From Polytrichum commune (taxonomy: Eukaryota; Streptophyta; Polytrichopsida; Polytrichales; Polytrichaceae), in contig OX485805.1 in assembly GCA_950295325.1 (NCBI GenBank), positions 31,235,501-31,299,500 on the forward strand: DNA of 64,000 nt. Reading direction: 5' to 3'. Position 1 is the first letter of the stretch. Each line of letters begins with the position of its first letter. This document shows positions 1 to 64,000 of the stretch, one piece after another. Both the position numbers and the translations under genes were made by a program. The notes beneath the pieces are model-generated. The model had not been told where the DNA came from. It worked only from the letters and a program-made list of their open reading frames with translations, and searched no databases.

Positions 1-1099
1 TCTTTTGGGCGGTGGAGCATGAAGTTGCGCGAGGAGGATTTTCCAACAATCCCATTGTTGATGAAGGGATTTGGAGAACATTCCCGTCATCCCCCTAAAC
101 CCTACATTCTTGTACATGGATTTGGAGAACATTCCCGTCATCCCCCATATGATCGAGGAGGTTCCAGACTTCAAGGCATTTATACAACCGTATATTCGAA
201 GCGGAGCTCACCGATTGATCGGGCATACGAAGGCACAACAATTTCGGTTCTACGTGCGTGACGATGGTGTCCCCACCATGCAATACAAGTTGTTGTGCAC
301 ATCACAAGACTGGAGCCCGCCGGAGGGTCTCCTTGTATGGCGTGTTGATGGGGAGGGAAGGACGATGTTGCCTGATGGAGAGCCTAAGCCTTGCAAACCA
401 ATACCCATGAAGAATTTGGAGGACATTGGTAAAGGCATATCAGACTTCATACAATATTGGGAGAGTTTGAGGGTAGCGGATGTTAGTGGATCGTGTTGGC
501 TTCGTTACGGAAGTTGGATACAATATTGGACACGTGTTCGTGGCGCTTTGGCAAACCTTCATGAAGATACACCCCTTACTTTAAGGCATGGGTTTTGGCC
601 ACAAACACGTGTCAATGTACAACCTTCGGAGACTAGTCTTTTGGGAAATGGAGAGATTCGAGAGGAGTTTGATGTGGACGACCATTACGTGGGGCCTGCT
701 AGTAGTCGTCCGCCACCATCTTTCCGCATTGCAGTGGATTGTCATGAAGGTTATATGCTCATTTTGCGTCCTGGAGATGAGACATATGCAAAGCCAGTGT
801 GGGTGGCAAGAGCTTTGTCCAATCCAAATTTTGTAACTTCCAGCCCTCATTTTCGATAAATACAAGTAGAGTACTACCGACCGACAGCACGGAATGAAGA
901 TGTTGTTCGGCATTATACAGGCTGGGATACAAACCAACACTTTCGGTGGAAGGTGGATTTTGAGCACGGTCCATCTTGGGTAGATATAGATTCCATATTC
1001 ATAGCATGGAAACCACGGAAAAATCATAGTGGATCAGTGTCCATCCCTCAAAAGTACATAACTTTTGCAAAAGACAACCTTGCTCGGATCGCAGAATAA
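1..1099 (+). pseudogene. Broken gene of unrecognised family, 5'-truncated by the window edge
   Basis: Coding sequence enters from the left edge in frame 1 (reads SFGRWSMKLREEDFPTIPL), then shifts frame at a 51-bp internal duplication near position 67. It continues open from 71 to 856, meets an in-frame TAA at 857-859, and stays open in the same frame to a TAA at 1097-1099. The residues after the premature stop (IQVEYYRPTARNEDV..., then WVDIDSIFIAWKPRKN) look as protein-like as those before it, so the stop is a single nonsense change in a longer protein. The protein is rich in Trp, Pro and charged residues; motifs include WVARALSNPNF and HYTGWDTNQHFRWKVD. There is no signal peptide or membrane segment. 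I do not recognise the family. It may be a C-terminal part of a transposon-borne or lineage-specific plant protein, but that is a guess. Confidence 0.6.
67..145 (+). repeat. In-frame 51-bp duplication inside the broken gene
   Basis: The segment beginning GGATTTGGAGAACATTCC at 67 recurs at 118, a spacing of 51 bp, so ENIPVIP is encoded twice. The first copy carries extra bases that cause the upstream frameshift. Confidence 0.75.
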
Positions 1100-1649
1100 G
1101 CAACCCACGTTGAATGAGAAGTTGGTAGGATTGTGTTAGCATGATTATAGTGTAATATGTAATTCGACAAATATATATTACTCATATGTGTGCTCCTCAA
1201 ACTTGGGGCAAAGTTTGGGTAGAACTTGCGAATGCTATATTGTTTGGGGTTGGATGAATATCCATTTACTATATTTCAATACAGTTGTGAAGTTCATTTT
1301 TTTTTATTAAGTTTGGGACTAAATTTTCTATTGAAGAAAAATGCATTTATTGCATGCACTTTGTATGTTGCAATGTGTATATTTTATTGACCATGTTAAT
1401 AATAGAAATTATTTTATATGTTTCTTGGGTGAAACTAGTTTGGAGTGCTCTACCCAAATTGTTTTTGTTGATGAAGTTGGTGTTGAGTGCTCTACCATAT
1501 GTGCTTATGTCCACACATAATAGATTTGGGATATTAGAACATATAATATATTTGAGATTGTTCACAATATAGTTTCGGAACACGGAATGTTGTTTGATCC
1601 ATATATTAATTTGAGACTAGAGAAAGTCTCAATTTAACGAATATAGTGT
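1100..1649. other. AT-rich intergenic stretch downstream of the broken gene
   Basis: No convincing coding sequence. A short direct repeat (GAGTGCTCTACC at about 1443 and 1484) is visible. Otherwise it is simple AT-rich DNA, probably old 3' flank. Confidence 0.5.
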
Positions 1650-4409
1650 TATTTGTCTTAGCCAAGAATTAGCGTTTAGATGAGCAGTTTTGGATCAACC
1701 TATAAATTGAATGTATGTCACCCTAAACTATATTGCTTGAAAATTTGTAGCAATTTCCATATTATCTATGAATATAAACAAATGAAATACATTCTCCTCA
1801 TAATATGTTTCTCTTCGCAAGAAAAATAATCCCCCACTATTACTCATCCTAAACAGATGCAAGTGTAGGAGATTACAATAGGAATATCTATAGTGGTCTT
1901 GACGGGTAGCAATTTTAGAAATTAAAATAAGGTTGATTTCTAGATCGAACCTCCACTCAAATCATCTCTAAATGAAAAAATATTACCCTCGTTCAAAGGA
2001 GGGCAATATGCCTACTCAAATAAGCTCACAAATCTTGAAACCATTATTATGCAATTTTCTAGGAAGCGATTGAAGGCAGCGGTGCCACAACTACACATTT
2101 ACCACATGGATTTGCACCCACCAACACATGTCCAATTAAAATTTCCAATCATAAATGTTTAGGATATGTTGTGTTTGGGTGTCATGTTGAAACCACAATA
2201 CGCTCCAAGTGAAGGTTTTAATACACCTTAGCTAGCCACACACCACTTAACAATAGGTGTTTGGTCAAATCAAATTGCCATGGAGGCATGCTTACCTTAT
2301 AGTACAATGACATAGTTTGAATTGATGAGGCCTTTCTTGTTGTTGTTCTTTCCCACATAATGCAAATGAAGCTAATTTATTGAGCTTCCTTGATCGCACA
2401 CATGTAGTAAATGCACCTATTCCTGATCAGGATCCCATCAGCAATTTATAGGGAACCGGAATTTCAATCATGTTGAAGTTGAATTTTAATTAGGCAAGAA
2501 CCAATAGTGTCATGACACATGTAGTGCTAAAGTGAGGAGGAATGAGCAGTTATGGCATACTACATACATTTGTAATATGTTTTGGTCAACTTTTGCTTCA
2601 AAAATTCATAGTAATTTTAATTCAAGGAATAAAATGACCAAAAATTTGCAATCCTCATTATTCCTAACTTCTTTTACGAGAAAAATGTGCACCACCTTAT
2701 GCTTCTCCAAATCTCGCACAAAATCTCTTAGGTTATGGGCGCCTCTACTCTAATACATGGTGATTTAGTTGCGGCCTTGATGCTATTTGGGTTAGTCACC
2801 TTGCAAAAGTCAAACTACACCCACCATCCTCCATAACAGTGACCATTATCCACCGAGCTATGACACGCTTGATTTTTGTTCCCGAGGTGGGCAAATTACG
2901 AGGCATAAACTTGGCAACATGTGGTTGTGAGATGCCGACCAACTTGTGTTGTGGGTGTTTTATAATGAAAAAACAATTCGGTAACATTTTATCTCACATG
3001 TGACCGCTTAAGAGACATGACACAATCAATGTTGGCATTGAACTTGGTTTCATTGCAAATGACCCATGTAGTCCTTAGCAATAATTTGCACATTGGCAAA
3101 TGACCCATGTGACATGACACATGTAGTGCTAATAGTGCTAAAGCGAATTTGCTAATGATGTTGTCCACTTACACAACATTGAATGATCAAAAGATCCCCT
3201 ATGACACCACATTGGGAAGTAGGGAATCTTTGATTCCGGAGCCTAGATCAAAACCTTTCTCAACAATTTCAAACTCTTTGGTCATGAGTTGTAGTTGCTA
3301 ACATGCTCAAGCTTCTAATGCTCGAATCCATCAGCTAGATGATTCCACAAAGTTGGAGATGTCCACATTAGCATCATCTACCATAGCAACATTAGACATA
3401 TACATGGAAAACTATTTAATGTATTATTGTAGTATTCTAAATTCACTGCTTTGCAATGGTAGGGCACCCCACCTCTTTGGGGGATTTGAGAAGATGTGAA
3501 ATTTCTACCAATGGAGTGAGTCTTGTTAATGATTTAGTTGGAAGACATCAAACCTCAATTTTCATAATAAATGTTGTGGGCATTAGATATGTAAGTTACT
3601 TATGGTGCTTTTGATGGTGGTTTTATCCTTTGTGAGATTTGGAAACCAACCTTCATCGTGAAACTAATACTCTCATGATTAGTAAGCAAATTGCTATGTA
3701 CAATGCCCTTGACCATCTTATGGGTTCCACTCTGTGGAAAATCAAGCAGTAGCTCAACGGCATATTGAGTCTCAGTTGGGTTGGTTTGAGGCTTGTTGCA
3801 CTTTCGTCTAGTCATCAAAAACTTCTAGAGGCAAAATTACTACAAAAAAATGGTTGAATGTTGAACTGATATCTTTCATTAAAATAGTGTCGTGATAATT
3901 ACGATACTATGTTGCTCTCTTTCATCTTGTGTCACATTACATTATTTCAAAGCAAAATGTCACATAAGATTAACACATATTATGTGATTGTAGAATCACA
4001 TATTATACACCACTAGGTGTAATAGTTACAATGTATAGCATGTTTGGGAAGTATGTGATGGTTGTATCAAGGCCATTGATTTAAAGGTAGTGAGTTTGGT
4101 CATACTAATATGACTTTAGCATTGCATTTAATGACTTATCCTAACTTAGTGCTTTCACTTTTCCTTTCTCTAATGTGAATTATGTTGTCTAGCCTTTGCT
4201 TGTGCTTTCATGCTTGTCCAAAAACCTATTGTACAAAGTCTACGTTCATGTCATTTCTTGACTTTTGGAAATCAATACATAACAAATGTTCATTCTCAAA
4301 TAGTGTGGAGTGCTTGCAACTTAGAGCTCATTCAAATCATTATTTTCTTTGCAATGGTTTGAGAAAATTTTGGCTTCCTCAAAAAAGGTCCCATTTACAA
4401 ATGTGTTGC

Positions 4410-5381
4410 TGTCGCAACCCTTGCTAGCCCCCTTGACAATCTTGCCAATTTTCATTTCTAGCAAAGGTTACGAGCGCTAACCCTTCGCATACCGCCATGC
4501 TAATGGTTAGCTCCTCCTACCCCGGACCTTATAGTTCATAGGAGGGAACCAACCCTCCTACTTTGCTTTTGGGACTCACCCCTTAATCGGTAACCCATTC
4601 CTTGATGTGGGCTTCCATCCATGGAAGCCCAATCCCATGTTGATCATCGCGTTGCCGGAGCAACACTACAACAACCCGAACCATACTAGGCAACTATGGC
4701 CTCACATTAGGCCAATGCCCATGAAGGCCGTGCCGTTCGGCCTTGGGTGGGTCAGGCCACACCACCTCACCCATATAAGCCTCTAGGACTCTACGCGGGG
4801 CCCCTACCCCACCGTCAACCAACCTCTTGTCTCTCCACGAAGAGTTGGGGCCAAGTAGACATTTTCCCTTAGCCGCTGGGCCTAGAAGCCCCCAGCAGCT
4901 TCAGACCATCATAACTTCCTTGTATGATGTCTGATGCTAACACAAAACCACTCCATCCTCATCTACGCTTCATGTAGATGCCGATGGTCTCCTCACTTGC
5001 TCCATTCGGGCAAGTCTCGGGGAAGTTATGCCTGTTTGAACCTTGGCAGCCCCAGGAATCACTCCCAGGCACTGCTGTACCAGGGCGCTGTCCCGGGACA
5101 GCGCCCCACTCAAATGGCCATAACTCCTAGCTCACACCTCCGATTGAGGTGTTCTTCAGCATTCTAGAATCACCACACCATAAGCTACGCATAGCTCATG
5201 GCCCTACCCTCATGCCTCCTAGTCTCCGTGGGTGGGAGGCGTTCCCAACGCCCGGGGCCCTCACCCACACTAGGATCACTTGGCCCCTCTCACCAACGGC
5301 GCCACAAGTCCTGGGTGTCACTCCGGGGTCCCCCTTGTGCCCATGGTGTTTCGGGCACTCCTCATGGAGAGGTGCGCGACA
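4410..5381. mobile_element. Solo LTR with perfect 5-bp TSD
   Basis: A 972-bp GC-richer segment starting TGTCGCAACCC and ending GTGCGCGACA, so it has TG...CA ends within a TGTCGC/GCGACA inverted repeat. It is flanked by GTTGC at 4405-4409 and 5382-5386. Copies B2 (near 34510), B3 (near 55625) and B4 (near 16010) carry the empty site with a single GTTGC. It has no internal coding region or second LTR. These are the features of a solo LTR left by recombination of an LTR retrotransposon. Confidence 0.85.
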
Positions 5382-6262
5382 GTTGCCCTCCTCAACAAAA
5401 ATCTGATGCAAACCCATTAGGAAGGCATATATGTTGAGGAGACGTTTCTAATATTCTTTTGAATGTGTTACAAATCTCCCCTTTGCAACGTGGATTCCCA
5501 AGGGATGAATAATCTATAACTTATGTTTTTGAAACACCCTATACTACTAGTGGTTGTTCAATGGTAGTTGAAAATATATTATTTTGTATTTGCAAGAAGG
5601 GTTGTGGTACACTATGGGGTTATGTATAGCTCACGTTTGTGGAGGCCTTGGACAATAATTTGTTTAGTTTTAAATATTATTTGGACAATTAAAGAAGACA
5701 ACACATAAAATATAATCTTATATCAACTTGATTTGAACTTGCATCTTATTAAGAGGTAACAATACTTCGATTATTGCAGTGATAGATTACTATGTGGATA
5801 CTTTTAGGCACAACAAAAATAGGTGTTCTACTCCAACATTCACTCTCATGATAGCTAGGATTTTCAAAAAATAAGATATTGGGTTGAACTCCATGTTTCA
5901 TCAATGCACAAATAATAATCAACTTCAAATATCTCAAACCTTTTTGTGGGTCCTTCAAGGTACCTAATTATAGAAACACCTAACCTATCATATTCTTATA
6001 ATTCTTCAAATTATAATGGATGTCAACCTTCATTCATTAAAAAAAATTACATCTAGAATATTAGAGCATTTTGTCCACAAGCCCTCAAATGGTTGAAATT
6101 GGAGCACCTTTAATTCATTACGTAATTGAATTAGGCACATCTACCTTTGGTGCTATGAAACATCACATTATTTTGAATAAATACCTTTGCTCCACCCCAA
6201 GAACACCCTCCCACTTCCACCCTCCCTATGTTGGCTGATGTTGCTCCCCCTTGCACATGAAG

Positions 6263-6263
<1 letters not shown>

Positions 6264-6299
<36 letters not shown>
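6264..6299. repeat. (TC)n microsatellite
   Basis: About 18 TC units inside block B1. Shorter CT runs occur at the equivalent places in B2 and B3. Confidence 0.95.
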
Positions 6300-6300
<1 letters not shown>

Positions 6301-7822
6301 AGGTATTTGGTTATTTTTAGACACTTATATTTGAGTGGTATGTGGTTTGGGCGTAGCTCCAAGACTGGGTATCAAAATGACATGTTTCAAAGAGATTGGA
6401 CTATGTGCTTAAGATACGATAATCATTCTAAGTTCAATAGTCAACCTAGTTTGGGGGGAGGGGACCTATACGATCATACAATATACATGAAATCTTCACT
6501 TTGATAATGAATAAGATATTCATATGAGCTCCAAGAATCGTGAGGAAAGGCTATGGCCTTGATATGATTTGCTAACCATCTCGTGCTAATTGTGTGTTTC
6601 ATATCCTAGGATACGCAAGCTAGACAAAGAAAGTAACCATTTAAGACCCATCTACCTTACCTCATTTCCACCCTTCCCTCATACTAATTTGCAAAAAATG
6701 GCATCTACTAGACACTCGCAGCTTATCATTGCCCACATTTGTTCATTGCTACCTTCCCACTTCGGCTCAACTCAGCTAATTAGTAATTACCAAATTCAAG
6801 AATCATATTCCGAGCACGCAATCCAATATCTTTAAAACATATGTCAACTTTTAGCATTCACCCTTGTAGGCCCACCACTCATATATATTAGGTATGAGAT
6901 TAATAACAAAAAAAAGTAACCAAATAAGGGTTGTCTACCTTAGGTGTTACAAAACATCACTTGAGTTTGAACAACCACCTTTGCAAAATGCTCCACTCCA
7001 TGATCATGCTCATATTAACTCACCAAAACCTCCACGGAGAGTGGGAATTATCGTATATGGGCGTACCTCTCATTCATCCAACATAAAAACCTTGAAATAG
7101 TATGCGATCCCATAGATATTTTAAAAAATGGATTTGACACCAAAATTTGCTTTAAAGACCAATCAAGTTTTTATGTTGGATGGATGAGAAATACGCTTGT
7201 ATAGATAATTCCCTCTCTCTCTCACTTCCATCCTTCCCTCCCCTCCTGTCTGCCTCCGAAGTTTGTTGATATTGTTCTCCCCTTGCTCTCGCCATGCATA
7301 TGAGCTCCACAATTGAGCTCCACCCCCACCTCCACCCTTGATTTCTCTCCACTTCTTCACCCCTCCCTCTCCACCCTTCCCTCACCGATTTTTGTATCAA
7401 ATGGCATCGAGTACTCCACTCCCAATGTATCGTTGTTCACAATTATTCATTATTAATAGCTTCTCACTTCGAAATTGAAACTGAGAACAACTGTTCCCTA
7501 CGGTTTTGGGATATAAAAGAGGAGAGACATTAAGGAGGGTCATATTACAGAGGTTAGAGTTAAACACCGATTTCGTTAAAAGTGCAATTCAATATGTAAA
7601 AGTGCACATGAACAAATTATTGCAAACGCATAGATTTCAATGAAAATACAACCATATTATAATTGTATTGGCTATAAAAAAAATTATAACTATGGGTACA
7701 TTTAGATCAATGTTCTTGGTCATTAATCAAATTATAATTTGATGATTTTTGTAAAAAGACTTCATCCTACAATAAGATGAGGAATTCATTTTATGGGAGT
7801 TATGTATAATTATAAAATAAGA

Positions 7823-8170
7823 ACCAATTACGGCTCCACAAGGTGTGGCATATGCCTCACCCCTATAAATCTTGAGAAAACCAATTACGGCTTCACAAGG
7901 TGAGGCATATGCCCCACCCCCTTAAAACTTGGAAAAAAACTAATTATTGCTTTACAAGGTGAGGCATATGCCACACCCCCTTTAAAACTTGAACAAAAAC
8001 TAATAACTGCTTCACAAGGTGAGGCATATGCCCCACCCCCTTAAAACTTGAAAAAAAAACTAATTACTGCTTGACAAGGCGAGGCATATGTCCCACCCCC
8101 TTAAAACTTGAATAAAAACTAATTACAGCTCCACAAGGTGTGGCATATGCCTCACCCCTTTAAATCTTGT
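7823..8170. repeat. Six-unit tandem array of about 58-60 bp with a GTGAGGCATATGCC palindrome
   Basis: Units start near 7823, 7881, 7939, 7999, 8059 and 8118. Each reads roughly CCAATTACGGCTTCACAAGG, then TGAGGCATATGCCCCACCCC and TTAAAACTTG plus an A-run. The first and last units share variants (GGTGTGGCATATGCCTCACC, AAATCTTG) that the inner units lack, as if the array grew from the middle. The core is close to the perfect palindrome GTGAGGCATATGCCTCAC. Confidence 0.85.
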
Positions 8171-9166
8171 TTTTTACAATATCTATTATAATAAATTATA
8201 TTTTGAAGTTATATTATAATATATATTAGATTAAATATTTATAGAAATTCTATTTTATTTCCAAAAAACTAAATAATGACTAGGTATGAGTAGAATAATG
8301 CCACCGGCCCACCTAAAAAAACTCAAGTGTAACTTCTTAAATTTGTGCATGATAGACCAATACAAAGTTTGTCCACACATTTAAAATTTAAAATTAAACG
8401 TTTACCCTAAACCTTAAAACACCGCTTAGGATTAGGTTAAGTTTTTTAGCCACCGCTCTTCTCCACCACCGCTCTTCTCCAACACGGATCTACTTCGGCG
8501 CCTCTTGCTCCTACAACTCTTACTCCAACACCTTCTTGTTTCTCTTCGATGGTTACTCTTCACTCCTTCTTCTAATTATTATTCCTCAAAAGTTCAGAAG
8601 TTTTTCTAGTACTATACCGTCTAACTTATTGCTGCAAATTTTGATCTTTCAGATCTCTATCATCTTATTGCGTTCAATCCACTCTCCAATAACTCTAATG
8701 TCTTCATTTGCAACTCAATTGATCTTCGACTCTACTTTCAACTTATATAGGCGCTTCAACACCAACTCTTATTCAATATTCAAATACCATCGTATTTTAC
8801 ATATTTTACGCTTATTTTCAACTTTATTGAGAACGTACTTCAATTCAACACTCCATTCATATAATTGTTTAACTCTTCAATTTTTTGGAATTCAGATCTA
8901 AATCTGATTTCGTTTTTCAAAACAACACAATTTATTAATTATTACAAAAGATTACAGTATATTTAGTACATGTAGTTCATACTATGAGATTTTCGTAATA
9001 AATGCATCATCCTCATTTTTCAAACTCTGGAATATATGATGTTTACCCTTATATAACCTTTCAAAATCGGTATTACTCATCCGTATTGCTGAATTTTGTT
9101 TTCTTCATTCTTGATTACAAAATATTGTATCACTTCTCTTACTTTCAAGTTTAGGCAAATGTTTTG
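8171..9166. other. Unique spacer between the two palindrome arrays
   Basis: AT-rich at both ends. At 8450-8900 it is strongly pyrimidine-rich (repeated CTCTTCTCC and CTCCAACACC), like a plant 5' leader. An open frame at 8536-8901 reads low-complexity Leu/Ser/Ile and is not convincing as a protein. Confidence 0.4.
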
Positions 9167-9880
9167 AATTTGTTTTTTGGGGGATGAGACACATGCCTCA
9201 CCTTCCTTAAAAAATGTGAATTTCTCCTTAAGCTTGTGCTTAAAGGTGAGGCACATGCCTCACCCTTATAAAACAAAATTCTAAGTTTTTTGGGATTTTT
9301 TTTTTTTGGTGAGGGACATCCCTCACCCTGCTTGAAAAATCTGAATTTCTCCTTAAGCTTGTGCTTAGAGGTGAGACACATGCCTCATCCTTATGAAATA
9401 AAATTCTATGTTTTGAATTTGTTTTTTTCAGGTGAGACACATGGCTCACCCTCTTAGAAAAATTTGAATTTCTCCTTAACCTTGTGTTTAGAGGTGAGAC
9501 ACATGCCTCACCCTTATGAAATAAAATTCTATGTTTTGAATTTTTTTTTTGTGAGGCACATGCCTCACCTCTTTGAGAAATCTGAATTTCTCCTTAAGGT
9601 TGTGCTTAGAGGTGAGAGACATGCCTCACCCTTATGAAATAAAATTCTATGTTTTGAATTTGTTTTTTTCGGGTGAGACACATGCCTCACCCTCTTCGAA
9701 AAATCTGAATTTCTCCTTAAACTTGTGTTTAGAGGTGAGGCTCATACCTCACCCTTATGAAACAAAATTATATATTTTGAATTTGTTTTTTTGGGGTGGG
9801 GCATATGCCTCACCACCTTGAGAAATCTGAATTTCTCCTTAAGTTGATGCTTAGAGGTGAGGCACATGCTTCATCCTTAG
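9167..9880. repeat. Twelve-site palindrome array, about 61-bp monomer in a 125-bp higher-order unit
   Basis: Twelve copies of a palindrome close to GGTGAGGCACATGCCTCACC occur about every 61 bp (near 9184, 9244, 9309, 9370, 9432, 9493, 9550, 9611, 9675, 9736, 9795 and 9856). Alternate spacers differ: one contains GAATTTCTCCTTAAGCTTGT, the other AAATAAAATTCTATGTTTTG and a T-run, which gives a dimeric unit. The palindrome matches that of the 7823-8170 array although the spacers are unrelated. Confidence 0.85.
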
Positions 9881-9994
9881 TAAGAAAATTGATTTTTATT
9901 GTGATTGCTTAAAACGTAATATATTTAGAGGATATTTTTATGTCTTTGAAATGGTTTATGTGTGATTGAATGAAGTGAGGTTGGAGTCGATGTC

Positions 9995-10390
9995 ATGCGG
10001 GACAGGGGGGGTGGGCCTTCCAGGGCCCCCCCAAATAAACATTTGAATCCTTCGAATGCTTTTAAGGATTATGGATGGTTTTTCACACGCGATGACAAGC
10101 ATGTGCTCTTGAAGATTTCTACTTGTCTGTGGATGGAGAACAAAGTATGGTGTTCTAAAGCATGGTCCAAAGAAGAAATTGTTCAAAAAATTGTTATTTA
10201 TATCTATATACAAGATCTTGTTAAATACAAATATGTTGAACGAAGTTTTGGACACAATCATGATGAAGAATTTGAAGTAAATGCTAGTATACTTGGAGCA
10301 ACAGAGTTTGAAGAATATGCATTGGTACATCCAGATGTACGAAAAAATATGTTTTCTCTACGTTTAGGTTTAGACTCTTTGGATGGTTAA
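9995..10390 (+). CDS. Hypothetical 131-residue protein inside the TIR element
   Basis: Opens with ATG at 9995 and ends TAA at 10388-10390. The first 16 or so residues (MRDRGGGPSRAPPNKH) come from a G/C-run region and may not be the true start. From about residue 25 the composition looks like real protein: aromatic residues, mixed charge, and motifs WFFTRDDKHVLL, VERSFGHNHDEEFEV and EFEEYALVHPDVRKN. There is no membrane segment. I do not recognise it. It could be the last exon of a gene whose leader lies at 8450-8900, a captured host exon, or a diverged transposon protein. No paralog is visible in the window. Confidence 0.4.
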   Translation: MRDRGGGPSRAPPNKHLNPSNAFKDYGWFFTRDDKHVLLKISTCLWMENKVWCSKAWSKEEIVQKIVIYIYIQDLVKYKYVERSFGHNHDEEFEVNASILGATEFEEYALVHPDVRKNMFSLRLGLDSLDG

Positions 10391-12136
10391 AATTATTTTA
10401 GTTCAGATTTGTATTTTATTATATAGATATATATAATTTGGAAAGAAAAATGTTTGTTATATTATATATTGATATTTCAATATAAGATGACACAAGTATG
10501 TTGTTATTTTTTTTGGAACCATCTACTTCAATATTATTACTTCTATGGTGAAGCAAGTGTTGTATCACTTAGTTTCAATTTATTTTCATGTGTTTGGTCC
10601 AAGGGTGAGATGTATGTGTCGCATTTTTCATTAAGTTTATAAATAATTTATTTTAAGCTATGCACAAATGGATGTGTTTTATTCCTTTGATTTATTTCAT
10701 AATCTAAATTGTTTTACTAAAAAAGTGAAACACGATATAAATATGATGGTCATATAGTGTATAAGCCTTGTCTTGGAATTATTTGAAACTAATAATATTT
10801 GAAAGTATTTGTATCAAAGTACGAATTTATTGCGCAATCATTCAAAAGTTGAGAATAAAATATTAAAAAATAATCCCCCAAAAAAGTGCACATGCTTATG
10901 TGCACTTTTAACGAAACCGGTGTTGTTATGGAATGATTATCATATTTTGAGCATGTAATCCAATCTCTCTTAAACATATGTCTTTTTGGTAACTATTCAA
11001 CAAGCCACATCTAACCACATGTTGCTCAAATATAGGTGTCCGATAAAAACCAATAACCAAATCATGCATGTCTACCTTACCAATGTTAATCGGACATTTT
11101 TTCACTCTACACCCACTTCTCGAAAAATAAGGTGCACGGCCATTTCTTTGGTCAGTTATCTTGATCATACACCTATATTTGAGTGGTGTATTGTGGTTAA
11201 GTTAGATCTATGAACCAAATCCAACAAGACATGTGTTTAAAAGAGATTGGACTATATGCTCAAAATTTATCAACCATTCTACAGTCAAGAGGCAACACAA
11301 TCGGGGGACATAGGTAATCATTTAAATAATCAACACACATGCACTTTCAATATTCGTAACCAAAACGAGAGAAGTCCAATTTGGTGATGTTTCATCATAG
11401 ATTTGCATGCAACACGAGTTCCGTTGCGTAAACCTAATCAGTAGAAGTTGGAGGACATGAAAATCAAGCCACTTAACACCCACATACTTTACAAAAGTCG
11501 CAATTAGTGCAAGATGATTAGCAAATTCAAACCATGTCCATAGCCATTTTCCTCAAAAATATTTGAGCTCATAACATGTATATTTTGTTTATTCTCTCAT
11601 TAAATGGTCATATAAGTCCCATCCAATAACATTGACTATTGATTTTAGAATGGTTGATGTATTTTGAGCAAGTTACTAATCCAATCTCTTTGAACACATG
11701 TCTTTTTGGTGTATGCTCTTAACTAGGAAAGCTATCACAATGACATAAAAAACCACATGACACTAAATATCATCATATTTAATGTATTAGAAAACATGAG
11801 CTTGGAAAGCAATTGCCATTTGATACGGGTGGTAATTGCAACATGACCTTTTTTACATGTGTTGAGTTCTATCTATAATTGTCATATATTTGACTTGACA
11901 TGTAAATGATGTCATGTTGCAATAGCCACCCAATCAAATGGCAAGTGTGTTCTAGGCCCCACAATCCTACTGGTGAGGACACATGCTCCTTGAAGATAGA
12001 GAATTGTTTTTTGATAATGAATAAGATATTCATACGAGTTTTGATTATTTTGATCATTTTTTTGATCATTTGCCTTATTGATAAGGTAAGGGCCTTGAAG
12101 GGACACTTCAAGGGACAAAATCAACAAAGATTTGAC

Positions 12137-12525
12137 CCCCTTCACCTTCAATAAAATCCAACCCCACAAAGACAAAGCTTTTGGGGTTCAAAATATGCCT
12201 CAAACATTCAAAATTAACACATATTTGACCTCACACCTTCCAAAGACCAAAACCCACAAAATAAAGCTCTTAGGCTTCAAAATATGCATGAACATTTGAA
12301 CATCAATACATGTTTGTTGTCTTATACCTCCAAAAAACCAAACTCCACAAAATAATAGCACTAGAGCTTCAAAATATGCATCAAACATTCAACATCAACA
12401 CACATTTGACCTCCTATACCTTCAAATAACCAAAACCCACTAAAGCTCTTGGGCTTCAAAATATGTATCAACAATTGAACATCAACACACATGTGACCTC
12501 CAAAATCAAATCTAAAGAATCAAAC
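12137..12525. repeat. Tandem array of about 88-bp units (B1 copy)
   Basis: Four to five units centred on GCTTCAAAATATGCATCAAA, then CATTCAACATCAACACACAT and TTGACCTCC. The same array lies at 41140-41420 in B2. The reading frames that cross it (ending at 12154 or so) are by-products of the repeat. Confidence 0.8.
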
Positions 12526-12568
12526 AAACACAATTACTTTGAAGATGGTCACTACGACCACGAGCACC

Positions 12569-14291
12569 AAAAACATGTGTATCAAGGGGAAGAGGGGAGG
12601 GAGATAGATGATGGCAATGACGTTTAAGTTTTAAGGTTTAGGGTTTAGGTGTTGAAGTTATTTTTAATAGGCCCACAACATAGGATGCCACCCAAGGAGA
12701 GGTGGCGTCCACAAAAGAAGAAAGTTAGCAAAGTCTTGAAAAACGGATGTGCGAGGTGTGACAACCATACCCGAAAATGGTGGACGACAATACACATATG
12801 GTAGCCACCAAGACCAATACAAATTGCAAACATGGAATGGCAACCTGCAAATCACCCTCCACCAAATAAGTGTACCCAACCCACAAAAAGGCTACTAAAG
12901 TGCTACTGAAGTGCTATCGAAATGCCTAGACAAAAATGTTGAAATTGCAACTAAATCATCTAAAACCCAAGTCAAACCTGAAATGGGTTGTCATCACCCA
13001 CATTCCAACAGAATCGACAGTCAAAATGGCGGTTCTAATCAAATTGGCAATGGACATGGCTACTACTAGCATCATGGCATGGGGAGGTCACTTAGTGCAT
13101 TTTAAAAACGACGTGCGGCATAATATAGGGAGGATTAAAATCATTTGACATAAAATTTATAAAAGAATTCCAAATAATGAAGGGTCCATTAAAAGTACAT
13201 AAGCCCATTACAAGTAAAATAGATAGGTATAAAATATGGGCCATTCCCTTTTAGTAAAAATAATATAGGGGCTGAAAATAAGGATCTTAGGATGTACGTT
13301 TAGTAGAATCAATTTCGTATGCATGCCTCACGAGGGATGGATGAAAAATTACTCATCATTCACCCAAAAATGGATGAAATTGGAAGCCTAACTCTATGCC
13401 CGACTTCTCTTGGTGGTTTTTCTCCCCTTCTCTTTTGAAACTCTTCAACCCGATTGTAGGGCGCCCGTTTGTGCACAACATTTGAGCCTCACCGTTGTGT
13501 TTAGGGTTTAGGATTGCTTGTCGTCATCCTCTTCTCCAATCTTGTGTAGAGTTTTTTAGCCAGGCTGCGTGATCTGATGCGGAAACCTTGACGAGCAGGT
13601 CTGAAACGATCCACTTTAAGTTTTTCACTTTAAGTTTTTGTACTTGGTTTTTGCAATGGTACGTATTTTTTATATTTTTTTGTTGCCATGCTTTTCCCAT
13701 CACTTTTGCATTGCATACATTCTTGAATTCAGTTTTTTAAATTAAAAGGAATATAGACCACAAACAAATTCAATGACATGGGCATTATAAGTAATGGTAG
13801 GGTACAAAAAAATAGGCCATTTTAGAATATTATGTAATTATAGGGAGCTTTTAATTCGTGCCTTGGAGGTAAATAGCCCCTAAACAAATACCCCTCCGCC
13901 GCACGTGGTACACAAAAATCCTACTGAGTGACCTCCCCGTGCATCATGGCAGATGGTTGATTTGGACACAATTTCCTCTAGTGCTAATGACGCTTCTTAT
14001 GAATAAGTGTACAAATATTGTCATGGATGATGGATGTTAAGTTCATCCATTGGCCAAGATCCTACCTACTCTTGTGGTTTCGATCTACTCTTGTGGTTTG
14101 GATGAGATTGTCCAACTTTTTGATGAATACTGATTACATATTAGGTTTTGTCACAATTGCTAATTGCGGATGTCATACGTTGTGAGAGCAACAAGTTTGA
14201 TGTAAAAGACATGTCAATATTGCACCTATCCATGTTGCAAGTCTAGGACGTGCTCTCTTATTCCCTAAACATAAACATTGAAGAGTGAAAT
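12569..14291. other. Unique noncoding stretch
   Basis: No supported gene. A GC-richer, leader-like piece near 13400-13600 contains GTTTAGGGTTTAGGATTG, and short AT-rich stretches follow. A 70-codon frame at 12936-13148 lacks any recognisable motif and is not called. Confidence 0.4.
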
Positions 14292-14299
14292 GAGCATTT

Positions 14300-15136
14300 C
14301 AGACCTTGTACAACCGCTAGCCCACGGACTTTTTAGGCTAGTAGCTAACCCAATAGCTGAGTGTTATGGCTGAAAACAATACTTGAAAAAAGTAGGCTAG
14401 TCCAACTATAGCTAGATCAAGGCTTGAAAAAAATGAGCTAGCCTGCCTATAGCTAGATTGAGGCTTGAAAAAAATGGGCTAGCTAGTTATTAGCTAGCTA
14501 AAGATTGGGTAGGTAGCTCAAACGGCTCAAGCTAAGGCCCAACCACACTTGACTTTAGGACATTGTGGTTTTAAATGCTAAAACCTAGAATGCCGTGCTT
14601 GGTAGAAGCAGCCACCGCTTTGCTAGCATCCAAGCCTGGATCAGGTGGGCTAGAATGTGACTTTGGCAGTCTAAATGATATCATCACCTCAAAGAGATCA
14701 TCGCTTGGGAGAGGATTTGCAGAGGCGTCAATGATGCTGAAGTTGAACAAGCATCTAATGCCATACGATCCAGAAGAACGAATATTGGTGGACAATTCTG
14801 ATTGGGAGAATCACATTCCAAAACGCTTTATTTTTTATGAGGAGCTGCAGATAGAGGATGATGACGGTTCATTGGTAGAGAATGGCAACCAACAAGAATT
14901 ACACATTGATGACAATGAGTGATTTCGACTAATATAAAATATTATGAATGTATTGATGAAATGACGCCTCCTTGAATTCAACATATGAGTTAGTTGAGCT
15001 AGCATTTTAGGTCAGCTAGCCCAACTATATGGTTGAAAACAATACTTATAAAAAAAGGGGCTAGCCTAGATTTGGCTAGATTGAGGCCTGAAAAATATGG
15101 CCTAGCCTAGCTAGCTAATGGGCTATAAAAGGTTTG
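14300..15136. mobile_element. Short hAT-family transposon carrying a transposase C-terminus
   Basis: The 837-bp segment is flanked by a perfect 8-bp duplication GAGCATTT (14292-14299 and 15137-15144), the hAT target size. The ends are imperfect inverted repeats: the left starts CAGACCTTGTACAACCGCTAG and the right, in reverse complement, starts CAAACCTTTTATAGCCCATTAG. Both subterminal regions are full of GGCTAGCTAG and GAGGCTTGAAAAAAATGG motifs, as expected of hAT subterminal transposase sites. It retains only the end of the transposase gene, so it is non-autonomous. Confidence 0.85.
14575..14922 (+). pseudogene. hAT transposase C-terminal dimerisation region, fragment
   Basis: A 115-residue open frame ends at TGA 14920-14922 inside the hAT element. 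Residues about 8-65 follow the hAT dimerisation domain: a small-residue and acidic stretch, then KRSSLGRGFAEASMMLKLNK, which corresponds to the K-R-x-x-L...E...L-x-L-N-K signature at the end of hAT transposases. An acidic tail follows. The BED finger, the DDE catalytic core and most of the protein are absent, and the ATG is simply the first in the surviving piece. It cannot act as a transposase. Confidence 0.7.
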
Positions 15137-15157
15137 GAGCATTTAAATGTAATTGAC

Positions 15158-15917
15158 CAAGGTTGTCATAATGGATGGGATGGGATGCAAAAGTCATCAC
15201 TTCACTAAATAGGATATTTAGTGTTTGATACACTTAATATGAACGCATACAATAAATGTCAATAACCCTATGAAACTAAGTAACATTAAATGTAAACTCA
15301 AACACTAAATATCAACTATGGTAATATGTGGAATTTACATGTTTGAATTTAGTGTTAATAAGGATATGAAATCCATGCTTCACAAGAAGGGAGGTGGCAG
15401 TAGGGAAGATAGCGGCACATTTATGTCTAACTTTAATTGTCAAGAAATTAAAAATTAGTGTTGAGTAGGGTAGGGCGATAACAACACTAAATATAACCAA
15501 ATACTAAATATCCTTTTTCATGTAGTAATAGAATGGAGACTAAAACATGTAACTTATTTAATGGTCGATTTTACCAATTGGTTGGGAAAATCTTGATGAA
15601 TTTGATACGTGGACTGGAAAAATTTCATAGACTTTATTGGGAAGTCATCCGGACAACTTCTGTGGAGCAACTTCAAAGGAGGCATAAAACCACACATTGC
15701 ATCATGGAATATTGTGATCAATGTAAGGCCAACGGGCTCACATTTACGCCAGTATACTCATACGGGCGTTATCTTTTCTTTTTTCTTTTATGGAGCGACT
15801 TGCGTGATCGGTTTAGTTTCATTTTTCTTTTTTCCCATTTGAATGTTTTTTTTAATTTTTTACCCCCTCCCTTTTGGTGATGTGATGGGATGAGATGCAT
15901 GTGACGTGACAACCCTG
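15158..15917. mobile_element. Possible second hAT-like element, degenerate
   Basis: The left end CAAGGTTGTCATAATGG and the right end in reverse complement CAGGGTTGTCACGTCA form an inverted repeat. Both are followed inside by GGATGGGATGCA-like motifs. The flanking octamers TAATTGAC and CAGTTGAA match at 5 of 8 positions. Inside, 15212 and 15513 bound a second inverted pair (GGATATTTAGTGTTTG). The frames at 15533-15880 have no recognisable domain. Confidence 0.4.
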
Positions 15918-17601
15918 CAGTTGAAACTAATATAAATCTTTGGAAGATTTCTAAAGCAACCAAAGATGGAAAGGATATTGGCTCTCTCCAAAAAGGTCCC
16001 GTTTACAAATGTGTTGCTCTCCTCAATAAAAGTCATGCAAACCCATTATTAGGAAGGCATATAAGTTGAACATAAGTTTTTGATATTTTTTAAATATGTT
16101 ACAAATCCTCCCTTTGCAACATCAATTTCCGAGGGGTGAATAATCTTTAATTCTAGTTTCTGAACACTCTATATTGCCACCGGTTGTTCAATGGTGGTTG
16201 AAAATATTGTATTTTGTATTTGCAATGGGAGTTGTGGCAGACTATTATTATGCATAATAGTTCATATTTAAGGAGGCTATAGACAACAAAGTTTTTTAGT
16301 TTTAAAATTATTTGGACAATTCGAAAACATGTGTGACAAGAAGCCAACAATACACTATAATCTTATATCAGCTTAATTTAAACTTGCATCTTCTTATTTT
16401 GGTGTTGAATACTTCAATATATTAAATGTGATTATTGCACTGATAGGTTACAATGTGAATACTTTTTAGGCATAGAAAAATACTAGGTGTTCTACTTCAA
16501 CATTCAATTTCATGATAGCTAGGGATTTCAAAAAATAAGATATTGGGTTGAATTCCATGTTTCATCAATCCACGAAACCTAATCATTTCAAATGTCTCCA
16601 AATTTTGTGGGGATCATTCGAGGTACCTAATTATAGGAACACCTAACTATTCGCATTCTTATAATACTTCAAATTACAATAGATGTTGACTTTCACTCAT
16701 TTAAACAATTCTATAATATTTACAAATTTAGAATATTTAGGATATTCTGCCCACATGCCCTTAATTGTTGAAACTGGAGCACCTTCCATTCATAAGGTAA
16801 CCAAATTAGGCACATCTACCTTAGGTGATATGAAATATCTTACAATTTTGATAAACCACCTTTGCTCCACCCTCCCACTTCCACCCTCCCCTACATTTGC
16901 CGGTGTTGCTTTCCCCTTGCTCTTGCCATGCATAATCTCCACCCATGTCTCCACCTTTGACCTCCATCCTCCACCTCCACCTCCACCTCCACCTCCCCCT
17001 ACACCCTTAAGTTCTCCAATCCCCCCCCCCCAATCTTTAAGGTAGACAATCCTTATTTGGCTACTTTTCTTACTAGGACACCTATATTTGAGTGGTATGT
17101 GGTGTGGTGTGACTCCAAGACCGGATAGAAAAACAACATGTATTTAAAAAAAACTGGATTATGTGTTCGAAATCCGATGACCATTCTAGCGATAGTCAAC
17201 ATGAATGGGGGGACTTATATGATCATTTAATGTGCATGAAAATCTTCACTTTGATAATGAATAAGATATCCATATGAGCTCCAAAAATTATGAGGAAAGT
17301 GGCTATGACCTTGTTATAGATTTGTTAACCATCTCGTGCTAATTGCATGTTTCATATCCTACGAGAAGTGGGCTACACCCTAACCTTGATAATGTCACAC
17401 CCTCCGTTTCACCAAAAAGTGTGATATAAACAAGGTGTGACATACTTGATAATGTCACATTTTGTGCATAATGTGATATTATCAAAAAAATGTAGAAAAT
17501 CAAAATATAATTACAATTTAAAAAATATATAACAAATACGAGACTTCAATGTTTTTGAATGTAAAATCTAATTCAAAATTGTGAATAACAACAAGAGCAC
17601 A

Positions 17602-18307
17602 TCATAATGTGTCGTTGAGATTAGGTAAAGACCTCTCACTAGAGACAAAGAAGCTTCTAATGTCACATTGTTTTATTGATGTTAAATGTGCAACACCAAT
17701 TCTAATGAGTTTGTCATGGATTTTTTCCATTTCTAACAACTCATGAATGCTGAAAATCTGAGAACCTTGGCTAGCCATAAAATTCCTCGGGGGGGGGGGG
17801 GGCAGTGTGTTAAAAAGTTAAGGATATAGGTGCGAACAACCACTATTTTATAGGGGGGTATTACTTTCAATTCTCTTCTTTTTTTCACATGCTATCATTA
17901 TGCAAATTTCTACTTTGGGTTAATAGAAAAATGGCTTGCATTACTTATAATTCCAAATTACCTATTATTCCATACCCTATAGTATTTTAAAGATGTCCAA
18001 TGTCATTTTTGATACCCTATATTACTCTGAAGTCCAATTATAAAATTTTGCCCCCATGTTTTTAAAATACCCTATCATTTGTTCGCATGTATATTGCTAC
18101 TCCAATCAATGACTACCCCCCCCCCCGAGTAAAATTCAAAACATCTTTAGCATATTTTTGTGCATCGCTTAGCTTCACTACTTTAGACTCATCATCACTG
18201 CTATCAACAATCAATGGGTCCACTTCCATGGAATCAAGAACCTGTTCGCCATCTTGCACTAATTGCACAAGCTCCTCAGTAGAAAATTCCACCTCAAAAT
18301 CATCTTC
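17602..18307 (-). pseudogene. pogo-like transposase C-terminus with PCNA-binding (PIP-box) motif, split by a MITE
   Basis: Reading the minus strand from about 18307 gives an acidic stretch (EDDFEVEFSTEELVQLVQDG), then a serine/acidic segment and LSDAQKYAKDVLNF. There the frame is interrupted by the nested MITE. Skipping the MITE and one TSD, it continues in frame with MASQGSQIFSIHELLEMEK and ends near QCDIRSFF (17647-17670) with a stop at 17602-17604. QCDIRSFF fits the PIP-box Q-x-x-I-x-x-F-F. Drosophila pogo transposase is known to bind PCNA through a C-terminal motif. The order A-x-K-Y...N-F...F-S...I-x-S-x-F also matches the relic at 60154-61305. The upstream DDE domain is missing. Confidence 0.6.
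17786..18129. mobile_element. 344-bp MITE with C/G-run ends and 8-bp TSD
   Basis: Begins CTCGGGGGGG and ends CCCCCCGAG, with further inverted similarity inside (TGCGAACAA on both arms). It is flanked by perfect TAAAATTC copies at 17778-17785 and 18130-18137. Removing the element and one TSD restores an open frame through the pogo-like relic. The 8-bp TSD suggests hAT mobilisation. Confidence 0.8.
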
Positions 18308-19738
18308 ACCTTACAAGGTCTTCAACACCGAACTGATTCAACAAGCCTCAAAGCTTCAAAAGTACCATTTAGGAAGAAACCTTGTGGATGCAGCAGTTTG
18401 TTGAGGAGAGCAGCAAGAAGATGAGGGGCAGAGCGGTGTGTGGAGCAGCGAGAGGACAGAGCATACGATGCAGGCGGAGCTACGAGAAGTTGATCTGCGA
18501 GAGAAACCGTTGCTTCTTCGGCACATGAGATTCAAGATTCAAGCGGAAGCAATTGAAGATGCCGACATCATCCATAGAATTTGTTGTCCATCCGGCCTTT
18601 TTTCATCCATGTTACTTGTTATTATCACACTTACACTACAAATTTTGAAAAACAAATGTGACATTATCAAGGGTGATAGTGATAATAACGAGGGAGTTTT
18701 ACACTATGGAAATCGGTTTCAAACTTTTAGGTGACAATATCAAGGTGTTCTATTAACAAGTGTGATATTATCAAGGTTAGGGTGTAGTCGGAAAAAGTAA
18801 CCATTTAGGACCCGACTACTTTACCTTGTTTCCAACCTTCACTCACGGAATTTGTATAAAATGGCATCGACTCCACTCCCAACGTATCTTTACCCACAAT
18901 TGTTCTTCGTTGCCTTCAACCCACTTCAGCTAAACTCGGCTAGTTACCAAAGTCAAGAATCATATTCTAAGCACGCATTCCAATATCTTTAAAACATATG
19001 CAAACTTTTAGCATTCACTCTTGGAGGCACACCAAACCACATTCCGCTCAAATACATTAGGTATATATGCTAATAAAAAAGGTAACCGAATAAGGGTTGT
19101 CTACCTTAGGTGCTACAAAACATCACCCAAGTTTGAACAACCACCTTTGTAAATTGCTAGATCACCCCAAGATCCAACCCATATTAACTTAAGAGAACTT
19201 CACCCTCCCACTTCCATGAAGGGCAGCAATTATCATATACGGACCTATCTCCCATTCATCTAACATAAAAGCCTTGAAATAGTATACATCCAACAAGGTA
19301 CTCTTTTCAATTGATTTGACACTGGAACAAGTTTTAAAAACCCCGAAGTAGTCTACATGAGGTCATTTGGGATGAATCGGCAACAAACCTATAGGGAGTC
19401 AAGTTTTTATGTTGGATGGATGAGAGATATGCTTGTATACTAGACAATTCCCTCTCTTCCACTCCCACCCCTCTCCCTCCCCAAGTTTGCTCATATAATT
19501 TGCTCTCGCCATGCATATGAGCTCCACCCTGTTCTCTCCACTTCACCCCTCCCTCTCCACCCTGCCTCATCTTCACCTTTCCTTCACCGATTTTCCCATA
19601 AAATGGCATCGAGTACTCCACTCCCAACGTATCCTTGGTCACATTTGTTCATCGGTAATAGCTTCCCACTTCGACTGCACTCGTCAAATTTGTTTGCGGG
19701 ACATAGTTGCAGCTTCACAAGTGGAAGCTTGTGAGAAG

Positions 19739-20225
19739 ATGGCAATCGAGGAGAACTCCAGGAAATCGGAGCAGGATCACGGTGCCACTGTGGGTAATTC
19801 GTAGGAGGTGTTCAGTTTTAGTCATGTCATGAGTTATGGGTTGTGGTTAGTCACATAATTGATGTTATGGATTTTGTGGAGATTGAAGGAAAGGAAAGGT
19901 GCCAGTTCTGAGCCTGACAATTCTTCTTGTTGCAACAGGGGAAACCAGAGGCTATGGCTGCGAAGACCAAGGGTGCAGGATGGAAGCCGCTGCCAAAAAG
20001 AGGGGATGTGAGTTTGTTACTCAACGCCATTTGAAACCTTGCTCTGTTTGGTCTTGAGGAAACTTTGAATGTTTCACATGCATTGAGATGTCGAGGATTC
20101 TGAAGTACGTCGACGTTGTTGATGGACTTGTGTAGGTGTTGAAAAGGATCCTGAAGGATATCAAAGATACTTTGACAGGGTGCGTTCCAGCATCGGAGAA
20201 CTCACGTGCTGCTCCTGATCATTAG
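19739..20225 (+). CDS. Small spliced gene, about 69 residues, with a W-K-P-L-P-K-R-G motif
   Basis: Inferred exons are 19739-19789, 19939-20007 and 20136-20225, all joined in phase 0. Exon 1 starts MAIEENSRKSEQDHGAT. Exon 2 gives GKPEAMAAKTKGAGWKPLPK and RGD. Exon 3 gives VLKRILKDIKDTLTG, then CVPASENSRAAPDH and a TAG stop. Acceptors are TTGCAACAG and CTTGTGTAG; donors are GTGGGT and GTGAGT (a better-looking GTAATT 4 bp downstream of the first would break the frame). The ATG inside exon 2 (AMAAKTK) is an alternative start. The basic, amphipathic core behind W-x-P-L-P-K-R-G resembles small plant proteins I half-remember, but I cannot assign a function. The exons are less AT-rich than their flanks, which supports a real gene. 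Confidence 0.5.
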
Positions 20226-22165
20226 TACTGCCCGAAGCTTTGCGAGGGACTGACTCCAAGTGAATTGGATACAATATTCTTACGTAGTCAGCTTTCAAAA
20301 GTATGGGTGGATAAGTTCCTTGCTTAACATTATCCAGGTGCTATCCGCCGTTCCATTCTAATAATATTCAGTGATATTGTTTCATCCGAATCACACTCGC
20401 TTTTCAGCTTAAATCTACTTACAGACAAGCATTCATAAGGAATAATTACAGCACCTAACATGACATATTCCCGGCCCCACCCAACCTGGTCACTGAGCTG
20501 AATAATGTTATGTGTAGCAACAGTTTCTGATTTTAATTAAAGTGGTGTGGTCGTAGACATAGAAGTACAGCCAAATTGATACCCTCCAAAGTACTTGTAC
20601 GGCACAGGTTGTGCCTTGTTAATGCGACGAGAGTTTATGTATGTATGAATCTATGATCAGTTGTTTTGTAACTTGCTCAATTGAATCTTCTTCCCGATTG
20701 TAGATGATTTGTCTCATCCATCCCGTGCATATTTTGAGACATTACTGACGAGGAGATATTCCGGATCACTCGGCTCGTACACGACACACCTCCGCCCTAC
20801 AATACTGAACTAGGTTGCACATGAAATATTTCATCGTTGTTGTGCAAGCAACGAGCAGTTCAAATATAATTCATATTTGAACATCAATGATCTGGTCAAA
20901 TATATTGTTTCTAATTCTACTCTTATGTGGTTTTCCACTGAAACAAGTGCTTTAGTAACCTTATCGAGTAGTGTGGTCATCGTACATGTAACATGGAGTA
21001 ATTCGATTGCACACCAATTTCAATCCTGGCATCATAACGTGCTGGTCTGCAGCTGTTCAGTTTTGAATGTGGACTACTGTATTTCATCGATATACTGAGC
21101 TGGGCCGATGACAACGTAATCAAGCTGAAATCCGGCGCAGGATAGACTCGTTCGATTCTGAAAGGTACAAATTTGCAATGCAACAGCCACCAGGCGATTC
21201 AAACAGGGAAGCCGTGTTACGATGTGGCGAGCTTACAAAGTTCTTCAGATTGTAACTTTCTAGATCCACTTCCAATAGGGGCACCAATAATTCTGCAATT
21301 AGACAAGTGATTAGACTAGTTCTAGATATTGGAGTGCAGGAAAGATGACCAAGGGTACAAAAAAATGAAGACGTCCGAATTGGAGACCTGAATAAACCCT
21401 AGTCCTGGTAAAATTGAAAATGCACACCTTCTGTCTCGGAACAAATTGCGCACACAATTTCCAGCAGATATCTCTTGAAAAATTCTCGGTCGCATGTCAA
21501 TGGCGAAGGAGATGGGAGGCTCCCACAGAAACTTTACAATCAAGTCGAAAATCATTTCATGGTAGCCGGGCAAGATCGCGAGGAGCTTCACGAAGAGGAA
21601 TTGAGTTCGATGAAATTGGATACTGGTTATCAACAGGATTGGTCGAAGAAAAATTCTAGAATGAATTGATGCTAGGACTCCTGAGATCAGATAACCATGA
21701 GAAGAAATATTTGAACATTGGTAACTGAAATTAGTATGCTGGCTCTGTGGAAGATAGCTATCTATGGCAGCTTCAATAGGTGATACCAAATGCTTCTGAT
21801 ATTCAACCCAGAAGCCACAGCTAATCATCTCTTTGAAATTGTATGTTACAAGCATCTCAAGCATGGCTGTGCATACAAACCCTAAGTTTGTGTGTCACAA
21901 AAACTGACTTCTACAACCTTCATGGAATTATTGACAGAGCACGTACCTCTGCTCAAACACCTATCCAGCTAGTGGTCCTTGATAGAAACCTGTAAGAGTC
22001 ACCTTCTACATGGCCATGCATGGCATGACAGTGATCTGAGTATCAGTTGTAGGAATATAGAGCTTGTATATTCTGTAGGAGATTCATTGTTGTACCACTT
22101 AAGCACTTCAATAAAATTTCAATTCAATCAAAGCTACTATATCTGACAGATACTTGTGACTGACA
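20226..22165. other. Single-copy region: 3' UTR and possible further exons
   Basis: About 20226-20700 reads like the 3' UTR of the small gene. A 10-bp-arm inverted repeat (GTTCAAATAT/ATATTTGAAC) lies at 20858-20882. A hydrophilic open stretch at 21475-21669 on the plus strand (NGEGDGRLPQKLYNQVENHF, then MVAGQDREELHEEELSSMK) may be an exon but has no recognisable domain. The 180-codon minus-strand frame opposite it looks like its shadow. This stretch is one of the few not duplicated in the window. Confidence 0.4.
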
Positions 22166-22311
22166 TTATTCTGCATTACCAGAATCACAACTGAGGTCTT
22201 GAGCCACCTTGTTTAGTCCTGCTAACTTGGCCCATTCCTTGTCTGCATAGAGCAACGATTTTCTTGCATAATCACTTAATTTGTCCTGGGAGACCCAATA
22301 TGGAAGTTCCA
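22166..22311 (-). pseudogene. Relic of a third AP2-like/coiled-coil paralog (N-terminal piece)
   Basis: The minus strand reads ELPYWVSQDKLSDYARKSLL, then YADKEWAKLAGL, NKVAQDLSCDSG and a stop at 22166-22168. NKVAQDLSCDSG matches VDEVVRDLSCDSG and VDKVVRDLSCDTG of the two intact paralogs. The preceding residues match neither, so this copy has its own N-terminal cassette. Upstream (22312-22480) the sequence matches their 5' leaders (GAAATCTAAGCTGGCTCTTA, GAGAGGGGATGCTGATCGAG). GGTAATG after CDSG could be an old splice donor. Confidence 0.6.
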
Positions 22312-22469
22312 TGGAAATCTAAGCTGGCTCTTAGTACTTTTTACGACGGATTTGTGAGAGGGGATGCTGATCGAGGTTTCTCTATGAGACACAGCATCGA
22401 CCACACACATACTTAACATGCGTCAAACCTTCACAAAAGGTATACTATTAAGCCGAAAGAAGTATGATT

Positions 22470-22640
22470 GATGACTTTGGCCTCTGATACATCATTAACT
22501 TCGCTTCATCTCCTCTGTTACATCAGCAACTTTGCTTTTATCTCCTTTGATCGACATGAGTTCCTTGGTACATCAGATAATTCCACTTTCATCTCCTACT
22601 TTGAAAGGCAACTTCTCTCTGCTACATCAACAACTTCGAA
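22470..22640. repeat. Degenerate TACATCA...CTTCATCTCC tandem repeat
   Basis: Three to four diverged units each contain TACATCA, then AACTT and TCTCCT, with spacing of about 35-55 bp. It lies just upstream of the relic paralog leader and is not seen at the two intact copies. Confidence 0.55.
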
Positions 22641-22699
22641 TGTAGAAGTGAATACTTAAGCATCAGCTCTGAGACCGTGTTAGAAATTGAGATAGAGGG

Positions 22700-25600
22700 G
22701 CAAATCGAGATAATAATTGTCCGGGCTTCTTGTCAATTTCTAATTTCCAAGAGTATAATGAATTTCTCCTTCATTTGACATCTCAAATTCTTTTTGAAGA
22801 ATGGCTTTGACTTGTTGAATGAGTGAATTTCTGTTGCTTATGAAAGTATACAATCATCAATATAAACAGTAATAATTGTGAATCCATGGTCATTTTTTCT
22901 TTTGACATAGATGTTTGCATCGGATTCTAACCTTTGAAATTCATAGAGGAGAAGGTATTACATCAACCATTGATACCAAGCTCTTGAGCATTGCTTAAAT
23001 CCAGAGAAGGGCCTGAGAAGTTTACAAACCATGTTTGGATTGTCAGATGGAGGTAGTCCTTGAGGTATAATCATATAAATACTTTCTTCTAGAAATCTAT
23101 TTAGAGAAGTTGTCTTAACATCTAATTGGAGTATTTCTAAATTATATTGTGTTGCAAGGGCTAACAACACTTTCATTGAATTTAATTTGACAACTAGAGA
23201 ATAAGTCTCCTTGTAATCAATACCATGGACTTGTGTAAAGCCTCTAGCAACTAGTCTAGCTTTGTGCTTGTCAATTATACCATCAACTTTAGTTTTAACC
23301 TTAAAAACTCATTTAGAACTTATTGTTTTTCGATTGGATGGAAGAGGGGTAAGCTTCCAAGTGTTGTTCTTGTCCAAAGATTACAACTCAGCATTTATGG
23401 CAACTTGCCATTCTTTGGCTTCTTATCATGTTAAGGCTTCTTTCATGGTTTGAGGTGGGTCTGATGAAGTATTGACAACGTGTGCTTGATAATGTTGTTG
23501 TGAATATTAAGGTTTCTTTGTTTGTTCTTTGCCTTCAATAGATTCAATTAACCTTTGTGATGATTTAATGTATCTTTTGGGTCAAGCTGAAGAACTTGAC
23601 GGCTGGTTGTAAAAGCTTGGAAGTGTACTTGGTGCTTTTAGTCTTGAAGTTGCTTCAACTTCATGAGATAAGTTTTTTCTATCATTATGTGATGATCATT
23701 CTAAAAATGTTTCAAGTACATCATTATGAGAAGGTGAATTTTGTTGATTTTGCAAAGATTGTCCTTATGGAGGTGGAGGCCCAACGATACTGGATGGCAA
23801 GGGTGGTGATGGCCCGACATTACTTGATGGCAAGGATGGTTGACTTTCCTTTGTTATTGAAGGGTGTATTTTAAATAGTTTTGGATCTATTAGAATCTCT
23901 TCTTGTATTTGGTCTTGCAATGTCATTTCTCCATGAGTTTCATAAAGAATGACATCTCTTCAAATGATAATTTTTTATTTTATTTATTTCTTACTCTATA
24001 GGCCTTTGATTGCTCACAATAGCCTAAGAAGATTGCTTCAAGGGAATATGAATCCAATTTTCTCCTTGTTTCCTTGTGAATCAAGACATTATCTTTGCAT
24101 CCAAAAACTTTAAGATAAGATAAATTTGGTTGTTTTCCATGCCATATTTCAAAAGGAGTTTTGTTGTTGTTATAGCTTTCGTAGGACTTCTATTTTGAAG
24201 GTTATTTGTACTTCGGCCCAAAATGTCTTTGATAATTTAGAATAAGATAACATGGCTAGAATTGCTCCAGTCAACGTGCTATATATTCTTTCATTCTGAC
24301 ACTCCATTTTGTCGTGGTGTGTAGGTTGTAGTAAGTTCTCTTTTGATGCCCTCCTTTTGACAATAATCATTGAACTCGTTGAAGATATATTCTCCACCTC
24401 GATTTGACCTTAGTATTTTAATTTTGTGATTTGTTTGTTTTTATACAAAGCTTTTGTATTGTAGAAACTTATTCAATGCTTGCGATTTACGTGTCGTTAA
24501 GTATACAAGACAATATCTTGAAAGAGCATTAATGAATGTAATGTAAGTACACCTTGTATGTGTCCCAACTTGCATGGGTCCACATGTATCTCAATACACT
24601 ATTTCCAATAATTCGGTGGCTCTATGTGTTGCTTGATTTGGAAATTTTTCTTTATGTTGTTTGCCTTCAATGCAAGATTAACATAAAGTTGTTTCATTTT
24701 CATCAAAAGGTTCAATACCTTTTGACATCATTAGAATTTGTTGCAATCTCTTTTGATTGATGTTGCCTAGTCTTAGGTGCCACAAATATGCTTTGTTTCT
24801 AGATATGTTGTAGCTGGTATAGCAATTTCATGATGATTAGTTATCACAATCACACCTAATTCATATAAGTCAGGATTTAACTTACATGTTGCAATTACTT
24901 GTCCAAACTTGTTGATAAGTGTTAATATCACAGCTTTACTGTGGATTTTTCCATGAGCCATGTCTAATTATTTGGCCAAAAACAAATTCTTTGCAAGTTT
25001 CAGTATGTGTACGACATCATGTATGATCTTCTCATCATCTTTTAAGAGTTTTATGTTTACATCACCATAACCTTCTATGATATATGATCTTGAGTCGTCT
25101 CCTACGTAGATAACTTGTCGATTTTCACTTTTGTATATCTTGTGAAGCTTTCAAGTTGATGACACATATGTTGTGTCGCTCCCAAATCCACATACCATGT
25201 GGAGTTTGATGGAGTTTTAATACCTTTAGCTATTAAAGCTACCACATATAGCTTGTTTGTGTTGGTAACAACATTTGTTTGAGGTTGTTATTAACTTTTT
25301 CTACAGCAATTCTTGTTTTGCAATTTTTAATCACGTGTCTTTTTTTCTTGCAGTAGAAACATTTCTTATCAGCATCAACATTTGTTCCTTTTAAAAGGCT
25401 TGGAGTCAATCTCTCTCCCTTAAAACATGAACTTTCACTAAAGTTCATTTTAGTGTAAGGTTTGTATCCTTTACTAAAAAAAATGTTTGTTACATAAAGT
25501 GTTGATGCGTTATCTGTAATAAAGTTCATATCCTTTATTAGGATTTCTTCTTGAATCAAATCCATGATTGGTAATTGCAAGGTAATCCATGGCCGCCTTC

Positions 25601-26090
25601 TTAAGGAGCTAATGAAAGATCTATAACTTGGAGGAAGACTTCTCATCAAGTGAGTATGGCTTCATCATCACGAACTGTTGAACTTGTTGCTAATAATTGC
25701 TCAAGGTGAGCTCTACAATTATGAATGTGTTTAACAATACTTTCATTCTTAAAGTGTGTAGTTTATCCTTCAAAAACATTTTTGTTACAACGTCATGTGA
25801 TTCAAATAACTTTATTAGTTCTTGCCATGTAAGATGAGCAGATGTGCATGATTGTATACGTAAAACAATATTGTTTTGAAGGCAATTATTGATAATTGTT
25901 AAAGACAAAAACAGTTTTGTCTTCCCATGCACTTATACTTATTGCTCATGTAATAGGTAAAGGTGGGGATCCAACAGCAATTTGTGTTGCCATTTGTGCC
26001 ACCGGTAAGTGTTCTACACCACTTAAAAGGGGCCATAATTTTTTTGCCTTGAAAATCAATGTTAAACTATGTTTCTATAAATTGAAGTAA
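22700..26090 (-). pseudogene. copia gag-pol remnants: gag, CCHC knuckle, integrase, RT to YIDD
   Basis: Recognisable pieces in order on the minus strand: a UBN2-type gag (25690-25932, containing LTWQELIKLFESHDVV, and 25239-25649, containing MRSLPPSYRSFISSLRR); a zinc knuckle CFYCKKKRHVIKNC (C-x2-C-x4-H-x4-C, about 25318-25360); the protease/pre-integrase linker (FGQVIATCKLNPDLYELG, about 24860-24910); integrase core fragments (24170-24400); and reverse transcriptase (QYNLEILQLDVKTTSLN, 22958-23176) reaching YIDDCI near 22850. Frameshifts and stops separate the pieces. Confidence 0.8.
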
Positions 26091-26462
26091 GAACCATTAA
26101 ATTTAGTACCATGGTTAGTGTCCACCTTTTGTGCCATCTTCAATATGCTTGATTTAATACGACATGTATTTCAAGTTCTTCCATGAAGATAAGAAAATTG
26201 TTCTGCCATGCTTCCATTCATTCCATTTCACTTATGGTTTGTGTTCGATTGTTTATTATGTGTTTTTTGGTGCAAGATTGGAATCGCATTCCATAGGCTT
26301 GATGATTTTAATTTCATCAACAACCTCTTTCAATAAAATAAGTTGTTCTTCCATGGCCATTACAAGCTATTTTGCAATCAATGCAATTCTTTTCTTATTC
26401 AACACTTTACTCATTGAACTCAATGATCAAGCGTTCTAAACATCAAGATTGCTATGAAACCA

Positions 26463-26692
26463 TGTGAAATTTTATGAGAAAAGAAGAAGATTCATACACA
26501 TGAGCAAAGTAATCGTGTTAAAGAAGAGTGTCACAAAATTTTCAATGTATATATTCTTGTACTCAAGAAGAACCCTCTTCAAGAGTCACAACTCTATGTA
26601 AGAGTCGCATCTCTTACATGACAACTCTTCAACTTAGATTACAAACTAGTGTACTATACAATGTATATACAGTCATGAACATATGTCTAACA
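26463..26692 (-). repeat. copia 5' LTR (C1)
   Basis: 230 bp with TG...CA ends; internal near-palindromic GACTCTTACATAGAGTTG motifs. The orthologous LTR is at 47203-47429. Confidence 0.8.
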
Positions 26693-26999
26693 GGTTGGTT
26701 GACAAAGAAAGAGTTTATGAAGAATACTTACATCCAATAGAAATCTTGGTGAGTACTGAAATTTCTTGCATAAGGCAAAAGACAACACAACTGCTACCAC
26801 CTGTAAATGGGAGGATCTACTGGTAGGAATGTACACCACGTCTACTATAGCAGGAAAACCATACCTACAACACACCATGAACACACAAAGCATTTCAGAA
26901 TGAACAAAATTCTAACTAACGTGGGCCTATCAAATCTCTACACTAATCAATTGTGTGACGTCTCGAAACTAGATTGGTGCAGTGCTGCTTGCGAGCATG

Positions 27000-28778
27000 C
27001 TATCCACTTCTAAGAACCTCGATTTCACCTTCCAACTCCTGAATTCGAGACTCCATTTGCTTTTTCTGAAGTAGTGCTTGTTGGCTGTCGCGCTCAATCG
27101 CTAAAAAGCGATTTTCCATTCGCTGCATTCGAGACTGTAGCTGCTCTTGCTGGGTTTCCAACAAAGAATTTTCTTTTTCCAAGTGCTGAATTTTAAGTTG
27201 TTGACATTCCCCTTGACGCTGCGATTCTTTCCACTCCCGTTGCAACTCTTTCACCTCTCTTTGAAGGCTACAGTCGTCAATAATCATATTGACTGCTGAG
27301 TCGTTAGCCTGATTCTCTTGCAAGCATGTTTCTGGACGCTGAGGTTCTAAAGGTTGTTCAATAGATTCTCCAGTTCCACTTGTGGCAATGTTGGTTGCCA
27401 CCTCGGGCTGTGATATCGCAGGCGGAGTGGGGTTAAATTCGTCACCACCTACGCCATCACTCGGTGTTCTAAGGTATTGCATCCATTCTGCTCCTGGCGC
27501 TACATTTAAACAATAATTTCTTGGAGATACGGAACGTGCTAAGTCACCACCCTGGTTGCAGAGCTGGGATGGATGTGCCTCATCAGCTTGTACCCCAATG
27601 CTACCACTTGGGACAAAAACTCTTGCACTGACATCAAGACAGTCAGGACTATGAGGAGGTAACGGATTCCCAGTTGCATGGGCCTCACTACTGAGTTGGT
27701 AATTTGCAAAAACGTCCATTACTTTTTCCTTGGCCCATTTCTTCTTCTCCTCTGGACCAAGGCGCTGCCTTTCCTCTGGCATACCTGGAATAGGAAATGT
27801 GGATCCATCTCCCAGAGGGAGCTCGCCTTGAGTGCCCTGCTTGCCATACAAGAAGGCGAGTATTTGATAACGAGCCTTCGCCTCCTTTTCCTCTTCATAA
27901 CAGCCAACATAGATGTAGTTTTTGGAACCTCGGGGCTTGAAACGGGGCTCGAACTTGCCATAGTACACCGTCTCCCCCAACTCGTTCTTTCTAGATTTGC
28001 GGTACAATCCTGGCGAGGGGCGCTGGTTTGACTCAGGAGCAACGTCTCTAAACTTGATCCAAATGTAGGCACCTTGGAACAGCACAATGGAGATATATAT
28101 AGACCTGAATTCTAACGAACCAGATGAATATATTTTACCACCACCCCTATCAAGCATCCCAATCCAATATTGGTAAATCCTTGACAAAAACAGGAGTGCT
28201 GCCATGACGAGGGCATCATAACATACTCTTGCTCTACCAAGAAAACCTAAAGCAATAGGTATGATGAGACTTTCCACTTCCTCCCAATCCTGAGAATTCA
28301 GGGCATTTTGCACAGATAACCGAAAAGTGTCGGAAACGGAGAAGTTCGGAAGCTTAGTTTTAGGTATGAAGATGTAGTCAAGAACTTGTTTGAACTTCAA
28401 CATGAAATATTTCAGCACTTCGACAGATGTGATATTCGCAAATAATTCTGTCCTCACTCTCGGAAACATGAAATAATTGTGTGTTTCTCGTATTTCATGT
28501 ACTGAAACACTCCCCTCCTTGTACCTATCCCCGTAGAGTAGCGTTCGTGACTTTTCAAACACTGTCTCTTCATAGGCCGGCCAAGTTGTTCCAGAATCAC
28601 AACTAAGGTCTCGAACCACCTCGTCTACTCCTTCCCATATAAATTCTATTTCGTCGATACTCCAATTTGAAAACACTCTGCTATAATCTATGAGCTGCGT
28701 TGGCGGATTTATTTCAACTTCAAACTCACCTACAACCATAGGTGCCAAATCCCGTATAGATGCCATCCCGGACATCAT
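27000..28778 (-). CDS. AP2-like domain plus C-terminal coiled-coil protein, paralog 1 (592 residues)
   Basis: Open from ATG at 28778 (tandem ATG ATG) to a TAG at 27000-27002. Residues 1-3 are followed by a 45-residue cassette (GMASIRDLAPMVV...), then a conserved region beginning EGVDEVVRDLSCDSG. A hydrophobic helix lies near 181-205 (ALVMAALLFLSRIYQYWIGM). Residues about 255-313 (GLYRKSRK...VYYGKFEPR...YIYVGCYEEEKEAKARYQIL...YG) match the AP2/ERF fold pattern: Y-R-x-x-R-K, strand, strand, Y-x-G-x-Y, E-E-A-x-A-x-Y. A Pro/Ser/Gln-rich linker leads to a long coiled coil (about 499-590, LQREVKELQREWKE...MESRIQELEGEIEVL). This suggests a dimerising DNA-binding or nuclear protein, but that is inference. 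It has no intron. An identical domain order is found in paralog 2 (47680-49485). Confidence 0.7.
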   Translation of the reverse strand: MMSGMASIRDLAPMVVGEFEVEINPPTQLIDYSRVFSNWSIDEIEFIWEGVDEVVRDLSCDSGTTWPAYEETVFEKSRTLLYGDRYKEGSVSVHEIRETHNYFMFPRVRTELFANITSVEVLKYFMLKFKQVLDYIFIPKTKLPNFSVSDTFRLSVQNALNSQDWEEVESLIIPIALGFLGRARVCYDALVMAALLFLSRIYQYWIGMLDRGGGKIYSSGSLEFRSIYISIVLFQGAYIWIKFRDVAPESNQRPSPGLYRKSRKNELGETVYYGKFEPRFKPRGSKNYIYVGCYEEEKEAKARYQILAFLYGKQGTQGELPLGDGSTFPIPGMPEERQRLGPEEKKKWAKEKVMDVFANYQLSSEAHATGNPLPPHSPDCLDVSARVFVPSGSIGVQADEAHPSQLCNQGGDLARSVSPRNYCLNVAPGAEWMQYLRTPSDGVGGDEFNPTPPAISQPEVATNIATSGTGESIEQPLEPQRPETCLQENQANDSAVNMIIDDCSLQREVKELQREWKESQRQGECQQLKIQHLEKENSLLETQQEQLQSRMQRMENRFLAIERDSQQALLQKKQMESRIQELEGEIEVLRSG

Positions 28779-28833
28779 TGGCCTAGTTGAAATCCTTGTG
28801 CTTCTTGGGCCTCCGAACGGGGAGATCCGACCG

Positions 28834-28908
28834 CTAGTTACATATGGACCGGTTGGGTTTGAGAAATATCCGCTTTGGTTTCAAGACTCTAGGCAAATCG
28901 CCGATCAT
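28834..28908 (-). promoter_or_regulatory. Conserved upstream ORF (24 codons) in the leader of paralog 1
   Basis: ATG at 28908 opens MIGDLPRVLKPKRIF and ends TAG at 28834-28836, 55 bp before the main ATG and in another frame. The same uORF with three substitutions (MIGDLPRVLKPKRIFVKLNR) precedes paralog 2. A uORF of this kind could reduce main-ORF translation. It could alternatively be part of an upstream exon. Confidence 0.45.
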
Positions 28909-29410
28909 TTGAAAAAAATCTACAGGACATATTTGCTAGGAGTTTGAGACAGGGGATGCCGATTGAAGTTTCTTAAAAAGGACTTGAACTCAAAGAGACA
29001 CAACGCCGACAACTCACATACTTAACCCGCGTCAAACTCCGATAAAGGCATACTATAGAATTGGCCGAAAGAAGTTCGATCAATGACTTTGGCCTCTCTC
29101 GACACGCAGAAGAATTGAAGAAGTGGAAATTTTCACAAGTAGAGCTACTAATCAAAAGGTGGATCAAAGGAGGCTCAGAATGAAGTCCTTAACAAGTACA
29201 AAGTGCTCAACTGCAAAACACACGAAATCAAACCTACCAACATGAAATCCCACGGCTTAAACCTCGCACTGCAGCACAGGGTATTTATAAAGCATGGAGA
29301 TCAGTAGCGGGGTTGGGAAGAAGGTGGAGGTGGGAGGCTAGGGTGGAGACTTCCAACCTAGGGTGGAGAGGTGGAGACTGTGAAGGTAGGGTGGATAGAC
29401 TCTTGCAACC
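28909..29410 (-). promoter_or_regulatory. 5' leader/promoter region of paralog 1
   Basis: About 500 bp, almost unchanged upstream of paralog 2 (49616-50241) and partly kept at the relic (22312-22480). It contains TTGGCCGAAAGAAGTTCGAT, CTCTCTCGACACGCAG and, near 29280 on this strand, a TTTATAAATAC TATA-like box. Transcription should run leftward. Confidence 0.45.
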
Positions 29411-29413
29411 TAA

Positions 29414-29912
29414 GGGCCGCTTCACACACGAGCCAAGAGCCGTTACCATGAAATTTTGAGAGACCAAAACAAAGTGTCCAAAAGCCGTCCCAACACACCT
29501 CCAAAATCATGTAGTGTGGTCACAGACCCTCAAGTGTAGTGTGAAGTCATATGTGACTGGGCCCTCAACCAAATGCTATTTCAATGAATCTCTATTCATG
29601 CGGGCCCTCACACATGGTAAAATAGAATAAACCAATGGTTGTGAGCGTTCGGAGTGCCATTGTCTCCCGGTTTTGTGTTAGGCCTACTTCCAAGAGGTGG
29701 TTTTTGTAAATAATCCAAGTAACCATGAAACATGATCCAATCAATGCAATGTAGCAATCCATGTAGACTTTACATCTATCTTGCATTCACATACTCCGTT
29801 GGTCCCTCAGGCATAGTGTGAAGCGAACTTGGACCGGCTCCGCCTTTTCCACCAATGAGAGTGCTTGAAGTGTAGCGGGCACGAGCTCTCAGTCTCGTGT
29901 GTGAAGTGGCCC
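29414..29912. mobile_element. Harbinger/Tourist-type element H1 (C1)
   Basis: Begins GGGCCGCTTCACACACGAGC and ends CTCGTGTGTGAAGTGGCCC, flanked by TAA on both sides (29411-29413, 29913-29915). GGGCC-type ends with a 3-bp TAA/TTA duplication are typical of PIF/Harbinger MITEs. It has no transposase. The orthologous copy is at 50245-50742. Confidence 0.75.
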
Positions 29913-29915
29913 TAA

Positions 29916-30515
29916 GGGTCACTTCACACATGAGCCAAGAGCCGTGACCTTGTAATGGTGAGGACCCTTGACTCTCATCTGAAGACCGTACCAAGGGTGT
30001 TGGGAAAGTCATTTTATGTAGTCTTGGGCCCTCAAGTGTAGTGTGAAGTGAGAATGAACCATGTTGCGGGACCATTGCATATTTTGTTGGCGGAAAAAGA
30101 GGGGAGGATTTGGTTTCATATAATATGTCTCAAACTTTATCAATTTAAGAGAATTATTTGGTGGTGTTTGTTTGTCCTAGAATTTGTCCTAGAATCCTTT
30201 CTAGAAGTTGCTTTGCAGCCTGTCTGAAATCTGTCTGCTAGAAAAATATTAAAAAAAATTCATGGTCTTCCGATATTTATGTCAGGCCCACCTCTTGGAG
30301 GTGGGTCTAGGTAAAATTTCAGTAGACCATGCACCCTTATCCACAACCTGCCATGTAGGATTCCATGTAGACTTTTCATCCACGAATTTTTCTTTGGGCC
30401 TTTAGGCCTTCACCTCCTAGTGTGAAGTGACCTTGGAAGGTCTTTGCCTTTTCGACCAATGAGATCTCTTATATTGCCATGGTCAGAGGCCTTCAGCCTT
30501 GTATGTGAAGTACCC
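29916..30515. mobile_element. Harbinger/Tourist-type element H2 (C1), abutting H1
   Basis: Begins GGGTCACTTCACACATGAGC directly after the TAA that closes H1 and ends TTGTATGTGAAGTACCC before TTAA. The inverted ends match those of H1 imperfectly. Inside are two near-palindromic halves around AGGCCCACCTCTTGGAGGTG (about 30285-30305). The orthologous copy is at 50746-51335. Confidence 0.65.
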
Positions 30516-30552
30516 TTAAAGTGGAGGGGAAGTTGGGTCAACACTTGCAACC

Positions 30553-31520
30553 GGGGGACGTTAAATTTCCCCCCATAGACTTATAGGGGAGGTAGGTTCA
30601 AGTAGGGGCATCCACCTATCCAAAAAATCCAGATTGTTTGGACCCGATCGAAAATTGTTGCCTGCTCACCCAATCGACTTCGAAAAAACCATTGTCCTTG
30701 CATACTTGAAAGCCACTTATCCACAAATCCCATATTGAGTGCACTTCACCTTCAAGGTCCAAAATCCAATATATATGTTCACTTCCATTGACTAAATAAG
30801 CAACTGACTCGGATTTCATTCTCAAAGTGAAATTATTAATAAAGCATGTAAATAACTTAGATGTCAAAAATATTACAAAATCCTCATTAGCACCAAGGTT
30901 GTGATTTTTGTGATTTACCATAATTAAATCATGATTAATTTTATCATTAATCAAGATACATTAAATCTGGTAAGCATGCTTCTTTATTTAATTGGGCTTA
31001 ATTAGACTTAATTACATTCAATCACACTTAATTAGTTAAATGCATATGAAAACTTTGTGAAAGTAGAAGGTATTAACTAGAATACTATAATATTTATCAT
31101 AGTAAAAATAAATCACTAATTTTAGTTCCATTTTAGAATGACAAAGATCCTTTCAATGGTAAGTCACAAAAATCATAACCTCGGTGCTCATGAGGATTTT
31201 GTAATATTTTTGACGTCCAACTTAATTACATGCTTTACTGGGAGTTTCACTTTGAAAATGAAGTCCTAGTCAATTTCTTATTTAGTCAATAAAAGTGATC
31301 AGATATATTGGATTTTGGACCTTGAAAATGAAGTGCATTCAACATGGGATTTGTGGATAAGTGGCCTTCAAGAATGCAAGGGCAATGGTTTTTTCAAAGT
31401 TGGGCTAGCGGGCAACAATTTTTTATTAGGTCTACAAAATATGGATTTTTTAGACGGGCGGCCGCCCCTACCCGAATCTACCTCCCCTATAAGTTTGTGG
31501 GGGGAACTTTAACGTCCCCC
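30553..31520. mobile_element. Foldback Mutator-like MITE (C1)
   Basis: Starts GGGGGACGTTAAA and ends TTTAACGTCCCCC, flanked by a perfect 9-bp duplication CTTGCAACC (30544-30552, 31521-31529). Both arms are inverted copies of each other for several hundred bases (for example AAGTGCACTTCACCTTCAAG on the left arm against its inverse near 31320). The 9-bp TSD and long inverted repeats indicate a Mutator-like foldback element. No transposase is present. Confidence 0.85.
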
Positions 31521-34500
31521 CTTGCAACCCGGGGTGGAAATCTGAAAGCTAGGGTGGAATTTGTCGGCATGCTAGGCTACATGGGTGTCCATGGCCATGG
31601 GATGGGACCACTCTAAATATTATTTGAATTAGACATTTGCTCACGGCAATGGCGGGTATAAGGTTGAGACATCCATGGTTGACTAGGTTCATTTAACCGC
31701 TTACCGAGGTCATGTAATGTCCATATGGATGATATCTATATATTTTTTACAAATGAAGTCAAACTTTATGTGGTGGCGCCTTGTGATTGACTACCCTCAT
31801 AAGAGTTTTGACATTTGGCATAGCCATGAATTAGCATTTAAATGAGCAATTATGGATTAACCTATAAATTGAATGTATGTTACCCTAAGCTATATTGCTT
31901 TAAATTTTTTAGCAATTTTCATATTATCCATGAAAATAAATAAATAAAATACATTCTCCTTAGAATATGTTCCTCTTCACAAGAAAAATAATCCCCCGCT
32001 ATTACTCCTCCTAAACATATGCAAGTGTAGGAGATTACAATAGGAATGTCTATAGTGATCCTGAGGGGTAGCAATTTAGAAATTAAAACAGGGTTGATTT
32101 TTTTATCGAACCTCCAATAAAATCATCTCCAAATGACAAAATATTACCCTCATTCAAAGGAGGGCAATATGCCTACTCAAATAAGCTCACAAATCTTGAA
32201 ACCATTATAATGATTTTCTGGGAAGCTTTGTAATTGGAGGCAACACTGCCACAACTACACATTTTCTAGATGGATTTGCACCCACCAACACATGTCCAAT
32301 TAAAATTTCCAATCATAAATGTTTAGGATATGTTGTGTTTGGGTGTCGTATTGAAACCACAATATGCTCCAAGTGAAGGTTTTAATACACCTAAGCTAGC
32401 CACACACCACTTAACAATAGGTGTTTGGTCAAATCAAATTGCCATAGAGGCATGCTTACCTTATAGTACAATGACATAGTTTGAATTAATTGGGCCTTCT
32501 TTTTTGTTGTTCTTTCCCACATAATGCAAATGAAGCTAAATTTAGTGAGCTTCCTTGATCGGACACATGTAGTAAAGGCACTTATTCTCAATCAGGTCCC
32601 CATCGGCAATTTATAGGGAACTGGAATTTCGATCATGTTGAAGTTGAATTTTGATTAGGCAAGAACCAATAGTGCCATGACACATGTAGTGCTAAAGTGA
32701 GGAGGAATGAGCAGTTATGGCAGACTCCATACATTTGTAATATGTTTTGGTCAACTTTTGCCTCAAAAATTCATAGTAATTTCAATTCAAGGAATAAAAT
32801 GACCGAGAATTTGCAATCCCCATTATTCCTAACTTCTTTTACGAGAAAAAATTGCACCACCTTATGCTTCTCCAAATCTCGCACAAAATCTCTTAGGTTA
32901 TGGGCGCCCCTACTCTAATACATGGTGATTTAGGTGCGGCATTGATGCTATTTTAGTTAGTCACCTTGCAAAAGTCAAACTATACCCACCATCCTCCATA
33001 ACAATGACCATTATCCACCGAGCTATGGCACGCTTGATTTTTGTTCCCGAGGTGGGCAAATTACGAGGCAGAAACTTGGCAAATTAGGAGGCAACATGTG
33101 GTTGTGAGATGCCAACCAACTTGTGAGTGTTCTATAATGAAAAAACAATTTGGTAACATTTTATCTCGCATGTGACCGCTTTAGAGACATGACACAATCA
33201 ATGTTGGCATTGAACTTGGTTTTCATTGGCAAATGACCCATGTAGAATTTGCTAATGATGTTGTCCACTTACACAACATTGAATGATCAAAAGATCCCCC
33301 TATGACACCACATTGGGAAGTAGAGAATCTTTGATTCCGGAGCCTAGATCAAAACCTTCCTCAATGCTGATTTCAACAATTTCAAACTCTTTGGTCATGA
33401 TTTGTAGTTGCTAGCATGCTCAAGCTTCTAATGCATGCTCGGATCCGTCGGCTGGATGATTCCACAAAGTTGGAGGTGTCCACATTAGCCTCATCTACCA
33501 TAGCAACATTAGACATATACATGGAAAACTATTTAATGTATTATTAAAGTAGTATAAATTCAGTGCTTTGCAATGGCGGGGCACCCCACCTCTTTGGGGG
33601 ATTTGAGAAGATGTGAAATTTCTACCAATGGAGTGAGTCTTGTTAATGATTTAGTTGGAAGACATCAAACCTCAATTTTCATAATAAATGTTGTAGGCAT
33701 TAGATATGTAAGTTACTTATGGTGCTTTTGATGGTGGTTTTATCCTTTGTGAGATTTGGAAACCAACCTTCATTGTGAAACTAAAACTCTAGTGATTTGT
33801 AAGCAATTTGCTCTGTATAATGCCCTTGACCATCTTATTGGTTCCACTCTGTGGAAGATCAAGCAGCAGCTCAATGGCATATTGAGTCTCAGTTGGGTTG
33901 GTTTGAGGCTTGTTGCACTTTCCTCTAGTCATCACAAACTTCTAGAGGCAAAATTACTCATTAAAATGATTGAATGTTGAACTGATATCATTCATTCAAA
34001 TAATGTCGTGATAATTATAGTACTATGTTACTCTCTTTCATCTTGTGTCGCATTACACTATTTCAAAGCAAAATGTCACATAAGATTAACACATATTATG
34101 TGATTGTAGAATCACATATTAAACACAATGGTAATAGTTACACTATATAGCATGTTTGGGAAGTATGTGATGGTTGTATCAAGGCCATTGATTTAAAGGC
34201 AATGAGTTCAGTCATACTAATATGACTTTAGCATTGCCTTTAATGACTTATCCTAACTTAGTGCTTTCACTTTTCCTTTCTCTAATTTGAATCATCTCAC
34301 AAGCTTGTGCTTTGATGCGTGCCCAAAGACCTAATGTGCAAAGTCTACCTTCATGTCAGTTCTTGGCTTTTGAAAATCAGTATATAACAAGTGTTCATTC
34401 TTGAATAATGTGGAGTGCTCGCAACTTAGAGCTCATTCAAATCATTATTTTCTTTGCAATGGTTTGAGAAAATTTTGGCTTCCTCAACAAAGGTCCCATT

Positions 34501-37500
34501 TACAAATGTGTTGCCCTCAACAAAAAATCAATGCAAACCCATTAGGAAGGCATATAATTTGGACAGACATTTGTGATATTTTTTTGAATGTGTTCCAAAT
34601 CTCCCCTTTACAATGTCAATTCCCAAGGGCCAAATAATCTATAAATTTTGTTTCGGAACACCCTATACTACTACCGGTTGTTCAATGGTGGTTGAAAATA
34701 TATTATCTTGTATTTGCAAGAAGGGTTGTGGCACACTACGGGGTTATGTGTAGTTCACGTTTGAGGAGGCCTTGGACAACAATTTTTTTAGTTTAAAAAT
34801 TTATTTGGACAATTAAAACACATAATTGATAAGAAGACAACTCATAAAATATAACCTTATATCAACTTGATTTGAACTTGCATCTTATTAAGAGGTAACA
34901 ACGCTTTGATTATTGTAGTGATAGATTGCTATGTGGATACTTTTAGGCACAACAAAAGGAGGTGTCATGATAGCTAGGATTTTCAAAAAACAAGATATTG
35001 GGTTGAACCCCATGTTTCATCAATCCACAACAACTAATCGACTTTAAGCGTCTCAAAATTTTTTTGTGGGTCCTTCGAGGTGCCTAATTTTAGAAACACC
35101 TAACCTATCATTTTCTTCATAATTCTTCAAATTATAATAGATGTCAACCTTCATTCATTAAAAATTTATATTACATCTAGAATATTAAAAACAAATTGTC
35201 CACAACCCCTCAAATTGCTAAAATTGGAGCACCTTTAATTGATTAGGTAACCGATTTAGGCACATCTACCTTAGGTGCTATGAAACATCACACTATTTTG
35301 AACAACCACCTTTGCTCCACCCCAAGAACACCCTCCCACTTCCACCCTCCCCTATGTTGGTTGATGATGCTCCCCCTTGCACATGAAGCTCCACCCCCAC
35401 CTCCAACCTTGAGATCCATCCTCCACATCTCCCTCCACCCTTGAGTTCTCTCGACCCCCCCCCTTCTCTCTCTCTAAGGTAGACAACCCTTATTTGGTTA
35501 CTTTTATTTTATTAGGACACCTTTATTTGAGTGGTATGTGGTTTGGCGTAGCTCCAAGACTGGGTATCAAAATGACATGTTTTAAAGAGATTGGACTATG
35601 TGTTCAAAATACGATAATCATTTTAGACTCAATAGTCAACCTAATGGGGGGGGGGGGACCTATACGATCATGTAATATACATGAAATCTTCACTTTGATA
35701 ATGAATAAGATATTCATATGAGCTCCAAGAATCGTGAGGAAAGTGGCTATGGCCTTGATATGATTTGCTAACCATCTTGTGCTAATTGTGTGTTTCATAT
35801 CCTAGCATAAGCAAGCTAGACATAAAAAGTAACCATTTAAGACCCATCTACCTTACCTCATTTCCACCCTTCCCTTATGGTAATTCGCAAAAAGTGGCAT
35901 CTATTAGACACTCGCAACATATCATTGCCCACATTTATTCATTGCTACCTTCCCACTTCGGCTCAACTTAGCTAATTACCAAATTGAAGAATCATATTCC
36001 GAGCACACAATCCAATATCTTTAAAACATATGCCAACTTTTAGCATTCACTCTTGTAGGCCCACCACTCATATATATTAGGTATGAGATTAATAATAAAA
36101 ATCTAACCAAATAAGGGTTGTCTACCTTAGGTGTTACGAAACATCACCCGAGTTTGAACAACCACCTTTGCAAAATGCTCCACTCCATGATCATGCTCAT
36201 ATTAACTCACCAAAACCTTCGCGGAGAGCGGGAATTATCGTATATGAGCGTACCTCTCATCCAACATAAAAACCTTGAAATAGTATGCAATCCCATAGAT
36301 TCTTTTAAAATTGGATTTGACACTGAAATTTGCTTTAAAGACCCCGAATTAATCTACTTGAGATGGATCAGCAACAAATCTATAGAGAGTCAAGTTTTCA
36401 TGTTGGATGGATGAGAAATACGCTTGTATAGATAATTCCCTCTCTCTCACTTCCATCCTTCCCTCCTCTCCCCTCCGCCTCCGAAGTTTGTTGATATTGC
36501 TCTCCCCTTGCTCTCACCATGCATATGAGCTCCACCATTGAGCTGCACCCCCGCCTCCACCCTTGATTTCTCTCCACTTCTTCACCCCTCCCCTCTCCAC
36601 CCTTCCCTCACCGGTATTTGTATCAAATGGCATCGAGTACTCCACTCCCAACGTATTGTTGTTCACAATTATTTATTATTAATAGCTTCTCACTTTGAAA
36701 TTGAAACTAAGAACAACTGTTCCCTAGGGTTTTGGGATATAAAAGAGGAGAGACATTAAGGAGGGTCATATTACAGAGATTATCATATTTTGAGTATATA
36801 TTCCAATCTCTCTTAAACATATGTCTTTTTGGTAACTATTTAACAAGCCACATCTAACCACATGTTGCTCAAATATAGGTGTCCGATAAAAACCAATTAC
36901 CAAATCATGCATGTCTACCTTACCAATGTTAATCGGACATTTTTTCACTCTACACCCACTTCTCAAAAAATAAGGTGCATGGCCATTTCTTTGGTTAGTT
37001 ATCTTGATCATACACCTATATTTGAGTGGTGTATTATGGTTAGGTTAGATCTACAAACCAAATCCAACAAGACATGTGTTTAAAAGAGATTGGACTATAT
37101 GCTCAAAATTTATCAACCATTCTACAGTCAAGAGGCAACACAGTGGGGGGACCTAGGTAATCATTTAAATAATCAACACAAATGCACTTTCAATATTCGT
37201 AACCAAAACAAGAGAAGTCCGATTTGGTGATGTTTCATCATAGATTTGCATGCAACACGAGTTCCATTGCGTTAACCTAATCAATAGAAGTTGGGGAACA
37301 TGAAAATCAAGCCCCTTAACACCCACATATTTACAAAAGACGCAATTAGTGCAAGATGATTAGCAAATTCAAACCATATCCATAGCCATTTTCCTCAAAA
37401 ATATTTGAGCTAATAACATGTATATTTTGTTTATTCTCTCATTAAATGGTCATATAGGTCCCATCCAATAACGTTGACTATTGATCTTAGAATGGTTGAT

Positions 37501-38145
37501 GTATTTTGAGCAAGTTACTAGTCCAATCTCTCTTAACACATGTCTTTTTGGTGTATGCTCTTAGCTAGGAAAGCTATCACAATGACATAAAGTACCACAT
37601 GACTCTAAATATCATCATATTTAGTGTAGTAGAAAACATGATCTTGGAAAGCACTTGCCATTAGATACGGGTGGTCATTGCAACATGACCTTTTTTACAT
37701 GTGTTGAGTTCAATCTACAATTGTCATATATTCAACTCGACATGTAAATGATGTTATGTTGCAATAGTATGAGCCCAAAATGAGTGCTCATATTGGTTTT
37801 ATGTTTAGAATTTATTTAGAATTGCATTTGGAGTGTTATTGAAACAATCAAAAGTATAAAAAGAGTGAGGCTTGGTGTGGATTTATGTTTAGGCCTTAAG
37901 CTTATTTTGTGTAGTGAAGTAGAAGCTTAGTGACATTAGGGAGTGTTTTGGTAAGTGAGTAGGGTTTGATGAAGCAAGAGGAAGGGCCTTGGAATTAAAT
38001 GTTTGAATTAGAACATGCCCTTGTTGGTTTAGAAGGTGAGGGTTTAATGGATAGGATAAGGTCCTACTAAGTAGGAGAAGGTTGAAGGGCTTGTGGTCTT
38101 GGGTGCCCTCCCCTCCTCCTCCTCTCCTCTCTTCACTCTCTTCTC

Positions 38146-38149
<4 letters not shown>

Positions 38150-38189
<40 letters not shown>
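38150..38189. repeat. (CT)n microsatellite, left of the nested insert
   Basis: About 20 CT units. The equivalent tract in the second family-A copy is uninterrupted. Confidence 0.95.
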
Positions 38190-38194
<5 letters not shown>

Positions 38195-40030
38195 CTGTTT
38201 TCTTGATCTTCTTGAATTTCCTGGTCTCAATCACGGGCTGCCCGGAAAATATGCAGGCAGAATGTGATATTTATACACGATCCAGAGTGCGGCAAAGCAC
38301 CAGTTTAAGCCTCACTCTGTAGCAGTCACTCTGTATCCGAAGTCACAGCTACTGATCTCTGCATACACCTACTCTGCAGGATAGCTATACAGAACACTAC
38401 AGTAGTGTTATCCTTCACCTGTAGATCTGTAACCAAGTTCCGTGCACAGAGACTGCTGAGCTCACAGAATTTACTGCAGTAACATCTGATTACCACAGTA
38501 CTAACCTCAAGATGGACAAGACAGGCAATGCTTCTGCTTCTGACGAGTTCAAGGTGGCAAGATGATCTTGAATTCTAAAAAACTTACATAGCACATACAA
38601 TATGAGAGTAACACAAATTGTGCTTATGACATTTTACTTTCTAAGTACTATATGTATGATTTTGAGAATTGTAAAGTTGGTGTAAATCCTCCTACATCTA
38701 AGGAAGGAGTTGAAACTTGTTGACATTGATAACAAGTAAGAAGGTCCGTTTACACCTGTTGTACGCTCTACTAACTTTTCTTGTAATTGTGGGGAGCATG
38801 GGCACAGGTGAGGACCTCTTCTACAAGCGGTATACGCCTTCCGAAGATCCGGTCACTCATCTCAATTTCTAAAAGATTTCATGCTCTTGAAATTGATTTG
38901 GAGTACTTCTTGTTTTTACACCATACTTTCTTTAAATACTACATTCTCTAGTAGTTCCTCAACTTATGCTCTATATGAAGCAATTGAGGAATACAATAAA
39001 GATATCAAGAATACGATTATGAGTTCTATCACACCATTGTATATGGTAAACTAAATAAAATCAGTAATTCTTGATTTCCTATACAAAATAAAGAAACGGA
39101 GTTAAGAGAACTCTGTGACCGGTCATACATATTATACTCAGATATACTCTCTTGAAGCTACATGGTTCTGACTGGCTTAAAATGTGCACCCTGAAAGGAT
39201 TTGGTATCAAGATTCTGGTGCAAGTGGAAAAATACTTATATGTTGGTATGCTGTCTGTTAGTTTATGTTCATTGATGACCAGATGGTGAGATGGGCAGGT
39301 CGGATTACTTAATATGTATTAAGTTCACATTACTGACCACAGTGGACTGAAGTGGCTGAAATCAAATTGATTCCCTAGTAATCAAGATATATATCTATAT
39401 ATCTACTTACCTGCCATATATTAAGAAATGAGTAATTCGGCTCCTCATTAAGTGCTGACCAAACTATATGCTGAGTAATTTAGACCACTGTTTATGTACA
39501 GATGTCTACACTATTTATATGGAGTTTGCAATAATAGTTGGAATCGTACTGATTCTCGACTAACCGTGCTCTCTGAAAATATTTGGGAACTATGAGAAAT
39601 TTATACATTGATATGTATACATATATATCTCCATACTTGAAATATGATGGGGAGTATTAACCTATGAGGGTATTCAACTTCCTATTCGGAGTATATATAC
39701 AACCATTTCACAGGATGGGGTGACTACTTCAGTAAACAACAAACAAAGGACTTCTCTATTGGTTATGAGTTAACTAGATCAGTTGAAATTATATCAATTC
39801 AGTCTTTATAACATTATGTATTCTTATGTATAGTCTACATAATACCAAAAAGGTGAAACTCTTCTGACAAGCCTCTTTTGGGGAAGGATGAGATATGAAG
39901 AATGAGTAATATACTTGATTACCGGGACCCTAACAAGGGATGTATGTTGTCATTACATAACTTAACCTTACCTGTATAGTGATGACATATCCTAACAGGA
40001 TAAGACAATAATCAAGACAAGATTAGTCAG
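38190..40030. other. About 1.84 kb nested within the CT tract of the family-A element
   Basis: Absent from the family-A copy at 42361-44154. No full coding region: a short frame near 38512 (MDKTGNASASDEFKVAR) and a CNCGEHGHR-like string near 38790, reminiscent of a gag zinc knuckle, are the only protein-like hints. Many TATATA motifs occur. The ends are not defined because they lie in CT repeats. Confidence 0.45.
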
Positions 40031-40068
40031 CTCTCCCTCTCCCTCTCCCTCTCCCTCTCCCTCTCCCT

Positions 40069-40127
<59 letters not shown>
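40031..40127. repeat. (CCCTCT)n followed by (CT)n
   Basis: About eight CCCTCT hexamers grade into a pure CT run on the right side of the nested sequence. Confidence 0.95.
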
Positions 40128-40129
<2 letters not shown>

Positions 40130-41139
40130 CCTCCTCTCTAGGATTTGAAGTTCTTAGAGTTAGAAAAAAAAAGGTGTGAATTAGAAAGGAGTGTATTAGG
40201 GGATTTAGTGTGATTAGGTAGGAATATTAGTGAAAGGGTCTTGGGGAGATTAGCGAGGCCAAGTAGGGGACAGTAAGGGTCAGCTGGAACCAGGTATACG
40301 GAGGCAGCTGAACCAGGCTTAAGGAGGCAGCTAAATACTTAGCGGGGACAGTAAGGAGGCAGCTGAAACCAGTTTAAGGGGGCAGCTGGAATCAGGTTTA
40401 AGGGTCAGCTGGAACCATGTTTAAGGAGGCGGCTAAATACTTAGCCGGGGCGGTGAGGCAGCTGCCGGGACAGTTGGGCCAAGGTTATTTAAAGGAGGGA
40501 GCCTTGGTGCCACCTTAGGCTAAGGAGTAGGTAATTAATTAGGCGGTCACTCAACATTAGTTCACATAATTAGTCGTTAGTAAACTAGGAGAACAAGAAG
40601 TAGTTGATAGTAGGATTAGCGGTTGAATGTGGGGTGTGAATGATATTGGGTAGCAATAGGGGGTGTCACGATTGGGATAATATAGAAGAGCGTTTGTCAA
40701 CGCTTGTAATATTATCATGGAATGGATTGTTGTGCAAGTATTGATGGGAATTTGAATGAAGTCTCACGAATTTGGTAAAATGGAGTATGGAAACATGAAT
40801 GTGATACCCATTCCCTCACCCGGACTAGGACGCTTAAGGGTGGGTGGTTTGGCCTCACAAATAGCCACCTGGTCAAATGGCAAGTGTATTCTAGGCCCCA
40901 CAATCCTACTGGTGAGGACACATCAAAGATAAACCGACATAAATGTTGAATCTTTCCTACTTGCCCACATGCCACATGCTCCTTGAAGATAGAGAATTTT
41001 TTTTTGATAATGAATAAGATATTCATACGAGTTTCGATAATAATGGATTTCTTTTTATAGGTTCATTTGCCTTATTGATAAGGTAAGAGCCTTGAAGGAT
41101 CACTTGATGGGTCAAAATCAACAAACATTTGACCCCCTA

Positions 41140-41420
41140 CACCTTCAACAAAATCAAACCCCACAAAGACAAAGCTTTTGGGGTTCAAAACATGCCTCAA
41201 ACATTCAAAATCAACACATATTTGACCTCCTACACCTTCCAAAGACCAAAACCCACAAAAATAAAGCTCTTAGGCTTCAAAATATGCATCAAACATTCAA
41301 CATCAACACACATTTGACCTCCTATACCTTCAAAAAACCAAAACTCACAAAACCAAAGCTCTTGGGCTTCAAAATATGCATCAACAGTTGAACACCAACA
41401 CACATTTGACCTCCAAAATC
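41140..41420. repeat. Tandem array of about 88-bp units (B2 copy)
   Basis: Three to four units of the same repeat as 12137-12525. The open frames crossing it arise from the repeat. Confidence 0.8.
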
Positions 41421-42706
41421 GAAACTAAAGAATCAAACTAACACAAATGAAAAAGGAAGAAGAGAAATTACCTTGAAGATGGTCACTACGACCAAGAGCA
41501 CCAAAAACATGTGTCTTTGATAATTTAGAATAAGATAACATGGCTAGAATTGCTAATCAATGTCCTATTCTTTCATTATGACACTCCATTTTGTTGTGGT
41601 GTGTAGGTTGTAGTAAGTTCTCTTTTGATGCCCTCCTTTTGACGACAATCATTGATCTCGTTGAAGATATATTCTCCACCTCGATTTGACCTTAGTAATT
41701 TAATTATGTGATTTATTTGTTTTTCTACAAAGCTTTTGTATTGTAGAAAGTTATTGAATGCTTTCGATTTATGTGTCATTAAGTATACAAGACAATATCT
41801 TGAAAGATCATTAATGAATGTAATGAAGTACACCTTGTATGTGTCCCAACTTGCATGGGTCCACATATATCTGAATGTACTATTTCCAATAATTCGGTGG
41901 CTCTATGTGTTGCTTGATTTGGAAATTTTTCTCTATGTTGTTTGCCTTTAATGCAAGATTGACATAAAGTTGTTTCATTTTCATCAAAAGATTTAAAACC
42001 TTTTGACATCATTAGAATTTGTTGCAATCTCTTTTGATTGATGTTGCCTAGTCTTAGGTGCCACAAACATGCTTTGTTTAGATATGTTGTAGCTGGTATA
42101 GCAATTTCATGATGACTAGTTGTCACATTGACACCTAATTTATATAAGCCAGGATTTAACTTGCATGTTACAATTACTTGTCCAAACTTGTTGATAAGTG
42201 TTAATATCCCAACTTTGATGCGGATTTTTCCACCGGCTATGTCTAATTGTTTGGACGAAAACAAATTCTTTGCAAGTTTCAGTATCTGTACGACATCATG
42301 TATGATCTTCTCATCACCATTTAAGAGTTTTAGGTTTACATCACCATATCTTTCTATGGTTATGAGCCCAAAATGGTTGCTCATATTTGTTTTATGTTTA
42401 GAATCTATTTAGAATTGCATTTGGAGTGTTGTTGAAACAATCAAAAGTATAAAAAGAGTGAGGCTTGGTGTGGTTTATGTTTTAGGCCTTAAGTCTATTT
42501 TGTATGGTTAATTAGAAGCTTAGTGGCATTAGGGAGTGTTTTGATTAAGTGAGTAGTGTTTGATGAAGCAAGGGGGAGGTCCTTGGATTTAAATGTTTGA
42601 TTTAGAACATGTTTTTGTTGGTTTAGGGGGTGAGGGTTTAGTGGATAGGATAAGGTCCTACTAAGTAGGAGAAGGTTAAGGGGTTTGTGGTCTTGGGTGC
42701 ACTCTC

Positions 42707-42711
<5 letters not shown>

Positions 42712-42771
<60 letters not shown>
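42712..42771. repeat. (CT)n microsatellite in the family-A element
   Basis: About 30 uninterrupted CT units. Confidence 0.95.
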
Positions 42772-42776
<5 letters not shown>

Positions 42777-42863
42777 AGGAGGTTGAGCTCTTAGAGCTCG
42801 GAAAAAATGCGGGAATTAAGTAGGGGACTTAGTGGAATTAGGTAGGGGATGGCAAGATTAAGA

Positions 42864-42995
42864 GGAGCAAGGAGCTCAGACTGAATTCAAGGTTAGTTGC
42901 TACTGCTGGAGCAAGGAGCTCGGATTGAATTCAAGGTTAGTTGCTACTGCTAGAGCTAAGGAGCTCGAACTGAATTCAAGGTTAGTGCTACTGCT
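42864..42995. repeat. Three ~45-bp tandem units
   Basis: Each unit runs GAGC(A/T)AAGGAGCTC, then GAATTCAAGGTTAGTTGCTA and CTGCTG. Confidence 0.8.
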
Positions 42996-43366
42996 GGAGC
43001 TAAGGCTGAGACCCGGAGGGAGGACCGGGTATGAGAAGGTTATTGCACCGGGTAGAAGACCGGGCACAAGCTGGGTATGGACCGGGTAGGGTCAAGGGCT
43101 AAGGGCTAAGGGCCAAGGGCCTAAGGAGGATATCGCTCCACCATTAGAGGGTGGTCTAGGGATGAGCTTTTTGTAGTGAGTGAGGGTTGGTGTGTAAATT
43201 AGTGTAGGGAGAAGGGGGTAGATAAGGAAGAGCATTTTTTAATGCTTGTACTCTTATTATGGAATAAATTGGTGTGCAAAAGTTGATGGGAAATGTAATA
43301 GATTTTTACGAAATTGGTAAGATGGAGTTATGTGAACACGAATGTGATACCCATGCCCTCACCCGG

Positions 43367-44114
43367 TGTCGTGGAGAGAGGGGTCCGCTTTAGGAAAGCA
43401 CGGGGCTTCTGGCTGCAACTGGTTTTGCTCGCCGGACCATCGAATCTTCAATTGTCCTCAAAACTTCCTCAATCTTTCAAATCTTTACAAAACATATCTA
43501 TCAATAAGTCTTACTCTCTCAAAGGATTGTTGCCAACAAAGACTTGTCCGTCTTTTTGTGGACGGTCGAAGTCTCAGCTCTTTCTATGCAAGAGCTAGCA
43601 AACTTCCCTCCACTCAAACTAGCACAACTTTGTTTTTGCTCACTCTCCTTCAAGCATGTAAACACTCAAGATAAAACAATCACATGAAAACTCAATTGCA
43701 TATTTTATTTCAAGTTTTCTTCTCCAAAAAAAACACACAACAAAAACGTCGAGCTTTCAACAACAAAAAAACTTGTCTCTCCCCACTCTCTTCTCCTCAA
43801 CCACATATATGAGATAAGGCCTCAAATCCTCCTCTTATCCTCATCACGTGATTTCTAATTATCCATTGGTCTAAAGATAAACTAAGGATAAAACTAGAAA
43901 TAAGGCTAAAAGGGTAATAAGAGTAACTAAGAGTAAAAAAGATAGATAAGAATAAAAAAGATAAACTAAAAGTTACTAAGAATAACTATGAGTAACAAAA
44001 AGGTAATCTAATTCTACTCCCTTTTACTTTCCTCCTTCATCTCCAAATGAAGGAATCACCATGAAACACAAAATACGTACACATGTAAATAATGTACGTA
44101 TTTACACTACGACA
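43367..44114. mobile_element. Solo LTR nested in the family-A element
   Basis: Starts TGTCGTGGAGAGAGG and ends CACTACGACA, a 748-bp segment with TG...CA ends. It splits the CACCCGGACTAGGACG sequence that is intact in the other family-A copy near 40817. The flanks CCGG and CTGG form a 4-bp duplication with one mismatch. Its end sequence TGTCG/CGACA resembles the solo LTR at 4410-5381, but the interiors look different. Confidence 0.7.
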
Positions 44115-44524
44115 CTGGACTAGGACGCTTAAGGGTGGGTGGTTTGGCCTCACAATGGTATATGATCTTGAGTCATCTCCTAAGTAGACAACTTGTTGAT
44201 TTTCACTTTTGTATATTTTGGGAAGCCTTCAAGTTGATGACACATATGTTGTGTCGCTCCCAAATCCACATACCATGTGGAGTTTGATGTTCCTTTAGCT
44301 ATCAAAGCTACCACATATAGCTTGTTTTTGTTGGTAACAACATTTGTTTGAGGTTGTTATTACCTTTTTCTGCAACAATTCTTGTTTTGCAATTTTTAAT
44401 CACATGTCTTTGTTTCTTGTAGTAGAAACATTTCTTATCAGCATCAACATTTGTTCTTTTAATAGGCTTGGAGTCACTACTCTCTCCCATAAAATATGAA
44501 CTTTCCCTAAAGTTCATTTTAGTA

Positions 44525-44872
44525 CTCCCTCCGTCTCAGAATAATATCGTGATTTGCTTAATTTGGCTATTTTAAGGCCAGTTTGTCTCCACACTTTGTA
44601 ACACACTTTTAATGTTGACGCAACATGTCTTGGACACCATGCTTATATCAGAAGGTTTGGTCCTGCCCAGGTGGCATAGTTGGAGCCGTAGTGGTAGTAA
44701 AGGGAAAGTAGAGCCAGCCTAGTTCAAGAAGCAGCAAGGAACTTACAAGGTCCTTTTTGTGCACGCCTTTGACTTGTCATTTATTGTGAAACAACCTTTT
44801 TTAGCAAATCAAGGTATTTTTTTGAGACAGATTTTTCAAGCAAATCACGATATTATTCTGAGACGGAGGGAG
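44525..44872. mobile_element. Stowaway-type (Tc1/mariner) MITE
   Basis: 348 bp, beginning CTCCCTCCGTCTCAGAATAA and ending with its inverse (TTATTCTGAGACGGAGGGAG), flanked by TA at 44523-44524 and 44873-44874. Copia C1 has the empty site near 25453. CTCCCTCCGT termini with TA duplication define Stowaway. The arms extend to about 35 bp (GATATTATTCTG...GCAAATCACG). Confidence 0.9.
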
Positions 44873-45157
44873 TATAAGGTTTGTTACCTTCATTAAAAAA
44901 AAATGTCTGTTACATAGAGTGTTGATGCGTTATCTGTAATAAAGTTCATATCCTTCATTAGGATTTCTTCTTGAATCAAATCCGTGATTAGTAATTGCAA
45001 GGTAATCCCTGGCTGCCTTCTTAAGGAGCTAATGAAAGATCTATAACTTGGAGGAAGACTTCTTATCAAGTGAGTATGGCTTCATGATCATGAATTGCTG
45101 AACTTGTTGCTAATAATTGCTCAAGGTGAGCTCTACAATTATGAATGTGTTTAACAA

Positions 45158-46456
45158 GGAGGACTTTAAGTACCCCCCACGAACTTTTGGGGGGGCGGGG
45201 GGATATTATGTCAGGGGCAGCCCCCGACATTTTTTCTGCACCTGACCGAAAACTGCTGCCCGCCCGCCCGATTTCGAAAAACTATTGTACTTGCATTTTT
45301 GAAGGCTACTTGTCCACAAATCCCATATTGAGTGCACTTCATTTTCAAGGTCTCAAATCCAATATATATGTTCACTTCCATTGAGTAATAAACAATTGAC
45401 TAGATTTCATTTTCAAAGTGAAACCGCCAATAAAGCATGTAATTAACTTGGAAGTCAAAAATATTACAAAATCCTCATTAGCATTGAGTTATAATTTTTG
45501 TCACTTACAATTCAAAGGGACTTTGTCATTCTAAAATGAAACTAAAATTTATTTTTTTAAATAATATTTTAATATTTTTTCAACTTATTTTCAATATATT
45601 ATATATTATATATTATCTAATATATATTCAATACCTTCTACTATCACAAAGTTTTCATACGCATTTAAACTAGTTAAGTAAGATTGAATGCAACTAAGTC
45701 TAATCATTTCGGATTAATCCTAATTAATCCTATTTAAGCCCAATTAAATCAGAAAATATGCGTACCAAATTAATTAACCCTAATTAATTATAAAATGTAC
45801 TCACTGGAATTAATCATGATTTAAATGGAATTAACTCCAGTAAATATAATTTATGACTAATTAGGCTTACTTAATTTGGTAAGCATATTTTCTGATTTAA
45901 TTGGGCTTAATTAGGATTAATCAGAATATATTAGACTTAGTTGCATTCAATCTTACTTAACTAGTTTAAATGCATATGAAAACTTTTTGATAGTAGAAGG
46001 TATTAACTATATTATATATTATATATTATACTAAACTATTAATTTTTTTTTTAATTAATCATTAATTTTAGTTTCATTTTAGATTGACAAAGTCCCTTTG
46101 AATTGTAAGTGACAAAAATTATAACCTCAGTGCTAATGAGGAATTATGTAATATTTTTGACTTCCAAGTTAATTACATACTTTATTGGCGGTTTCACTTT
46201 GAAAATGAAATCTAGTCAATTGCTTATTTACTCAATGGAAGTGAACATATAGATTGGATTTGAGACCTTGAAAATGAAGTGCACTCAATATGGGATTTGT
46301 GGACAAGTAGCCTTCAAAAATGCAAGTACAATAGTTTTTTCGAAATCGGGCCGGTGGACAACAGTTTTCGGTCGGGTGCAGACAAAATGTCGGGGGCTGC
46401 CCCTGACAGAATACTCCCCCAAAAAAAAGTTCGTGGGGGGGTACTTAACGTCCTCC
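45158..46456. mobile_element. Foldback Mutator-like MITE in copia C2
   Basis: Begins GGAGGACTTTAAGTACCCCC and ends GGGGTACTTAACGTCCTCC, with a perfect 9-bp duplication GTTTAACAA (45149-45157, 46457-46465). The uninterrupted site is in copia C1 near 25727. The arms of more than 450 bp are inverted copies. The centre near 45800 is AT-rich. Same family as 30553, 51371 and 62459. Confidence 0.9.
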
Positions 46457-47202
46457 GTTTAACAACACTTTCATTTTCTTTCATTTTTAAAGTGTGTAGT
46501 TTATTCTTTAAAAACATTTTTGTTACAACGTCATGTGATTCAAATAATTTTATTAGTTCTTGCCATGTAAGATGAGCAGATGTGCATGATTGTATACGTG
46601 AAACAATATTGTTTTGAAGGCAATTATTGATAGTTGTTAAAGACAAAAACATTTTTGTCTTCCCATGCACTTATACTTATTGCTCATGTAATAGGTAAAG
46701 GTGGGGATCCAATAGCAATTTGTGTTGCCATTTGTGCCACCGGTAAGAGTGCTACACCACTTACAAGGGGCCATAATTTTTTTGCCTTGAAAATCAATGT
46801 TAAACTATGTTTCTATATATTGAAGTAAGAACCATTATTTTTAGTACCATGGTTGATGTCCACCTTTTGTGCCATCTTCAATATGCTTGATTTAATATGA
46901 CATGTATTTAAAGTTCTTCCATGAAGATAATAAAATTGTTCCGCCATGCTTCCATTCCTTCCATTTCACTTATGGTTTGTGTTCGATTGTTTATTATGTG
47001 TTTTTTGGTGCAAGATTGGAATCACATTCCATAGGCTTGATGATTTTAATTTCATCAACAACCTCTTTCAATAAAATAAGTTGTTCTTCCATGGCCATTA
47101 CAAGCTATTTTGCAAAATCAATGCAATTCTTTTCTTGTTCAACACTATACTCATTGAACTCAAGGATCAAGCGTTCTAAACATCAAGATTGCTATGAAAC
47201 CA

Positions 47203-47429
47203 TGTGAAATTTTATGAGAAAAGAAGATACATACACATGAGCAAAGTAATCGTGTTAAAGAAGAGTGTCACAAAATTTTCAATGTATATATTCTTGTACT
47301 CAAGAAGAACCCTCTTCAAGAGTAACAACTCTATGTAAGAGTCGCATCTCTTACATGACAACTCTTCAACTTAGATTACAAACTAGTGTACTATACAATG
47401 TATATACAGTCATGAACATATGTCTAACA
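47203..47429 (-). repeat. copia 5' LTR (C2)
   Basis: 227 bp; differs from the C1 LTR by few substitutions and a 3-bp indel (AGAAGAAGA versus AGAAGA). Confidence 0.8.
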
Positions 47430-47679
47430 GGTTGGTTGACAAAGAAAGAGTTTATGAAGAATACTTACATCCAATAGAAATTTTGGTGAGTACTGAAATT
47501 TCTTGCATAAGGCAAAAGACAAAACCATTGCTACCACCTGTAAATGGGAGGATCTACTGGTATGAATGTACACCACGTCTACTGTAGCAGGATAACCATA
47601 CCTACAACACACCATGAACACACCAAGCATTTCAGAACGAATAAAATTCTAAGTAACGTGGGCCTATCAAATCTCTACA

Positions 47680-49485
47680 CTAATCAATTCTGTATGACGG
47701 TCTCGAAACTAGATTGGTGCAGTGCCGCTTGCGATCATGCTGTTCACTTCTAAAAACCTCGATTTCACCTTCCAACTCCTGAATTCGAGACTCCATTTGC
47801 TTATATTGAAGTAGTGCTTGTTGGTTGTCGCCCTCAAACACTAAAAATCGATTTTCCATCCGCTGCATGCGAGACTGCTCCTGCTCTTGGTAAATCTGTT
47901 GCTGGCTTTCCAACGAAGAACAACGAGTTTTTAATTGCTGAATATGAAGTTGCTGACATTCTGATCCACATTGCAAATCCCTGTTCTGCCGTTGCAACTC
48001 TTTCACCTGTCTTTGAAGGCTAAAGTCGTCTGCTGAGTCGTTAGCCTGATTCTCTTGCAAGCGTGTTTCTGGACGCTGAGGTTCTAAAGGTTGTTCATTG
48101 AATTCTCCAGTTCCAATTGTGGCAATGTTGGTTGCCGCCTCGGGCTGTGATCTCGCAATTGACTCAGGCGGAGTGGAGTTAAATTTGTCACCGCCTACGC
48201 CATCACTCGATGTGTCGTTAAATGTGGGATGTTGCATCCATTCTGTTCCTGGCGCTACATTTAAACTATGATTGCTTGGAGATACGGAACGTACTAAGTC
48301 ACCACCCTGGTTGCCGAGCTGGAATGGATGTGCGTCACTTGGGACAATAACTCTTCCATCGACATCAGGACGATCAGGAGGTAACGCATCCCCAGTTGGA
48401 TGGGCCTCAGGACTGCAAAGGGTTCGCAACATTTGATAATATCCAAAAACCTTCTTGGCCCATGCATTCATCAGCTCTGGACCAGGGCGCTGCATTTGCT
48501 CTGACATAGGTGGAATAGTATAAGTGGATCCATCTCCCAGAGTGACCTCGCCTTGAGCGCCCTGCTTGCCATACAAGAAGGCGAGTATTTGATAGTAAGC
48601 CTTCGCCTCCTCTTCCTGTTCATAACGGCCAACATAGATGTACTTTTTGGAACCTGGGGGCTTGAAACGGGGCTCGAACTTGCCATAGTACACCGTCTCC
48701 CCCAACTCGTTCTTTCTAGATTTGCGGTACAATCCTGGCGAGGGGCGCTGGTTTGACTCAGGAGCAACGTCTCTAAACTTGATCCAAATGTAGGCACCTT
48801 GGAACAGCACAATGGAGATATATATAGACCTGAATTCTAACGAACCAGATGAATATATTTTACCACCACCCCTATCAAGCATCCCAATCCAATATTGGTA
48901 AATCCTTGACAAAAACAGGAGTGCTGCCATGACGAGGGCATCATAACATACTCTTGCTCTACCAAGAAAACCTAAAGCAATAGGTATGATGAGACTTTCC
49001 ACTTCCTCCCAATCCTGAGAATTCAGGGCATTTTGCACAGATAACCGAAAAGTGTCGGAAATGGAGAAGTTCGGAAGCTTAGTTTTAGGTATGTAGTCAA
49101 GAACTTGTTTGAACTTCAACATGAAATATTTCAGCTCTTTGACAGATGTGATATCCGCAAATAATTCTGTCCTCTCCCTCGGGCACTGAAATCTTTTGTG
49201 TATTTCATGTTCTGAAACACTCCCCTCCTTGTACCTAGCCCCGTAGAGCAGCTTTCGTGACTTTTCAAACACTGTCTCTGCATAGGCCGGCCAAGTTGTT
49301 CCAGTATCACAACTAAGGTCTCGAACCACCTTGTCTACTCCTTCTAATAATTGAAGTGCCTTGATTGCCTGCTCGCGTTCATCTTCGACAGAATAAGGAA
49401 TCAACTGCTCTAGGAGATGAAGTGGAAACAGCGCCCGTTCCCAACAGATATCATCTAAATTCATAAATCCTATATTCGACATCAT
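47680..49485 (-). CDS. AP2-like domain plus C-terminal coiled-coil protein, paralog 2 (601 residues)
   Basis: Open from the same ATG ATG pair (49485) to a stop at 47680-47682. The frame is open 29 codons further upstream, but no in-frame ATG precedes this one. The N-terminal cassette (NIGFMNLDDICWERALFPLH...) is unrelated to that of paralog 1, and identity resumes at EGVDKVVRDLSCD. The hydrophobic helix, AP2-like region (about 250-307, VYYGKFEPR...YIYVGRYEQEEEAKAYYQIL) and coiled coil (about 486-590) are all kept. About 400 bp covering residues 110-275 show no differences from paralog 1, while the linker has several indels. The C-terminus is longer (EQHDRKRHCTNLVSR...), so the stop has shifted. 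It appears intact and probably expressed. Confidence 0.7.
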   Translation of the reverse strand: MMSNIGFMNLDDICWERALFPLHLLEQLIPYSVEDEREQAIKALQLLEGVDKVVRDLSCDTGTTWPAYAETVFEKSRKLLYGARYKEGSVSEHEIHKRFQCPRERTELFADITSVKELKYFMLKFKQVLDYIPKTKLPNFSISDTFRLSVQNALNSQDWEEVESLIIPIALGFLGRARVCYDALVMAALLFLSRIYQYWIGMLDRGGGKIYSSGSLEFRSIYISIVLFQGAYIWIKFRDVAPESNQRPSPGLYRKSRKNELGETVYYGKFEPRFKPPGSKKYIYVGRYEQEEEAKAYYQILAFLYGKQGAQGEVTLGDGSTYTIPPMSEQMQRPGPELMNAWAKKVFGYYQMLRTLCSPEAHPTGDALPPDRPDVDGRVIVPSDAHPFQLGNQGGDLVRSVSPSNHSLNVAPGTEWMQHPTFNDTSSDGVGGDKFNSTPPESIARSQPEAATNIATIGTGEFNEQPLEPQRPETRLQENQANDSADDFSLQRQVKELQRQNRDLQCGSECQQLHIQQLKTRCSSLESQQQIYQEQEQSRMQRMENRFLVFEGDNQQALLQYKQMESRIQELEGEIEVFRSEQHDRKRHCTNLVSRPSYRID

Positions 49486-49540
49486 TGGCCTAGTTGAAAT
49501 CCTTGTGCTTCTTGGGCCTCCGAACGGGGAGATCCGACCG

Positions 49541-49615
49541 CTAGTTACAGATGGGCCGGTTGAGTTTGACAAATATCCGCTTTGGTTTCAAGACTCTAGG
49601 CAAATCGCCGATCAT
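49541..49615 (-). promoter_or_regulatory. Conserved upstream ORF in the leader of paralog 2
   Basis: ATG at 49615 encodes MIGDLPRVLKPKRIFVKLNR and stops at 49541-49543, 55 bp before the main ATG. Same position and length as at paralog 1. Confidence 0.45.
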
Positions 49616-50241
49616 TTGAGAATATCTACAGGACAGACTTCAAATTGATAGAGGAAAACCTAAAGATACCAACATGACGTAACCGGTTGGACTTGGAAAT
49701 ACTGGGATCTCGACCAATTTTGCCCAAAATCTCCCCGGAAATCTAAGCCGGCTCTCAGTGGAATTTGCTAGGGAGTTGAGACAGGGGATGCCGATTGAAG
49801 TTTCTTAAAAAGGACTTGAACTCAAAGAGACACAACGCCGACAACTCACATACTTAACCCGCGTCAAACCTCGATAAAGGCATACTATAGAATTGGCCGA
49901 AAGAAGTCCGATGGATGACTTTGGCCTCTCTCGACACGCAGAAGAATTGAAGAAGTGGAAATTTTCACAAGTAGAGCTACTAATCAAAAGGTGGATCAAA
50001 GGAGGCTCAGAATGAAGTCCTTAACAAGTACAAAGTGCTCAACTGCAAAACACACGAAATCAAACCTACCAACATGAAATCCAACAGCTTAAACCTCGCA
50101 CTGCAACAAAGGGTATTTGTAAAGCATGGAGATCAGTAGCGGGGTTGGGAAGAAGGTGGAGGTGGGAGGCTAGGGTGGAGACTTCCAACCTAGGGTGGAG
50201 AGTGGAGACTGTGAAGGTAGGGTGGATAGGCTCTTGCAACC
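49616..50241 (-). promoter_or_regulatory. 5' leader/promoter region of paralog 2
   Basis: Collinear with 28909-29410 plus about 120 bp extra near 49640-49770 (AACCGGTTGGACTTGGAAAT, CTCCCCGGAAATCTAAGCCG). That extra piece is also the repeat unit found at 57140-57600 and is kept at the relic near 22312. Paralog 1 appears to have lost it. Confidence 0.45.
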
Positions 50242-50244
50242 TAA

Positions 50245-50742
50245 GGGCCGCTTCACACACGAGCCAAGAGCCGTGACCATGAAATTGTGAGAGCCCCAAC
50301 AAAGTGTCCAAAGGCCGTCCCAACACACCTCCAAAATCATGTAGTGTGGTCACAGACCCTCAAGTGTGGTGTGAAGTCATATGTAACTGGGCCCTCAACC
50401 AAATGCTATTTCAATGAATCTCTATTCATGCGGGCCCTCACACATGATAAAATAGAATAAACCAACGGTTGTGAGCGTTCGGAGTGCCATGGTCTCCCGG
50501 TTTTGTGTTAGGCCTACCTCCAAGAGGTGGTTTTTGTAAATAATCCAAGTGATCATGAAACATGATCCATTCGATGCAATGTAGCAATCCATGTAGACTT
50601 TACATCCATCTTGCATTCACATACTCCGTTGGTCCCTCAGGCATAGTGTGAAGCGAACTTGGACCGGCTCCGCCTTTTCCACCAATGAGAGTGCTTGAAG
50701 TGTAGCGGGCACGAGCTCTCAGTCTCGTGTGTGAAGTGGCCC
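50245..50742. mobile_element. Harbinger/Tourist-type element H1 (C2)
   Basis: Same ends and TAA duplication as 29414-29912 (50242-50244, 50743-50745). Confidence 0.75.
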
Positions 50743-50745
50743 TAA

Positions 50746-51335
50746 GGGTCACTTCACACATGAGCCAAGAGCCGTGACCTTGTAATGGTGAGGACCCTTG
50801 ACTCTCATCTGAAGGGCGAACCATGGGTGTTGGGAAAGCCATTTTATGTAGTCTTCGGCCCTCAAGCATAGTGTGAAGTGAGAATGAACCATGTTGCAGG
50901 ACCATTGCATATTTTGTTGGCGGAAAAAGAGGGGAGGTTTTGGTTTCATATGATATGTCTCAAACTTTATCAATTTAAGAGAATTATTTGGTGGTGTTTG
51001 TTTGTCCTAGAATTTGTCCTAGAATCTTTTCTAGAATCCGCCTTGAAATCTGTCCTGCTAGAAATATTAAAAAAAAAATCATGGTCTCCCAGAATTTGCA
51101 TCAGGCCCACCTCTTGGAGGTGGGTCTGACGCAAATTTCAGTAGACCATGCACCCTTATCCACAACATGCCATGTAGGACTCCATGTAGACTTTTCATCC
51201 ACGAATTTTTCTTTGGGCTTTTAGGCCTTCACCTCCTAGTGTGAAGTGACCTTGGAAGGTCTTCGCCTTTTCGATTAATGAGAGCTCTTACATTGCCATG
51301 GTCAGGGGCCTTCAGCCTTGTGTGTGAAGTGGCCC
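50746..51335. mobile_element. Harbinger/Tourist-type element H2 (C2)
   Basis: Starts GGGTCACTTCACACATGAG and ends TGTGTGAAGTGGCCC, with TAA on both sides (50743-50745, 51336-51338). The right end is better preserved here than in C1. Confidence 0.7.
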
Positions 51336-51370
51336 TAAGGTGGAGGGAAGTTGGGTCAACACTTGCAACC

Positions 51371-52330
51371 GGGGGACGTTAAACTTCCCCCCACGGACTT
51401 AGGGGAGGTAGATTCATGTAGAGGCACCCACCCGTCCAGAAAATCCAAATTGTTTGGATCCGACCGAAAATTGTTGCCCGCTCGCCCGATTTCGAAAATA
51501 TCATTGCCCTTGCATTCTTGGGGGGCACTTATCCACAAATCTCACATTGAGTGCACTTTATTTTCAAGGTCCAAATTCCAATATATATGTTCACTTTCAT
51601 TGACTAAATAGGCAATTGATTGGGATTTCATTCTTAAAGTGAAACCGTCAATAAAGCATGTAAATAACTTGGATGTCAAAAACATTACAAAATCCTCATT
51701 AGCATCGAGGTTATGATTTTTGTGACTTTTCATAATTAAATCATCATTAATTTCATCATTAATTAGGATAAATTAATTTGGTGTGCATGCTTTCTGGGCG
51801 TAATTAGAATAATCAGGATTAATTAGACTTAATTACATTCAATCACACTTAATTAGTTAAATGCGTATGAAGGCTTTGTGAAAGTAAAAGGTATTAACTA
51901 AAATACTATAATATTTAACATGTTCAAAATAAATCACTAATTTTAGTTCCATTTTAGAATGAGAAATATCCTTTCAATGGTAAGTCACAAAAATCATAAC
52001 CTCGGTGCTAATGAGGATTTTGTAATATTTTTTACTTCCAAGTTAAATACTTGCTTTACTAGCAGTTTCACTTTGAAAATGAAATCCCGGTCAATTGCTT
52101 ATTTAGTCAATAGAAGTGAACATATATATTGGATTTTGGACCTTGAAAATGAAGTGCACTCAATATGGGATTTGTGGATAAGCGACCTTCAAGAATGCAA
52201 GGGCAATGGTTTTTCCAAAGTTGGGCAGGCGGGCAACAATTTTTTATCAGGTCTAGAAAAACTGGATTTTTTGGACGGGTGTTGCCCTTGCCCGAATATA
52301 AGTTCGTGGGGGGGAACTTTAACGCCCCCC
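51371..52330. mobile_element. Foldback Mutator-like MITE (C2)
   Basis: The duplicate of 30553-31520 with the same CTTGCAACC duplication (51362-51370, 52331-52339). It therefore inserted before the block duplication. Confidence 0.85.
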
Positions 52331-52449
52331 CTTGCAACCCAGGGTGGAATTTGTCGGCATGCTAGATTGCATGGGTGTCCGTAGCCATGGGATGGGACTA
52401 CTGTGATTATGATTTGAATTGGACATTTGCTCACAGCAATGGTGGGTAT

Positions 52450-55400
52450 AAGGTTGAGGCATCCATGGTCGACTAGGTTCATTTAACAAGTTACCAAGGT
52501 CATGTAATGTCCATATGGATGATATCTATATTGTTTTGACAAACTGAGTCAAACTTTATGTGGTGGCGCCTTGTGATTGACTACCCTCATAAGAGTTTTG
52601 ACATTTGTCATAGCCAAGAATTAGTCTTTAGATGAGTAGTTATGGATCAATTTATAAATTGAATGTATGTTACCCTAAACTATATTGCTTCAAAATTTGT
52701 AGCAATTTCCATATTATCCATGAAAATAAATAAATAAAATACATTCTCCTTAGAATATGTTTCTCTTCACAAGGAAAATAGTCCCTAGCTATTACTCCTC
52801 CTAAACAAATGCAAGTGTAGGAGATTACAATAGGAATGTCTATAGTGGTCTTGAGGGGTAGCAATTTAGAAAGTAAAATAGGGTTGATTTTCTAATCGAA
52901 CCTCCACTCAAATCATCTCCAAATGACAAAATATTACCCTCATTCAAAAGAGGGCAATATGCCTACTCAAATAAGCTCACAAATCTTGAAACCATTATTA
53001 TGTGATTTTATGGGAAGCTTTGTAATTGGAGGCAGCGGTGCCACAACTACACATTTTCCACATGGAGTTGCGCCCACCAACACATGTTTAATTAAAATTT
53101 CCAATCACAAATGTTCATGATATGTTGTGTTTGAGTATCATGTTGAAACCACAATACATTCCAAGTGAAGGTTTTAATACACCTATTGTAAGCTAGCCAC
53201 ACACCACTTAACAATAGGTGTTTGGTCAAATCAAATTGCCACGGAGGCATGCTTACCTTATAGTACAATGACATAGTTTGAATTGATTGGGCATTTTTTT
53301 TTGTTGTTCTTTCCCACATAAGGCAAATGAAGCTAATTTAGTGAGCTTCCTTGATCGGACACATGTAGTAAAGGCACCTATTCCCGATCAGGATCCCATT
53401 GACAATTTATAGGGAACCGGAATTTCAATCATGTTGAAGTTGAATTTTGGTTAGGCAAGAACCAATAGTGCCATGACACATGTACTACTAAAGTGAGGAG
53501 GAATGAGTAGATATGGCATACTCCATACATTTGTAATATGTTTTGGTCAACTTTTGCTTCAAAAATTTTGCAATCCTCATTATTCCTAACTTCAATTACG
53601 AGAAAAAATTTGCACCATCTTATGCTTCTCCAAATCTCGCACAAAATCTCTTAGGGCCGGTTCACACTATGCCCAAGTCGAGAGGAGAAGCGTCACTTTT
53701 CTAGACCAAACTATGTCGAGAGGAGAAGCCTTTGGGTTGAAAAAAATATTAAAATAATCCACGGCTAAAAATGTTCGGCCTCTCGACGCAAGTTTGGGTC
53801 GAGCATTTTGCTCGACCCAAACTTGCGTCGAGAGGCCGAACTCTTGCCACCTAGGCTCTTTTGGAGGCGACGTCCTTTGGCCTTCGGCCTCTAGTGTGAA
53901 GGCCGAGAGGACGGACTTTGGACATTTCTGCATTTTCATTGGTCGAAACGCTTCTCCTCTCGAAGTTTGGCCATAGTGTGAACCGGCCCTTAGTTTATGA
54001 GCGCCTCTACTCTAATACATAGTGATTTAGTTGCAGCCTTCATGATATTTGGGTTAGTCACCTTGCAAAAGTCAAACTACACCCACCATCCTCCATAACA
54101 AGGAGCATTATCCACCGAGCTATGACACGCTTGATTTTTGTGCCCGAGGTGGGCAAATTACGAGGCATAAACTTGGCAAATTAAGAAGCAACATGTGGTT
54201 GTGAGGTGCCAACCAACTTGTATTGTGGGTGTTCTATAATGAAAAAACAATTCAGAAACATTTTATCTCACATGTGACCGCTTTAGAGACATGAGGCAAT
54301 CAATGTTGGCATTGAACTTGGTTTTTATTAGCAAATGACCCATGTAGAGTTTGCTAATGATGTTGTCCACTTACACAACATTGAATGATAAAAAGATCCC
54401 CCTATGACACCACATTGGGAAGTAGAGAATCTTTGATTCCAGAGCCTAGATCAAAACCTTCCTCAACTCCAATCTCAACAATTTCAAGCTCTTTGGTCAT
54501 GATTTGCAGTTGATAGCATGCTCAAGCTTCTAATGCTTGTATCCATCGGTTGGATAATTCCACAAAGTTGGAGGTGTCCACATTAGCCTCATCTACCATA
54601 GCAACATTAGACATATACATGGAAAACTATTTAATGTATTATTAAAGTATTCTAAATTCAGTGCTTTGCAATGGTGGGGCACCCTGCCTCTTTGGGGGAT
54701 TTCAAAAGATGTGAAATTTCTACCAATGGAGTGACTCTTGTTAATGATTTAGTTGAAAGACATCAAACCTCAATTTTCATGATAGATTTTGTAGACATTA
54801 GAGATGTAAGTTACTTCATTACGGAGGGTGCTTTTGATGGTGGTTTTATCCTTTGTGAGATGTGGAAACCAACCTTCATCGTGAAACTGAAACTCTAGTG
54901 ATCAGTAAGCAATTTGCTCTGTATAATGCCCTTGACCATCTTATTGGTTCCACTCTGTGGAAGATCAAGCAGCATCTCAATGGCATATTGAGTCTCAGTT
55001 GGACTGGTATGAGGCTTGTTGCACTTTCCTCTAGTCATCAAAAACTTCTAGAGGCAAAAGTACTGCATTAAAATGATTGAACGTTGAACTAATATCCTTC
55101 ATTCAAATAATGTCATGATAATTACAGTACTATGTTACTCTCTTTCATCTTATGTCACATTAAACAGTACTATTTCGAAGCAAAATGTCACATAAAATTA
55201 ACACATATAATGTGATTGGAGAATCACATATTATACACCACTAGGTGTAATAATTACATTATATAGTGCGGTTGGGAAGTATGTGATGGTTGTGTCAAGG
55301 CCATTGATTTAAAGGCACTGAGTTCGGTCATACTAATATGACTCTAGCATTGCCTTTAATGATTTATCCTAACTTAGTGCTTTCACTTTTCCTATCTCTA

Positions 55401-57090
55401 ATTTGAATCATCTCACAAGCGTGTGCTTTGATGCCTGCCCAAAGATCTAATGTGCAAAGTCTACCTTCATGTCAGTTCTTGGCTTTTGAAAATCAATATA
55501 TAACAAGTGTTCATTCTTGATTAGTGTGGCGTGCTCACAACTTAGAAACTCATTCAAATCATTATTTTCTTTGCAATGGTTTGAGGAAATTTCGGCTTCC
55601 TAAAAAAAGGACACATTTACAAATGTGTTGCCCTTCTCAACAAAAAATCAATGCAAACCCATTAGGAAGGCATATAATTTGAACAAACAATTGTGATATT
55701 TTTTTGAATGTGTTACAAATCTCCCCTTTGCAACTCCAATTCCCAAGGGGCGAATAATCTATAAATTTTGTTTCAAAACACCCTAGTATACTACTAGTGG
55801 TTGTTCAATGGTGGTTGAAAATATCTTATTTTGTATTTATAACAAGGGTTGTGGCACACTACGGGTTTATGTATATTTGACATTTGTGGAGGGCCAAGAC
55901 AATAATTTTTTTATTTTAAAATGTATTTGGACAATTAAAACACATGTTTGACAAGAAGAAAACTCATAAAATATAATCTTATATCAACTTGATTTGAACT
56001 TGCATCTTATTAAGAGGTAACAATGCTTCGATTATTGTAGTGATAGATTACTATGTGGATACTTTTTAGGCACAACAAAAAGATGTGTTCTACTCCAACA
56101 TTCGGTCTCATGATAGCTGGGAATTTCAAAAAGTAAGATATTAGGTTGAACTCTATGTTTCATCAATCCACAACAACTCATCAACTTCAAGTATCTCCTA
56201 CTTTTGCGTGGGTCATTCAAGGTACCTAATTATAGAAACACCCAACCTATCATATTATTGTAATTTTTCAAATAATAATAGATGTAAACCTTCATTCATT
56301 AAAAAAATTCTATCACATCTTGAATATTATAATATTTTGCCCACAAGCCCTCGAATTGTTGAAATTGGAGCACCTTTAATTCATTAGATAACCGAACTAG
56401 GCACATCTACCTTAGATACTATGAAACATCATGCTATTTTGAGCAACCACCTTTGCTCCACCCCAAGAACACCCTCCCACTTCCACCATCCCCTATGTTG
56501 GTTGATGTTGCTCCTCCCTTGCACATGAAGCTCCACCCCCACCTCCAACCTTGAGCTCCTCTCTCTCTCTCTATAAGGTAGACAACCCTTATTTGGTTAC
56601 TTTTATTTTCTTGGGACAACTATTTTTGAGTGGTATGTGGTTTGGCGCAGCTCCAAGACCGGATATCAAAATGACATGTCTAAATGAGATTGGACTATGT
56701 GTTCAAAATATGATAATCATTTTAAGTTCAATAATCAACCTAATTAGGGGGGGAGGGCTATATGATCATTTAATATACATGAAAATATTCAATTTGATAA
56801 TGAATAAAATATTCATGTGAGATCCAAGAATCGTGAGGAAAGTAGCTACAGCCTTGATATGATTTGCTAACCATCTCGTGCTAATTGTGTGTTTCATATC
56901 CTTGGATAAGTGGGATAGACGTAGAAAGTAACCATTTAAGACCCATCTACCTTACCTCATTTCCACCCTTCCCTCATGGTAACTTATAAAAAATTGGCGT
57001 CTACATTTGTTACCTTCCCACTTTGGCTAAACTTAGCTAGTTACCAAATTGAAGAATCATATTCGGGGCACGCAATCCATCATCGCATTA
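52450..57090. repeat. Segmental block B, copy 3 (B3), truncated on the right
   Basis: Collinear with B1 and B2 from GGTTGAGGCATCCATGGTCG to about 57090, where similarity breaks off. It carries one private insertion, the Harbinger MITE at 53654. No intact genes. Confidence 0.85.
53654..53989. mobile_element. Harbinger MITE private to B3
   Basis: 336 bp beginning GGGCCGGTTCACACTATG and ending CATAGTGTGAACCGGCCC, flanked by TTA (53651-53653, 53990-53992). The empty site CTCTTAGGTTATGGGC is seen in B1 (about 2725) and B2 (about 32890). Inside is a near-perfect hairpin around GCTCGACCCAAACTTGCGTC (about 53777-53840). Confidence 0.9.
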
Positions 57091-57119
57091 TACAAATCCA
57101 CAACAATGTTAGGTGGGAC

Positions 57120-57600
57120 TGTCAATATTCCACAAAATATTCCCGGATATTTCTCACATTCAATCTAAGATTTGGAAACACTAGGATGTTGACCAGTTAA
57201 GCCCAAAATTAACCCTGGAGACTGCAAACTATAACTATGACTTGGACGTGATTCATAGTTATTCCTTTGAGGATCATGTAAATAACTTTTCTACACTCAT
57301 ATTATCTTTCATGGTTACTAATAAACTGGTTGAGTTTGAGGAATAATTGGTTGAATTTTACTATTTTAGGAAAATCCCAATTCAATAAAGAAAAACTGAA
57401 AGATCACAACATGTAACCGGTTGGACTTGGAAACACTAGGATTTTGACCGATTATGCCCGAAAATCTCCCGGGACACTGTAAACTATAATTGTGACTTGG
57501 ACGTGATTCACAATTGCTCATTTGAGGATCATGTAAATTACTTTTCTACGTACATATTTTCAGTTAGCTCACATCTACTCTCAGGCTCTTCAATGAAACC
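57120..57600. repeat. Two ~256-bp tandem units derived from the paralog leader
   Basis: TTGGAAACACTAGGAT at about 57172 and 57428 begins two similar units, each containing GACTTGGACGTGATTCA and GAGGATCATGTAAAT. The ACCGGTTGGACTTGGAAACA segment matches the leader at about 49667-49690, so a duplicated piece of the gene's 5' region sits here without its gene. Confidence 0.65.
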
Positions 57601-57974
57601 CTCTTCAATCATCACAATCACATTGAAAACTCAACACAAACTCTGATTTGGTTTAGTTTGGTGTCACTTACAAAGTGTAGAAATTGATTTGTCACTATGA
57701 AATTGAAGCATGGCTTAAGGGATGCAACATTGTTTGCCCATACTTGACAGTTATGGTTGAGGGGAGCTTTCTTTTGACAGGCCACTCTTTTTGGGGGCCC
57801 TTTCCATGTGACAAGCATTTTTTTTTCTTTTCGACATGCAAGATTAATTTTAGACCTTATAAGGTTAAGGCATCTACAATTGATAAAATAAGAGAGTTTG
57901 CATATGTTCACAAGGAGTAATAGCATGGAATTCATTTTCATGCAAAAAAGAACATGTTCTAAGGAGAATGAAAT
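57601..57974. other. Unassigned stretch with a 78-codon open frame
   Basis: The plus-strand frame to 57920 (CNIVCPYLTVMVEGSFLLTG, later DKIREFAYVHKE) looks mildly protein-like but has no ATG at its start and no recognisable family. It could be an exon or exon relic. Confidence 0.3.
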
Positions 57975-58262
57975 TATCTTATCAAAAAATTGTGAATGTA
58001 GAAATTGCTACAAATTTTGAAGTGTACATTTTAGGGTTACATATAGTCAACATATAGGTTAACCCATAACCACTTATCTCAATGCTAACTCTTGGCTACA
58101 ATAATTGTCAAAACTCTTATGAGGATAATCAATCACAAGCCTCCACCACATAAACTTTAACTTTGTTTGCTTAAAAAATATAGATCTCATCTATGCCGGC
58201 ATTACATATATGACCCTAGCAAGTGGTTAAATAGATATGGTTGACTATGGATGCCTCAACCT
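57975..58262 (-). repeat. Inverted copy of the start of block B
   Basis: In reverse complement it matches 31640-31930 (CATCCATGGTTGACTA..., CCTCATAAGAGTTTTGACA, AGCAATTTCCA). Confidence 0.7.
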
Positions 58263-58465
58263 TATGCCTTTCTTTTGGCTTGTGATAGGTGCAAAAAGAA
58301 GCCCCGCCCCCAACCACATCATCACAGAGAGTAAAACCACCTACTCCTTATCAAAACCCCATCAGGAAATCTATAGGGTGCCATATTTCTATCAAGTTGG
58401 GACTAATTTCGGTAAAATCTTTTCGTGGGTGGTTAAAATAGGGTTTGATGTTTCATTGATTCTAA

Positions 58466-58587
58466 GGGTTAGTTTCCATGTAGGCCGCTCCTCCACCAAA
58501 TTCTAGTGGACATGTACATCTCACCAAGTGGAATCTGCGTTTCCACTAGAATATGATGGGCAAAGCGGCCTACATGGAAATTGACCC
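58466..58587. mobile_element. 122-bp Tourist-like MITE
   Basis: Starts GGGTTAGTTTCCATGTAGGC and ends GCCTACATGGAAATTGACCC, with TAA and TGA on the two sides. Confidence 0.7.
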
Positions 58588-58599
58588 TGAGGTTATGGG

Positions 58600-59225
58600 A
58601 TCGAACTAAGGTTAGGGTATCACCAGGGAATCGATAAGGCCATGACACATGTCCCTAGTTTTTAGTGCTAAAGTGAGGAGGGATTTATTTCAAAACAAGT
58701 AGTTATGTCAAACCCTAGACATTGGTACGTGTTTGGGCCAACTTTTGGCTTTAAAAAATCACAATAATTTCAAATCAAGGAATAAAATTACCAAAAAATT
58801 GCAATCTTCTTGATTTCTAACTTCCTACATGGGGAACATTTGCACTGCCCCAAATAATAGAGGCATCTACTCCCAGTCAGGGCCCAATCAACAATTTATA
58901 GGGTTCCGGAATTTTGGTCAATCTAGGATTGAATCTCGATAAGGCCAAATCCAATAGTGCCATGGCACGTGTCCTAGTTTTGAATGTTGAAGTGAGGAGG
59001 AATGAGCAGTTATGGCAGACTCTAGACATTGGTAATATGTTCAGGTCAACTTTTGGCTTAAATAATTCACAATAATTTCAATTTAAGGAATAAAATTACC
59101 AGAAAAATTGTAGTCTTATGATTTCTATCTTTCTACATGGGAAAAAAATTGCACCACTTTATAAAATTCTCCAAATTTGGCACATAATCTCTCAATTGAT
59201 CAGCTATGGGCACCTCTACTATAGA
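58600..59225. repeat. Block B fragments as two ~318-bp tandem units
   Basis: Both units contain GATAAGGCCA, AAGTGAGGAGG, TCAACTTTTGGCTT and AAGGAATAAAATTACCA. They match the 2480-2740 part of B1 and are more diverged than B1-B3 are from one another. Confidence 0.7.
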
Positions 59226-59228
59226 CTT

Positions 59229-59735
59229 CCCAACATTGAGAGGCACTTCATGCTATGGCCGAAGGTCGAGAGGCAGTCGATTTCCACCAATCATATTACA
59301 AGATACAAAGAGTTCGGCCTCTTGACCCTTCACACTAAGGCCAAAGTCCAAAGGCCGTTGCAATTTAAAATGATTACTTTTTGAAGAAGGCAATGGACTC
59401 TCGAAGGAAGTTTGGGTCGTACGGGAATGGAGACCCAAACTATAGTCGGGAGGCACGTCTGTTTTTTTTTCATAAAAAAATCAATCAGTGACAAGATCTT
59501 GGCCGTTAGATTGGAGGGGTTGTTTTGGGTAAGGAATAAAGTGGGATGGTCCTTTGGGCTTGGACTTTGGACTTGGCCTTTGGAGGCTTCACCCTATGCC
59601 CGGCTGAAGGCTCCAATCCCTATATCTCATTGGCTATGTATTTTTAGCCCATTTCTTTGGACTCTCAACAAAGTTTGGCCACTCAATCCCACGGCCTCTC
59701 GACTTCAACGGCCATAGTGTGAAGCGGCCCTAACT
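59229..59735. mobile_element. Degenerate Harbinger-like element
   Basis: The right end CGGCCATAGTGTGAAGCGGC, then CCTA matches the TIR family of 53654-53989. The left end (CACTTCATGCTATGGCCG) is a worn version. It shares inner motifs GTCGAGAGGC and AAGTTTGGGTCG. No clean TSD. Confidence 0.5.
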
Positions 59736-59873
59736 ACTTTCACACCATGAAAGGAATGCGCCAGGCACTGCCACATTTTCTGAATACCTTCATGGACAGG
59801 CGTTTACTGCACTCTTCGAAGCAGCTACCTGGAAGGCAACACTAAAACTGAAGCAACTACCTGGCCATTGGTA

Positions 59874-61838
59874 TTGTTCTCCCCCTTTTATTAGTATGAC
59901 ATGTTTGGTTGTGCAAGAAAGTGTTGTATTTTTCAAATGTCATATTCTGCATAATATGACATTTTAGCCTCAAATGTCATAACATCAAGGTTTTTGAAGA
60001 AAATGACTTATTCCAGTGTAAAGTGTTACTTTGTATACAAAATGAGGTTACATAAGTGTGAAAGAACAAGTTTATTTTTAAAATATATGCTCACAATGTC
60101 ACATAATATGGAGTTTACGGAAAAGATAGTCCTATGGTGATGTCTTTACCATATCAAATACTACGGAAGTAAGAATATATCGTTATATGATGATGTTTGT
60201 TGATGTTGGAAATTGACATCTTGCTCAAATTATTCATTAGAGATTGCATGTTCATCACATCTATGACTGAAAACTCTGAAGGATGCTCCACTGCAAAATT
60301 TGATAGTAATTGGCCATACTTACGGGCTTGAGGAAGCTTTACTATTGGTCTTGGCTGGTCATCCCTAATATCCCTCCATTGGCTCTTCATCCAAATCTAA
60401 GCCCAAATGGATTTTCCTACCCCATGCCGAATCCACCAACTTAGCCATGTTGTACTTTGCATCAACAATTAATTTCTCCTAGCAATCGCACATATTCTTC
60501 AAAAGTCATTTCTTCATTTCCAAGATTAAATAGGAAATGAGACTTGCCAATTCATTTGCTACTTCTTTCATTCTTGATTTCTCATGTTCACCATCCATGA
60601 AAAAATTGGCATTCTAATTTACAAGTAAAATCTTGGACATCCCTTAATTGTTTCATATAATTCGGGGATTCGTATCTCCCCATACTTGAGAGCATCACAT
60701 ACTAGCTTGCCCTACATTAGGCATTATATTCCTCAAGTCGTGGTGAGTAGTAGAAGAATCAAACTAAGAGAGAACCCATTCTAAAGCCTCTTCTTACATT
60801 GAACTTTGAATGTAGCAACTATTCCCTAATTCAAGGGTTGTACCAAAGTTGTAACATTAAATGGTAAGAAAACAATAATAATATTTCTTAATTGCAAGGT
60901 TGAAAACCAAATGATTCAACCTTACCAACATGCTTATTGGAATGAGTAGCATGATTGTCTATAATTAAAAGTACTTTCCAGTTGTGAGTTTTGAAATGTA
61001 CATTGAGGCTCATCATCCAATTGTCAAAGACATATGATGTCATCCATGCCGTTTGGTTTGCAAACCACCACACATAATATGTTGCAACCACCTTCCAAAG
61101 CATCTTGGGCGCAGAGATTTGTAAATAATCACATGTTTCAACTTGTCACTACCTATCATGTTTACAACAAGAGCAAGAATGAGATGGTCTTTTTGAATTT
61201 TGTGTCCACAAACTTTTCCTTGCGCTTACCAGTGTCTTGTTTGGTTGGGCACGACAAAATAAACTAGTCTCATCCATATTGTAAACATCTTATGGCGCCA
61301 TAACCAATGCGGAGGAGGTTAGTGCTTACCAAGTTGTGTGCAAATGCGGTAATCAACATTATAATTGTTGAAATTATAACTAAAATTAAAAACATCCGCC
61401 AGTCAAAATTGGCGTCACCTTCATAGCCAAGAAATTGAAGAGTGGCATGGGGAAATTTAGGTTTTCTAAAGAGATGCGAGATTTAGGTGTGAGGACAAAT
61501 TTCAAATTAAGAAGAGAAATCAACAACTTCATAATTCTAGTTTGTAGATCTAACAATCCTTATTCAACCTCCACCTAAACCCAAAGACTCAAAAGTGCAA
61601 AGCATGTTTTAAAACCAAGGTTTAAAATAATCAACTTGAGTTAGTTTAAATTGAGCCATTGATGAATTCTCCATGTGCTCCCCGATCCCAAGAGAGATCG
61701 TTAGTGTGGGTCCCACTACATACATGCATTAATTACCTCCATTATATAACAAAACATGCCTAAAAAAGTCGTATTATGAGCATTTTGTAGTTGTATAATT
61801 GGGTATATAATCGAGGTGTCTTATTATCGGGGTTACAC
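59874..61838 (-). mobile_element. pogo/Tigger-type transposon P2, inactive
   Basis: The right terminus in reverse complement (TA, then GTGTAACCCCGATAATAAGA and CACC) resembles the pogo-type TIR of P1. The left end is weaker (TA at 59872-59873, then TTGTTCTCCCCCTTTTATTA), but its subterminal GTCATATTCTGCATAATATG parallels GTCACATTTTGTGCATAATG in P1. It encloses a minus-strand transposase pseudogene. Confidence 0.6.
60154..61305 (-). pseudogene. pogo/Tigger (DDE_1) transposase pseudogene
   Basis: In order on the minus strand: VYNMDETSLF (first catalytic Asp, 61272-61274); a GSDKL-type region; AWMTSYVFDNW; LLIIDNHATH (second Asp, 60957-60959); and VTTLVQPLN, where family members have Q-P-L-D-Q-G. 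Here the third Asp is Asn (60829-60831) and the next codon is a stop (60826-60828). It continues through further stops to KYGQLLSNFAVEHPSEFSV, NMQSLMNNLSKM and ITIYSYF with a stop at 60154-60156. The last motif is a worn PIP box (first Gln lost). Several frameshifts; dead. Confidence 0.75.
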
Positions 61839-62206
61839 TATAGTTCTAAAGAGTATTGTAAACAAGTCATGAATTTGAGGAAATCAATGCAATTAACCTT
61901 GCAATATAAACATTCTGACTATTTATGCAAGGAATATGAGTAGAATGACCTCCTTATGATGTCCGAAAGTTTGATTAGTCGAATGGGTGGCAATCAAGGA
62001 AGAGATTGATAGGGCGATGAATAGCATAATATAGAAGTATGCAATCTAGAAGTAGCTTGTAGGCAATCTAGATGCCTACAAACTAGTTACAAGCTACAAG
62101 CTAGTAGGCAATCTAGAAGTAGCTTGTAGGCTTCATCTAGAAGTAGCATGAATAGAGATTTTAAAATAAGGCTATTGGTTATTTTTTACTTTACCATTTG
62201 AAAGGA
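61839..62206. other. Short repeats around AAGTAGCTTGTAGGC
   Basis: At 62030-62150 the motif CAATCTAGAAGTAGCTTGTA occurs in direct and inverted orientation with CTACAAGCTA. The rest is unremarkable AT-rich DNA. Confidence 0.5.
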
Positions 62207-62220
62207 CCTTTGTCATTTTT

Positions 62221-62397
62221 TTTTGAGACAGAAGGCCGACAGGCCAACGCCAAAGCACAGGAGGCAGTTCACCACTTGGCAAGTTTTCCGTCAAGTAGAG
62301 AAGAGATTTCACAGCCGGGATTTGAACCGCCAACCTCTTCCTTGAGATTTGGGTATCTCTCCACCATCATCCGGTAGTTTAAGGTCATCTCGGACCA
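62221..62397 (-). mobile_element. tRNA-derived SINE with 14-bp TSD
   Basis: The 177-bp body is flanked by perfect GACCTTTGTCATTT copies (62207-62220, 62398-62411). On the minus strand the pol III B box GGTTCAAATCC lies at 62318-62328, an A-box-like GGTGGAGAGATACC lies upstream of it, and the element ends with TCTGTCTC and an A-run (T-run at 62221-62224 and neighbouring TSD Ts). Target length, internal promoter and A-tail are those of a SINE. Confidence 0.85.
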
Positions 62398-62458
62398 GAC
62401 CTTTGTCATTTAAGATTTAACTTATAATCTTAGGCTAATTCACTTGTGGCTTGTGAAT

Positions 62459-63454
62459 GGGGGACGTTAAATACCCCCCCCACGAACTTTTCAGACTGTC
62501 AGAGTCGGGCTGGGGCAGCCGCCCGGCCAGAAAATCTAAATTTTTTGGACCCGACCGAAAACTGCTGCCCGCCCGCCCGATTTCGAAAAAACCATTGCCC
62601 TTGCATTCTTGAAGGCCACTTACTCACAAATTCCATATTGAGTGCACTTCACCTTCAAGGGCCAAAATCCAATATATATGTTCACTTCCATTGAGTAATA
62701 AGCAATTGACTGGGGTTTCATTATCAAAGTGAAACCGTCAATAAAACATGTAATTAACTTGGAAGTCAAAAATATTACAAAATCCTCACTAACATTGAGG
62801 TTATAATTTTTGTGACTCACAATTTGAAATTGTCTTTGTCATTCTAAAATGACACTTAAATTTAGTGTGCTGATTTAGTATGTGTATTTTATAATATTTT
62901 AGGTAATGCCGTCTACTTTCACAAGTATTCATACGCATTCAATAATATCAAGTGGGATTAAATATAATTAAGTCTAATTAATCTTCATTAATCTTCATTA
63001 ATCCCAAATAAATCAGAAACTATGCTTACCAAATTAAGTAAACCTAATTGATTATAAAATGTACTTACTGTAATTAATTAATTATTGAAATTAATTCCAG
63101 TGAGTTAATTATAATAATTAATATCTAGAACTTTGTAATATTTTTGACTTCCAAGTTAATTACATGTTTTATTGACGGTTTCACTTTGATAATGAAACCC
63201 CAGTCAATTGCTTATTTACTCAATGGAAGTGAACATATATATTGGATTTTGGCCCTTGAAGGTGAAGTGCACTCAATATGGGATTTGTGAGTAAGTGGCC
63301 TTCAAGAATGCAAGGGCAATGGTTTTTTCGAAATCGGGCGGGCGGGCAGCAGTTTTCGGTCGGGTCCAAAAAATTCAGATTTTCTAGCCGGGCGGCTGCC
63401 CCAGCCCGACTCTGACAGTCCGAAAAGTTCGTGGGGGGGTATTTAACGTCCCCC
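62459..63454. mobile_element. Foldback Mutator-like MITE, fourth copy
   Basis: Begins GGGGGACGTTAAATACCC and ends with the inverse, flanked by the perfect 9-bp CTTGTGAAT (62450-62458, 63455-63463). The arms of more than 350 bp are almost exact inverses (for example GTCAGAGTCGGGCTGGGGC against GCCCCAGCCCGACTCTGAC), so it looks the youngest of the four. Confidence 0.9.
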
Positions 63455-63554
63455 CTTGTGAATTGCCTTTGCATGGTTATTTTGAGTGGATGAATACTTG
63501 TGGAGATTTCTACTAATTTGTTTTATAATATTGTAATGAATGCTCAGTTCAGCG

Positions 63555-63850
63555 TTTAGGGTTTAAGGCCCTTATTCTAGGGGTAGCATTTAGGGTTTAG
63601 GGACCTTACTTAAGGGTTAAGGGTTGTGGTTTACAATTTAGGTTAGGGTTTATGGCTTTAATCAAGGGGTAAGGGTTTTGGGATTACCGTTAAGTTTAGG
63701 TTTAGGGACCTTAAGTAAGGGTCTAGGGTTTTGGTTTTACACTTTAGGTTAGGGTTTAGGGCCCTTAATTAAGGGCTAAAGGGTTTTGGGTTTATAGTTT
63801 AGGTTAAGGCATAGGGCCCTTAATTAAGGGTTTAGGATTTTGGGTTTCCG
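63555..63850. repeat. Degenerate telomere-like tandem repeat
   Basis: Five to six units of about 50-55 bp built from TTTAGGGTTTAGGG, CCTTAATTAAGGG and GGGTTTTGGGTTT. TTTAGGG is the common plant telomere heptamer, but here it is embedded in a longer unit, so this is an interstitial repeat, not a chromosome end. Confidence 0.8.
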
Positions 63851-64000
63851 GTTTTGATTGTGCTTGATTAGTTTGAATATGTACGAGTGCTTGTGAAAGG
63901 AGAGGGCATTAATTATAGTATTATCAGACAAATTGGTAGAATTTTTTACAAGCTTTCATACACATTTAATACACCCACTCAATTCACAAACGACAAGTGA
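63851..64000. other. AT-rich sequence to the right window edge
   Basis: No feature seen. Confidence 0.5.

Follow-up and report, generated by a model that had tools for sequence, protein, structure and literature searches.

Few plant regulators have been studied as thoroughly as AP2 proteins. The closest described counterpart of the gene reported here is the second repeat of the AP2 group within AP2/ERF (WRINKLED1/AP2-like), of which WRI1 is the top sequence match and which has the same order of strands and helix as our predicted model; the present family differs in having a single domain accompanied by an extra helix, a motif and a coiled coil, and in having largely changed the YRG, WLG and RAYD elements. 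Soloist-type proteins, as described in PMC3022922 and PMC9520294, likewise carry one AP2 domain of low conservation that falls outside the main groups. Soloist is reported to be conserved, and present only once, in the plants covered by those accounts (PMC3022922, PMC9520294), whereas the present family is expanded and fast evolving, and is on that description set apart. A moss-specific AP2/ERF clade (PpERF24) offers a further likeness, namely lineage-specific AP2 domains with weakened YRG and RAYD elements, and moss-specific AP2 proteins include an immunity regulator (PMC9520294). Compared by description, however, almost all members of the PpERF24 clade keep WLG, unlike our family, and the sections of PMC9520294 that deal with it mention neither TPR repeats nor a hydrophobic helix. 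Membrane-bound transcription factors of plants (e.g. NTL NACs, bZIP28 and a few predicted AP2/ERF proteins; PMC5694209, PMC9237531) resemble the present proteins in a possible hydrophobic anchor beside a DNA-binding-type domain, but here the candidate anchor would lie in mid-protein and the helix is weak in the window copies. No description of this architecture appears among the matches listed in the open-licence literature, including the relevant passages of PMC3022922, PMC9520294, PMC5694209, PMC9237531 and PMC4759884.

The window (the whole 64-kb stretch of DNA analysed here) contains a real gene on its minus strand at 27000–28778 (copy A). Its translation, taken as intronless, runs for 592 aa uninterrupted by stops, and the frame stays open as far as 28880 (626 codons), whereas shuffling this stretch 300 times gave no ORF longer than 245 codons; the intact ORF of the original prediction is thus confirmed. 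A second gene on the minus strand (copy B, 47680–49485) encodes 601 aa from its ATG, also without stops and read as intronless, and extends from stop to stop over 47680–49587 (635 codons). Both copies counted as intact by the original prediction are therefore open, but they are not alone, as the cluster holds four open-frame genes and others are found elsewhere. Upstream of copy A, a leader at 28932–29097 (minus strand) resembles that of copy B and a relic at 22308–22485. This degenerate family relative inside the window (relic C, 22.2–22.5 kb, minus strand) consists of the leader part (22308–22485; 71% to the copy B leader over 199 nt) and a short coding remnant of the LEGVDKVVRDLSCD region (22179–22225; 85% over 47 nt), and the remainder of the ORF was not found at 22.2–22.5 kb. 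Pfam searches of the copy A and B ORFs gave weak matches only, mostly to coiled-coil families and below the cut-offs.

The divergent AP2-like domain of copy A spans residues ∼257–315 (27834–28010, minus strand). A PDB profile search with the two copies ranks WRI1 first with an E-value of 0.0014, and the E-value with 11 paralogs is 1.1e-6. The AP2-like region reaches 91% in hhalign compared with at most 8.65% among 100 shuffles, and single family members score from 15.0 down to 1.6, where the shuffle maximum is 10.0. The model predicted for this region, of low confidence (pLDDT 55.8), comprises a sheet of three strands and, after it, an amphipathic helix, and its best four structural neighbours are all AP2 domains; the neighbours of the full-length model (mean pLDDT 38.7) were uninformative. 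The sheet-plus-helix fold anticipated for an AP2 domain is accordingly what was predicted, at low confidence, and no fold unlike AP2 emerged. The AP2-like assignment thus stands on profiles and a low-confidence model, but it is not recovered by the Pfam AP2 search, in which PF00847 gives zero matches over cut-off in the copy A and B ORFs or in the other members scanned, and the 107 PF00847 matches listed across the host genome all lie outside the loci of this family. A standard Pfam search is therefore able to overlook an entire AP2-related family. The family is related to the AP2/ERF superfamily at the level of the fold. The YRG, WLG and RAYD elements that mark classical AP2/ERF transcription factors are absent from copies A and B, which carry YRKS, YVG and ARYQ/AYYQ in their place, and as the RGV, WLG and AYD residues of classical domains are changed, DNA binding may be lost. 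Pfam scans of the ORFs gave no match to a B3 domain, though they miss the AP2-like domain also. A RAV-like ORF of the host (L038) combines an AP2 domain with a stretch that is B3-like by eye. This ORF, the number of AP2 domains in the genome, the Copia elements and the TTTAGGG-like repeats point to a land plant as the host.

A conserved hydrophobic helix, a candidate membrane anchor, precedes this domain at residues ∼183–207 (28158–28232, minus strand). The helix claimed at the outset is present in copy A, with its top window at residues 183–201, and is conserved; its Kyte–Doolittle value of 1.47, the same in copy B, does not reach the usual membrane threshold of 1.6, which 19-residue windows exceed in 11 of the 16 open-frame members, 8 of them attaining 2.0–2.3. 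In all 16 the peak hydrophobic window begins 28–38 residues ahead of a 32-residue motif (YSSGSLEFRSIYISIVLFQGAYIWIKFRDVAP at residues 217–248 of copy A; 28035–28130, minus strand) that is found in short and long members. The consensus of this motif from an alignment of 11 members is SSGS(L/W)(E/D)(F/Y)R..Y...L..GAY...FRDVA, and none of the 11 gave a convincing Pfam match to it. Helix, motif and AP2-like domain together form a cassette that can be aligned across these 11 members. Among three subfamilies, hhalign gives 96.7–99.4% for the motif and 95.6%, 88.4% and 38.6% for the AP2-like domain, the weakest value being that of short3 versus long; similarity of the helix is weak (29% for one short subfamily against the other, <1% in comparisons with the long forms), and beyond the helix hhalign finds no clear N- or C-terminal similarity between subfamilies. 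An origin of the hydrophobic stretch by intron read-through was considered from a 66-nt GT..AG candidate and rejected on account of its weak sites (donor 5/9); the intron reading is also disfavoured by the encoded motif, which is kept across the three diverged subfamilies. At the C-terminus, AF2 predicts a helix at residues 500–591 (27006–27281, minus strand) with ten-residue block means of 59 to 93, and out of 500 shuffles per copy, 11 (copy A) and 12 (copy B) reach the heptad score of the last 110 residues, in agreement with the coiled coil noted originally.

The plant gene family of copies A and B is an unrecognised one, with no name in the libraries searched. A search of the host genome (408 Mb in 64 contigs; locus counts are lower bounds) gave at least 22 matches among 30 scored candidates, i.e. 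about 20 loci. Frames are open in 16 of these: four window-type genes (A, B, L009 and L010) at C3:31.18–31.28 Mb, eight genes of 449–549 aa at C7:14.43–14.57 Mb, and four long forms of 960 to 1027 aa at C3:56.56–56.81 Mb. Broken window-type copies are L011, L012 and L013, with one further broken copy on C5. All three long forms that were scanned, out of the four, bear TPR arrays above the Pfam cut-off (TPR_2 E-values of 2e-23 for L024, 2.6e-24 for L025 and 1.9e-22 for L026, the last analysed from a stretch beginning inside its frame). A second search with the long-form core added a C5 locus split across several frames (damage or introns), a stop-containing fragment, and L044. With at least 16 open-frame loci and a common cassette, the claim of a real, selected family with an AP2-like domain in unusual order is sustained. 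No relatives were found in viral contigs or prokaryotic genomes, in scans that started from short peptide patterns, nor in phages. The L044 locus (501–1280) is a 260-aa open frame whose AP2-like domain, missed by Pfam, is intermediate between that of the family and the classical kind. Other host AP2 proteins with large unfamiliar partner regions are L037, L040 and L041, among which are a 1190-aa open frame with seemingly two AP2-like stretches and a tandem cluster at C4:37.0 Mb.

Copies A and B sit inside a tandem segmental duplication, the unit of which is present two to three times in the window. Their common domain order alone is consequently no independent evidence of selection; of the original argument from two copies with the same order to a selected family, the conclusion holds and the shared order as its evidence does not. 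The two copies differ by 3.1% over 840 nt of 3′ flank and by 7.6% over 3787 nt of 5′ flank (∼3–4% in the first 1200 nt). In windows clear of an identical tract, substitutions per 100 nt number 5–45 in the coding region, compared with 0–9 beyond the ORF. This identical tract of 405 nt (27932–28336, minus strand) covers the helix, the motif and the start of the AP2-like domain. Divergence climbs just past the ATG at 28778 and drops near the stop codon. Gaps are divisible by three in 10 of 12 cases within the ORF versus 2 of 19 in the flanks (Fisher p 8e-5), as counted from one alignment with a 60-nt ORF gap and a 57-nt flank gap at its ends, and the two exceptions within the ORF, one of 2 nt and one of 5 nt, are on opposite sides and separated by 35 nt. 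As coding divergence exceeds that of the flanks, yet gaps in the ORF are mostly multiples of three, the frame has been kept while the protein changes. A nonsynonymous excess between the copies at codons 317–535 (p 0.013) was dropped as an argument, the window having been picked post hoc; over the wider stretch of codons 317–625 the p-value is 0.095.

Proteins whose recognition target keeps changing often show strong front-end divergence from one neighbouring copy to the next. Here, alignment of the copies reveals a hypervariable segment right behind the ATG (residues ∼3–49 of copy A; 28632–28772, minus strand). Among A, B and L009 the alignment row at 28722–28622 is only 32–41% identical and the preceding row, which spans the start codon, 69–76%, with rows further out at 93–97% upstream and 90–94% downstream and the helix and motif rows at 99–100%. 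N-terminal divergence in the window cluster is greater than in the near flanks. In the rows from 27921 onwards, as far as the ORF extends, identity is 91–100% between B and L009 and 69–94% between A and B; such a mosaic suggests that the copies have undergone exchange. For the four window-type genes, dN/dS is 0.84 at the N-terminus (dN>dS in 1 of 6 pairs), 1.15 in the AP2-like region and 1.29 at the C-terminus (6 of 6 pairs in each), so that AP2 constraint is not seen there by dN/dS. The picture in the window cluster is one of segment replacement together with generally fast change.

On C7, as judged by dN/dS-type counts, the AP2 part is constrained: pN is 0.022 and pS 0.101 in six close genes, with a dN/dS of 0.20 in these and 0.60 in all eight. 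The N-terminus of the same six has a pN of 0.301 against a pS of 0.189, with a bootstrapped difference ranging from 0.042 to 0.183; dN there exceeds dS in 27 of the 28 pairs formed by the eight genes, pairs that are not independent. The excess is smaller in well-aligned N-terminal blocks (pS 0.113, pN 0.160) and not significant in a tight trio. Of nine pairs chosen from the 28, six show more difference in the N-terminal coding part than in 500 nt of upstream sequence, and three show less; eight of the nine differ by 34–51% over 400 nt past the stop, which makes flank comparisons hard to read there. In the long forms all four regions are constrained (dN/dS 0.18–0.54).

To our preferred reading, a cassette family with a divergent AP2-like domain and a diversifying front end that is likely a regulator in an arms-race-like process, we give about an even chance. 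The cassette (hydrophobic helix, motif SSGS..FR..Y...L..GAY...FRDVA and AP2-like domain) carries different ends: long forms have a TPR array, whereas short forms have an N-terminus that is rapidly changing and probably helical, together with a coiled-coil or Q-rich C-terminus. The coiled coil would dimerise the protein, the AP2-like part may bind DNA or a partner, and the hydrophobic helix may either pack internally or tether the protein to a membrane until release. The variable N-terminus would contact a changing partner, and for that reason a regulator in an arms-race-like process (immunity, self/non-self recognition) is the most likely role. A bolder version, which we regard as unlikely, is a land-plant recognition system of membrane-tethered dimeric AP2-type proteins with exchanged N-termini, in which the AP2 part is released onto genes; these would be kin to the TPR-AP2 proteins, and their N-terminal segment would be exchanged and diversified among tandem copies in the manner of the variable portion of a receptor for immunity or self-recognition. 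The interest lies in a tandem family that keeps an AP2-like cassette and swaps or diversifies its front end, with TPR-bearing relatives in one genome; if true, the AP2 fold would here be put to a new use, and the family would offer testable candidates for genes of plant conflict or recognition.

A doubtful but serious alternative is that these are ordinary, lineage-specific AP2-related regulators, soluble and with the helix buried, whose N-terminal divergence reflects relaxed constraint and gene conversion. The mosaic from 27921 onwards, the window-type dN/dS values near 1 in all three regions, a raised dS in the replaced segment (0.97 at codons 35–90) and the sub-threshold helix of the window copies speak for it, as do the published moss-specific AP2 domains with weakened YRG and RAYD elements (PMC9520294, in its account of that clade). 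The six C7 genes, however, have a pN–pS of 0.112 with a bootstrap above zero, exceeding what relaxed constraint gives, frames are still open in 16 loci, and the helix windows of 2.0–2.3 in half of these fit poorly with a buried helix. A domesticated mobile-element protein was also put forward originally; we find this reading very unlikely, also when widened to a protein of a still mobile element, with the ORF as transposon cargo or as a coding part of the transposon: no transposase, integrase or polymerase domain, and no whole-protein match to a transposase, occurs in the proteins scanned, no end repeats bracketing the copy A ORF were noticed, long flanks are common to A and B on both sides as in segmental duplication, and related genes, some with TPR repeats, are clustered at several chromosomal places, the scans of viral contigs, prokaryotic contigs and phages having yielded no relative. 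Features that would suit a mobile element are the lack of visible introns, the several clusters and broken copies, nearby Copia and palindromic repeats, weak matches of copy B to HNH endonucleases in PHROGs (0.027 and 0.24), and the occurrence of AP2 domains in HNH endonucleases as noted in PMC3022922. Finally, the close flanks (3.1% different over 840 nt) could suggest an assembly artefact in which A and B are two haplotypes wrongly placed in tandem; this is highly improbable, given at least four open copies of differing divergence in the cluster, different insertions between the units, and the further clusters on C7 and C3.

Copia retroelement remnants lie on the minus strand at 22600–23600, 24224–25932 and 41512–42408, with a GAG-pre-integrase match at 41782–42408 (E 4.7e-10), weak gag-like matches at 25242–25649 and, by eye, a reverse-transcriptase-like stretch at 22.9–23.3 kb. 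Mutually similar palindromic (foldback-like) repeats of ∼1 kb occur at 30553–31520, 45141–46474, 51371–52295 and 62459–63454, the first two having been examined closely; that at 45141–46474 is without counterpart in the copy A unit and was thus probably inserted after the duplication. A MITE-like element at 29409–29917 has 24-nt inverted ends, 92% complementary, with TAA on both outer edges. At 65–1099 there are adjoining open frames of 264 and 79 aa with Pfam matches at chance level. Tandem arrays at 9159–9890 (123-bp units) and 7815–8169 (60-bp units) both contain a GTGAGRCAYATGCC-like core, and degenerate TTTAGGG-like repeats in units of 53–55 bp are present at 63590–63847.
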